The notes beneath the pieces are model-generated. The model was not told the DNA's origin. It was given only the letters and a program-made list of their open reading frames with translations, and searched no databases. A program made the position numbers and the translations under genes. Shown here piece after piece: positions 1 to 33,696 of a stretch of 33,696 bases of DNA (position 1 is its first letter; the number at the start of each line of letters is the position of its first letter). This stretch comes from a virus, in IMG/VR virus record IMGVR_UViG_3300025674_000185, positions 1 to 33,696 of that record. One strand, 5' to 3'.

Positions 1-388
1 AAACAGGAAGTGAATTAACTGTTGTTGTAATTTTACCAACATTAACAATTCCTGTATTAGCATTTTCTAATACTGATCTAAATACTCTTATAAAAGATGT
101 TGTAGAAGCTGAACCACCTACTGTAATCACTTCATCAGCTAAATCCCAATTTGAATCTAAGCCATAAATATGAACTAAGCTATCATTGTCATCTGTAGAA
201 GTAGATGTTGCTACTGCTGTAGTTGGAGTTGTAGGGTAAGCATATAAATCACCATTCTCCCATATCGTTTCGAATACTGTTCCTACTGCTGTATTGTATC
301 CAAATTTTTGAACTCCTGAAAAATTATTAACTAATCCTCTTTGAATTGCTAATCCTAATGGAATATTGTTATTACTTATAAAACTCAT
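1..388 (-). CDS. Virion-associated protein, N-terminal part (runs off left edge)
   Basis: Starts at ATG 388 and stays open to base 1 (129 codons plus one base). The product begins MSFISNNNIPLG and contains the stretches GLDSNWDLADEVITVGG and SFIRVFRSV. I recall this layout from a family of structural-type proteins in marine podo- and siphophages; the function is not established. The frame continues exactly into the open frame at the right end of the window (33696 to 33449), whose end (TFQTK, EKSDLEMRA, SAGFQLILE) is what that family has at its C-terminus. A direct join gives 211 residues. From memory, relatives have about 30 more residues near the junction, so a short piece may be missing. 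The ATG overlaps the upstream stop as ATGA. Confidence 0.75.
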   Translation of the reverse strand, partial: MSFISNNNIPLGLAIQRGLVNNFSGVQKFGYNTAVGTVFETIWENGDLYAYPTTPTTAVATSTSTDDNDSLVHIYGLDSNWDLADEVITVGGSASTTSFIRVFRSVLENANTGIVNVGKITTTVNSLPV

Positions 389-483
389 TTTCTAACCTTT
401 TTCTTTTTCTTCTTTTTTTTCTTCTTCATTGGTCGTTTATTAATAAACTCACTCAAAGTTTTTGTTGTAGTAAATCCTATCAT
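385..483 (-). CDS. Lys-rich micro-protein (32 aa)
   Basis: A 32-codon frame starting MIGFTTTKTLSEFINKRPM and followed by ten consecutive lysines, then VRK. Its ATG overlaps the stop of the upstream 65-aa gene (ATGA) and its own stop overlaps the start of the next gene (ATGA). This chained arrangement is the main support for translation, since composition alone would be weak. With the two neighbours it forms a run of strongly basic small proteins after the endolysin. The role is unknown. Binding to nucleic acid or to packaged DNA would suit the charge but is only a guess. Confidence 0.6.
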   Translation of the reverse strand: MIGFTTTKTLSEFINKRPMKKKKKKKKKKVRK

Positions 484-677
484 TTTTTCTTTCTCGGTTT
501 ATATTTCTTAATAGCTTTAGAAATAAATATGTTTTTATACAAAGAAACCTTTTTACCAAACTTCTTATCAGCTTTTCTTTTAGCTGATTTATATGCTTTA
601 GACTTCTTATTAAAAGATTTAGGTTTCCCTAATTTCTTTGGTCTAGGTTTGGCATATATAGGTTTCTTCTTAGGCAT
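480..677 (-). CDS. Highly basic small protein (65 aa)
   Basis: 65 residues, nearly half of them Lys or Arg, with no acidic cluster, no membrane segment and no cysteine. It begins MPKKKPIYAKPRPKK and ends KYKPRKKK. It is joined to both neighbours by stop/start overlaps (TAATG upstream, ATGA downstream), so it is probably translated by coupling from the 31-aa gene. It lies between the endolysin and a predicted virion protein in the late transcription unit. It could be a minor internal DNA-binding protein or a histone-like late protein. I do not recognise a named family. Confidence 0.7.
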   Translation of the reverse strand: MPKKKPIYAKPRPKKLGKPKSFNKKSKAYKSAKRKADKKFGKKVSLYKNIFISKAIKKYKPRKKK

Positions 678-772
678 TATTTTTTCTTTTTCTTTTTACT
701 CATCATTTTAGATTTCTTTTTAGCTGGTCTTCCTCTTTTAGACCCATAAGTTCCTTTTCCCATTGGTGTCAT
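677..772 (-). CDS. Basic micro-protein MTPMGKGTYGSKRGRP (31 aa)
   Basis: 31 codons: the N-terminal motif GKGTYGSKRGRPAKKK is followed by a Lys tail. I recall small phage proteins with a GxGTYGSKxGRP motif in marine phages; their function is unknown. A clear Shine-Dalgarno AGGAG (complement of 779-783) sits 6 nt before the ATG. The stop overlaps the next ATG by one base (TAATG), so this gene is probably the ribosome entry point for the chain of three basic micro-genes. Confidence 0.7.
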   Translation of the reverse strand: MTPMGKGTYGSKRGRPAKKKSKMMSKKKKKK

Positions 773-784
773 AATAAACTCCTA

Positions 785-1264
785 TTAGTTAGTTATTTTT
801 CCACCTGACCACTTTGCATCAGGTAACCCATTTGTATATTTCTTGCCATCAAATGTCAAAACCTGTTTTCTATTACTTCCATCTTTGTATGAAACATGAA
901 TCCAACCACTATTTTGTTCTCCTGTGTAATACTCTAAAATTAGTTGGTCAAAATCTACATTGTTTTGAATCCATAAAGCTACTTCAAGATTAGAAACTCC
1001 TAAGACTTCCATATCACAAGCCTCGCCAAGACAATGCTGTGATGTTGCTTTTGAGCCTATTGCCTCTGATAGTTCTGGGCTACGATAACCAGATGTTATT
1101 GTGATTGGTTTTTCAAACTTTGCTCTAACAGGCTCTAATACTTCATAACAAAGATCGCCTAAGTTTTTAATCTCTCCAGCACCAGCTTTGTTTTTAATAC
1201 CTTTTCTTGTAGCTGTTTGGCTTTTTTCAAATTCTTCTAAAGTAAAATGTTTAGATAGTTGCAT
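785..1264 (-). CDS. Endolysin, M15-family zinc peptidase
   Basis: 159 residues of a VanY / L-alanyl-D-glutamate endopeptidase-type M15 fold. The family cleaves peptide cross-bridges or stem peptides of peptidoglycan, which here would serve lysis. Visible motifs are SGYRSPELS (58-66), SQHCLGEACD giving zinc ligands H77 and D84, and WIHVS giving the third ligand H123. E111 (ILEYY) is the likely catalytic base. There is no signal peptide or membrane segment, so it needs a holin; candidates lie at 31828-32205 and 33207-33449, downstream on a circular map. The N-terminal FTLEEFEKSQTA segment is usual for this phage subfamily. The length is complete. Confidence 0.9.
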   Translation of the reverse strand: MQLSKHFTLEEFEKSQTATRKGIKNKAGAGEIKNLGDLCYEVLEPVRAKFEKPITITSGYRSPELSEAIGSKATSQHCLGEACDMEVLGVSNLEVALWIQNNVDFDQLILEYYTGEQNSGWIHVSYKDGSNRKQVLTFDGKKYTNGLPDAKWSGGKITN

Positions 1265-1269
1265 AGGAA

Positions 1270-2301
1270 TTACCTTGCAGTTGCTGGGGTATTATTTGTT
1301 CCGACTAGAGGGGATTCAGCAAATGCCATGTAGATAAAAGTTTGACCAGATATATTATGTGTTGAACTTGTTGACCTACATTTAAAACCATTACTTAAAA
1401 TGTCTATTTCGTTTGCTGTTGTATCTTCCGCATTACTATTATTAGCAAATAGTCTGTAATTATTACTATTATAACCTATTCTTTTATTGTCAAACATACC
1501 CCACCAAGTATAGCCAGTATCAGTAGTAGTACATTTAGTCATAACAAAAGCTGGTTTAAATCCTGTATAGATAAATGTTCCATCTGCATTTCCATTACCT
1601 GTGTAACTGCCAAACTTACTAAATCCTTTTTTCTCTGCGAAGCAGTAGGCTATGTGATTGTTACCAGAAACATTATTTGCAGTATCAGTACCTATGCTAA
1701 ATACAGAAGATGTAGGAGATGTATTATTCCAATAACCAGTACCACCAGATGTCGATGCATTACTTAAATTTAAAAAAACAGCATTAGTATTTGGTAAACT
1801 TTTATGAAAAGTAATCCAAGTTGAAGTTGCATCTCTATTTTTTACAATAACCATAGCTGGTGCTGTACCTAAACCATGACCTACTGTTGCTACACTTCCT
1901 GTTCCTGTATAAGACACAATACTAAATCCACTTGTAGTGTTTGCTGAAACTGTTGATGTGATACTTCCATCTGTGTTTGATGCAGTTGTGTTTGAGGCTA
2001 ACCAGTTCCATGATGCGTAAGTTGCACCACTAGTATTCCAACTTGAACCTAATGTAAAACCATCACTATCAAAACTTGTTAATGAAGTTGTTACATTTGA
2101 TTCTGCATCAGTACCATCTGATTTTATATATTTATAAACTCCTCTTACTGAATCATAAATAATATGTTCCTCACCAGCACTTCGTTTTTTTGTCCAAACC
2201 CAATCAGGTTGAAATCCAACACCTGTAATTGATTGAGAAGAACCATTACCTGTATAAAGAACAGTATTAAAATATTCGTCTGGTTTATTTATCTGTGCCA
2301 T
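1270..2301 (-). CDS. Tail appendage protein with repeated marine-phage domain
   Basis: 343 residues built from related beta-rich units. Each has a YTGNG or YTGTG opening, a G(F/L)xPxxVxxK strand and an SFDSDGF- or LSNGFK-like close (roughly 14-115, 125-225, 230-330). The stretches AYCFAEKKGFSKFGSYTGNG and FIYMAFAESP match a domain I recall from pelagiphage and other marine phage tail genes (possibly DUF7483). A role in host-surface recognition is inferred from position at the end of the tail operon. Its Shine-Dalgarno AGGAG lies inside the end of the HNH ORF upstream and the ATG overlaps that stop (TAATG), so it was probably coupled originally to the tail-fibre gene now displaced upstream. 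Confidence 0.75.
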   Translation of the reverse strand: MAQINKPDEYFNTVLYTGNGSSQSITGVGFQPDWVWTKKRSAGEEHIIYDSVRGVYKYIKSDGTDAESNVTTSLTSFDSDGFTLGSSWNTSGATYASWNWLASNTTASNTDGSITSTVSANTTSGFSIVSYTGTGSVATVGHGLGTAPAMVIVKNRDATSTWITFHKSLPNTNAVFLNLSNASTSGGTGYWNNTSPTSSVFSIGTDTANNVSGNNHIAYCFAEKKGFSKFGSYTGNGNADGTFIYTGFKPAFVMTKCTTTDTGYTWWGMFDNKRIGYNSNNYRLFANNSNAEDTTANEIDILSNGFKCRSTSSTHNISGQTFIYMAFAESPLVGTNNTPATAR

Positions 2302-2336
2302 TAATCATACTCCTGTGCATTAATTGATTTAGTACA
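2300..2336 (-). repeat. Direct repeat, copy A (end of HNH ORF)
   Basis: 37 bp identical at 29 positions to 2970-3006. It encodes CTKSINAQEYD and the stop of the HNH ORF and includes the Shine-Dalgarno of the next gene. Having that functional site suggests this copy is the original 3' end of the tail-fibre gene. Confidence 0.75.
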
Positions 2337-2990
2337 GTTTCTATTAAACCATTTATATGTATAATTTTTTGGACACATACCAAGTTTATATCCCATGTTT
2401 AAATACTTATCTACTTCAGATTTATTAACTACTAAATTTTTATTATCTTTGTTTAAATATCTTTTACCTAGACTAGCTTTATTACCTTTACTTTTTAATC
2501 CTATTTTTCTTTTAGCTTCTTCTGTATGTTTCCAGCCAAGATTATCTTGATGACCAAGTTTAGCTAATCTTACCTTTTCTTTATGTTCTTCAGTTAATTT
2601 TTTTCCAACAATTTTTGGATTACCTTTCATAGCTTTAGAAATCTTTTGTTTATGCTCATCTGTCATTTTTAAATTCTTTCTAATATTTTCAAATACTTTA
2701 GAATTAAAGTTTGTATATCTTCCTTTATTTTTAAAAGAAGTCATAGCATGAAATCCATAAGCCATTTTTTGTCTAGCAATACCAACTGTAAATTTACATA
2801 ATAATAAATGCACTAAAAAATGTTCTCTTGCAGTAAGTTCTACAAGATTAGATTTATCATTACTTCCACCAAGTGATTTAGGTAATATATGATGAATTTC
2901 TTTATAACCTTTTAATACTCTTGATTGAGCATTAGTGATTATATTATCATGCCATTTTTTATATTTGTTATTAATCATATTCTTGCTCAT
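2301..2990 (-). CDS. HNH homing endonuclease with NUMOD3 motifs
   Basis: 229 residues from ATG 2990; a second ATG at 2978, overlapping the upstream stop, would give 225. The HNH core is EIHHILPKSLGG (31-42), N48, then H57 and H61 in TAREHFLVH. Three NUMOD3-like DNA-binding repeats of the form TxEHKxKI..AxxG follow (about 109-165), as in free-standing phage homing endonucleases. The C-terminus CTKSINAQEYD is not endonuclease-like. It copies the C-terminus CTKSLNEQEYD of the tail-fibre gene upstream, and the DNA forms a 37-bp imperfect direct repeat with 670 bp spacing. This is a probable mobile element of about 670 bp that fused its ORF to the former end of its target gene. Confidence 0.85.
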   Translation of the reverse strand: MSKNMINNKYKKWHDNIITNAQSRVLKGYKEIHHILPKSLGGSNDKSNLVELTAREHFLVHLLLCKFTVGIARQKMAYGFHAMTSFKNKGRYTNFNSKVFENIRKNLKMTDEHKQKISKAMKGNPKIVGKKLTEEHKEKVRLAKLGHQDNLGWKHTEEAKRKIGLKSKGNKASLGKRYLNKDNKNLVVNKSEVDKYLNMGYKLGMCPKNYTYKWFNRNCTKSINAQEYD

Positions 2991-3006
2991 TCAACGATTT
3001 TGTACA
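2970..3006 (-). repeat. Direct repeat, copy B (end of tail-fibre gene)
   Basis: 37 bp matching 2300-2336 with 8 mismatches. It encodes CTKSLNEQEYD and the stop of the tail-fibre gene. The AGGAG of copy A is degraded to AAGAA here, suggesting this is the element-borne replacement end. Confidence 0.75.
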
Positions 3007-4329
3007 CAAACTTAAGAAATTTGTTGGGGGTTCGTAGTTGAACAAACCTATTCCATTACTATCATTGTAAGGAGAAGTAATTTTTGTTGTTCCGAAATAT
3101 CCATTGCCGAAGTTTGCATCTACTTTTGAATTACTACTACTTGTACTTCTTACACTTTCAGTAAAAGCATAAGTTCCTGTTGTTGGTAAAGATATTCCAC
3201 CTGTTCCTGTAGCACCACTTGTTGGATCGCCACTATTTTGCCAAGTTCCGTTTTTAGAAAAGTAAACATAATTATTGTCTAAGTCTAAAGCTATTCCAAT
3301 TATATCTCCATCACCATAAGTGTTTGCATAAGCACTATCTGTACCTTCTACATATTTGTTTCCATTGTCATTATAAACAGCTACTGTTCCTGTTCCTGTT
3401 CCAGCATGAGTAGATGGATCAATATCTTCTACAGTTCCAACTCCAAGCATATGATAACTTGTACCTGGAGAAGCTACTTTATACTCTGCATAATATTTAC
3501 CAGAAGAACCAGCTAATGTAGTTGCTCTGCTATTCCAAGTAGATGTAGTATTAGTTGCTGATAAATTTCCATTAGATAAATTTTGATTTGAATTATACAA
3601 AGCATTAAATGTAGCAAAAACATTACTAGGGGTATCAATCGTTTGTGTCATTGTACCATTAACTGTGAAGTTATTTGCATTACCAGAACTATCTGTTCCA
3701 AAAGCACCACTATTTTCAAACTTTAAAAAGAATCCATTTGTACCATAGGTAACTGATGGTGCAGTTTTAGGTTTCCATATTCCAGTTGTTGCATCATATT
3801 CTCCAAAATCAGTTGGCGAATAAACTTGACCATCACATAAATGAAAATGTGACATAGAACCATCAAAATAATTATGTGTACCATCAGTAAAAGTATATCT
3901 ACCTACTCTTATATCATTAGTTCCATTTATATTTACAGGAGTATTTTGTGCTAAATCATTTGTAGTACTCCATGCTGTAATTTCTTCATTATTTACCCAT
4001 AGTTTTATTCTATCATTTCCAGTTGCTTGTGTTGAGTCTAATCTAACAACTATATGATACCAAGCATTAGGATCTCTCAAAAGTCTTGTACTTTGTTGTT
4101 TAAAATAAGTACCACTACTATTTAGTAACCAAACATATAATCCACCATTATAAAATCCTATTTGTGATGCACCTGCAAGACTATAACCACCACCAGCATT
4201 AGAACCTAATATACCCATGTCTTCTGTTGAACCTAATATTTTAGATAATTTTATCCACACAGACATAGTTGTTATATTAGCATTACTTGGTGAACTACTG
4301 TTAGTTCTTGTTAAAAATGTACTAGCCAT
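2971..4329 (-). CDS. Tail fibre / adhesin with LamG-like and SPRY-like domains
   Basis: 452 residues. The first 200 or so look like a concanavalin/LamG jelly-roll, with WIKLSK at the start, AWYHIVVRLDS, KLWVNNEEI and FDGSMSHFHLCDGQ. Residues of about 255-410 contain a SPRY-type sandwich with GKYYAEYKV and GIALDLDNNYVYFSKNGTWQ. Such domains bind glycans or proteins in other phages, so host-surface attachment is likely. The start overlaps the upstream stop by one base (TAATG). The last 11 residues are duplicated in the HNH ORF that follows. Confidence 0.75.
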   Translation of the reverse strand: MASTFLTRTNSSSPSNANITTMSVWIKLSKILGSTEDMGILGSNAGGGYSLAGASQIGFYNGGLYVWLLNSSGTYFKQQSTRLLRDPNAWYHIVVRLDSTQATGNDRIKLWVNNEEITAWSTTNDLAQNTPVNINGTNDIRVGRYTFTDGTHNYFDGSMSHFHLCDGQVYSPTDFGEYDATTGIWKPKTAPSVTYGTNGFFLKFENSGAFGTDSSGNANNFTVNGTMTQTIDTPSNVFATFNALYNSNQNLSNGNLSATNTTSTWNSRATTLAGSSGKYYAEYKVASPGTSYHMLGVGTVEDIDPSTHAGTGTGTVAVYNDNGNKYVEGTDSAYANTYGDGDIIGIALDLDNNYVYFSKNGTWQNSGDPTSGATGTGGISLPTTGTYAFTESVRSTSSSNSKVDANFGNGYFGTTKITSPYNDSNGIGLFNYEPPTNFLSLCTKSLNEQEYD

Positions 4330-5183
4330 TAGTTAAACTGACCTCCATTATTAATTCCTACTGATACTGTAATACTAAAGTTTCTATCAGCAGTTTGGCT
4401 TTCGCCATCTGTTGCTCTTAATGTAAAGTTATAAGTCGTATCTGATGTAGGCTCTGGTGCTGTTCCTGTGATTGCACCTGTTGAACTATTTAAAGATAAA
4501 TTCATTGTACTTGCTGGTGTGTCAGCATTTGAAGTTAATACTGAAGTTGTTTCTGAATATGAAACTGTAGAATCTGATGTTGCTGAAACTGATAATGAAA
4601 CTGAACTTCCAGCAGATACACTTCCGATACTTCCTGATGCTGTACTCCAAGTAGGTGCAGAACTTGCCGATAAAATTGCAGTTGATGATCTTACTGCATA
4701 ACCATCATTGTTTTCTACTCTTACATAATAATCTGCGTTAGGAATATTAAATGTTGCTGAAAGAGTTGTAGAGTTTGTCCAAGTTACTGCTACTGCTCTA
4801 TAAATTTGACCTGTGCTATCATTAATAGCCTCTACAATTGGAACTGATATAAAATTTGTTCCATTAATTGTTACTGCTGAATTAGTGTCAGGCTCTATGA
4901 ATAAAGATGTTGATGTAATAGTTGGAAATGTAACTTGAGTTCCTGTAAGTGTAACTGAATCTGTTGATTGATCGAATGTACCTATAGTAATCCAAGCATC
5001 ATTATCTGCGTTTCTAATTTTAAGTGCATTTGAAGAAGTATCATACCACCATTGATAAGCATAAGTTGTACTAGGTTCTGTTGCACCAGAATTATTAGAG
5101 GCTATAGCAGATAAACTGTTATTATGGTCAGTTCTATAACTAGGAAATGTTTGGTTGTTTATTATATAGTCGTGTTGTGCCAT
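4329..5183 (-). CDS. Tail appendage protein with TIG-like and Ig-like domains
   Basis: 284 residues. The first 70 (MAQHDYIINNQTFPSYRTD to about IRNADNDAWITIG) match an N-terminal module I recall at the head of many marine phage fibre proteins, probably the virion-anchoring part. Residues of about 90-170 resemble an IPT/TIG fold, and 175-278 a putative Ig/cadherin-like domain with ITGTAPEPTSDTTYNFTLRA. The gene lies between the tail-tip gene and the LamG/SPRY fibre, which suits an assembly of side or tip fibres. The anchoring role is inferred from position and recalled similarity. Confidence 0.65.
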   Translation of the reverse strand: MAQHDYIINNQTFPSYRTDHNNSLSAIASNNSGATEPSTTYAYQWWYDTSSNALKIRNADNDAWITIGTFDQSTDSVTLTGTQVTFPTITSTSLFIEPDTNSAVTINGTNFISVPIVEAINDSTGQIYRAVAVTWTNSTTLSATFNIPNADYYVRVENNDGYAVRSSTAILSASSAPTWSTASGSIGSVSAGSSVSLSVSATSDSTVSYSETTSVLTSNADTPASTMNLSLNSSTGAITGTAPEPTSDTTYNFTLRATDGESQTADRNFSITVSVGINNGGQFN

Positions 5184-5186
5184 GTA

Positions 5187-7988
5187 TTAGAATCCTTTTG
5201 CAATATAGTCAAATGTTCTTGAAACTGCTGTATCACTAGAGTTTTTAAAGGTAACATCAAAACCATTAATAGTTTTATTCTCTACTATAAAATAATCTCC
5301 TGTTGCCATATTTTCGCCTGTGATACCTACAGCATAATTAACACTTTTAAATGGATTTGTAAATGAAACAGTATAAGTTGTTGCACCAGATACTATATCA
5401 TTTCCACTAAATATTCTATCTGGCATATCAATAGTTACAGAAACTTCACTAATTACAGGAGTTGTTTGTTGATCTCTTGATCTTAAAAATAATCTAAATT
5501 TATAATATCTTGCTGTGTAATCTCCAATTACAAAATTTTTAAATTCTGTGTAAGTTGTACCATCATCAGATAAAGCTATTTCTAAATGAGCATTTGAGTT
5601 AGATGGAGAATCGCCATCAAATGAGCCTGTTGCAGAATCAAACAAGCTAAAACCTCTACCATCATCAAATAATTCATTAGGGTTTTCTGCAAACTGTGTA
5701 ATAGATGCTGTTACTCTTGAAGTATAAATTCCACCAATATCTATAGGTGCTGAGAATAAATATGTTCCATCTGAATTAAGATCAGTTAGTTTTAATGTAT
5801 CGTTTTCTAATGTTAAATTTGTTTTAGTACCAGAAAATGTAGGGTGTTCAGATTGAGTAGTTACTGCATTAAAGTTTCCAATAGCTGAGATATTAGTTGC
5901 TATAACAGTTGCATTTACTGAATAGTTTTCTAATTTATCAATCGCTTTGATTAAGTAACTTCCTGTTCTTGCTGGAACAGTAACACTCGTTGCTGGTCTT
6001 GATACTTTTTCTACTAATGAAACTGAGTTTTGCCATTCAGCACCACTTGTTTGTGTGGAATAACGAATTTGATAGTGTGATAAATCTACATCTGGTATTT
6101 GTTCCCATGATAAATGAGCATCTGAATTTACAATATTACAAGCAAAGTCTTCTACATCACTAGGTGGCTCAGTACTTCCTATAATAGTTCTTTGTGCAGA
6201 AACATAAGTTGATGAAATTCCAAGACTATTTACAGCTTTAACTCTTACATCATAAATAGCTTGTTCTTTAACATTTAAAACTCTATGAGTTAATCCTGTA
6301 CCTTGTGTGTGAATAATATAGTCTGAATCTGTACTTAATTTATATTCTACTTGGTAATAATCTACAAAACTATCTGTACTTGCACCTATAGTAATATCTA
6401 AAGCAACAAGAGGAGTTTGGTTATATTCAATTAAAGTATCTCCTAAAGTTAAACTTGCTGGTGGTTGTATATTAAATGGATTAGGTAAATTAGTTGTTGG
6501 AATTGTACTCGCTTGTGTTTTTGTTGCCCAAGTATAATGTGAATCTTGATGCTCAATTAAAGATAATGCTACTGTAAAATCTTCATTAAAAGTCATACCC
6601 AATACTCTAAATGGTTTTGCAGAAAATCCTAAAGAACTATGTGTAATATTTACTATGTCGCCTATTGTTAATTCATAAGCATTTAAATTAACTGTAATAC
6701 CTAAAGCTAAAGCCTCTCTTGATCTTCTTAAAATAACTTCTGCCATTTCTTCAGCTTGATATTGATTAGTTAATGTTGTGAATTGAAATCTACCCTCTAA
6801 TAAAAAACCACCATCAGCACTTTTCATTGTTTCATGCTGGTCAGCACTAGGCAAACCAGAATCATCTACAGGTGGCCATTGTACTTCATCAACTTGGTAA
6901 TTACGATCAGGATTAACAAAGCCAACTATAACTCTATTATACTTTTCGTTTTTACTAGGAGTAGATAATGAATAACCACCTAAAATGTCGTCTTCAGTAA
7001 GTGTGATAGTCGCTGTGCCTGTTGTTTCAATGACTAGGCTATATTTTCCTGATGCATAAGGTAAATATCCTCTACAACCCTTTATTAATTCTCTAACATT
7101 ATCTATTATGTTTCTTGATGTATCTAATGCTACATTTGTATCAAAGATATTAATATCATCTCCACCAGAATATGGTGTTACTTGTGTTTCACAAACTAAA
7201 GACGCGTCATAAAAAGATTGTAAATTTATTTCAGCAGTAGTTAATCCTTTTCCATATCTTTCATTAGTTAAATAGTCTAATAAACACCATGCTGGATTTG
7301 TAGAATAGCTTGGAGATTGCTCAACTAAACTTGCATTATAAGTTTTAATTTTTTTACCTTGTATTTTTGCTTGTACTTTTGGAACACCTGTAAAAGCATC
7401 AGAATTCCATTTAAATCTTATAGCTAAATAGCATAGTCCACTTAATTTATGATTAGAAGTCCAATTAGTTAATGTTGATAATAGTGTTGAGGCTGATTGA
7501 CCATCACTACCAAAATGTGGCTCTATTCTAATTAAACTTGTAGATTCTTTATAAAAATTACTATCAGAAATATTAACTTCTACTTCTGTTCCATCTGTTA
7601 AATCACTTGCCCAAGTAACTATTTTATCATCTATTCTAATTTCTGTAATATCGTTTATTTCTCCCTCAGCCATAACGATTGCCATATACAAATAGGTATT
7701 ATCAGTACCAGAAGTTTCCATGAACACTCTTGTTCCACCTGTAAGTCTTTCTCCATAAATTACAGGAATATTTGAATCATTAGACTGTTTGTTAATTAAT
7801 AATCCTCTTTCAAAATCATCAAATGAATTTGTTCCAAAATCTTCTATTTCAGGAACCTTTGGTCTTAATGCCCATGAAATAAAAAGAGTAACTCCTAAGG
7901 CTACCCAAGGATTGTTTATAAATGAAACTACCTTTGAAACTTTTTTAACTACTCTTGTTACACTTCTAACAAAACTTCCAAATCCCAT
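5187..7988 (-). CDS. J: Tail tip / central fibre protein (lambda J-like)
   Basis: 933 residues. The N-terminus has a basic segment and a hydrophobic stretch (NPWVALGVTLFISWAL), then IPVIYGERLTGGTRV and YLYMAIVMAEGEI, typical of phage tail proteins of the J / gp27-like baseplate hub type. Residues of about 200-470 carry the hub domain (CLLDYLTNERYGKGL; NIIDNVRELIKGCRG). Two fibronectin-III-like domains follow at about 510-610 and 615-705 (YYQVEYKL, HYQIRYST). The remaining C-terminus is beta-rich and is probably involved in receptor binding. It directly follows the minor tail gene at 7988 with a one-base overlap, the expected order for a siphovirus tail tip. Confidence 0.85.
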   Translation of the reverse strand: MGFGSFVRSVTRVVKKVSKVVSFINNPWVALGVTLFISWALRPKVPEIEDFGTNSFDDFERGLLINKQSNDSNIPVIYGERLTGGTRVFMETSGTDNTYLYMAIVMAEGEINDITEIRIDDKIVTWASDLTDGTEVEVNISDSNFYKESTSLIRIEPHFGSDGQSASTLLSTLTNWTSNHKLSGLCYLAIRFKWNSDAFTGVPKVQAKIQGKKIKTYNASLVEQSPSYSTNPAWCLLDYLTNERYGKGLTTAEINLQSFYDASLVCETQVTPYSGGDDINIFDTNVALDTSRNIIDNVRELIKGCRGYLPYASGKYSLVIETTGTATITLTEDDILGGYSLSTPSKNEKYNRVIVGFVNPDRNYQVDEVQWPPVDDSGLPSADQHETMKSADGGFLLEGRFQFTTLTNQYQAEEMAEVILRRSREALALGITVNLNAYELTIGDIVNITHSSLGFSAKPFRVLGMTFNEDFTVALSLIEHQDSHYTWATKTQASTIPTTNLPNPFNIQPPASLTLGDTLIEYNQTPLVALDITIGASTDSFVDYYQVEYKLSTDSDYIIHTQGTGLTHRVLNVKEQAIYDVRVKAVNSLGISSTYVSAQRTIIGSTEPPSDVEDFACNIVNSDAHLSWEQIPDVDLSHYQIRYSTQTSGAEWQNSVSLVEKVSRPATSVTVPARTGSYLIKAIDKLENYSVNATVIATNISAIGNFNAVTTQSEHPTFSGTKTNLTLENDTLKLTDLNSDGTYLFSAPIDIGGIYTSRVTASITQFAENPNELFDDGRGFSLFDSATGSFDGDSPSNSNAHLEIALSDDGTTYTEFKNFVIGDYTARYYKFRLFLRSRDQQTTPVISEVSVTIDMPDRIFSGNDIVSGATTYTVSFTNPFKSVNYAVGITGENMATGDYFIVENKTINGFDVTFKNSSDTAVSRTFDYIAKGF

Positions 7989-8554
7989 TATGCTTTACCC
8001 CATTTAATATCTTGAACAGTTTGTGATGCAAAATCCATTCCTACATCTGTACTAAAAAATCTTTGTTGTGATGTGTTATTAGTCTTACGACCATTTTTCT
8101 TTTCAAAATCTGCCCAATGTGAAACTATTGCTAATTGTACTGTACTATTTTGTTCATTTTCTTGAATTTCAAAGCTTTCAATATTTCCTTTGTATAATAA
8201 AAAAGGATCAGAAATTAATGCACTATTATCATCTAATAAGCCTCTATAAATTAATACCTCATCATTTGTTACATTTTCATTTAATACTGTAGATATAAAT
8301 GTTTGCTCAGCACCAGATAATGTAAGATTAAAAGTAGCTTTTGATAAATCAGTTTGTTCGCTATGTTCTGAAATTCCTAATATAAAATCTGAAGAATTAT
8401 AAGTAACTGATGAGCCAGATACAGAAGATGTTAAAGGAAATGAACAGTCAGTAATATTAACAGGAGTACTGAACCCAATAGTGATAAGGTGTACTGGTCT
8501 AATATCATTTGTCGCTAATTCTGTTTTTACTGTCGAAGTTAAGTTTCTCGTCAT
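7988..8554 (-). CDS. Minor tail protein, tail-tip assembly (gpL/DUF2163-like position)
   Basis: 188 residues. Features such as ITDCSFPLTSS, FNLTLSGAEQTFIS, DEVLIYRGLLDD, LLYKGNIESFEI and a C-terminal DIKWG recall the tail-tip protein that precedes J in lambda- and GTA-like modules. It lies between a distal-tail-type protein and the J-like gene, as expected for tail-tip assembly. The start ATG 8554 lies 50 bp inside the upstream 76-aa gene and has only a weak ribosome site, so coupled translation is likely. The assignment is by position and recalled motif pattern rather than a named catalytic site. Confidence 0.65.
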   Translation of the reverse strand: MTRNLTSTVKTELATNDIRPVHLITIGFSTPVNITDCSFPLTSSVSGSSVTYNSSDFILGISEHSEQTDLSKATFNLTLSGAEQTFISTVLNENVTNDEVLIYRGLLDDNSALISDPFLLYKGNIESFEIQENEQNSTVQLAIVSHWADFEKKNGRKTNNTSQQRFFSTDVGMDFASQTVQDIKWGKA

Positions 8555-8735
8555 ATTTCTCGTAAGTTGTTCTTAATACTTTCTCACTGTCTTTTACCAT
8601 AACAAAACTGAAACTTCCATTAGGAATAGTATTATATTTTAAATCATTTTTTGTTTGATCTAATTCTGTTTCATCTACTACCTTTTCTGCTATAAAATCA
8701 GCAGTAACCCAATGCTTAACTAAATATTTTGTCAT
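8505..8735 (-). CDS. Small protein in tail module (76 aa)
   Basis: 76 residues, charged, without membrane segments or cysteines (MTKYLVKHWVTADFIAEKV at the start). It begins one base after the stop of the distal-tail gene (TAGATG) and its last 50 bp overlap the minor tail gene. Such tight packing supports expression. I do not recognise a family. A tail-assembly accessory role is only positional. Confidence 0.55.
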   Translation of the reverse strand: MTKYLVKHWVTADFIAEKVVDETELDQTKNDLKYNTIPNGSFSFVMVKDSEKVLRTTYEKYDEKLNFDSKNRISDK

Positions 8736-9335
8736 CTATAATGCTTCTTCAACATCAAACTGATATTCATAGTATAAATTACCATCTTTATCAGCACCAG
8801 AAACTCCGAATTGTTGCATATCATTTGTTAAATGAACTGTAAATGGAACATTGTCGTATTGTATATCAGATGAAGAAACTGCTGTTGTTAAAGGTGGCTC
8901 AATAGTTAATGAGCCTGTAGAAATATCATTTTGATCAGCAACAACCATATAAACTTTACTGTGATTAGCAAACTTAATAAAATCTCCAGCTTTTAATGTG
9001 CCTGTACCACTACCACCTAATGTAATTGATGTAGCACCAGCACTCGCAGTACCATTAGGAGTACCACTAGCAGTACCTCTTGCATCTTCAATTTCTGGTG
9101 GCACTATTGTAAAATTTTCTTTGCCTGATCTTTGTTTTAAAATAAATGCCATTAAATCTCCATATACATCAGAACGTTTGGCAGTAATAATTTGAACTGT
9201 AAAAGACCATCTTTGATTATCTAATTGTCTTGCTAATTTTTTACCAGATACAGATTTAGATAATATAGTTGTTTGATTTGACTTTATTCCTAAAGTACCA
9301 AATTTTGCAGATGATATTGGAAATGCCCCAGCCAT
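8736..9335 (-). CDS. Distal tail / minor tail protein
   Basis: 199 residues. The N-terminus (FPISSAKFGTLGIKSNQTT, then RQLDNQRWSFTVQI) resembles proteins that follow the tape measure in siphovirus tail modules. The middle contains GTLKAGDFIKFANHSKVYMV and TIEPPL, a beta-rich segment I recall from phage minor tail proteins. It follows the tape measure by overlapping TAATG and precedes the gpL-like and J-like genes. A role as a distal tail ring or adaptor between tube and tip is probable but not proven. Confidence 0.65.
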   Translation of the reverse strand: MAGAFPISSAKFGTLGIKSNQTTILSKSVSGKKLARQLDNQRWSFTVQIITAKRSDVYGDLMAFILKQRSGKENFTIVPPEIEDARGTASGTPNGTASAGATSITLGGSGTGTLKAGDFIKFANHSKVYMVVADQNDISTGSLTIEPPLTTAVSSSDIQYDNVPFTVHLTNDMQQFGVSGADKDGNLYYEYQFDVEEAL

Positions 9336-11197
9336 TATATTAAATTTTTAGCCCCTCTCTCATTTACAGCATTATTAATTAATTGAGTTATAGTACCTCT
9401 TGATCTTACAAGCAAGTCATCAAAGCCAGAAGCATCTACTGTATTGATATTAAAATTAACTGTGACAGGACTACCACCTGATGTGCCTCTAGCATTTTGT
9501 GTTATTTGTCCTGTTTCGTTTGGAACAAAAAGTTCAGGTCCACGTTCTCCAACTAAATAAGGTTGTCCTTTTGCTACTGCTCCACCACTTGCCATAAATC
9601 CTAAAAAGCCCATAGGATTACCTGACATTAACATAGCTGTACCTTTTGCTTTATTTTGTTTTTTTTGTTCATCAGTTTGTTTTCGCATTTCTTGTGTTTG
9701 TCTTATTAACACACCTAATTTTGTATTTTCTAAAAATACTGATAGTGATTGTCTTGCAATTTGTTCAATTAAAAATCCTATTATTTTTACTAATACTTGT
9801 TGTGCCATTGTTCTTAAAGTATCTGTTAATTTTTCTCCATATACTAATGTTCTTGCAAAGCCTTCTGACATTTTTGTAATACCACTATTAATTCCATCAG
9901 CTATTATTTCTCTAATGTTTTCTGTTTTCTTTTTCATTGTTTCTAATATTTCATTATTAATAACTCCAAATTTAATAATAGCTTTTTCAGTAGCACTTGG
10001 AATTCTTACAGATAATTCATGTTCAAAATTGTGTAAAATAATAGAAGAATTTTTAAATACTTCTCTAATTGGTATTAATGTTTTATGTAAATCTCTAGCA
10101 GTAGGAAGTAGTTGTTTCATTTTATTATCTAGTTCATCAAATTTATCTCCCATCTCATCAAATAGTTTATCTACTCCTTTAAAGGCACCATATAAAGCAC
10201 CACCTGAAACTAATAATGTTGCAATACCTAATAGACCTCTTTTTGTGAATTGAAATGCGATACCTAATTTAATTACTGATCTTGTAAGAGTTATAACTGT
10301 TGTTGCTATTTTTAAAATTGTTGTAGCAATAGGTAAAGCAATTAAAAGTTTAAATATTGTCATAACCTTATCTAAATTATCTTTTAAAAATAAAATAGCA
10401 TCTTTAACTTTAATAACAGCAGTAGCTAAACCTAATCCAATTTTTTTTGCAGTTGCCTCTAATTGTTTTTCATTTTCTGCAAGAAATTTATCTAAATCTC
10501 CAAATTGTGCTTTTAATCCTTCAAAAAATCCAGCCTCTAATATTGTCTTTTTAAAATTAAAAATTTTATCTCCAATCATTGATAGAGTACCTTCAAATGT
10601 TTTTGCTAATTCATCTGTAGCTTTTCCAAATCTTCCACCTTTACCAAATACTCTATTAAATGCTTCTACAGTTTGATCTACTGATACTGTTGCACCAGCT
10701 GAAAATCCTAACATAGCTTTAACACCACGTTCTCTAAATAAATCTGCAGAAGATATACCAGCTGACAATGATCTTTGAATTTGTTCAGCAGTTGTTCTAA
10801 AATCTAAACCTGTAACAGCAGCAACATTACCTGTGATTTCTAAAATGTGTGCTAATTCGTTTGCGTCTTTAGATACAACAGATAATACACCTGAACCAGC
10901 CTGAATTTCTTCCAAAGAAAAAGGAACTCTTGATGCAAATTTTGCCATGTTGTCAAAAGCTTTTGCACCTTCTTCAGCAGAGCCAAATAAGAATTTAAGT
11001 CTTACATTTAAACTTTCTAATTGTTTTCCTGTATTAACTAAATTTCTAATTACTAATCCAGCACCTAATCCTACCAAAGCACTTTGAAGATTAAATACTG
11101 CACCTCTTACTTTTGCTAAACCAGATTGTAAATTATTTAAGGCTTGTCTTGACCTATCCTTTGCTACTATGTCTATGTTTAATCTTTGATTTGCCAT
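9335..11197 (-). CDS. Tape measure protein
   Basis: 620 residues. It has an N-terminal coiled coil (AKDRSRQALNNLQSGLAKV), a segment typical of tape measures (FRTTAEQIQRSLSAGISSADL, FNRVFGKGGRFGKATDELA), hydrophobic helices at about 280-345, and a C-terminal GGAVAKGQPYLVGERGPELF motif common to lambda-type tape measures. At about 0.15 nm per residue it predicts a tail of roughly 90 nm. The ATG overlaps the stop of the frameshifted chaperone extension (TAATG), which is the standard lambda-like order G/T then tape measure. Confidence 0.93.
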   Translation of the reverse strand: MANQRLNIDIVAKDRSRQALNNLQSGLAKVRGAVFNLQSALVGLGAGLVIRNLVNTGKQLESLNVRLKFLFGSAEEGAKAFDNMAKFASRVPFSLEEIQAGSGVLSVVSKDANELAHILEITGNVAAVTGLDFRTTAEQIQRSLSAGISSADLFRERGVKAMLGFSAGATVSVDQTVEAFNRVFGKGGRFGKATDELAKTFEGTLSMIGDKIFNFKKTILEAGFFEGLKAQFGDLDKFLAENEKQLEATAKKIGLGLATAVIKVKDAILFLKDNLDKVMTIFKLLIALPIATTILKIATTVITLTRSVIKLGIAFQFTKRGLLGIATLLVSGGALYGAFKGVDKLFDEMGDKFDELDNKMKQLLPTARDLHKTLIPIREVFKNSSIILHNFEHELSVRIPSATEKAIIKFGVINNEILETMKKKTENIREIIADGINSGITKMSEGFARTLVYGEKLTDTLRTMAQQVLVKIIGFLIEQIARQSLSVFLENTKLGVLIRQTQEMRKQTDEQKKQNKAKGTAMLMSGNPMGFLGFMASGGAVAKGQPYLVGERGPELFVPNETGQITQNARGTSGGSPVTVNFNINTVDASGFDDLLVRSRGTITQLINNAVNERGAKNLI

Positions 11198-11376
11198 TAT
11201 TTAAAATTCCTTGCTTCTGCTAATGATTGTTTAGTTTTATACTGATCTTGTTCTTTTTTCAAGTATGCTAACCAAAGATTATAATGACTAACAGGCATAT
11301 CTAAAACCTGTTGTATTGTAATATGAAGTCTATCTGCAACAGCTAATATTGTTTTAATATTAGTGTCGCTATCTAC
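11197..11376 (-). CDS. Tail assembly chaperone, -1 frameshift extension (gpT-like)
   Basis: Open in the -1 frame relative to the upstream chaperone and without a start codon of its own at its beginning. After slippage at 11376-11382 the product continues V-D-S-D-T-N and ends AEARNFK after 59 codons, giving a 176-residue fusion. The visible segment AVADRLHITIQQVLDMPVSH resembles gpT-type extensions that recruit the tape measure. Its stop overlaps the tape-measure ATG. By analogy with lambda gpG/gpGT, a minor fraction of ribosomes would make the fusion. Confidence 0.82.
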   Translation of the reverse strand, partial: VDSDTNIKTILAVADRLHITIQQVLDMPVSHYNLWLAYLKKEQDQYKTKQSLAEARNFK

Positions 11377-11382
11377 TTTTTT
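11336..11382 (-). promoter_or_regulatory. Programmed -1 ribosomal frameshift signal
   Basis: In the sense of transcription the zero-frame codons GAA AAA AAG TAG contain the slippery heptamer A_AAA_AAG (11382-11376), as in E. coli dnaX. After a 6-nt spacer comes a stem-loop (11369-11336): GCGACA plus CTAATATT pair with AATATTAG and TGTTGC, leaving one bulged C and a five-base loop AAAAC. The 14 pairs include one G-U. A GAGGA lies a few bases upstream. The zero-frame stop follows the heptamer immediately. Confidence 0.88.
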
Positions 11383-11726
11383 TCTGCGTCCTCGTAATTA
11401 GTATCTGCAAGGATTTTGTTGGCAACGTCAGATATAATATTAGAATCAGCTCGTTTTCTTAAAGTAAATTTATCTTCTGGTGCAAAGGCTTTAACTAAAT
11501 CGCCTTTATCGTTTTTGACTTGTAATTTCATAATTAGCAAATCAACAAGAACATTCAAATCTTGGAAGTTGTTAGACTTCTTAAAGATTATATTTTTTTC
11601 TTCAAGGGTTAGTGGCTCAGAATAAAAAGTAGTAGGCTGACCATTTTCATCTTTCCACTCTTCTACTTCAATAGTGATAGTTTTAAGAGTTTCAAAATGA
11701 GATTTAACTCTATCAATGACTGACAT
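11373..11726 (-). CDS. Tail assembly chaperone (gpG-like)
   Basis: 117 residues, mostly helical and charged (MSVIDRVKSHFETLKTITI; LTLEEKNIIFKKSNNFQDL; PEDKFTLRKRADSNIISDV). It lies between the major tail protein and the tape measure, where gpG-type chaperones sit. Its last codons read GAA AAA AAG TAG and form a slippery site with a downstream stem-loop. Two products are therefore expected: this 117-residue form and a 176-residue form. In lambda-like phages both coat the tape measure during tail assembly and are absent from the virion. Confidence 0.85.
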   Translation of the reverse strand: MSVIDRVKSHFETLKTITIEVEEWKDENGQPTTFYSEPLTLEEKNIIFKKSNNFQDLNVLVDLLIMKLQVKNDKGDLVKAFAPEDKFTLRKRADSNIISDVANKILADTNYEDAEKK

Positions 11727-11734
11727 AAATTATA

Positions 11735-12124
11735 TTATGATACAGTTCCTACAGTTAAAGCACCAGTTCCTTGGAATGTTACAGTTCTAGAAACGATTGC
11801 GTCCATTGAGTTATTAATACTCATACCAGTAATTAAACCTGTTCCTGTGTAACTTGCATCTCCTGAAGTATTACCCTCTGGTAATAAAACAAATGAGATA
11901 GAAGAACCAGCAGTTAAAGTTTCTTGCTGAGTATCAGTTTCGTCAAAGTGCATTTCTATTGTTCCTGAGAATGATGTTCTACCAGCTACAAATGATTTAG
12001 TAGCATCTGTTAAAGCTGTATCCTCTACAACATCTCCAGTAGTTTCTAAAGTGAAAGAAGTAACTTCTCCCATTTCAGTTCCACCAACTGTTACAACTCC
12101 TTCTTTTCCGTGATGTGTTGCCAT
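11735..12124 (-). CDS. Major tail (tube) protein
   Basis: 129 residues, beta-rich, acidic and compact. Segments include VTVGGTEMGEVTSFTLETT, GRTSFSGTIEMHFDETDTQQ and a C-terminal SRTVTFQGTGAL. This is the usual pattern of short siphovirus tube proteins, which stack as hexameric rings around the tape measure. It precedes the G/GT chaperones and follows the tail terminator and connector genes, the conserved order. The upstream 55-aa frame overlaps its start by 34 bp. Confidence 0.85.
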   Translation of the reverse strand: MATHHGKEGVVTVGGTEMGEVTSFTLETTGDVVEDTALTDATKSFVAGRTSFSGTIEMHFDETDTQQETLTAGSSISFVLLPEGNTSGDASYTGTGLITGMSINNSMDAIVSRTVTFQGTGALTVGTVS

Positions 12125-12258
12125 GTCTTTTTATCCTTGTTTGATTTTGGTTTAGTTTCTTTTTCTTGCTTATAGCCTAGTCTTAAATAATGATCAAGGT
12201 TAGATTCATTAATAATTATTTCAGAATTACCCTTGTATAATTTAATATCTTTAGCCAT
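12091..12258 (-). CDS. Small protein overlapping the tail-tube gene (55 aa)
   Basis: 55 codons from ATG 12258 to TAA 12091, beginning MAKDIKLYKGNSEIIINESN and then LDHYLRLGYKQEKETKPK. The final 34 bp are shared with the start of the tube gene in another frame. It fills an otherwise empty 145-bp gap and begins 11 bp after the stop of the coiled-coil gene. Its short beta N-terminus followed by a charged tail recalls the 74-aa gene at 13986-14210. Function unknown. Confidence 0.55.
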   Translation of the reverse strand: MAKDIKLYKGNSEIIINESNLDHYLRLGYKQEKETKPKSNKDKKTWQHITEKKEL

Positions 12259-12269
12259 AAAGTCTTTTA

Positions 12270-12485
12270 CTATTTATCTTCTTCTTCGTCAATATCTTCT
12301 TCGTCATCTAAATTTTCAAAATGATCTAATTCTGGGAATTTCTCAATATGCTCATCATTGTTTAATTCTTTGATTTTATCTATTTTATTTCTAATATCTA
12401 TACACATCAAAGATATTTCATCTATTGTTCTTTCAATAGTATCTACATTTTTTTCAAATTTGTTTATAATTTTATCAAAAGCCAT
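12270..12485 (-). CDS. Coiled-coil protein with acidic tail (71 aa)
   Basis: 71 residues. Residues 5-45 form a long amphipathic helix or coiled coil (KFEKNVDTIERTIDEISLM). The last 15 residues are almost all Asp and Glu. It sits between the tail terminator and tail-tube genes; its ATG overlaps the upstream stop (TAATG). I do not recognise a family. A chaperone-like or adaptor role in tail assembly would fit, but only by position. Confidence 0.65.
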   Translation of the reverse strand: MAFDKIINKFEKNVDTIERTIDEISLMCIDIRNKIDKIKELNNDEHIEKFPELDHFENLDDEEDIDEEEDK

Positions 12486-12922
12486 TATGGAGTACCTGCT
12501 AAATATTCATACATACATCTTACTGTCATTCTAATTCCACCAACTGGAAATAAAGAACCCTCATCTGTTTCAACTGAAACTACTTCTGTATCTAAAGCAT
12601 TTCCATCTCTAGTAATATCTATTTCTAATTCAGATTCAATAGCTGTTATTAATTGATTTCTTAATGTATCAATATTAACTTCTGCACCTTTTACAAAGCC
12701 TAGTATTAAAAAATCAATAGTACCTGTTCTAGTTCTAGCACCACTTCCTAATTCAGCATCATCTCTTACTTCTTCTGAAGTTTGAACAATAACTGCTGGA
12801 TATTGTTGTTCAGATAATTCATCTAATATAAATGGTTGTCTTGTAGCTTTTTTAATTACAGGACTAGATATGCCAGAAATAACTGACAGTAAATTTGATG
12901 CTATATTTTCTCTTATACTCAT
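12485..12922 (-). CDS. Tail terminator / completion protein (gpU-like)
   Basis: 145 residues with an alpha/beta pattern: helix (REN.ASNLLSVISGI), strand PAVIVQTSEEV, strand GTIDFLILGFVKG, helix NIDTLRNQLITAIESEL, strands EVVSVETDEGS and IRMTVRCMYEYLAG. This order matches proteins that cap the tail tube or join it to the head (gpU / minor tail U family). It is preceded by an HK97 gp10-like gene and followed by tail genes, consistent with this assignment. Confidence 0.75.
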   Translation of the reverse strand: MSIRENIASNLLSVISGISSPVIKKATRQPFILDELSEQQYPAVIVQTSEEVRDDAELGSGARTRTGTIDFLILGFVKGAEVNIDTLRNQLITAIESELEIDITRDGNALDTEVVSVETDEGSLFPVGGIRMTVRCMYEYLAGTP

Positions 12923-13401
12923 ATTCCCATTTTCCTAAATTCTTTTTGTATAAATCTATTAAATTGTTTTCTTATTATATTAGCTGTTCTATCATTAAAA
13001 CCAAAAAATTCACGTTTTGTTTTTCCTAATACTTGATTAAATAATGCTCTTTGCCTCATTTGTGAATTAGAAAATCCTAGTGTTATTTTATGTCTTCCTG
13101 TTTTCTTTACAGTTCTACCACCTGGTACTAATGCACCCATCATTCTTCCTGTATAAAATAAATCTACTTTTGTTGATTTACCCTCTTTGTTAAGCTTGTT
13201 TAAATATCCTTGTGAGTATGGTGCAAAAGGTCTATCATTAACGTCAATTCCTTTTGATGTTTTAGTTCTAATAATATCTAATAATTGAAAACCACCTTGT
13301 AGAATACCTTTATCAATAATACTTGGAAATTTCCTTTGTATTCTTGCGTATCTTTTTTGTAGTTCTTTTGAATTAGATTTAATTTTAACTTCTAATGTCA
13401 T
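12919..13401 (-). CDS. Head-tail joining protein (HK97 gp10 / virion morphogenesis-like)
   Basis: 160 residues, basic. Landmarks are a helical N-terminus (KELQKRYARIQRKFPSI), RPFAPYSQGYLNK, VDLFYTGRMMGALVPGG, and a terminal KREFFGFNDRTANIIRKQF. The FFGF..RT and VDLxxTGxM motifs are typical of phage virion morphogenesis / gp10-like neck proteins. It overlaps the next gene by 4 bp and the upstream gene by one base. It probably acts at the head-tail interface. Confidence 0.78.
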   Translation of the reverse strand: MTLEVKIKSNSKELQKRYARIQRKFPSIIDKGILQGGFQLLDIIRTKTSKGIDVNDRPFAPYSQGYLNKLNKEGKSTKVDLFYTGRMMGALVPGGRTVKKTGRHKITLGFSNSQMRQRALFNQVLGKTKREFFGFNDRTANIIRKQFNRFIQKEFRKMGI

Positions 13402-13886
13402 TATCTAGTTAATCTTCTAAATCCATGAAGTGGCTCTCTTTCATTAACAGAGATTGTTTGGTTAGCATCAGTATCGTATTCAACACCATCTTCTAAAATA
13501 GTTCTAAATTCTTTATTGTATTCTGACATGTAATATTCTGCCATTCTTTCAAATCTATCTTTTTCAGTTTCTGGTCTAAATTTAGATAATGCTGGTAAAA
13601 AGAATCTACCTAAAAATAAATAAACACCAGCTCTTTCAAATTGATCTAAATTAACTTTTGTATTAACCATTTCAGCAGTATTTAAAACTGTAATATCTGT
13701 GAATACATTTTGTTTATATACTGGCCACCATTCTATTCTTAATTGTCTTAAAATATCATTTGTAGTTTGAGCAAAGAAATTAACTGCTTCTGTATCTGTA
13801 GAGGCAATACCAAAGCCAAAAGCATCAGGTTGATATTTAGTTACGTCATCAGCAGTGATAACATCAGCACCAGTATAATTAGCCAT
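13401..13886 (-). CDS. Head-tail connector protein (gp6-like)
   Basis: 161 residues, predominantly helical. ANYTGADVITADDVTKYQ is followed by FFAQTTNDILRQLRIEWWP, LNTAEMVNTKVNLDQFERA and FERMAEYYMSEYNKEF. The position directly after the capsid-linked small genes and before the gp10-like protein fits a gp6-type adaptor ring that docks on the portal. The family call is by context and helical layout. The ATG overlaps the stop of the 42-aa membrane protein. Confidence 0.7.
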   Translation of the reverse strand: MANYTGADVITADDVTKYQPDAFGFGIASTDTEAVNFFAQTTNDILRQLRIEWWPVYKQNVFTDITVLNTAEMVNTKVNLDQFERAGVYLFLGRFFLPALSKFRPETEKDRFERMAEYYMSEYNKEFRTILEDGVEYDTDANQTISVNEREPLHGFRRLTR

Positions 13887-14014
13887 TATTTACCCCACAT
13901 AATTAAAAAAAGAATTATAGCAATAATAGGTGCAATAAACAAAAGATTATTCCATGTCTTTCTGTATAGCCATTTCCAGCTTTTTCTAATCTTTTTCCAT
14001 ATCAATTTGTACAT
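13886..14014 (-). CDS. Small membrane protein (42 aa)
   Basis: 42 codons from ATG 14014 to TAA 13886. A basic aromatic N-terminus (MYKLIWKKIRKSWKWLYRKT) is followed by one transmembrane helix (LLFIAPIIAIILFLIMW). The start lies inside the end of the upstream 74-aa gene and the stop overlaps the connector ATG (TAATG). This tight coupling and the clear hydrophobic segment support a real gene. It sits in the head module, so a virion or membrane role is open. No family recognised. Confidence 0.7.
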   Translation of the reverse strand: MYKLIWKKIRKSWKWLYRKTWNNLLFIAPIIAIILFLIMWGK

Positions 14015-14210
14015 CTTTTTTCTTTCTTGGTTTTCTTTTAGGTTTTAATTCTACAACCTTTTCTTCTTTTACAACATCTTGAACAGGTTTAAAACCTCTA
14101 AAATTCCAAACGTTAATATTTGTTTTGTATTCTTTTAATGGTCTTTCAATAATCTTGTTACCTTTTTGTAATTTAATTTTTTCTTCTGAATTTTGTACTA
14201 TTTTTACCAT
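13986..14210 (-). CDS. Small basic protein after capsid gene (74 aa)
   Basis: The best start is ATG 14210 (MVKIVQNSEEKIKLQKGNKI) because AGGAG lies 5 nt upstream of it; an upstream in-frame ATG at 14252 has no such site and would run through a hairpin. The product has a beta-rich first half (NVWNFRGFKPVQ) and a Lys/Arg tail (LKPKRKPRKKK). The position just after the major capsid gene suits a head accessory or completion protein. No family recognised. Confidence 0.65.
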   Translation of the reverse strand: MVKIVQNSEEKIKLQKGNKIIERPLKEYKTNINVWNFRGFKPVQDVVKEEKVVELKPKRKPRKKKDVQIDMEKD

Positions 14211-14231
14211 TTTATCTCCTTTATTGAAGCA

Positions 14232-14249
14232 AGGGGGATTTCTCCCCCT
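14232..14249 (-). terminator. Hairpin after the major capsid gene
   Basis: In transcript sense AGGGGGA pairs with TCCCCCT around a GAAA tetraloop: 7 bp with a GNRA loop. No U-run follows, so it may be a partial terminator or a stabiliser of the capsid mRNA 3' end. A near-identical hairpin sits at 31550-31567. Confidence 0.6.
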
Positions 14250-14262
14250 CACTAATTATCTA

Positions 14263-15108
14263 CTATTGAATAGATGAATCGTAGTGTAATTCTACACCAT
14301 AAGTGTCATGGATTTCTCCAACACCATATACAGATGTAGCTACAATCTCGTCAGCTCTTAGAGAAGCATCTCTTTGAGTTTCGATTTTAACGTCTTGCAT
14401 CATAGCAATCGCTAAAGCATCTTTATGGAACGCACCACCTTTGTAATCTCCAGCAGTACCAGTATTAGCTATATTTGAAGTTTCAAATACATTCATACCA
14501 GCCAATCTACCTACGAAACCACTTCTTAGTGCTTCGTTAGCTAAATCGTTTGCATTTGCATTAGCAAAAGTGTTTGTCATATTTGCTTTTAGGTCGTAAG
14601 CAATTTTAGGGTGTAAAACAACTGAACACATATCTGCGTCAAGAGCATTTGCTCTTAAAGTTGATAATGCGTTGAAGATTACTGATGCTGAAATTGCACC
14701 TGTACCATCTCCTAATGCAGTTGAAAAGCCATCAAACAATGCAGTTAAATCTGCGTCTTGTTTTCTAGCTAATGCTTCCCCAAATAATTTACCGATGTCA
14801 GCAGCAACATTTCTTGGAGCTGAATTTCTCGCTAAATCTGTAAGGGTAGTCATAACACCAACTTCGCTAGCAGTAATAGTTACTGAGCTAGGGTCAATCG
14901 CTGTGTTTGATAAGTCAGTTGCTTCAGAAACTGCTGATGCTGATACTTGTGCATAAACAGGAACTTCAACTGCTTTTCCACCACCAGAAATCGCATAGTT
15001 TTTAACTAGATTTCTCATGATAGATTTTTCAGATGCTACAAATTGAGCCTCTGCTACTATCTCTGTGTATAGTTCCGATAGTGTAGAACTTGTACTTTCG
15101 TTAGCCAT
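14263..15108 (-). CDS. Major capsid protein
   Basis: 281 residues, short for an HK97 fold but within range. The N-terminal arm (TLSELYTEIVAEAQFVASEK) is followed by the E-loop region and P-domain. RNLVKNYAISGG, VPVYAQVSASAVSEATDLS and ITASEVGVMTTLTDLARN are typical of small phage capsid proteins. The C-terminus has DASLRADEIVATSVYGVGEI. It lies between scaffold and connector genes and is followed by a strong hairpin. Its codons look more G/C-rich than those of most neighbours, as is common for abundantly made proteins; this is an impression, not a measurement. Confidence 0.9.
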   Translation of the reverse strand: MANESTSSTLSELYTEIVAEAQFVASEKSIMRNLVKNYAISGGGKAVEVPVYAQVSASAVSEATDLSNTAIDPSSVTITASEVGVMTTLTDLARNSAPRNVAADIGKLFGEALARKQDADLTALFDGFSTALGDGTGAISASVIFNALSTLRANALDADMCSVVLHPKIAYDLKANMTNTFANANANDLANEALRSGFVGRLAGMNVFETSNIANTGTAGDYKGGAFHKDALAIAMMQDVKIETQRDASLRADEIVATSVYGVGEIHDTYGVELHYDSSIQ

Positions 15109-15126
15109 TTTATTATCCTATTAAGG

Positions 15127-15843
15127 TTAATTGTTTAATTTAATCTCAACAGCCCCTGAATCTCGTTTCTTCCTATATTCTTGATAGGCTTTACGATCTT
15201 CTGGTTTTGTTAAGTCCAAGTCCTGTAGGTTAAAAGGTTTAACAGTATTACCACCGATAGCACTCTGGCTTCCTGAACCAGACAGTGACCCTTGACGGAA
15301 ATGTGGGTTGCTATCTAAAAACTCTTTCACACGATCTTCAATGGTTAGGAGTTCTCCTTTTGCGTTATATCGTACATTAGAATTATTATCAACTACTTCT
15401 ATTCTACCATCATCTGTGTATTTAATTTCATCTTTTAGTAAAGCAACAACTTGTGCTGGGTTAATAGCTTTATTAGAAGAGGCTACAGATAATATTGAAT
15501 TATCTACTTTCTCTTTTTTGATTTGCTCTTTAAATCTATTTAACTCTTGATCTTTTTCTGCCAATCTTTCTTGCATAATTTTTTCAAGATCAGATTTAGT
15601 TTTTGCCTCTTTTAATTGTTCTTGTTTCAAGATTTCTTGTCTTTGTTTTTCTTCCTCTTGAAGTTTTTTTTCATACTTTCTTTGTTCAGCCTCTAATCTT
15701 GATTTGATAATATTATCAAGCTGTTCTTGTGTAAAAACATTTGATTTAGTTTCTGCTTTTACTTCTGTATTATTTTCTGCTGTTTCTTGTTTAGTTTCTG
15801 TTGCTTGTGTTTCTTGTGCAACATTTGTTTGTTCTTCGGACAT
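15127..15843 (-). CDS. Capsid scaffolding protein
   Basis: 238 residues. A disordered acidic N-terminus (rich in E, Q, T) is followed by a long coiled coil at about 40-115 (LEAEQRKYEKKLQEEEKQRQ) and a C-terminal region with LQDLDLTKPEDRKAYQEYRK. This is the classic layout of phage scaffolds of the GP20 / DUF4355 kind, sitting between MuF/portal and capsid. No protease is recognisable in the window, so the scaffold probably leaves or is cleaved by an unrecognised or host enzyme. Confidence 0.85.
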   Translation of the reverse strand: MSEEQTNVAQETQATETKQETAENNTEVKAETKSNVFTQEQLDNIIKSRLEAEQRKYEKKLQEEEKQRQEILKQEQLKEAKTKSDLEKIMQERLAEKDQELNRFKEQIKKEKVDNSILSVASSNKAINPAQVVALLKDEIKYTDDGRIEVVDNNSNVRYNAKGELLTIEDRVKEFLDSNPHFRQGSLSGSGSQSAIGGNTVKPFNLQDLDLTKPEDRKAYQEYRKKRDSGAVEIKLNN

Positions 15844-15857
15844 TGTTTCTCCTATTG

Positions 15858-16868
15858 TTATATTATTAGTTCGCCTTGTTCGTCATACCAATCTGGATTG
15901 ACGTAAGACCATTGATGACGACAATTATAACCACCACGAACAATGAGAGGATTACCAGGTTTTTTACCTGACCAATTTTCTCTAGCCCATAGTTTCTCGA
16001 CTTCATCAATTGTAAAAAGTCCACCTTTTCGTTTATCATATACCCCATTTATTACATTTCTGCAAATCGTTCTAGTTGTAGGAATTACATCCCCATAGTA
16101 TTTTACATAAGTTAATCCAGCCTCTTGTGATTTATTAAAATTTAGGGTTGCGTCAAAATCTCTCAATGAATCGTTTAATATTTGACCAGCATATCTTTTC
16201 ATATTTTCTCCAGCCCTATCTGTAGCAAATTTAGTTTGTAGTGTTTGAATAGCCTTATCAACTGCTGATTGTTGTGATTCTACAAATTTATTCTCATTAA
16301 TAAAATCAACTAATCTATTTACTTCTGGGTCATCAGAACTAGCATATATTCCATTTATTATTTGTCTTAATTCCTTTTCCAATATTGCAAAATCTGTACC
16401 TATTAATGTATTTTGATAAACCTTATCAGCTAATCTTCTAGTAAATGTATTTGATACATCTTTGAATTGAGTAAAATATTGTTGTTTTAAATTTTGTATT
16501 AAAGCTAAATCGCCCTTTGTTAATTCTGAAAATCTTTGTAAATTTTCTTTAGATACATTGGCTCTTTTTAAAATTGCTTGAAATGATTTTTCAATTCTTT
16601 TAGCTTGTTTATTAAAACCCTCTCGAACAACTGTATCTGACCATGCTAAATATTCTCTTTCAAGAATAGCTTTTATTTGTGGTCTTATGGCAATAGCTGA
16701 TTGTAATTCTACTAGCTTTCCATCAGTAAGAGGTAATCTGCTAACACTTGAAATTACTTCACGTTCTATTTTATCTAATGTTCTGATTAATGTTTTATAG
16801 TATTGTGCTTCTGCAATTTCTATTTGCTTAATACGATATTCTGTTGCGTCTTTGACTATATCTGCCAT
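15858..16868 (-). CDS. Minor head protein, MuF (SPP1 gp7-like)
   Basis: 336 residues. A helical N-terminal two-thirds precedes the MuF signature: TTRTICRNVINGVY (Cys near 269), IDEVEKLW..ENWSG, then RGGYNCRHQWSYV (Cys near 316). The cysteine/histidine spacing is that of the MuF domain. In SPP1-like phages the protein binds the portal and enters the head. It lies 4 bp after the portal and 14 bp before the scaffold, the expected position. Confidence 0.88.
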   Translation of the reverse strand: MADIVKDATEYRIKQIEIAEAQYYKTLIRTLDKIEREVISSVSRLPLTDGKLVELQSAIAIRPQIKAILEREYLAWSDTVVREGFNKQAKRIEKSFQAILKRANVSKENLQRFSELTKGDLALIQNLKQQYFTQFKDVSNTFTRRLADKVYQNTLIGTDFAILEKELRQIINGIYASSDDPEVNRLVDFINENKFVESQQSAVDKAIQTLQTKFATDRAGENMKRYAGQILNDSLRDFDATLNFNKSQEAGLTYVKYYGDVIPTTRTICRNVINGVYDKRKGGLFTIDEVEKLWARENWSGKKPGNPLIVRGGYNCRHQWSYVNPDWYDEQGELII

Positions 16869-16872
16869 TCAT

Positions 16873-18285
16873 CTATATCTGCTCTTGTGCTACTTCTTGA
16901 TCTTCTTGAACAACTTCGTCTTGTGTAAATTCTCCTACTTCTGATTTAATATCTATCTCATCAAAAATAATATTTAATTTTTCATCATCATCAACAACAG
17001 CTCTTGCTATTTCTTTATCAATTTCTTTTGATAATGTTGGAGATTGAACATTAATTGCTTTTGCTTGTTGATAGAACATTAAATCAGTTGCATAATCTCT
17101 AATATTGAAACTGTCAGGATAATTTATTTCTCCATCAAACATAGTATTTTGAAATAATCCATATAGTCTAAATAATTGTTCTTCAGCAATTTGTAAGTTA
17201 TCAGCTTTTTCAGATAGTCTAGCATTTAATAATTCAAATTCAGTTTGCAAAGCTACACCAGATGATATTCCTGTTTTTTGAGTTCTTACTGCCCCTGTAT
17301 GTGCAATTCTATTTATAGATTCTACTTTGTTATTAATTGAATCCATAATAGCTTGTAAGTTTTGACCAGATGGTTGTAGTAAATATGGTTTTAAGTTTGG
17401 CTCTAATTCATCAGGCATTTCAATAACAGCACCAGCACCAGCACTTGCATTTACACTTGGAGTTTTAACTAATGATGGGTGGTTAGTTAATCTGATTAGT
17501 TGTTCCATTTCAGAATATTCGTTGTAGATAGATTTTTGTAAATCAGCAATATCAGTTAAATCTGATTGTCCAATTCCTCTTTTATGGGATTTTGAATTGT
17601 ATAAAATTACTGCTGGTATTTTGCCTATCATATTAGGAACAGAATCTATTAATCTAGGCTCTTCTCTTTCTGGCATGTAAAGAGTATCAATTCTATCTGG
17701 GTACCATATTCTCATGTAAGTACCATTATCTCTATCTACTTCTTCTCTAATTTTTAAATAATTTAATTCATACTTACCATTAATTTGTCTTTGATAATTC
17801 CAGTCTAAAACATTTTCTGGTGTAACGATTGATAGATATGGTCTAATATCTTGTTCTAATTCTTCTGCTCTAGTATTTGTTGTTACGTTTGGTTTATCTA
17901 AAATCATAAAACAATGACCATAGATAGACGCATAATTTTGTGCTTGTTTAATTACTGAGTTTAAACTGTTACCTTCTAAATCAGCATCTTTTAAGAATGA
18001 TTCTAAACTAGGTTCTTCTGCTAATGAGCCAAAATCTCTACTAGGTCTAACTCTAAATAAAAATGAAGAATAAATTTGAATAATATTTTTACAATGGTTA
18101 TCGCATGGAGTGTTTGCTAGTCTTTGATTAAACTCGTTATCTAATTCTAGATTATATCTATTTAGATATTGACCAATCATATAATCATAGCCACCATTGT
18201 ATGATCTAATATAATATTCCCAATTATTGATTGTTTCTGAATAGTCTTTGTGTACTTCTTGTGCTTGATCTCTAGTATATGCCAT
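16873..18285 (-). CDS. Portal protein
   Basis: 470 residues, the right size for a siphovirus portal. The N-terminal clip/wing region includes GGYDYMIGQYLNRY and NTPCDNHCKNIIQIYSSFLF. The stem/crown region includes GIGQSDLTDIADLQKSIYNE and a conserved-looking INRIAHTGAVRTQKTGISSG. The C-terminus is acidic (DEVVQEDQEVAQEQI). It follows the large terminase by 2 bp and precedes MuF, the universal order. The DNA-packaging role as dodecameric ring is family knowledge. Confidence 0.9.
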   Translation of the reverse strand: MAYTRDQAQEVHKDYSETINNWEYYIRSYNGGYDYMIGQYLNRYNLELDNEFNQRLANTPCDNHCKNIIQIYSSFLFRVRPSRDFGSLAEEPSLESFLKDADLEGNSLNSVIKQAQNYASIYGHCFMILDKPNVTTNTRAEELEQDIRPYLSIVTPENVLDWNYQRQINGKYELNYLKIREEVDRDNGTYMRIWYPDRIDTLYMPEREEPRLIDSVPNMIGKIPAVILYNSKSHKRGIGQSDLTDIADLQKSIYNEYSEMEQLIRLTNHPSLVKTPSVNASAGAGAVIEMPDELEPNLKPYLLQPSGQNLQAIMDSINNKVESINRIAHTGAVRTQKTGISSGVALQTEFELLNARLSEKADNLQIAEEQLFRLYGLFQNTMFDGEINYPDSFNIRDYATDLMFYQQAKAINVQSPTLSKEIDKEIARAVVDDDEKLNIIFDEIDIKSEVGEFTQDEVVQEDQEVAQEQI

Positions 18286-18287
18286 AA

Positions 18288-19523
18288 CTATTTAATTGCC
18301 CATCTCGTTGGTGGAGAAAACCTTGCCTGAGTTGTTAGAGGTTTTAAAAAATCTACCATGTAGCCTATTGCGTCATTCATGTGATCAAAACCATCTTCCT
18401 TGTCAGGTATGTTTGTATTCTCCTTGTATATTTGTCTTTGTAATCCTTTTACAATAGTTTTGCAAGATTTGGAAACAAAAATATGCCTTTGACCATTAGA
18501 ATCTTTAAGTTTGGAATTTACAGCATTAATCCTATCACGAACAGCTGGGTGCTTTGGTTTTACTTTTACTTTAAATCCAGCATTTTGTAGAATACTTAAA
18601 TCAGTTCTTCCACCAGCAGAAGTTTTACGTTGTTTTGAGGCTGGGTCAGGGTAAATAAATATTGGTAATTTAGTTCCATATCTATTACGTATTTCATCTA
18701 CCATTTCATCAGTATTACTTGAATAAATAATAACCTCATCAACAAAGTATATTTTATCTTTATCAATTTGCCCAACACATGCTGACATTGGATCCACGTT
18801 AAAGTCCATGCCAATATGTAATGGCTTTGTCCAATCTATTTGTCTATCAACAACACTTTCTACAGGGTGGAAGTTATAATAAACTGCACCAGCATAGTTT
18901 TCAAATGTACCCTCAAACTCTTGTCTAAAAGTTCTAATGTCAATATCTTGTTTGGCTTGTTCTATTTCTTCTTTGGAAACCATGCCACCATCTAATGTAG
19001 TAAATTGAAAGCTATCCCACTCTTTGTCCTCTTTGCCTTTTAAATACATTCTATAAGCCCAGTTACCATAGCCTTTAGGAGAACCACACATTAGTACATC
19101 TCCTTGGGTATCAGCAACAGATGCTCTTAATACTTCTGTCCATGCTTTTTCATCAATATCAGCAAACTCGTCTAGTATTAAAAAGTCTAATCCAGCACCT
19201 CTAAGACCATCATAATTTTCACAACCTTTTAATGATATTTTACTTCCTGTTTTTTTAATTGTTATTGATAGATTAGATTCGTTAATAGTATCAACCCAAT
19301 TAAAGCTATGAAGTACTTCTTTTAATTTAGACCAAACAATCTCTCTAGCCATTTTGAATGTTGGTGCTACATACCATATATTTTGCTTTACTCTTGAAGC
19401 ATATTTCATCATTTCAGTAATACATAAATAGGTTTTACCAAATCTACGACCAGATACTAAAACTCTAAATCTTTTTTTACTTGTTGAAACTTTATGTTGG
19501 GGTTTTGTTAGAGTGATTTTCAT
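18288..19523 (-). CDS. terL: Terminase large subunit
   Basis: 411 residues with both expected domains. ATPase: Walker A SGRRFGKT (24-31), Walker B FLILDEF with D118 and E119, and coupling motif CGSPKG (146-151). Nuclease (RNase H fold): D240 in GMDFNVD, D293 in YPDPAS and D384 in DHMNDAIGY. It pumps DNA through the portal and cuts genome ends. The last 32 bp of the upstream small gene overlap its start. Headful or cohesive-end packaging cannot be settled from sequence; a permuted molecule would favour headful. Confidence 0.95.
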   Translation of the reverse strand: MKITLTKPQHKVSTSKKRFRVLVSGRRFGKTYLCITEMMKYASRVKQNIWYVAPTFKMAREIVWSKLKEVLHSFNWVDTINESNLSITIKKTGSKISLKGCENYDGLRGAGLDFLILDEFADIDEKAWTEVLRASVADTQGDVLMCGSPKGYGNWAYRMYLKGKEDKEWDSFQFTTLDGGMVSKEEIEQAKQDIDIRTFRQEFEGTFENYAGAVYYNFHPVESVVDRQIDWTKPLHIGMDFNVDPMSACVGQIDKDKIYFVDEVIIYSSNTDEMVDEIRNRYGTKLPIFIYPDPASKQRKTSAGGRTDLSILQNAGFKVKVKPKHPAVRDRINAVNSKLKDSNGQRHIFVSKSCKTIVKGLQRQIYKENTNIPDKEDGFDHMNDAIGYMVDFLKPLTTQARFSPPTRWAIK

Positions 19524-19713
19524 TACAGAAATACGTAACGTATAATTTATCCTCGTTAAATTGTTTTTCTAATTTTATAGACGCATCAATAATTAATTTA
19601 CCACCAGCACCTACACATTCTGACCATGAATCAAACTTTGTTGGTAATGTGGCAGTATTGTTGCAATAACCAGTAATAGCAGAACATATTGAAAAAGCTA
19701 ATATAAATTTCAT
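19492..19713 (-). CDS. Small exported Cys-containing protein (73 aa)
   Basis: An N-terminal signal-like segment (MKFILAFSICSAITGYC) is followed by WSECVGAGGKLI and YVTYFCNEN. I recall similar proteins, with the pattern MKFILxLxICSxI..C and W.EC, in many marine phage genomes near terminase genes; the function is unknown. It begins by TAATG overlap with the 74-aa gene and ends inside the terL start. The paired cysteines suggest an envelope location. Confidence 0.65.
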   Translation of the reverse strand: MKFILAFSICSAITGYCNNTATLPTKFDSWSECVGAGGKLIIDASIKLEKQFNEDKLYVTYFCNENHSNKTPT

Positions 19714-19937
19714 TACTTAGAGCTTATAATCTTTTTGATTGTTTTGCTACCATCAATATTTTCTTCTATTTCAGCCTCTACTTCTCCACACATAAACTGT
19801 TTATTTTGCATATCCATATTTCTAGTTGCCTCTCGTTTCATTTTAAGACAAGTAGATAAGCTATCTTGTATTCTATGCTCTACAAGTTCTCCGTTAATAA
19901 ATAAGCATAATGCAAATACTAAGCTAGTGATTCCCAT
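19713..19937 (-). CDS. Small exported protein (74 aa)
   Basis: It begins MGITSLVFALCLFINGELVEHR, a short hydrophobic segment followed by HRIQDSLSTCLKMKREATR and a Cys/Glu-rich second half. The pattern matches a small marine-phage family I recall, usually paired with the next gene (the ICS/W.EC type). It overlaps both neighbours (14 bp upstream, one base downstream). The two may act together at the cell envelope; this is inference. Confidence 0.65.
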   Translation of the reverse strand: MGITSLVFALCLFINGELVEHRIQDSLSTCLKMKREATRNMDMQNKQFMCGEVEAEIEENIDGSKTIKKIISSK

Positions 19938-20298
19938 TTAATTTACCTATGTTTGCTCTGACAGAGTCTTTTAATTTTTCTGTATCTATTCTTAATCGCT
20001 CTACATCCATTTGTAGTCTATTGATATTGACTTTGTTATTCATCATATCATCAACTCTTTCAGTTAATTTCTCTAATTGTTCTGCCATGTGTTCTAGCAA
20101 CATAAACTGTTCTTGATCTATAGGCTTTTGTGCAGATGCTTCTAGTAAATCTTGTTCTTGAAGTTTGTCAGCTGTTTCTAATAAAGTTATTCTTTCAATA
20201 ATGCCAAAATAAGCCCAAACACCTATTGCTACTGCCCCTACAATCGCAAGTAAATTTCTTATTGGTAAAGATACCGAAGTATTTTCTGATATTTTCAT
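19924..20298 (-). CDS. Membrane-anchored coiled-coil protein (124 aa)
   Basis: A single N-terminal transmembrane helix (LLAIVGAVAIGVWAYFGI, 17-34) is followed by a long charged coiled coil to the C-terminus (ERITLLETADKLQEQDLLE; NRLQMDVERLRIDTEKLKDS). The layout resembles an inner-membrane spanin or a phage membrane adaptor. It is distant from the endolysin, and related proteins that I recall in marine phages sit near terminase genes, so a lysis role is uncertain. The ATG overlaps the upstream stop (ATGA). Confidence 0.65.
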   Translation of the reverse strand: MKISENTSVSLPIRNLLAIVGAVAIGVWAYFGIIERITLLETADKLQEQDLLEASAQKPIDQEQFMLLEHMAEQLEKLTERVDDMMNNKVNINRLQMDVERLRIDTEKLKDSVRANIGKLNGNH

Positions 20299-20459
20299 TT
20301 AGCAACTTTACCTTTATTAACACCTTTTTTAATAACATAATCTCTTGTACCATTTGCACCTACATTAACTTCTTTTTTAAGAAATCTTAATAGGTTCATT
20401 TCTTTTAATTTTTTTTCAGTATGTTTTCTGAATTGCTCTAATGACTTCGTATCTCTCAT
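20295..20459 (-). CDS. Small basic protein (54 aa)
   Basis: 54 codons: MRDTKSLEQFRKHTEKKLKE, then LRFLKKEVNVGANGTRDYVI and a Lys-rich end. GGAGAA precedes the ATG at good distance and the stop overlaps the next start (ATGA). Helical first half, basic tail, no cysteines. No family recognised. It is supported mainly by its ribosome site and coupling within the micro-gene cassette between the terminase genes. Confidence 0.65.
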   Translation of the reverse strand: MRDTKSLEQFRKHTEKKLKEMNLLRFLKKEVNVGANGTRDYVIKKGVNKGKVAK

Positions 20460-20461
20460 TT

Positions 20462-20599
20462 TTATTCTCCATTGAATAAATCTTCTGGTGCTGTATTTTT
20501 CTTTTTTATTTTCTTTTTAGGCTTTACAAATTGTTTATCAACCCAATTAAACCAACTGTCAATCCAGCCAAAGAATATATATAGCCATTTATCAATCAT
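20462..20599 (-). CDS. Small amphipathic aromatic protein (45 aa)
   Basis: 45 codons: MIDKWLYIFFGWIDSWFNWV followed by a Lys-rich segment (KPKKKIKKK) and TAPEDLFNGE. Seven of the first 25 residues are Trp or Phe, suggesting membrane-surface association. Its ATG overlaps the upstream stop (ATGA), and it ends 2 bp before the next start codon, its last codons providing that gene's GGAGAA ribosome site. No named family. Confidence 0.65.
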   Translation of the reverse strand: MIDKWLYIFFGWIDSWFNWVDKQFVKPKKKIKKKNTAPEDLFNGE

Positions 20600-20877
20600 A
20601 CTTTAAAACCTTTTCTCCATGATTTAACTGCCCAATAAACAGGAGTTGTATTAAGTTGTTTGCCTGATCTTTTAGCCTTTGCAAGTATAGGTCTAAATCT
20701 AGCAAAAAATGATTTCTTTCTTGCTGGTATATTTTTTTTAATAGATAGCTTTTTGTCGCCAAAATTAACTTTGACTACTCTACCTGTTTTTCTGTTTTTT
20801 ACGAATACTTTAAACTTTTTAACATCCCCACGCATGGGTTTATTAAGTTTAACTGTTCTTCCTTTGTATTTTGCCAT
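20596..20877 (-). CDS. Basic marine-phage protein, MAKYKGRTVKLNKP type (93 aa)
   Basis: 93 residues, very basic. The first half is beta-rich (KKFKVFVKNRKTGRVVKVNFGDKK in parts) with the VKVNFGD motif, and the second half has ARKKSFFARF and PVYWAVKSWRKG. I recall a phage protein family beginning KYKGRKVTLNKP with a VNFGD motif and a C-terminal xYWSxxxW; it is common in marine myo- and siphophages and of unknown function, perhaps structural or DNA-binding. The present copy lacks the usual His/Cys residues of the second half. Confidence 0.7.
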   Translation of the reverse strand: MAKYKGRTVKLNKPMRGDVKKFKVFVKNRKTGRVVKVNFGDKKLSIKKNIPARKKSFFARFRPILAKAKRSGKQLNTTPVYWAVKSWRKGFKV

Positions 20878-20897
20878 GTGACATAAATATCACAAAA

Positions 20898-21104
20898 TTA
20901 TCTTTTAAAGAACCTTTTTCTCCAATCGTGGCATATATAGTTTTCCTTTACAAATTTAGCACCCCATCTCCCACAAAATTGACGTCTATTACTATAAAGC
21001 CCACAGTTCCCACATGCTTCAGCTGATTTAGTTAATTGGAATGATTGTGGTAGAGAATAGTCTATAATCTCTCCATTAGGATAGAAGTTACTTCGTTTTT
21101 GCAT
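20898..21104 (-). CDS. Cys-rich small protein (68 aa)
   Basis: Four cysteines, C31, C34, C44 and C58, in ACGNCGLYSNRRQFCGRWG and NYICHDWRKR. The CxxC-x9-C-x13-C pattern suits a zinc or iron-sulfur site; similar phage proteins I recall are sometimes annotated as HiPIP-like (high-potential iron-sulfur protein). The start is inside the end of the coiled-coil gene upstream. A metal-binding role is likely; electron transfer is unproven. Confidence 0.6.
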   Translation of the reverse strand: MQKRSNFYPNGEIIDYSLPQSFQLTKSAEACGNCGLYSNRRQFCGRWGAKFVKENYICHDWRKRFFKR

Positions 21105-21273
21105 TTACCTCTATAATACTTCTTAATTGCTTAACAACATCTTCTAGTTTTTTTTGTTTTCTTAATGCTATATCTCTTTGAGCAACAGCCATATCTCTTT
21201 CTTCTTTTAGCTTTTCATTTTTTTGTCTTATTTTTAAAAATGTATTTTCTCCTATCTCATTTGCCTTGTCCAC
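21088..21273 (-). CDS. Coiled-coil small protein (61 aa)
   Basis: 61 residues, almost entirely one charged helix (NTFLKIRQKNEKLKEERDMA, then RKQKKLEDVVKQLRSII). It overlaps the upstream basic gene by 17 bp and the Cys-rich gene by 17 bp. Composition suggests oligomerisation. No family recognised. It belongs to the micro-gene run between the small and large terminase genes. Confidence 0.6.
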   Translation of the reverse strand: MDKANEIGENTFLKIRQKNEKLKEERDMAVAQRDIALRKQKKLEDVVKQLRSIIEVNAKTK

Positions 21274-21412
21274 GATATTTACCCTTTCCTTTTTGTCTTC
21301 TTTTGTGTTTGTTCATTGTTGATGTTATTGGTTTTCTTCCAATAGATGTACCTTTCTCAGTTTTAGTATATTGGACTGTAGCACCAAATAAATTACCTTT
21401 CTTCTTTGACAT
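21257..21412 (-). CDS. Basic micro-protein with IGR / KYRGQG motifs (51 aa)
   Basis: 51 codons from ATG 21412: MSKKKGNLFGATVQYTKTEK, then GTSIGRKPITSTMNKHKRRQ and a KYRGQGK end. I recall closely similar small proteins (GTSIGR...MNKHKRRQ...YRGQG) in many marine phages, usually in the packaging/head region, with unknown function. It overlaps the small terminase gene by 20 bp and the coiled-coil gene by 17 bp. The strongly basic, motif-bearing C-terminus suggests nucleic-acid binding. Confidence 0.72.
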   Translation of the reverse strand: MSKKKGNLFGATVQYTKTEKGTSIGRKPITSTMNKHKRRQKGKGKYRGQGK

Positions 21413-21719
21413 CTTGTGCTTCTATTATAAGTGGTAATGGCTCATTGTATGTTGTTTGCTCAATTTTATCTTTTTGGTCTAGATGTTGCTTTCCTAACCA
21501 TATCTGCATAACAACGTTTCCTGATATAGCTTTCTCGAATTGTGCACGTCTTAAAGATATTTTGCCCAACTCACGACCCTTTTTTATAAGATGGACATAA
21601 TTACGTTGTAACGTCTTTGTTGATACTTCGCAGAACTCTGCAATTTCATCGTAAGTACAGTGCATTTGTGCTAATTTTTGGATAGCTTGTTCATCTACTT
21701 TTTTAATTGGTCTTGCCAT
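21393..21719 (-). CDS. terS: Terminase small subunit
   Basis: 108 residues. An N-terminal helix-turn-helix (LAQMHCTYDEIAEFCEVSTK, about 17-36, then TLQRNYV) is followed by KISLRRAQFEKAISGNVVMQ and IWLGKQHLDQKD, a signature of phage small terminases. It would recognise the pac or cos site and regulate TerL. It is separated from terL by about 1.9 kb of small genes, and preceded directly by the DNA-modification genes, so packaging and modification may be co-expressed. Confidence 0.85.
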   Translation of the reverse strand: MARPIKKVDEQAIQKLAQMHCTYDEIAEFCEVSTKTLQRNYVHLIKKGRELGKISLRRAQFEKAISGNVVMQIWLGKQHLDQKDKIEQTTYNEPLPLIIEAQDVKEER

Positions 21720-21736
21720 TATGTCCTTTTTGTGTT

Positions 21737-22513
21737 CTATCTTTTTTTAGCCTTTTTTCTTAAATCTTTCAATACTACTTCTGGCCATTTAGACTTTTTA
21801 TGTTTATTTATAGTGCAATACATTGGAAAGGTTTTAAGTAGCCAATCTACTGCTTTTTGTTCGTATTCTACTGTTCTGTATGTTTGTATTCCACCATCTT
21901 CTGAATAATATTTTGTTTTAGGCGACACATAATTAAATCTAGTTAGACCACCATCTGCCATATAATATCTAATACTTCTTTCGTAGTCTTCTTTACCATA
22001 TTCTGGGTTTGTTGATACATAAGCTTTAGGTTGATGGGTATTTCTCCAGCCATAAAAACATGCTACGATATATTTCAAATTAAAGCTGATATTATTTCGC
22101 ATAAAATAAGGATTTAATACTGCATTTACTCCCCACATATCAAATTTATGTTGTTGGGAAATTTCAAAAGCTTGATTTACAAATTCAGTTAAATTTAATA
22201 AAGGCATTGTTTTTTTCTCAGATATTCGCATTTCAATAGATTGTATATCGTCATCAATACCAAGAACTAATTGTTCTTCTTCGTAATAATCAACTATAAA
22301 GTTTCTTTGTGTATTTACATGCTTTTTATCAGTAACTATAAAATTAATAGGATATTCTTTCAAAGATTCTTGATAAGCCTCTAATTCATTTCCATCTGAT
22401 AAAAATAAATCTACTTCTGAAAAATCAATATCTGTTTTAGCAAGATAATTAATAGTTTTCTTTTTAATAGTTTCTGCTCTTGCAATAGTAGGTATGGCTA
22501 TTCTAAATTTCAT
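21737..22513 (-). CDS. TET-associated glycosyltransferase (TAGT-like)
   Basis: 258 residues with a GT-A-type N-terminus: FRIAIPTIARAETIKKKTIN, LFLSDGNELEAYQESL, TQRNFIVDYY and the metal-binding triad region VLGIDDDI (DDD at 87-89). A second acidic patch is YSEDGGIQTYRT. This matches the family found next to TET/JBP genes in phages and related to the kinetoplastid base-J glucosyltransferase. Its start overlaps the dioxygenase stop (ATGA), so the two are co-translated. The predicted role is sugar transfer to hydroxymethylated bases in phage DNA; sugar and base are unknown. A general phage glycosyltransferase is the alternative. Confidence 0.78.
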   Translation of the reverse strand: MKFRIAIPTIARAETIKKKTINYLAKTDIDFSEVDLFLSDGNELEAYQESLKEYPINFIVTDKKHVNTQRNFIVDYYEEEQLVLGIDDDIQSIEMRISEKKTMPLLNLTEFVNQAFEISQQHKFDMWGVNAVLNPYFMRNNISFNLKYIVACFYGWRNTHQPKAYVSTNPEYGKEDYERSIRYYMADGGLTRFNYVSPKTKYYSEDGGIQTYRTVEYEQKAVDWLLKTFPMYCTINKHKKSKWPEVVLKDLRKKAKKR

Positions 22514-23466
22514 TTATTAAGGTTTGCTCTATTGATTAATCTTTTAGCTATTTCCATTTCTTCTTGTGCAGATTTGCAAAATATCATGTTTTTTCTGTAA
22601 TAGCATACAACTGATATTCTTTCAAATTTACCTTTAGCTTTTATTTCGGTATTACCATGATATTCGTGAACATCAAAAAAACAAATATCTCCACTTCTAA
22701 CATCAAAACCAACTTTGTATTTAGGCATAACTGTAATACCACCCTCATAATTACCAGCTTGTAATACTCCTAAATTTCCAAATCCTTCTGGCAAATCTCC
22801 TTTGTCTTTGTGAATTGCTGTTCTAAAATTTCTATTAATCGTAATAGTTGAAAATACTGTATCAGCTATGTAAAAATCTTTCATAGTTTTATCAATCATA
22901 TTTTTTTGATTTTGCCATCTTTCAGGACATACTTCGTGAAATAAATCAGATATATATTTAATATAAGGATAAGCCTTTTTAAATTTTTCAAATTGATGTT
23001 CATTAAAAGATGTTTGTCGGCAGTATGGTATTCTTGTTTGTCTATCAAAATATCCAGCAATACCACTTTCAACTTTATTAAAAGCCTCATGAGTTTTTGA
23101 AATTGTACCATTTTTATTAATTCTAAATCCTCTAGTCTTTCCTGTTTTATTTACTTTCTCAATAGTACCATCATCATTAAATTTTAAACCAATCTTATCG
23201 CCTTTTTTTCTATCAGGTGGAACTCCCCCAGCAGAACCTCTATTGCCACCTTTTGCAACTGCATGACGTAAAGATTTATAGGCTTGTTCACAAATACTAC
23301 TAGGTATTGCATTTTTTCTGAAAAAAAATAAAGGCTCGCCATTTTCTTTATAAGCATCACAATCATAATCTATAATAGTATCAACGTGATGATCTTGAAC
23401 AAAATAGCCTTCTAGCTTTTTTATTTCTTCATCAGTATATTTAGCTTTGGCTGTTATTGTACGCAT
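22510..23466 (-). CDS. TET/JBP-family 2OG-Fe(II) dioxygenase
   Basis: 318 residues. The catalytic region STITINRNFRTAIHKDKGD gives iron ligands H219 and D221; FFDVHEYHGNT gives the distal His (H267 by spacing to R283, or H270); FERISVVCYYRKNM gives R283 for 2-oxoglutarate. GFGNLGVLQAGNYEGGITVM between them is typical of phage TET/JBP proteins. Upstream, ESGIAGYFDR and PYCRQTSF also match my recollection of the family. A 50-residue insert (about 82-132) holds two GTI-containing hairpin repeats. Predicted reaction: oxidation of 5-methylcytosine or thymine in DNA to the hydroxymethyl base. Its start lies within the end of the ParB-like gene. Confidence 0.88.
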   Translation of the reverse strand: MRTITAKAKYTDEEIKKLEGYFVQDHHVDTIIDYDCDAYKENGEPLFFFRKNAIPSSICEQAYKSLRHAVAKGGNRGSAGGVPPDRKKGDKIGLKFNDDGTIEKVNKTGKTRGFRINKNGTISKTHEAFNKVESGIAGYFDRQTRIPYCRQTSFNEHQFEKFKKAYPYIKYISDLFHEVCPERWQNQKNMIDKTMKDFYIADTVFSTITINRNFRTAIHKDKGDLPEGFGNLGVLQAGNYEGGITVMPKYKVGFDVRSGDICFFDVHEYHGNTEIKAKGKFERISVVCYYRKNMIFCKSAQEEMEIAKRLINRANLNK

Positions 23467-24061
23467 TTTTAACTATTTGATAAACTGTATCTGTAAGGTT
23501 ATCTGTATTTAAGTCTTTTTGCAAAGCCTCACACCACAATCTAAAATCCTTTTCTGTTTCTGTATTTAAAAATAGCTGAACCATTTTAACATGTGAAACT
23601 TCCATATCTGCTGGATAATCAACATTAAAATCTTCAGATTTATCATTAGCTTTAAAATCTAAATCTTTGTCATTAGATAAATTTTCTAATTCAGTTAAAT
23701 TAAATCCTGTTAAATCTAAATCAAAGTTTTCATCTTTTAACATATTTAATTCTTGTGCTAGAAGTTTATTTTCCCATTTAGATTCTTCGCCAGAACGATT
23801 GTCCATTATTCTATAAGCCATCGCATCATTTTTTGAAAAATCTCTTTTAATAACAAATGCCTTAGTTTTGCCTAATTGTTTAAGTGCTTTCCAACGAGTA
23901 TGACCTACCACTATAACATTATCTCCATCAACTACGATAGGTTGATTGTTTCCAAACTCTTTGATAGAATTCATCACTTTTTGAACAGATTCCATAGGGA
24001 TTTCTCTAGGATTGTTTTTGTAGGGTTTTATTTCATCTATATTAATTTCTTGTATTTCCAT
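23441..24061 (-). CDS. ParB-like protein associated with DNA modification
   Basis: 206 residues. The ParB/Srx fold is marked by NNPR (16-19) and VVGHTRWKALKQLG (GHTR at 53-56). The next segment (RIMDNRSGEES, then DLDLTGFNLTELENL) is the part that usually links ParB to a fused DNA methyltransferase in phages. Here no methyltransferase follows. Instead there is a C-terminal module SHVKMVQLFLNTETEKDF..LNTDNLTDTVYQIV. It is 3 bp from the HExxH gene and overlaps the TET/JBP gene, so it belongs to that operon. It may target or nick DNA for modification, or act as an NTP-dependent DNA-binding clamp. Confidence 0.8.
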   Translation of the reverse strand: MEIQEINIDEIKPYKNNPREIPMESVQKVMNSIKEFGNNQPIVVDGDNVIVVGHTRWKALKQLGKTKAFVIKRDFSKNDAMAYRIMDNRSGEESKWENKLLAQELNMLKDENFDLDLTGFNLTELENLSNDKDLDFKANDKSEDFNVDYPADMEVSHVKMVQLFLNTETEKDFRLWCEALQKDLNTDNLTDTVYQIVKNAYNNSQS

Positions 24062-24064
24062 TTT

Positions 24065-24370
24065 TTATCCTTTTATTAGTTTATTAAATAGTTTTAGTAT
24101 TTGAGGGTTTTGCTTAAAGATTTTAGTAAAGCCATTTCCAACAGCAATAGCAACAGGTTCTTCTCCTCTGCCATTAACATTTATTTTTTCGTGAAACATT
24201 ATGATATGAAAAAACTCATGAATTATTGTATTAAGTAAATTAATTCCTTTTAATTTTTTGTCAATCACTAATAATTGCTGGTTAGTTTCAAAATAGCCAT
24301 CTAAATCTTTTAAAGGTTCATAAATAACTTTGATTTTTTTTTTACCATATAAAATTTTTTGAATTTTCAT
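24065..24370 (-). CDS. Small HExxH zinc metallopeptidase-like protein
   Basis: 101 residues. TIIHEFFHIIMFHE places H51, E52 and H55 as an HExxH zinc site; E75 or E76 in RGEEPVA could be the third ligand. The fold is probably zincin / SprT- or ImmA-like. The substrate is unknown. It is coupled to the upstream 44-aa gene by TAATG overlap and precedes ParB. In other phages such proteins sit among replication and recombination genes; a role against a host regulator is possible but unsupported. Confidence 0.65.
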   Translation of the reverse strand: MKIQKILYGKKKIKVIYEPLKDLDGYFETNQQLLVIDKKLKGINLLNTIIHEFFHIIMFHEKINVNGRGEEPVAIAVGNGFTKIFKQNPQILKLFNKLIKG

Positions 24371-24504
24371 TAGTGCTTTGTATATTCATCTTTAGTTATT
24401 GTTGCCCTTAAATACTGAATTTGTAATTTAAGTTGTTTATTTTCTATAGATAGTTTAATTATACGATTTCTGCAATACTTAAAAAGTCTTAAAAATCCTA
24501 TCAT
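24370..24504 (-). CDS. Small basic helical protein (44 aa)
   Basis: 44 codons from ATG 24504 to TAA 24370: MIGFLRLFKYCRNRIIKLSI then ENKQLKLQIQYLRATITKDE. Amphipathic helix with leucine spacing. Both ends overlap neighbours (ATGA with the replication gene, TAATG with the metallopeptidase gene), which supports translation by coupling. No family recognised. Confidence 0.62.
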   Translation of the reverse strand: MIGFLRLFKYCRNRIIKLSIENKQLKLQIQYLRATITKDEYTKH

Positions 24505-25304
24505 TGAACTAATTGGATTGTATGCTTTTCATCATATTTATCAATTCTATAATTTTTATTATCTTTACTAAATAACTCAAATTGTCCTTCACAGCCTTTA
24601 TGGACATAGCCCAAATTTTTAAGTCTATTAATTAAATCAGGTATTTCGTTATTATCTTCTACTTCCCATCTTCTTTGAGATAACCAAGTGCTGAAATGTG
24701 GCACAAATTTGTCATCTTCAATACCTTTGATTTGATTATTGTAGATTTTCGCTAATTGTTCTTCTGAATGACCAGAAATTACGTCAAAATGTTTTAACCA
24801 TATTTCGTGAGCTTTAAATTTTGAGCCTCTTTTTTTAACTAATAAACTCCAAAGATTTTCAAAGAGTGGGTCATATATATTATTATTAGGTATAGGTTTA
24901 GGTATAGGTATAGGTGCTTGGTTTTTGCTTGAAGCATTTTCAACTCTTGCTAGACCACCTTTTTTACCAGCAGAAGATCTTCTTTTGTATTTTTCAGTTA
25001 AATACTCATGCTCTTGTACTAATCTTTTATGAGTCCAAATTGCTACAGGATTGGTTTCATCAGTATAACTTAACTTAAAAAACTCTTTTAAAATATTATC
25101 TACTTCAAACTCACATTCTTCAGTTTTGCATTGGCATATTCTATAAGCTGATTCAGTTGTAAATGGCTTGGCATTTTTAGTCCAAGCAAAAGATAATAAC
25201 CTAATATAAATTCCTATAGCTTGATTGGTTAAATGTACTGTTTCAGCAGTAAATGTATCTGTAAATAATTGTAGTGCATGAAACTTATTTGTTTCCTTCT
25301 CCAT
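24501..25304 (-). CDS. DUF1376-type replication protein
   Basis: 267 residues. The N-terminal domain (FHALQLFTDTFTAETVHLTN, then AIGIYIRLLSFAWTK) matches DUF1376, found at the front of phage lambda-O / helicase-loader-like proteins. The basic stretch KYKRRSSAGKKGGLAR (105-120) ends it. A linker PIPIPKPIPNNN (131-142) is encoded by hexamer repeats. The C-terminal half (YDPLFENLWSLLVKKRG..KAHEIWLKHF..PHFSTWLSQRRW) is the usual second domain. It probably loads a host helicase at the phage origin, as no phage helicase or polymerase is visible. Confidence 0.75.
   Translation of the reverse strand: MEKETNKFHALQLFTDTFTAETVHLTNQAIGIYIRLLSFAWTKNAKPFTTESAYRICQCKTEECEFEVDNILKEFFKLSYTDETNPVAIWTHKRLVQEHEYLTEKYKRRSSAGKKGGLARVENASSKNQAPIPIPKPIPNNNIYDPLFENLWSLLVKKRGSKFKAHEIWLKHFDVISGHSEEQLAKIYNNQIKGIEDDKFVPHFSTWLSQRRWEVEDNNEIPDLINRLKNLGYVHKGCEGQFELFSKDNKNYRIDKYDEKHTIQLVQ
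24886..24915 (+). repeat. Five tandem hexamers inside the replication gene
   Basis: Five tandem units TTAGGT / ATAGGT (order t, a, t, a, a at the first base), flanked on the left by an ATATATATTATTATTA tract. They lie in the linker-coding part of the replication gene. Lambda has its origin iterons in the same place of gene O. Confidence 0.5.
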
Positions 25305-25803
25305 AAAATATATCTCCTTTTTCTAGTTGTGTTATTTGTTTGTTGGTTTCGTCTAATAAATGAAGTTCTGTACCGAACAGTTCTTCAAATTTTGTTTTAT
25401 TAAGATGTATTGATTCATTTCCCATATTATGATGTTCAGGACATAAAGGAATTGTTTTATCATGTGGTGGTCTTAATCCCATACCAGTAAATCTTCTAAT
25501 ATGATGAATTACAGGCTCAGAAAATAATCCTTTTTTTTGACAAGCAATACAACCTATTTGTTTTAACTTATCAAATCTTTCTTTGTCTTTTTTTTTCATA
25601 TTTTCTCTGCGTCTATGTCTATTTCTATCAATGATTTCAAAATGTATATCTGATAATTCAGTCATTTTATTTACATACTTTTGATATTCAATTCTTATCT
25701 TATCATCTTTTTCAAAAGTATCCTCATAGTTTAATTCTTTATTAAGTTTAAATTCAAGATAACTAATTACTTCATTCTGAAATAGTTTTTTTAATTTTTT
25801 CAC
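25285..25803 (-). CDS. Ref-like HNH nuclease
   Basis: 172 residues from a GTG at 25803. A basic helical N-terminus precedes the HNH/zinc core: C85 and C88 in GCIACQKKG, PVIHHIRRF (H100, H101), GMGLRPPH (H114), then IPLCPEHHN (C121, H124, H125). This spacing and the C-terminal FEELFGTE resemble the phage recombination-enhancement (P1 Ref) HNH family. It overlaps the replication gene (20 bp), suggesting a role in recombination-linked replication. The start is uncertain because no clear ribosome site precedes the GTG; an ATG at 25665 would still keep the whole core. Confidence 0.75.
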   Translation of the reverse strand: MKKLKKLFQNEVISYLEFKLNKELNYEDTFEKDDKIRIEYQKYVNKMTELSDIHFEIIDRNRHRRRENMKKKDKERFDKLKQIGCIACQKKGLFSEPVIHHIRRFTGMGLRPPHDKTIPLCPEHHNMGNESIHLNKTKFEELFGTELHLLDETNKQITQLEKGDIFYGEGNK

Positions 25804-26056
25804 AATGACTAATAATATTATCTAGTTCTTCTTTAATAATATGCCCATTATCTTGACCAGAATATTCAGATAGTTCAATTAATTGACCTAGTCTAATCAT
25901 TCTCAATAATCTTTTGAAAGCCCTACGAACATGCATATCTGACATATCAGAAACATACAACCAAGTATTTTTTGATCTGCTAAAATATTGTTCTTCAGGT
26001 GTAGATTGTTGAGTTTCATCAGTTTTAGGTATATCAATAAAATCTTCGCCACTCAT
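25772..26056 (-). CDS. Unknown small protein (94 aa)
   Basis: 94 residues. A disordered acidic N-terminus (MSGEDFIDIPKTDETQQSTP) is followed by helices WLYVSDMSDMHVRRAFKRLL and IIKEELDNIISHCEKIKKTI. It overlaps the next gene by 32 bp and the previous one by 4 bp (ATGA). The pattern could be a replication accessory, but I recognise no family. Confidence 0.6.
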   Translation of the reverse strand: MSGEDFIDIPKTDETQQSTPEEQYFSRSKNTWLYVSDMSDMHVRRAFKRLLRMIRLGQLIELSEYSGQDNGHIIKEELDNIISHCEKIKKTISE

Positions 26057-26319
26057 AACAAACTCCTTTGATTTGTGTTTTCTTCTTTATAAGGTTTCCA
26101 ATCAAAATCTACAAGCCTATATTCTTTACCATTGTATTTACTTTTAAAGCTTTGATCAGTATAAGACTTTGCAGATTTTAATTTTTCATAAGGTATAAAC
26201 ATATATTCTTTTCCATGAATAATACCTAATGATTCTTTTTTTCTTAAAGCCTTTTTATATATATGTTCTCTGACTGATACTTTCCCCAGCCAGATTTTTG
26301 TTACTTCTACTTTTATCAT
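26053..26319 (-). CDS. Unknown small protein (88 aa)
   Basis: 88 residues, basic, with a beta-rich start (MIKVEVTKIWLGKVSVREHI) and YMFIPYEKLKSAKSYTD in the middle. The overlap with the HTH gene is 65 bp in a different frame. A CTTTCCCCAG (26280-26289), identical to one arm of the operator-like repeat upstream of the HTH gene, lies in the overlap. No family recognised. Confidence 0.55.
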   Translation of the reverse strand: MIKVEVTKIWLGKVSVREHIYKKALRKKESLGIIHGKEYMFIPYEKLKSAKSYTDQSFKSKYNGKEYRLVDFDWKPYKEENTNQRSLL

Positions 26320-26614
26320 AGTACTTCTCCTCTAGTATATCTATTAATGCTAATGCTTTTTCTTTTTTAAGAATTGAAATATCCGCACCATCTAAAACTT
26401 GATATGGGTCGCCAATTTGAAATTGGTTTAAAGGAATATCCAATGCTTCGCAAAACTCTAATAGCTTGATAGAATCAATTTTATTAATAGCCTTTTCAAA
26501 TTTTTGTACTTGTTGAAAAGTAACTTTCAAAATTTTTGAAATATCAACTTGAGTTTTTTTTCTTGCGTACCGATAAGCAACAAGCATGGTTGCTATTTTT
26601 AAACGTTTATCCAT
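26255..26614 (-). CDS. XRE/CI-like helix-turn-helix regulator
   Basis: The start is ATG 26614 (MDKRLKIATMLVAYRYARKK), preceded by AGGA at good distance; the in-frame extension upstream runs through the promoter region and is not coding. 119 residues. Helix-turn-helix: TQVDISKILKVTFQQVQKFE (21-40), then ALDIPLNQFQIGDPYQVL. It is divergent from the early rightward operon and heads the leftward one, the position of a CI/Cro-type switch protein. A perfect 9-bp inverted repeat lies 19 bp upstream of the start codon, so autoregulation is likely. Without an integrase, lysogeny is not implied. Confidence 0.8.
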   Translation of the reverse strand: MDKRLKIATMLVAYRYARKKTQVDISKILKVTFQQVQKFEKAINKIDSIKLLEFCEALDIPLNQFQIGDPYQVLDGADISILKKEKALALIDILEEKYYDKSRSNKNLAGESISQRTYI

Positions 26615-26632
26615 GTATTTTCCTGTGAGTTG

Positions 26633-26664
26633 TGGGGAAAGAAATCGGTATAAAACTTTCCCCA
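26633..26664. promoter_or_regulatory. Operator-like inverted repeat
   Basis: TGGGGAAAG (26633-26641) and CTTTCCCCA (26656-26664) form a perfect 9-bp inverted repeat with a 14-bp spacer. In leftward sense a TATACT (-10-like) directly abuts the repeat, so a bound regulator would block transcription of the HTH gene. Confidence 0.6.
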
Positions 26665-26760
26665 GTATAACTAGAAAGGGAGTGAAAATGAAGACACTCT
26701 TTTTTACCTTTAACCGATTTGAGCATTGAAGTCTATATAAATTAAAAATTGTATTTTGAT

Positions 26761-26790
26761 TTGACAAAAATTTACCTTTTTTTGTATATT
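26761..26790 (+). promoter_or_regulatory. Rightward early promoter (sigma70-type)
   Basis: TTGACA (26761-26766), 18-bp spacer, TATATT (26785-26790). It faces the early operon and predicts a start near 26797, giving a leader of about 300 nt before the first gene. Confidence 0.72.
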
Positions 26791-26891
26791 TTGGCTAAAA
26801 ACTCCCCTTTTTATTGAAAAAAAAGTATTTGCCATTTGTGTGTGTTTTTATAAGCTTTCTTTATAACTAGACTACGTGTAATTCGGTACTC

Positions 26892-27005
26892 GTCTTAAAA
26901 CATATAAAAACCAATTCAGAGCCCCAGAAGTTAATTCTAAGTTTTGACTGAGAAAAAATCTGTTTCATAATCTGGGTGGGTGCCTCAAAGAGTGTGTGTT
27001 AAGAC
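26892..27005 (+). ncRNA. Candidate structured leader RNA
   Basis: An outer stem GTCTTAA (26892-26898) / TTAAGAC (26999-27005), extendable by two pairs across one mismatch, encloses an inner stem CCCAGA (26923-26928) / TCTGGG (26971-26976). The element precedes the hammerhead in the same leader. It has a higher G/C share than its surroundings and no open reading frame. I cannot match it to a known riboswitch class. Confidence 0.4.
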
Positions 27006-27026
27006 CTACGATTTAGATATTTTAAT

Positions 27027-27090
27027 TTATAGTTTCTACAACCTTTAGCAAGTTGTACTGATGATGTTAGCTAAATACGAAAAACTATAA
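27027..27090 (+). ncRNA. Hammerhead ribozyme, type III
   Basis: Stem III: TTATAGTTT (27027-27035) pairs with AAACTATAA (27082-27090). Cleavage site: C27036 (H17) preceded by U16.1. Stem I: TACAAC (27037-27042) / GTTGTA (27052-27057). Core CTGATGA (27058-27064), one extra U (27065), a short stem II (G27066-C27078, U27067-A27077) and GAA (27079-27081). Loop I TTTAGC (27044-27049) can pair with loop II GCTAAA (27070-27075), a tertiary contact known from natural hammerheads. Cleavage would free a 5'-OH mRNA with a 68-nt leader before the first early gene. Departures from consensus are the extra U and weak stem II. Confidence 0.87.
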
Positions 27091-27104
27091 CTAGGAGAAA
27101 AAAA

Positions 27105-27326
27105 ATGAGAAGAATAAATATATCAAAAGGAGATACAAGAATAACAAAGTCTTTTTATGACCAAGATGAATTTAGACAATTTGTTGTAAATGATTTAGGC
27201 TTGTTAGATTTTAATGTTGTTACAATTATAGTTTGGGATTTAAAAGTTGCAGAATCTTATACTTATTGTGGTTATAAATTTTCAATTCAATCAAAAGCAA
27301 GAGTTGGAAATCAATTAGTACTTTAA
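27105..27326 (+). CDS. First early protein, unknown (73 aa)
   Basis: 73 residues: MRRINISKGDTRITKSFYDQ, then FRQFVVNDLGLLDFNVVTII and a beta-rich end (YKFSIQSKARV). Its leader AACTAGGAGAAAAAAA is identical to that of the following gene, so both have the same strong ribosome site. It follows the first hammerhead by 14 bp. Small, alpha/beta, no cysteine clusters; no family recognised. As the first early gene it may modify the host or regulate the switch, but nothing in the sequence shows this. Confidence 0.7.
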   Translation: MRRINISKGDTRITKSFYDQDEFRQFVVNDLGLLDFNVVTIIVWDLKVAESYTYCGYKFSIQSKARVGNQLVL

Positions 27327-27344
27327 TTAACTAGGAGAAAAAAA

Positions 27345-27626
27345 ATGAATAAACTTATGTTTGAAGATGTCGCTCAAGTTGGAGATATAATAAGAGCAAA
27401 TGACTTTATGCCAAGAGAACATTTAAAAGCTTGTTACATCGAGGGTAAAGTTCTTGATAAAGGTAAATGTGATGGAAAATATTATTCTTGTTACAAAATA
27501 TCTTTAATTAAAAAAGTTTCAAATGGAAAAGATGTAACACCAAATGTAGAAGATAAAATTTGGTATGTTCCTTTTGAAATTGATTTTGATGAACATGATA
27601 CAAGAATAATCAAAATAAATAAATAA
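27345..27626 (+). CDS. Early protein, unknown (93 aa)
   Basis: 93 residues, beta-rich: VGDIIRANDFMPREHLKACY, GKVLDKGKCDGKYYSCYKIS, then VEDKIWYVPFEIDFDEHDTR. The pattern of short strands (IEGKV.....YYSCYKI) suggests a small barrel that binds a ligand or nucleic acid. It shares its Shine-Dalgarno leader with the gene before. I recall proteins with a GDxIRAxDF..R....C.YVEG.V pattern in other phages, of unknown function. Confidence 0.7.
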   Translation: MNKLMFEDVAQVGDIIRANDFMPREHLKACYIEGKVLDKGKCDGKYYSCYKISLIKKVSNGKDVTPNVEDKIWYVPFEIDFDEHDTRIIKINK

Positions 27627-27628
27627 TT

Positions 27629-27733
27629 ATGAAAAAAATATTAGAAGTTTTAGAATATGTTTCTGTAGCTTTGATCTTTGCCTATTTTTTTTTAGGTGGT
27701 TTCAAATGGACTATAGATTATTTAACGATGTAA
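27629..27733 (+). CDS. Small membrane protein (34 aa)
   Basis: 34 codons: MKKILEVLEYVSVALIFAYF then FLGGFKWTIDYLTM. One transmembrane helix over residues 9-24. It begins 2 bp after the upstream stop; no strong ribosome site is visible, so it is probably coupled. Its last six bases (27728-27733) fall within the outer stem of the second hammerhead, so ribozyme folding and its translation may interfere. Confidence 0.6.
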   Translation: MKKILEVLEYVSVALIFAYFFLGGFKWTIDYLTM

Positions 27734-27801
27734 GACGAAAGGGGAATCATTTCTCCCCTCTATCTACTATGGCTAGTAGGTACTGATGATGTCAGCCACA
27801 T
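27728..27801 (+). ncRNA. Hammerhead ribozyme, type II
   Basis: Order: stem II 5' strand GAC (27734-27736), GAA (27737-27739), stem III AGGGGA (27740-27745) / TCCCCT (27754-27759), cleavage after C27760, stem I TATCTACT (27761-27768) / AGTAGGTA (27775-27782) with one U-G pair, core CTGATGA (27783-27789), extra U (27790), stem II 3' strand GTC (27791-27793). Stem II resumes outside an internal loop as ATGT (27728-27731) / ACAT (27798-27801). Loop I TGGC (27770-27773) can pair with GCCA (27795-27798) of the stem II internal loop, though A27798 is also used by the outer stem. Cleavage leaves a 64-nt leader before DUF932. Confidence 0.87.
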
Positions 27802-27824
27802 TAATATAACTAAAAGGAACGAAA

Positions 27825-28847
27825 ATGAAAAAAGGACAAGAAATAAAAGCAATGCTAACAAATGTAAATAATGATGCTGAAAATAAAAGCGATTACATTG
27901 TTAGATTAAAAAACTTGGAAGTAGTTGAAAACGAACATGACTATTTTCCAGCTTTAAAATATGAAGATTATCAAACAAGATTAACTGATAATTCTGTTTT
28001 AAATTTAGCTAATAGATTAGGAATGGGAACATCTTACATTTCAAAATGTATGCCATTTCAAAGTCTTGTTTCTTATAATTTAAACCACTGGATTAGAAAT
28101 AATAAAGATAAAGGTTTAATGTTAAGAAATAATCAAGATAAAACTAGAGCAATACTTTCTGATCGTTATAAAAGAATAGATTGTAAAGACGTTGCTAATT
28201 CTACTCTTGATAGATTAATGGATATGGGTGCTGAATTAAAGTATTCATACTATGATGGCGATGACATGAACATTACTGCTGTTCTTCCAAAATTAGAGGG
28301 AGAAGTAGTAAAAGGAGATGTTGTTCAAGGTGGTATCACTATTACAAATTCTGAAATAGGTAATGGCTCATTAATTATTAAGCCATTTATTTATAGATTA
28401 GTTTGTACTAATGGTATGGTTGCCCCTACTTATCTAAATCAGTTTTATGCTAAGCATGTTGGTAAAATGCTTATTAATACTGAAGATGATGAGCAGTGGA
28501 AATCTATTGTTGAAAAAATGCAACAACAATTAGAGTTAGTTAGTAATCCTGAGGTTTTCCAAGAAAATCTTATGAGATTGCAACAAGCTACTGATGAAAC
28601 AATTACTTCTCATGGTATTGTTCAATTAGCTAAAAAACAGGGTGTATCAGATGATGAACGTGCTGGTATTTTTGAAAGGCTAAATCACTATTTAGGTGAG
28701 GAGTTTGCTGTTTCAAAATATGAGTTAGCTAATGCAGTAACTAATCTAGCAAATGATGAAAATAAATCAGATCAAAGAGCAAGGTTTTTGCAAGAACTAG
28801 GTGGTATGATTATTTTCTCTAATAATCCAGCAAGAGCTAGAATATAA
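27825..28847 (+). CDS. DUF932 family early protein
   Basis: 340 residues, the usual length for the phage/plasmid DUF932 (TIGR03299-like) family. Recognisable parts are RAILSDRYKRIDCKDVANST, NGSLIIKPFIYRLVCTNGMV and a C-terminal helical region. The function is unknown; the family is frequently abundant in plasmids and phages near recombination genes and has been proposed to act in DNA metabolism. It has its own leader containing the second hammerhead and is followed by a GC-rich hairpin, so it seems to be separately processed at both ends. Confidence 0.82.
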   Translation: MKKGQEIKAMLTNVNNDAENKSDYIVRLKNLEVVENEHDYFPALKYEDYQTRLTDNSVLNLANRLGMGTSYISKCMPFQSLVSYNLNHWIRNNKDKGLMLRNNQDKTRAILSDRYKRIDCKDVANSTLDRLMDMGAELKYSYYDGDDMNITAVLPKLEGEVVKGDVVQGGITITNSEIGNGSLIIKPFIYRLVCTNGMVAPTYLNQFYAKHVGKMLINTEDDEQWKSIVEKMQQQLELVSNPEVFQENLMRLQQATDETITSHGIVQLAKKQGVSDDERAGIFERLNHYLGEEFAVSKYELANAVTNLANDENKSDQRARFLQELGGMIIFSNNPARARI

Positions 28848-28854
28848 ATCAATC

Positions 28855-28876
28855 GCTGGGGTGTAAAAGCCCCAGC
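28855..28876 (+). terminator. Hairpin after the DUF932 gene
   Basis: GCTGGGG (28855-28861) pairs perfectly with CCCCAGC (28870-28876) around an 8-base loop. No U-run follows, and a gene starts 17 bp later, so partial termination or 3'-end protection is likelier than full stop. Confidence 0.55.
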
Positions 28877-28893
28877 ATAACTAAAAGGTAAAT

Positions 28894-28995
28894 ATGATAA
28901 TATTAGGCAAACCAATACATAGAAAATATGTAAAGGCTTATTTAATAACTTTAATATCAATAATAATAATCGGAGGTACAATAATATGTCTATAA
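28894..28995 (+). CDS. Small membrane protein (33 aa)
   Basis: 33 codons: MIILGKPIHRKYVKAYLITL, then SIIIIGGTIICL. A basic start followed by a hydrophobic helix (about 16-33). It is preceded by AAAGG. Its end overlaps the next gene by 10 bp and contains that gene's GGAGG ribosome site. No family recognised. Confidence 0.55.
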   Translation: MIILGKPIHRKYVKAYLITLISIIIIGGTIICL

Positions 28996-29159
28996 TTAAT
29001 TTTAGAAGTGACTTAAAAGATTTAACTAAAAGAGCTGAAATATCTGCTAAGTTGCAAGTGTATTATAAATTAATTGAGCATTTAAATTTTAAAGTAATTG
29101 AAACTACTAAAGAATTAAATCAGCTTAATTTGAAGGAGTCAAAAAATGAAAATAAATAA
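28986..29159 (+). CDS. Small helical early protein (57 aa)
   Basis: 57 codons from ATG 28986: MSIINFRSDLKDLTKRAEIS, then KLQVYYKLIEHLNFKVIETT. GGAGG lies about 10 nt upstream. The stop is 14 bp inside the next gene. The composition is that of one or two charged helices. No family recognised, and the role is unknown. Confidence 0.6.
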   Translation: MSIINFRSDLKDLTKRAEISAKLQVYYKLIEHLNFKVIETTKELNQLNLKESKNENK

Positions 29160-29397
29160 AATAGCACAAACAGATGCAATTAAAGATAGAAGAATGGATA
29201 TTATAAATCGTATTTCTAAAAGACGTCATTGGACTTTTAGCGACATGAATCCATATTTTGTCGAGGTTTATGAAATAATGCCAAAAATTAAAGAGGCACT
29301 ATCTTATAGAAGTTATAAAAAACAATTAAAAGTAGAAAAGGAGAAATATGAAAAAGTTGCTATGTATAATTTTGTTCGTACAAGGCTGTGCGTATAA
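29146..29397 (+). CDS. Basic early protein (83 aa)
   Basis: 83 residues: KDRRMDIINRISKRRHWTFS, then PYFVEVYEIMPKIKEALSYR and KKQLKVEKEKYEKVAMYNFV. AAGGAG precedes the ATG. Helical and basic; the last 50 bp are shared with the lipoprotein gene in another frame. A nucleic-acid-binding role is possible from the charge, with no family recognised. Confidence 0.62.
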   Translation: MKINKIAQTDAIKDRRMDIINRISKRRHWTFSDMNPYFVEVYEIMPKIKEALSYRSYKKQLKVEKEKYEKVAMYNFVRTRLCV

Positions 29398-29614
29398 TCC
29401 TGTAATTGATACTGCGGGACGTAGTGGTACTTTCAATGAAGATAAAGCTAAAGAAATAACAAACGATTTGCAACATTGTAAAATGGTTGCAGATTCTAAT
29501 ACTACTTTTTTTAGTAATATTATTTATTGGTTTGAAAGTCCTACTGCTGATACTCAACACGAATCTATTTATAGAAAGTGTTTAAGTAATCGTGGTCATT
29601 CAGTTTTAAATTAG
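29348..29614 (+). CDS. Early lipoprotein (88 aa)
   Basis: The signal peptide MKKLLCIILFVQGC ends in a lipobox-like VQGC with C14 as the lipidated residue. The mature part includes NPVIDTAGRSGTFNEDKAKE, NDLQHCKMVADSN and a terminal YRKCLSNRGHSVLN. I recall this mature pattern (VDxxGRSG...NDxxxCxxxA...CLxxRGHxVLN) in marine phage lipoproteins. An early membrane-attached lipoprotein may act in superinfection exclusion; an o-spanin-like role is less likely because it is in the early operon. Confidence 0.72.
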   Translation: MKKLLCIILFVQGCAYNPVIDTAGRSGTFNEDKAKEITNDLQHCKMVADSNTTFFSNIIYWFESPTADTQHESIYRKCLSNRGHSVLN

Positions 29615-29624
29615 AGAGGAAACT

Positions 29625-29915
29625 ATGAACAAACTAATAAAATCTGATTATATGATTAAAGGCATGGTAGAAGATTTTAAAAAGAAACCTAATGCTAAAT
29701 TGTTTAATCAAATTATAGGTCTTAAATTTAAACATATAAGACTTGAAAAAGATATTACTGCAGAGGCAGTAGTAGAAGACAATAAAATATACTTTAATTC
29801 AATTTTTGATTTATATAAATTTGAAAAAGGTATAAAAACTGATGTGTCTAAATTGTTTTGTCTTACTAAGTATTATAAGTATGACATCACACAATTATTA
29901 GAACGTCTTAACTAG
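29625..29915 (+). CDS. XRE-like helix-turn-helix early protein
   Basis: 96 residues. GLKFKHIRLEKDITAEAVVE, DNKIYFNSIFDLYKFEKGIK and LTKYYKYDITQLLERL fit a five-helix HTH of the Cro/XRE class (FxxIRLEKxxTxExV.....LxxFExG...). AGAGAGGAAAC precedes the ATG. It could be the counter-regulator to the leftward HTH protein at 26255-26614, binding the divergent control region. Confidence 0.65.
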   Translation: MNKLIKSDYMIKGMVEDFKKKPNAKLFNQIIGLKFKHIRLEKDITAEAVVEDNKIYFNSIFDLYKFEKGIKTDVSKLFCLTKYYKYDITQLLERLN

Positions 29916-29923
29916 GAGGTATG

Positions 29924-30673
29924 ATGTATATAAAACATCAATTAAAAAATGGTCTTACCTTAGACTTTGATGATGACAAACATGTTTATTATCACGAAGG
30001 TAAGAAAGTAGAAAGTGTGACAGGAATATGTGGTAATGGTATTCCTAAACCAGAACTAACAGGTTGGCTAGTTGCTACACCTATTAGAGAAATAAAGGCT
30101 CTTATCAATCATAAACTAGATAGTGGAGAAATAATTGATAGAGTTATGCTTGAAAGAATAATTGACCAAGCCAAAAACAAGACAGAAGAAATTAAAAAAG
30201 ATGCTGGACTTGTTGGAACAGTTGTTCATGGTTTGATTGAAGACTTTCTAAAAGGCAAAAAAATTCCAAACCAATCTGATGAAAAGGTTAAAAATTGTTT
30301 TAATCTATTCTTAAATTGGTGGAATACTCAAGAGTATAAAGTTGTAGAATTAGAGAAAAAAATCTACTCTAAAAAATACAATTACGCAGGTACTCTTGAT
30401 CTTGTTTTAGAAGATAGGCAAGGTAATTTAATTCTTGCTGATATTAAAACAAGTAATCATATATCGTTTGACTATACATTACAGTTAAATGCTTATAAGA
30501 ATGCGTATGAGGAAGAAACTAAATCCAAAATTTCTAAAGGGTTAATTATTAGATTACCCAAAAAAGATGGAAAGATTGAGGTTAAGGAACTTCCTTTAAA
30601 TAAACAAATGTTTAATGCTTTTCTAGGTGCTATGCATATTTGTATAGCTAAAGAATTGCATAAACAAAAATAA
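29924..30673 (+). CDS. PD-(D/E)XK exonuclease (RecB/Cas4-like)
   Basis: 249 residues if the second of two ATGs is used; AGGAGG at 29914-29919 is 4 nt from ATG 29924 but only 1 nt from ATG 29921. Counted from 29921, the motifs are GTVVHGLIEDF (H103, E107), YAGTLDLVLED (D160), LILADIKTSN (D174, K176) and LQLNAYKNAY (Q188, Y192), the complete set for a RecB-type nuclease. In phages such enzymes are found with ssDNA-binding and annealing proteins, and here a candidate of that kind follows directly. Confidence 0.85.
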   Translation: MYIKHQLKNGLTLDFDDDKHVYYHEGKKVESVTGICGNGIPKPELTGWLVATPIREIKALINHKLDSGEIIDRVMLERIIDQAKNKTEEIKKDAGLVGTVVHGLIEDFLKGKKIPNQSDEKVKNCFNLFLNWWNTQEYKVVELEKKIYSKKYNYAGTLDLVLEDRQGNLILADIKTSNHISFDYTLQLNAYKNAYEEETKSKISKGLIIRLPKKDGKIEVKELPLNKQMFNAFLGAMHICIAKELHKQK

Positions 30674-30699
30674 AAACATGAAACAAAAAAGGATAAAAC

Positions 30700-31176
30700 A
30701 TGTCAATACAAAAACAAAGCCTACCATTTTGTGGGCTTAATTTAAAAATGTATTCAACTGGAAAACAAGCTCCAGCTTTTGAATACCAAGCATCATCAAC
30801 AAAAGCTAAGTTTCAATGCAGTTTAACAAAAAAGCTGTATGATCTTACTGAAATTAATCAGTGGATTAACTCTCCAGAGGTACAAAGATATGTGCAAGCT
30901 GGATATGTTTTGAAATGGGGTAGCAAAATACAACAGGGTAAAGCTAGTCAATACTCAAATGGTATGGAATTAGCAATTACCTGTTATATGGTAAAGCCAT
31001 ATAATCAAAGTGGATATGCTAATAATAAACCTCAACAACAATACTACCAACAAGCAAATCAAGGTTATCATTTAACTGATGATAAATTGCCAGAAAGTCC
31101 AAGACAAGAAATAGACTGGGCAAAAGAAAGTCCTACTGATTTTAACCCAGATCAGTACGAACGAGAACTTGGTTAA
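30700..31176 (+). CDS. Possible ssDNA-binding protein
   Basis: 158 residues: an alpha/beta N-terminal domain to about 105 (FCGLNLKMYSTGKQAPAFEY; YVQAGYVLKWGSKIQQGKAS; MELAITCYMV) followed by a Gln/Asn/Tyr-rich linker (KPQQQYYQQANQGY) and an acidic end. Globular domain, low-complexity linker and acidic tail is the layout of SSB proteins, and the gene follows an exonuclease. No direct sequence match to OB-fold SSB is evident, so this is positional and compositional inference. Confidence 0.5.
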   Translation: MSIQKQSLPFCGLNLKMYSTGKQAPAFEYQASSTKAKFQCSLTKKLYDLTEINQWINSPEVQRYVQAGYVLKWGSKIQQGKASQYSNGMELAITCYMVKPYNQSGYANNKPQQQYYQQANQGYHLTDDKLPESPRQEIDWAKESPTDFNPDQYERELG

Positions 31177-31544
31177 TGAGTGAGCCAAAGTATATAGAAA
31201 TAAGACCAAAGACTTTTGATCCTCATAGAATTTTAGCTTATGTTGATGCGTTGGATAAACGATTAGTAAAAGCTGAAATTGAATATGATGAAGTAAAAGA
31301 TCAAGTTAATGAAGTTTTTGATTTTGTTGTTAATGAAAAAATGACAAATGATTCTATTTCTGTATCTCTTGCTAAAGTTAAAGCAACTAATGATGAAAGA
31401 TATATGAAAGTTAAAAAAGAACTTTCTGATAAAAAAAAATTATATCTTTATTCAAAGGTTGAGGCTAAGAATGGTCATAGTTATTGTGATCATTTAAAAC
31501 AACAGTCTATTAATAATTTAGCAATAGAAAAACTTACAAAATAA
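31176..31544 (+). CDS. Helical early protein, unknown (122 aa)
   Basis: 122 residues, nearly all helix with heptad-like spacing (DALDKRLVKAEIEYDEVKDQ; SLAKVKATNDERYMKVKKEL). Its ATG overlaps the upstream stop by one base, so it is co-translated with the possible SSB. I recall helical partners of this size after exonuclease/SSB genes in marine phages, with unknown function. It ends the rightward operon 6 bp before a strong hairpin. Confidence 0.65.
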   Translation: MSEPKYIEIRPKTFDPHRILAYVDALDKRLVKAEIEYDEVKDQVNEVFDFVVNEKMTNDSISVSLAKVKATNDERYMKVKKELSDKKKLYLYSKVEAKNGHSYCDHLKQQSINNLAIEKLTK

Positions 31545-31549
31545 TATTG

Positions 31550-31567
31550 TGGGGGAGAAATCCCCCA
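31550..31567. terminator. Bidirectional hairpin between converging operons
   Basis: TGGGGGA pairs with TCCCCCA around GAAA (7 bp; GNRA loop in rightward sense, TTTC in leftward sense). It lies between the stop at 31544 and the converging stop at 31571. Tails are not strongly U-rich. Confidence 0.7.
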
Positions 31568-31570
31568 TGG

Positions 31571-31816
31571 TTAATGTCTTATAATATCTAAATGTTTTAA
31601 ATCAGTATCTTCGTGTATTCCTGTATAAGTATATTCATAATCAATTAATTCTATATCATGCCTCTTTTTTATTTCAGCAATCATTTCATTTACTTTTGGA
31701 AAGTTAGGATAAATATCTATAAATCTAAAACAAACATAGCTACCATAAGGATTTGATGGAGCCTCTAATTGTAATTCCAAACTTGTGATAACTGCATCTA
31801 CTTTAATCTTTTCCAT
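31571..31816 (-). CDS. Unknown small protein (81 aa)
   Basis: 81 residues: KVDAVITSLELQLEAPSNPY, then CFRFIDIYPNFPKVNEMIAE and a terminal beta-rich region (YEYTYTGIHEDTDLKHLDII). Alpha/beta, acidic, no motifs recognised. It is the last gene of the leftward unit, ending 3 bp from the shared hairpin. Confidence 0.6.
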   Translation of the reverse strand: MEKIKVDAVITSLELQLEAPSNPYGSYVCFRFIDIYPNFPKVNEMIAEIKKRHDIELIDYEYTYTGIHEDTDLKHLDIIRH

Positions 31817-31827
31817 TCAGCATGGTA

Positions 31828-32205
31828 CTATTTTTTTCTCATGATGTCAGCACCCTTTAATCCATAAATTGCTGAAACCACTCCGATAAAAATTGCTTGA
31901 TACCAATATGGTAAGTTTGAAAAATATTCAAAGAATGTATCTAGTTTATTACGAATTTCAGGATCGTCAGAAAACACAGACCACCCCAATAGCAAAATAG
32001 GAATAGATACGAGAATAAGCACAAATTCGTCTTTGTACCCATTGTCATTACTTTCAATAACTTTTGCTTTATACTCAATTTCGCCTTTCGCCATTTGCTC
32101 AGCATGACGCATTTGAGCATCTGACATTAACTGTTTTGTAATTTGTTTGTTTTGGTAAATTTTACCAGCAGTTTTTACACCTAAAGATAATAAATTCAAC
32201 CACAT
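31828..32205 (-). CDS. Holin-like membrane protein
   Basis: 125 residues. The N-terminus is amphipathic (WLNLLSLGVKTAGKIYQNKQ, then a charged AQMRHAEQMAKGEIEYKAKV). Two membrane helices follow: FVLILVSIPILLLGWSVFS (about 61-79) and YQAIFIGVVSAIYGLKGAD (about 102-120), then a basic end RKK. I recall closely similar proteins in marine phages, often proposed as holins. The endolysin would be nearby upstream in the same direction on a circular map. The assignment as holin is inferred. Confidence 0.65.
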   Translation of the reverse strand: MWLNLLSLGVKTAGKIYQNKQITKQLMSDAQMRHAEQMAKGEIEYKAKVIESNDNGYKDEFVLILVSIPILLLGWSVFSDDPEIRNKLDTFFEYFSNLPYWYQAIFIGVVSAIYGLKGADIMRKK

Positions 32206-32206
32206 T

Positions 32207-32509
32207 TTATTCTTTCTTTAATAATTCTATTTGCATATCAATTACATGCTTTGCTTTTTCTAAATCTTTAATTTGATCTTTTTTGTCTTTCCATTTTTTG
32301 TTGTATCTTGATATGTATTTTACAACATGAGTTTGACAAGCATTAAACTCATTTGCCATAGAATACTCCAAAGGCTGTATTTTAAGGCTCTTGTAGTGAT
32401 TCCCAGCCACCTGATCGGAAAAAGCTGAATTATCGTTCTGCGTGGCTCTATGGCTCTTTAAAAGGGTGTTTTTTAACTTGTTTGAGGTCATACTATCTTT
32501 CCTATCCAT
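32207..32509 (-). CDS. DUF3310 family protein
   Basis: 100 residues. QVAGNHYKSLKIQPLEYSM (33-51), HVVKYISRYNKKWKDKKDQI and DLEKAKHVIDMQIELL make up the DUF3310 domain (sometimes labelled nucleotide-kinase-like), frequent in phages. The molecular function is unproven. Either ATG 32509 or ATG 32491 could be the start; the second has AGGAAAG at the better distance. It overlaps the phosphoesterase gene by 22 bp. Confidence 0.8.
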   Translation of the reverse strand: MDRKDSMTSNKLKNTLLKSHRATQNDNSAFSDQVAGNHYKSLKIQPLEYSMANEFNACQTHVVKYISRYNKKWKDKKDQIKDLEKAKHVIDMQIELLKKE

Positions 32510-33186
32510 TTTCCTGTTTTATCTAATACCATTGGAAGTAATCGTGGTACTCCATTTAGGATTATACCACAACCTAATATAAATCTAGTTTTAAAATTTT
32601 TTGCATACGAAAAAGCCATGGACTTTTGGTCTATCAAACAACCAACGTTCATCCCAAAGAACAAATTATCAGGATTAGCCCACCAAGATACCACAAACTT
32701 CGTATGGTAATGCCCTTGCACAGCACTCATGCCCATTGTTTGAGATACCTTTAGTATATCTGCACTGCGACCATGTGTGAAAAAACAACGTTGTCCATTT
32801 GACATTGTTAAAGTTAAATCATCAATCCATTTCCATTTTTTTGTACCTAAGAAATCTCCATAGTCTTTTAAAAATTCTTTACTCATTCCATATTTCAAAG
32901 CTCTACGATAAACTAAGCTAGAATGGTTTGAATCTACTTCTGTCATATCTGGGAATATATCTTCTAGTTCTCTTATATAAATTCTTGCTTGTTTTAATTC
33001 ATGTCCAGCAGAATATAAATCAGGATTGTGTTCGTGCATTGAGATTGCATGAAAATCTAACAAGTCGCCTATATTAATTATTGTATCTGGTTTAAATTCT
33101 TTTTTGATTTCTTTTAAAAACTTAATTGAATCTGGGTGATGATAAGGCACATGCATATCAGATATAACAAGAATTTTTTTGTGCAT
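32488..33186 (-). CDS. Calcineurin-like metallophosphoesterase
   Basis: 232 residues from ATG 33186 (a TTG two codons earlier is less likely). Motifs: ILVISDMHVPYHH (D10, H12), NIGDLLDFH (D41), VDSNHSSL (N87, H88), CFFTHGRS and AVQGHYHTKF. These are the metal-binding blocks of the phosphoesterase fold, although the usual GNH(D/E) reads SNHS here. Substrate unknown: phage homologues hydrolyse nucleic-acid ends or cyclic nucleotides, and a 2',3'-cyclic phosphate end (as left by a hammerhead) is one conceivable target. That link is speculative. Confidence 0.8.
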   Translation of the reverse strand: MHKKILVISDMHVPYHHPDSIKFLKEIKKEFKPDTIINIGDLLDFHAISMHEHNPDLYSAGHELKQARIYIRELEDIFPDMTEVDSNHSSLVYRRALKYGMSKEFLKDYGDFLGTKKWKWIDDLTLTMSNGQRCFFTHGRSADILKVSQTMGMSAVQGHYHTKFVVSWWANPDNLFFGMNVGCLIDQKSMAFSYAKNFKTRFILGCGIILNGVPRLLPMVLDKTGKWIGKIV

Positions 33187-33206
33187 ATTCAATTTGTTGT
33201 TGTATA

Positions 33207-33449
33207 TTATTTAGATAAAAAGTAAAGCACTTGACCTAAAAATATTAAAGCTATTGCTCCAACTCCATAAACTATTTTATTTGTCATTGAATCAAATTTA
33301 GTATCAAGTTTATCATTAATTTTTTCTATGTCTTCATGCATGTGTGCAAGATGATTATTCTTAATTGTTAAAATATCTTTTTTTAATCCTGTGATATGAC
33401 CATACAACGCAATAATATGTTCGCCAGTTGTTCTAGGTCTTTTAGTCAT
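33207..33449 (-). CDS. XhlA-like coiled-coil membrane protein
   Basis: 80 residues: a polar coiled coil (IIALYGHITGLKKDILTIKN; HEDIEKINDKLDTKFDSM) followed by one C-terminal membrane helix (IVYGVGAIALIFLGQVLYFL). Size and layout match XhlA/hemolysin-type phage lysis accessories. It lies in the leftward late unit shortly after the endolysin on a circular map. The ATG overlaps the stop of the virion gene (TAATG). Confidence 0.62.
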   Translation of the reverse strand: MTKRPRTTGEHIIALYGHITGLKKDILTIKNNHLAHMHEDIEKINDKLDTKFDSMTNKIVYGVGAIALIFLGQVLYFLSK

Positions 33450-33696
33450 TAGCTTTGAACCACTTTCTCTAGGATTAATTGAAACCCAGCAGAAATAGAA
33501 GTTGTAGCATCTGCTTTTGCTCTCATTTCTAAATCTGATTTTTCTGATAAAATTTCTGGTACTAAATAATCTTTTCTAAAAGGTGTTCCAAATGATGTAA
33601 CTAATGATTTAGTTTGAAAAGTATTTCCATTTAAAGGTCTTTGCATAAATTTAGCCTCAACTTCTTTTTGCTTACTTGTTCCAACATCAATAGACA
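33449..33696 (-). CDS. Virion-associated protein, C-terminal part (runs in from right edge)
   Basis: Open from the right edge to TAA 33449, reading SIDVGTSKQKEVEAKF and then MQRPLNGNTFQTKSLV, EKSDLEMRAKADATTS and SAGFQLILEKV. An internal ATG at 33646 has no ribosome site, and coding character continues upstream of it to the edge, so it is not the start. The frame matches that of the gene leaving the left edge (388 to 1). TFQTK..., EKSDxEMRA and SAGFxLIL are what I expect for the C-terminus of that same family. Confidence 0.75.
   Translation of the reverse strand, partial: SIDVGTSKQKEVEAKFMQRPLNGNTFQTKSLVTSFGTPFRKDYLVPEILSEKSDLEMRAKADATTSISAGFQLILEKVVQS

Follow-up and report, generated by a model that had tools for sequence, protein, structure and literature searches.

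The 33,696-nucleotide stretch of viral DNA analysed here (the window), which derives from a marine phage that probably infects the SAR11 bacterium Pelagibacter, carries at 27734-27801 on the + strand an element that, as read from its sequence, has every part of a type II hammerhead ribozyme (Table 1). This phage intergenic RNA almost certainly cuts itself, and there is high confidence that the hammerhead is real and catalytically competent. The kind of ribozyme is known, but in this case it recurs at fixed places across a whole phage group and has an unusual extra base within the catalytic core.

Architecture and relatives of the intergenic element

The + strand of the element reads GAC GAA AGGGGA-AUCAUUUC-UCCCCU C / UAUCUACU-AUGGCU-AGUAGGUA CUGAUGA U GUC AGCCACAU, the slash marking the predicted cleavage site. 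The assignment to type II follows from the order of the parts, GAA, cleavage site, and CUGANGA, and from the loops that close stem III and stem I, stem II being open. The class core present in the window comprises (i) CUGANGA, (ii) GAA, (iii) the A15.1-U16.1 pair, formed by A27740 and T27759 in stem III, and (iv) H at position 17, whereas stem II, which in the usual but not strict core directly follows A9, is separated from it by the unpaired U27790. In addition, complementarity discloses a 5-bp pseudoknot between UGGCU 27770-27774 in loop I and AGCCA in the 3' tail, in competition with a possible ninth stem I pair, A27769-T27774. Such a loop I/3' tail pseudoknot belongs to the type II consensus (PMC3088659); among 12 relatives, the four pairs counted have standard pairs in 79% of their cells, and at one loop/tail pair both partners have changed, A-U replacing G-C.

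Table 1. Features of the ribozyme locus in the window (all on the + strand)
Feature	Position	Strand	Details
Second hammerhead, type III permutation, operon leader	27026..27098	+	Structural scan; extra U present
34-aa hydrophobic ORF, upstream	27629..27733	+	TAA 27731-27733 abuts stem II
Type II hammerhead ribozyme, whole element	27734..27801	+	RF02276 (27733-27801) and R1 model (27734-27801)
Stem II 5' strand, GAC (11.3-11.1)	27734..27736	+	Partner 27791-27793
Catalytic G12 A13 A14 (GAA)	27737..27739	+	Invariant in 35/35 distinct relatives; search partly demanded them
Stem III hairpin	27740..27759	+	AGGGGA 27740-27745 / TCCCCT 27754-27759, 8-nt loop
C17, predicted cleavage between 27760 and 27761	27760	+	Position 17: C 33, A 2 (35 distinct relatives)
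Stem I hairpin, loop ATGGCT 27769-27774	27761..27782	+	TATCTACT 27761-27768 / AGTAGGTA 27775-27782, 8 bp
Catalytic C3 U4 G5 A6 N7 G8 A9 (CTGATGA)	27783..27789	+	Only N7 varies in 35 distinct relatives
Extra U (U10) between A9 and 10.1	27790	+	In 30/35 distinct relatives; register set by stem II covariation
Stem II 3' strand, GTC (10.1-10.3)	27791..27793	+	Pairs with GAC; covariation
AGCCA tail	27794..27798	+	Pseudoknot with loop I TGGCT 27770-27774
Shine-Dalgarno-like motif AGGA, DUF932 gene	27815..27818	+	Sequence reading
DUF932 gene, 340 aa	27825..28847	+	Pfam PF06067, E 6.9e-7, 29.7 bits, cut-off 23

The Rfam type II model RF02276, run in permissive mode, matches 27733-27801 with 38.4 bits, a second search being in agreement; this is just above the gathering score of 37 bits and corresponds to E values of 1.4e-6 for a 301-base stretch and 1.6e-4 for the whole window against all 4227 families. 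The Rfam fast gathering run over the window returned no match, although the score exceeds the gathering cut-off. An independent covariance model, R1, built from 12 type II sequences of other phages with a longer stem III and with the window excluded, scores 27734-27801 with 66.5 bits (E 5.1e-17). Its matches comprise 50 elements in 57 sources, 35 of them distinct.

Relatives were gathered by two exact-pattern scans of IMG/VR, yielding 30 and 32 loci. When the 17-base pattern of the 3' strand, GTACTGATGATGTCAGC, was used alone, a control on viral and bacterial loci that is independent of stem selection, 28 of 30 viral loci displayed a complete type II ribozyme upstream. The same 17 bases matched 33 loci in bacterial genomes, about the number estimated by chance, and two of these pass as ribozymes, only one convincingly. 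The latter (L079, around 6336-6352 of an uncultured Clostridia MAG) appears to be a real type II hammerhead that shares the extra U and comes from well outside the marine phages. Among annotated phages, a DNA-level search disclosed no type II relative, its sole match being the type III leader of the Pelagibacter phage HTVC112P.

The predicted stems are upheld by covariation. The 12 R1 sequences show 46 two-sided changes compared with 16.1 after shuffling, with a covariation score of 0.476 versus 0.166. Across the 50 relatives (35 distinct), in an alignment that was fitted to the R1 model and so leans towards it, 96.8% of cells are paired, versus 77.9% when shuffled and at most 52% when slid, and 125 two-sided changes compare with 35.0 in shuffles, distributed over 14 of the 20 pairs. 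The signal is strong in all three stems: stem I is paired in 98.6% of cells, with two-sided changes in six of its eight pairs, and the middle pair of stem II is AU, CG, and GC in 25, 8, and 2 of the 35 distinct relatives, respectively. The catalytic bases other than N7 (T 32, A 2, C 1) are invariant in this set, an invariance that is partly built in, because most relatives came from a scan in which parts of the core and stems were prerequisites. When about 640 bases surrounding the element were compared between two near-identical contigs, L003 and L004, they differed at 6 positions; four of the six differences constitute two compensatory stem III swaps, from G-C to C-G and from A-U to G-C.

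The original prediction had proposed a type II hammerhead at this site, an identity now backed by Rfam, the independent covariance model, covariation across 35 relatives, and gene context. The stems that it assigned (GAC-GAA, closed stem III, 8-bp stem I, and stem II closing the ends) agree with both the base-by-base reading and the covariation, and its cleavage site after C27760 appears correctly placed, as judged by the two models and the covariation. Its suggested search with the Rfam hammerhead II model succeeded, as detailed above, and its reading of the terminator-like hairpin at 27740-27759 as stem III holds, with no U run after 27759 on the + strand. Two features were missing from that account, the pseudoknot and the U27790 insertion.

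The extra nucleotide and the competing fold

The extra U is present in 30 of the 35 distinct relatives and absent from five, and it constitutes a real insertion, since the stem II pair varies among AU, CG, and GC in register with the U omitted. The type III element in the leader of the window displays the same extra U. A comparable case is the (+) hammerhead of the viroid CChMVd, which carries an extra A (A10) between A9 and G10.1. According to the summary of De la Pena and Flores 2001 in PMC3705267, this A moderately lowers the trans-cleaving rate, C or G at that place is very harmful, and replacement of A10 by U makes trans-cleavage 3-4-fold faster. The viroid and phage ribozymes thus share a single-nucleotide insertion at this point, but the phage insertion is U instead of A and resides in a type II phage element rather than in a viroid. 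The phage elements carry the letter that is favourable in CChMVd, and the unpaired U27790 is an insertion that is tolerated and perhaps enhances the rate. Because a like insertion occurs in the active CChMVd hammerhead, and some relatives are without the U, U27790 marks a variant that keeps its membership in the class. The phage group shows natural conservation of a core insertion that had earlier been examined by substituting U in a viroid ribozyme.

Nested folding, a model that leaves pseudoknots and tertiary contacts outside, favours an inactive CUGAU/GUCAG hairpin over the hammerhead by about 3 kcal/mol (-20.9 versus -17.8) and gives stem II a probability of 0.05. Since this competing hairpin is favoured when the pseudoknot is left out, a fast ribozyme would have to depend on its folding kinetics or on the pseudoknot.

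Operon layout and the leader type III hammerhead

The ribozyme occupies the whole gap between the 34-aa gene and the DUF932 gene, in agreement with the location originally proposed between a small ORF and DUF932; the accompanying labels, 'early operon' for the transcript and 'membrane protein' for the small ORF, are no more than plausible. The start codon of DUF932 lies 64 nt downstream of the cleavage site. The DUF932 protein is 67% identical to a protein of HTVC112P, and DUF932 relatives are encoded by 12 IMG/VR contigs. In several contigs the 34-aa ORF recurs, as family G, and immediately precedes the type II element. The spacing is tight. Among 44 elements, 40 have the end of the upstream stop codon 2-10 nt ahead of G12, and 43 are followed, 31-41 nt past the core, by the next start codon preceded by a Shine-Dalgarno-like motif, the remaining one leaving the contig.

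In 26 tabulated contigs, some of them incomplete, the usual order comprises a type III element, variable small ORFs, a type II element, DUF932, and one or more variable ORFs, after which another type II element often precedes a constant gene series. The small ORFs in the slots between ribozymes are variable, and for some of them the set contains no relative, whereas DUF932 and the later genes are constant. Of ten records scanned lengthwise, all contain between one and three type II elements apart from the cultured relative HTVC112P, in which the scan gave zero type II matches, indicating that the element is not universal.

The claim that a second core occurs in another permutation also proved right: the leader element at 27026-27098 is a type III hammerhead, with stem III open and the order cleavage site, CUGANGA, and GAA that defines this type (PMC10085705). 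Its loop I UUUAGC pairs with GCUAAA, and the extra U follows CUGAUGA. The Rfam RF00008 search left this element at 27026-27098 undetected. Many distinct sequences of it occur in the relatives, with changes in stem I and stem III, and it is also found in HTVC112P. Two hybrid elements suggest a natural change of permutation: at 5130-5195 of L054 a type II ribozyme is built with a type III stem I and tail, and at 6532-6601 (-) of L028 a type II ribozyme has the type III tail.

Proposed role and alternative explanations

Hammerheads flanking phage genes are already known, several of which cut in vitro (three arrays) and one in E. coli (PMC3088659), and Perreault et al. 2011 proposed that such arrays cut long phage transcripts into gene-length mRNAs (PMC3088659). 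A cis-acting type II hammerhead that splits a rightward, probably early, transcript is likely to be the best explanation overall for the element studied here, and mRNA segmentation is, on balance, the favoured main role. According to the proposed mechanism, loop I would pair with the tail that follows stem II and so dock stems I and II, and cleavage in cis after C27760 would split the shared messenger. The upstream product, comprising the small ORFs through the 34-aa gene, would carry the stem III hairpin and a 2',3'-cyclic phosphate at its 3' end, whereas the downstream product, from DUF932 onward, would start with a 5'-OH right on the stem I hairpin. As the type II form leaves complete hairpins at both new ends, expression and decay of the gene blocks could be separated without loose ends. 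Product ends kept in hairpins would fit protection against end-dependent decay, and the DUF932 message may decay separately.

The stop codon abuts the core, so a translation-gated version can be envisaged, in which a ribosome at the abutting UAA covers GAC-GAA and part of stem III, and cutting takes place only if the upstream gene is untranslated. A distance of 2-10 nt, as seen in 40 of 44 elements, falls well inside the ribosome footprint; compact phage genomes, however, place any intergenic element near a stop codon, and such gating is conjecture to which we assign a low probability. A broader scheme for the SAR11 phage lineage, in which hammerheads with U10 (one leader type III and one to three intergenic type II) punctuate the early operon beside variable slots and are gated by terminating ribosomes, is likewise improbable as a whole.

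Rather more doubtful is a recombination border, the conserved ribozyme sequences serving as homology for gene-cassette swaps with cutting secondary. Variation affects the genes that separate the leader type III element from the type II element and those past DUF932, while the ribozymes and flanking genes stay, and hybrids such as L054 and L028 -6550 fit such exchange, but the catalytic bases are kept, and the compensatory stem swaps indicate selection for structure, not sequence homology. The resemblance of stem III to a terminator hairpin and the predicted competing fold would also agree with a decayed or inactive hammerhead that persists simply as a hairpin, a terminator, or a stabiliser of the mRNA, which is nevertheless very unlikely, as the catalytic bases, pseudoknot, and stem II, all dispensable for a hairpin, are kept. 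An intrinsic terminator was rejected separately, the GC-rich hairpin lacking a U run on the + strand. Chance resemblance, conceivable given that CTGANGA is frequent in the window (28 matches), is refuted by the covariation and has a practically negligible probability in view of the E values of 1.6e-4 (Rfam) and 5e-17 (R1).

Compared with the type II hammerheads described previously (RF02276, PMC3088659), the segmenting ribozyme proposed here shares the permutation, core, short stem II, and loop I-3' tail pseudoknot, and the described elements likewise lie between phage genes, several per locus (PMC3088659). On the other hand, most members of the present phage group add a U between A9 and 10.1, and the group displays tight stop/start spacing, linkage to DUF932, and a type III element in the leader. 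The triple array around ardA of Agrobacterium tumefaciens (PMC3088659) similarly has several hammerheads flanking single genes and a proposed role in gene-length mRNA cutting, but the genes and hosts are different, and cleavage is documented there in vitro and in E. coli, whereas here it is predicted from sequence. In a literature search of partial coverage, no pertinent publication on hammerheads in pelagiphages came up, which does not in itself prove novelty. The present group makes the role for which bacterial viruses retain hammerhead ribozymes directly testable, since it offers (i) many natural variants with fixed gene spacing, (ii) elements with and without the extra U, (iii) two permutations per operon, and (iv) the type III element in a cultured relative, HTVC112P, which grows on Pelagibacter HTCC7211.

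Beside the ribozymes, an AACTAG/AACTAA stretch recurs ahead of the Shine-Dalgarno motif in the window and its relatives, for example at 27808-27813, with or without a hammerhead. In addition, a conserved, apparently structured noncoding leader RNA lies directly 5' of the type III element, at about 26870-27035 (+), the 3' end of which would be set by that ribozyme; it matches no Rfam family, and across 13 aligned loci two-sided changes occur in 9 of its 21 predicted pairs.
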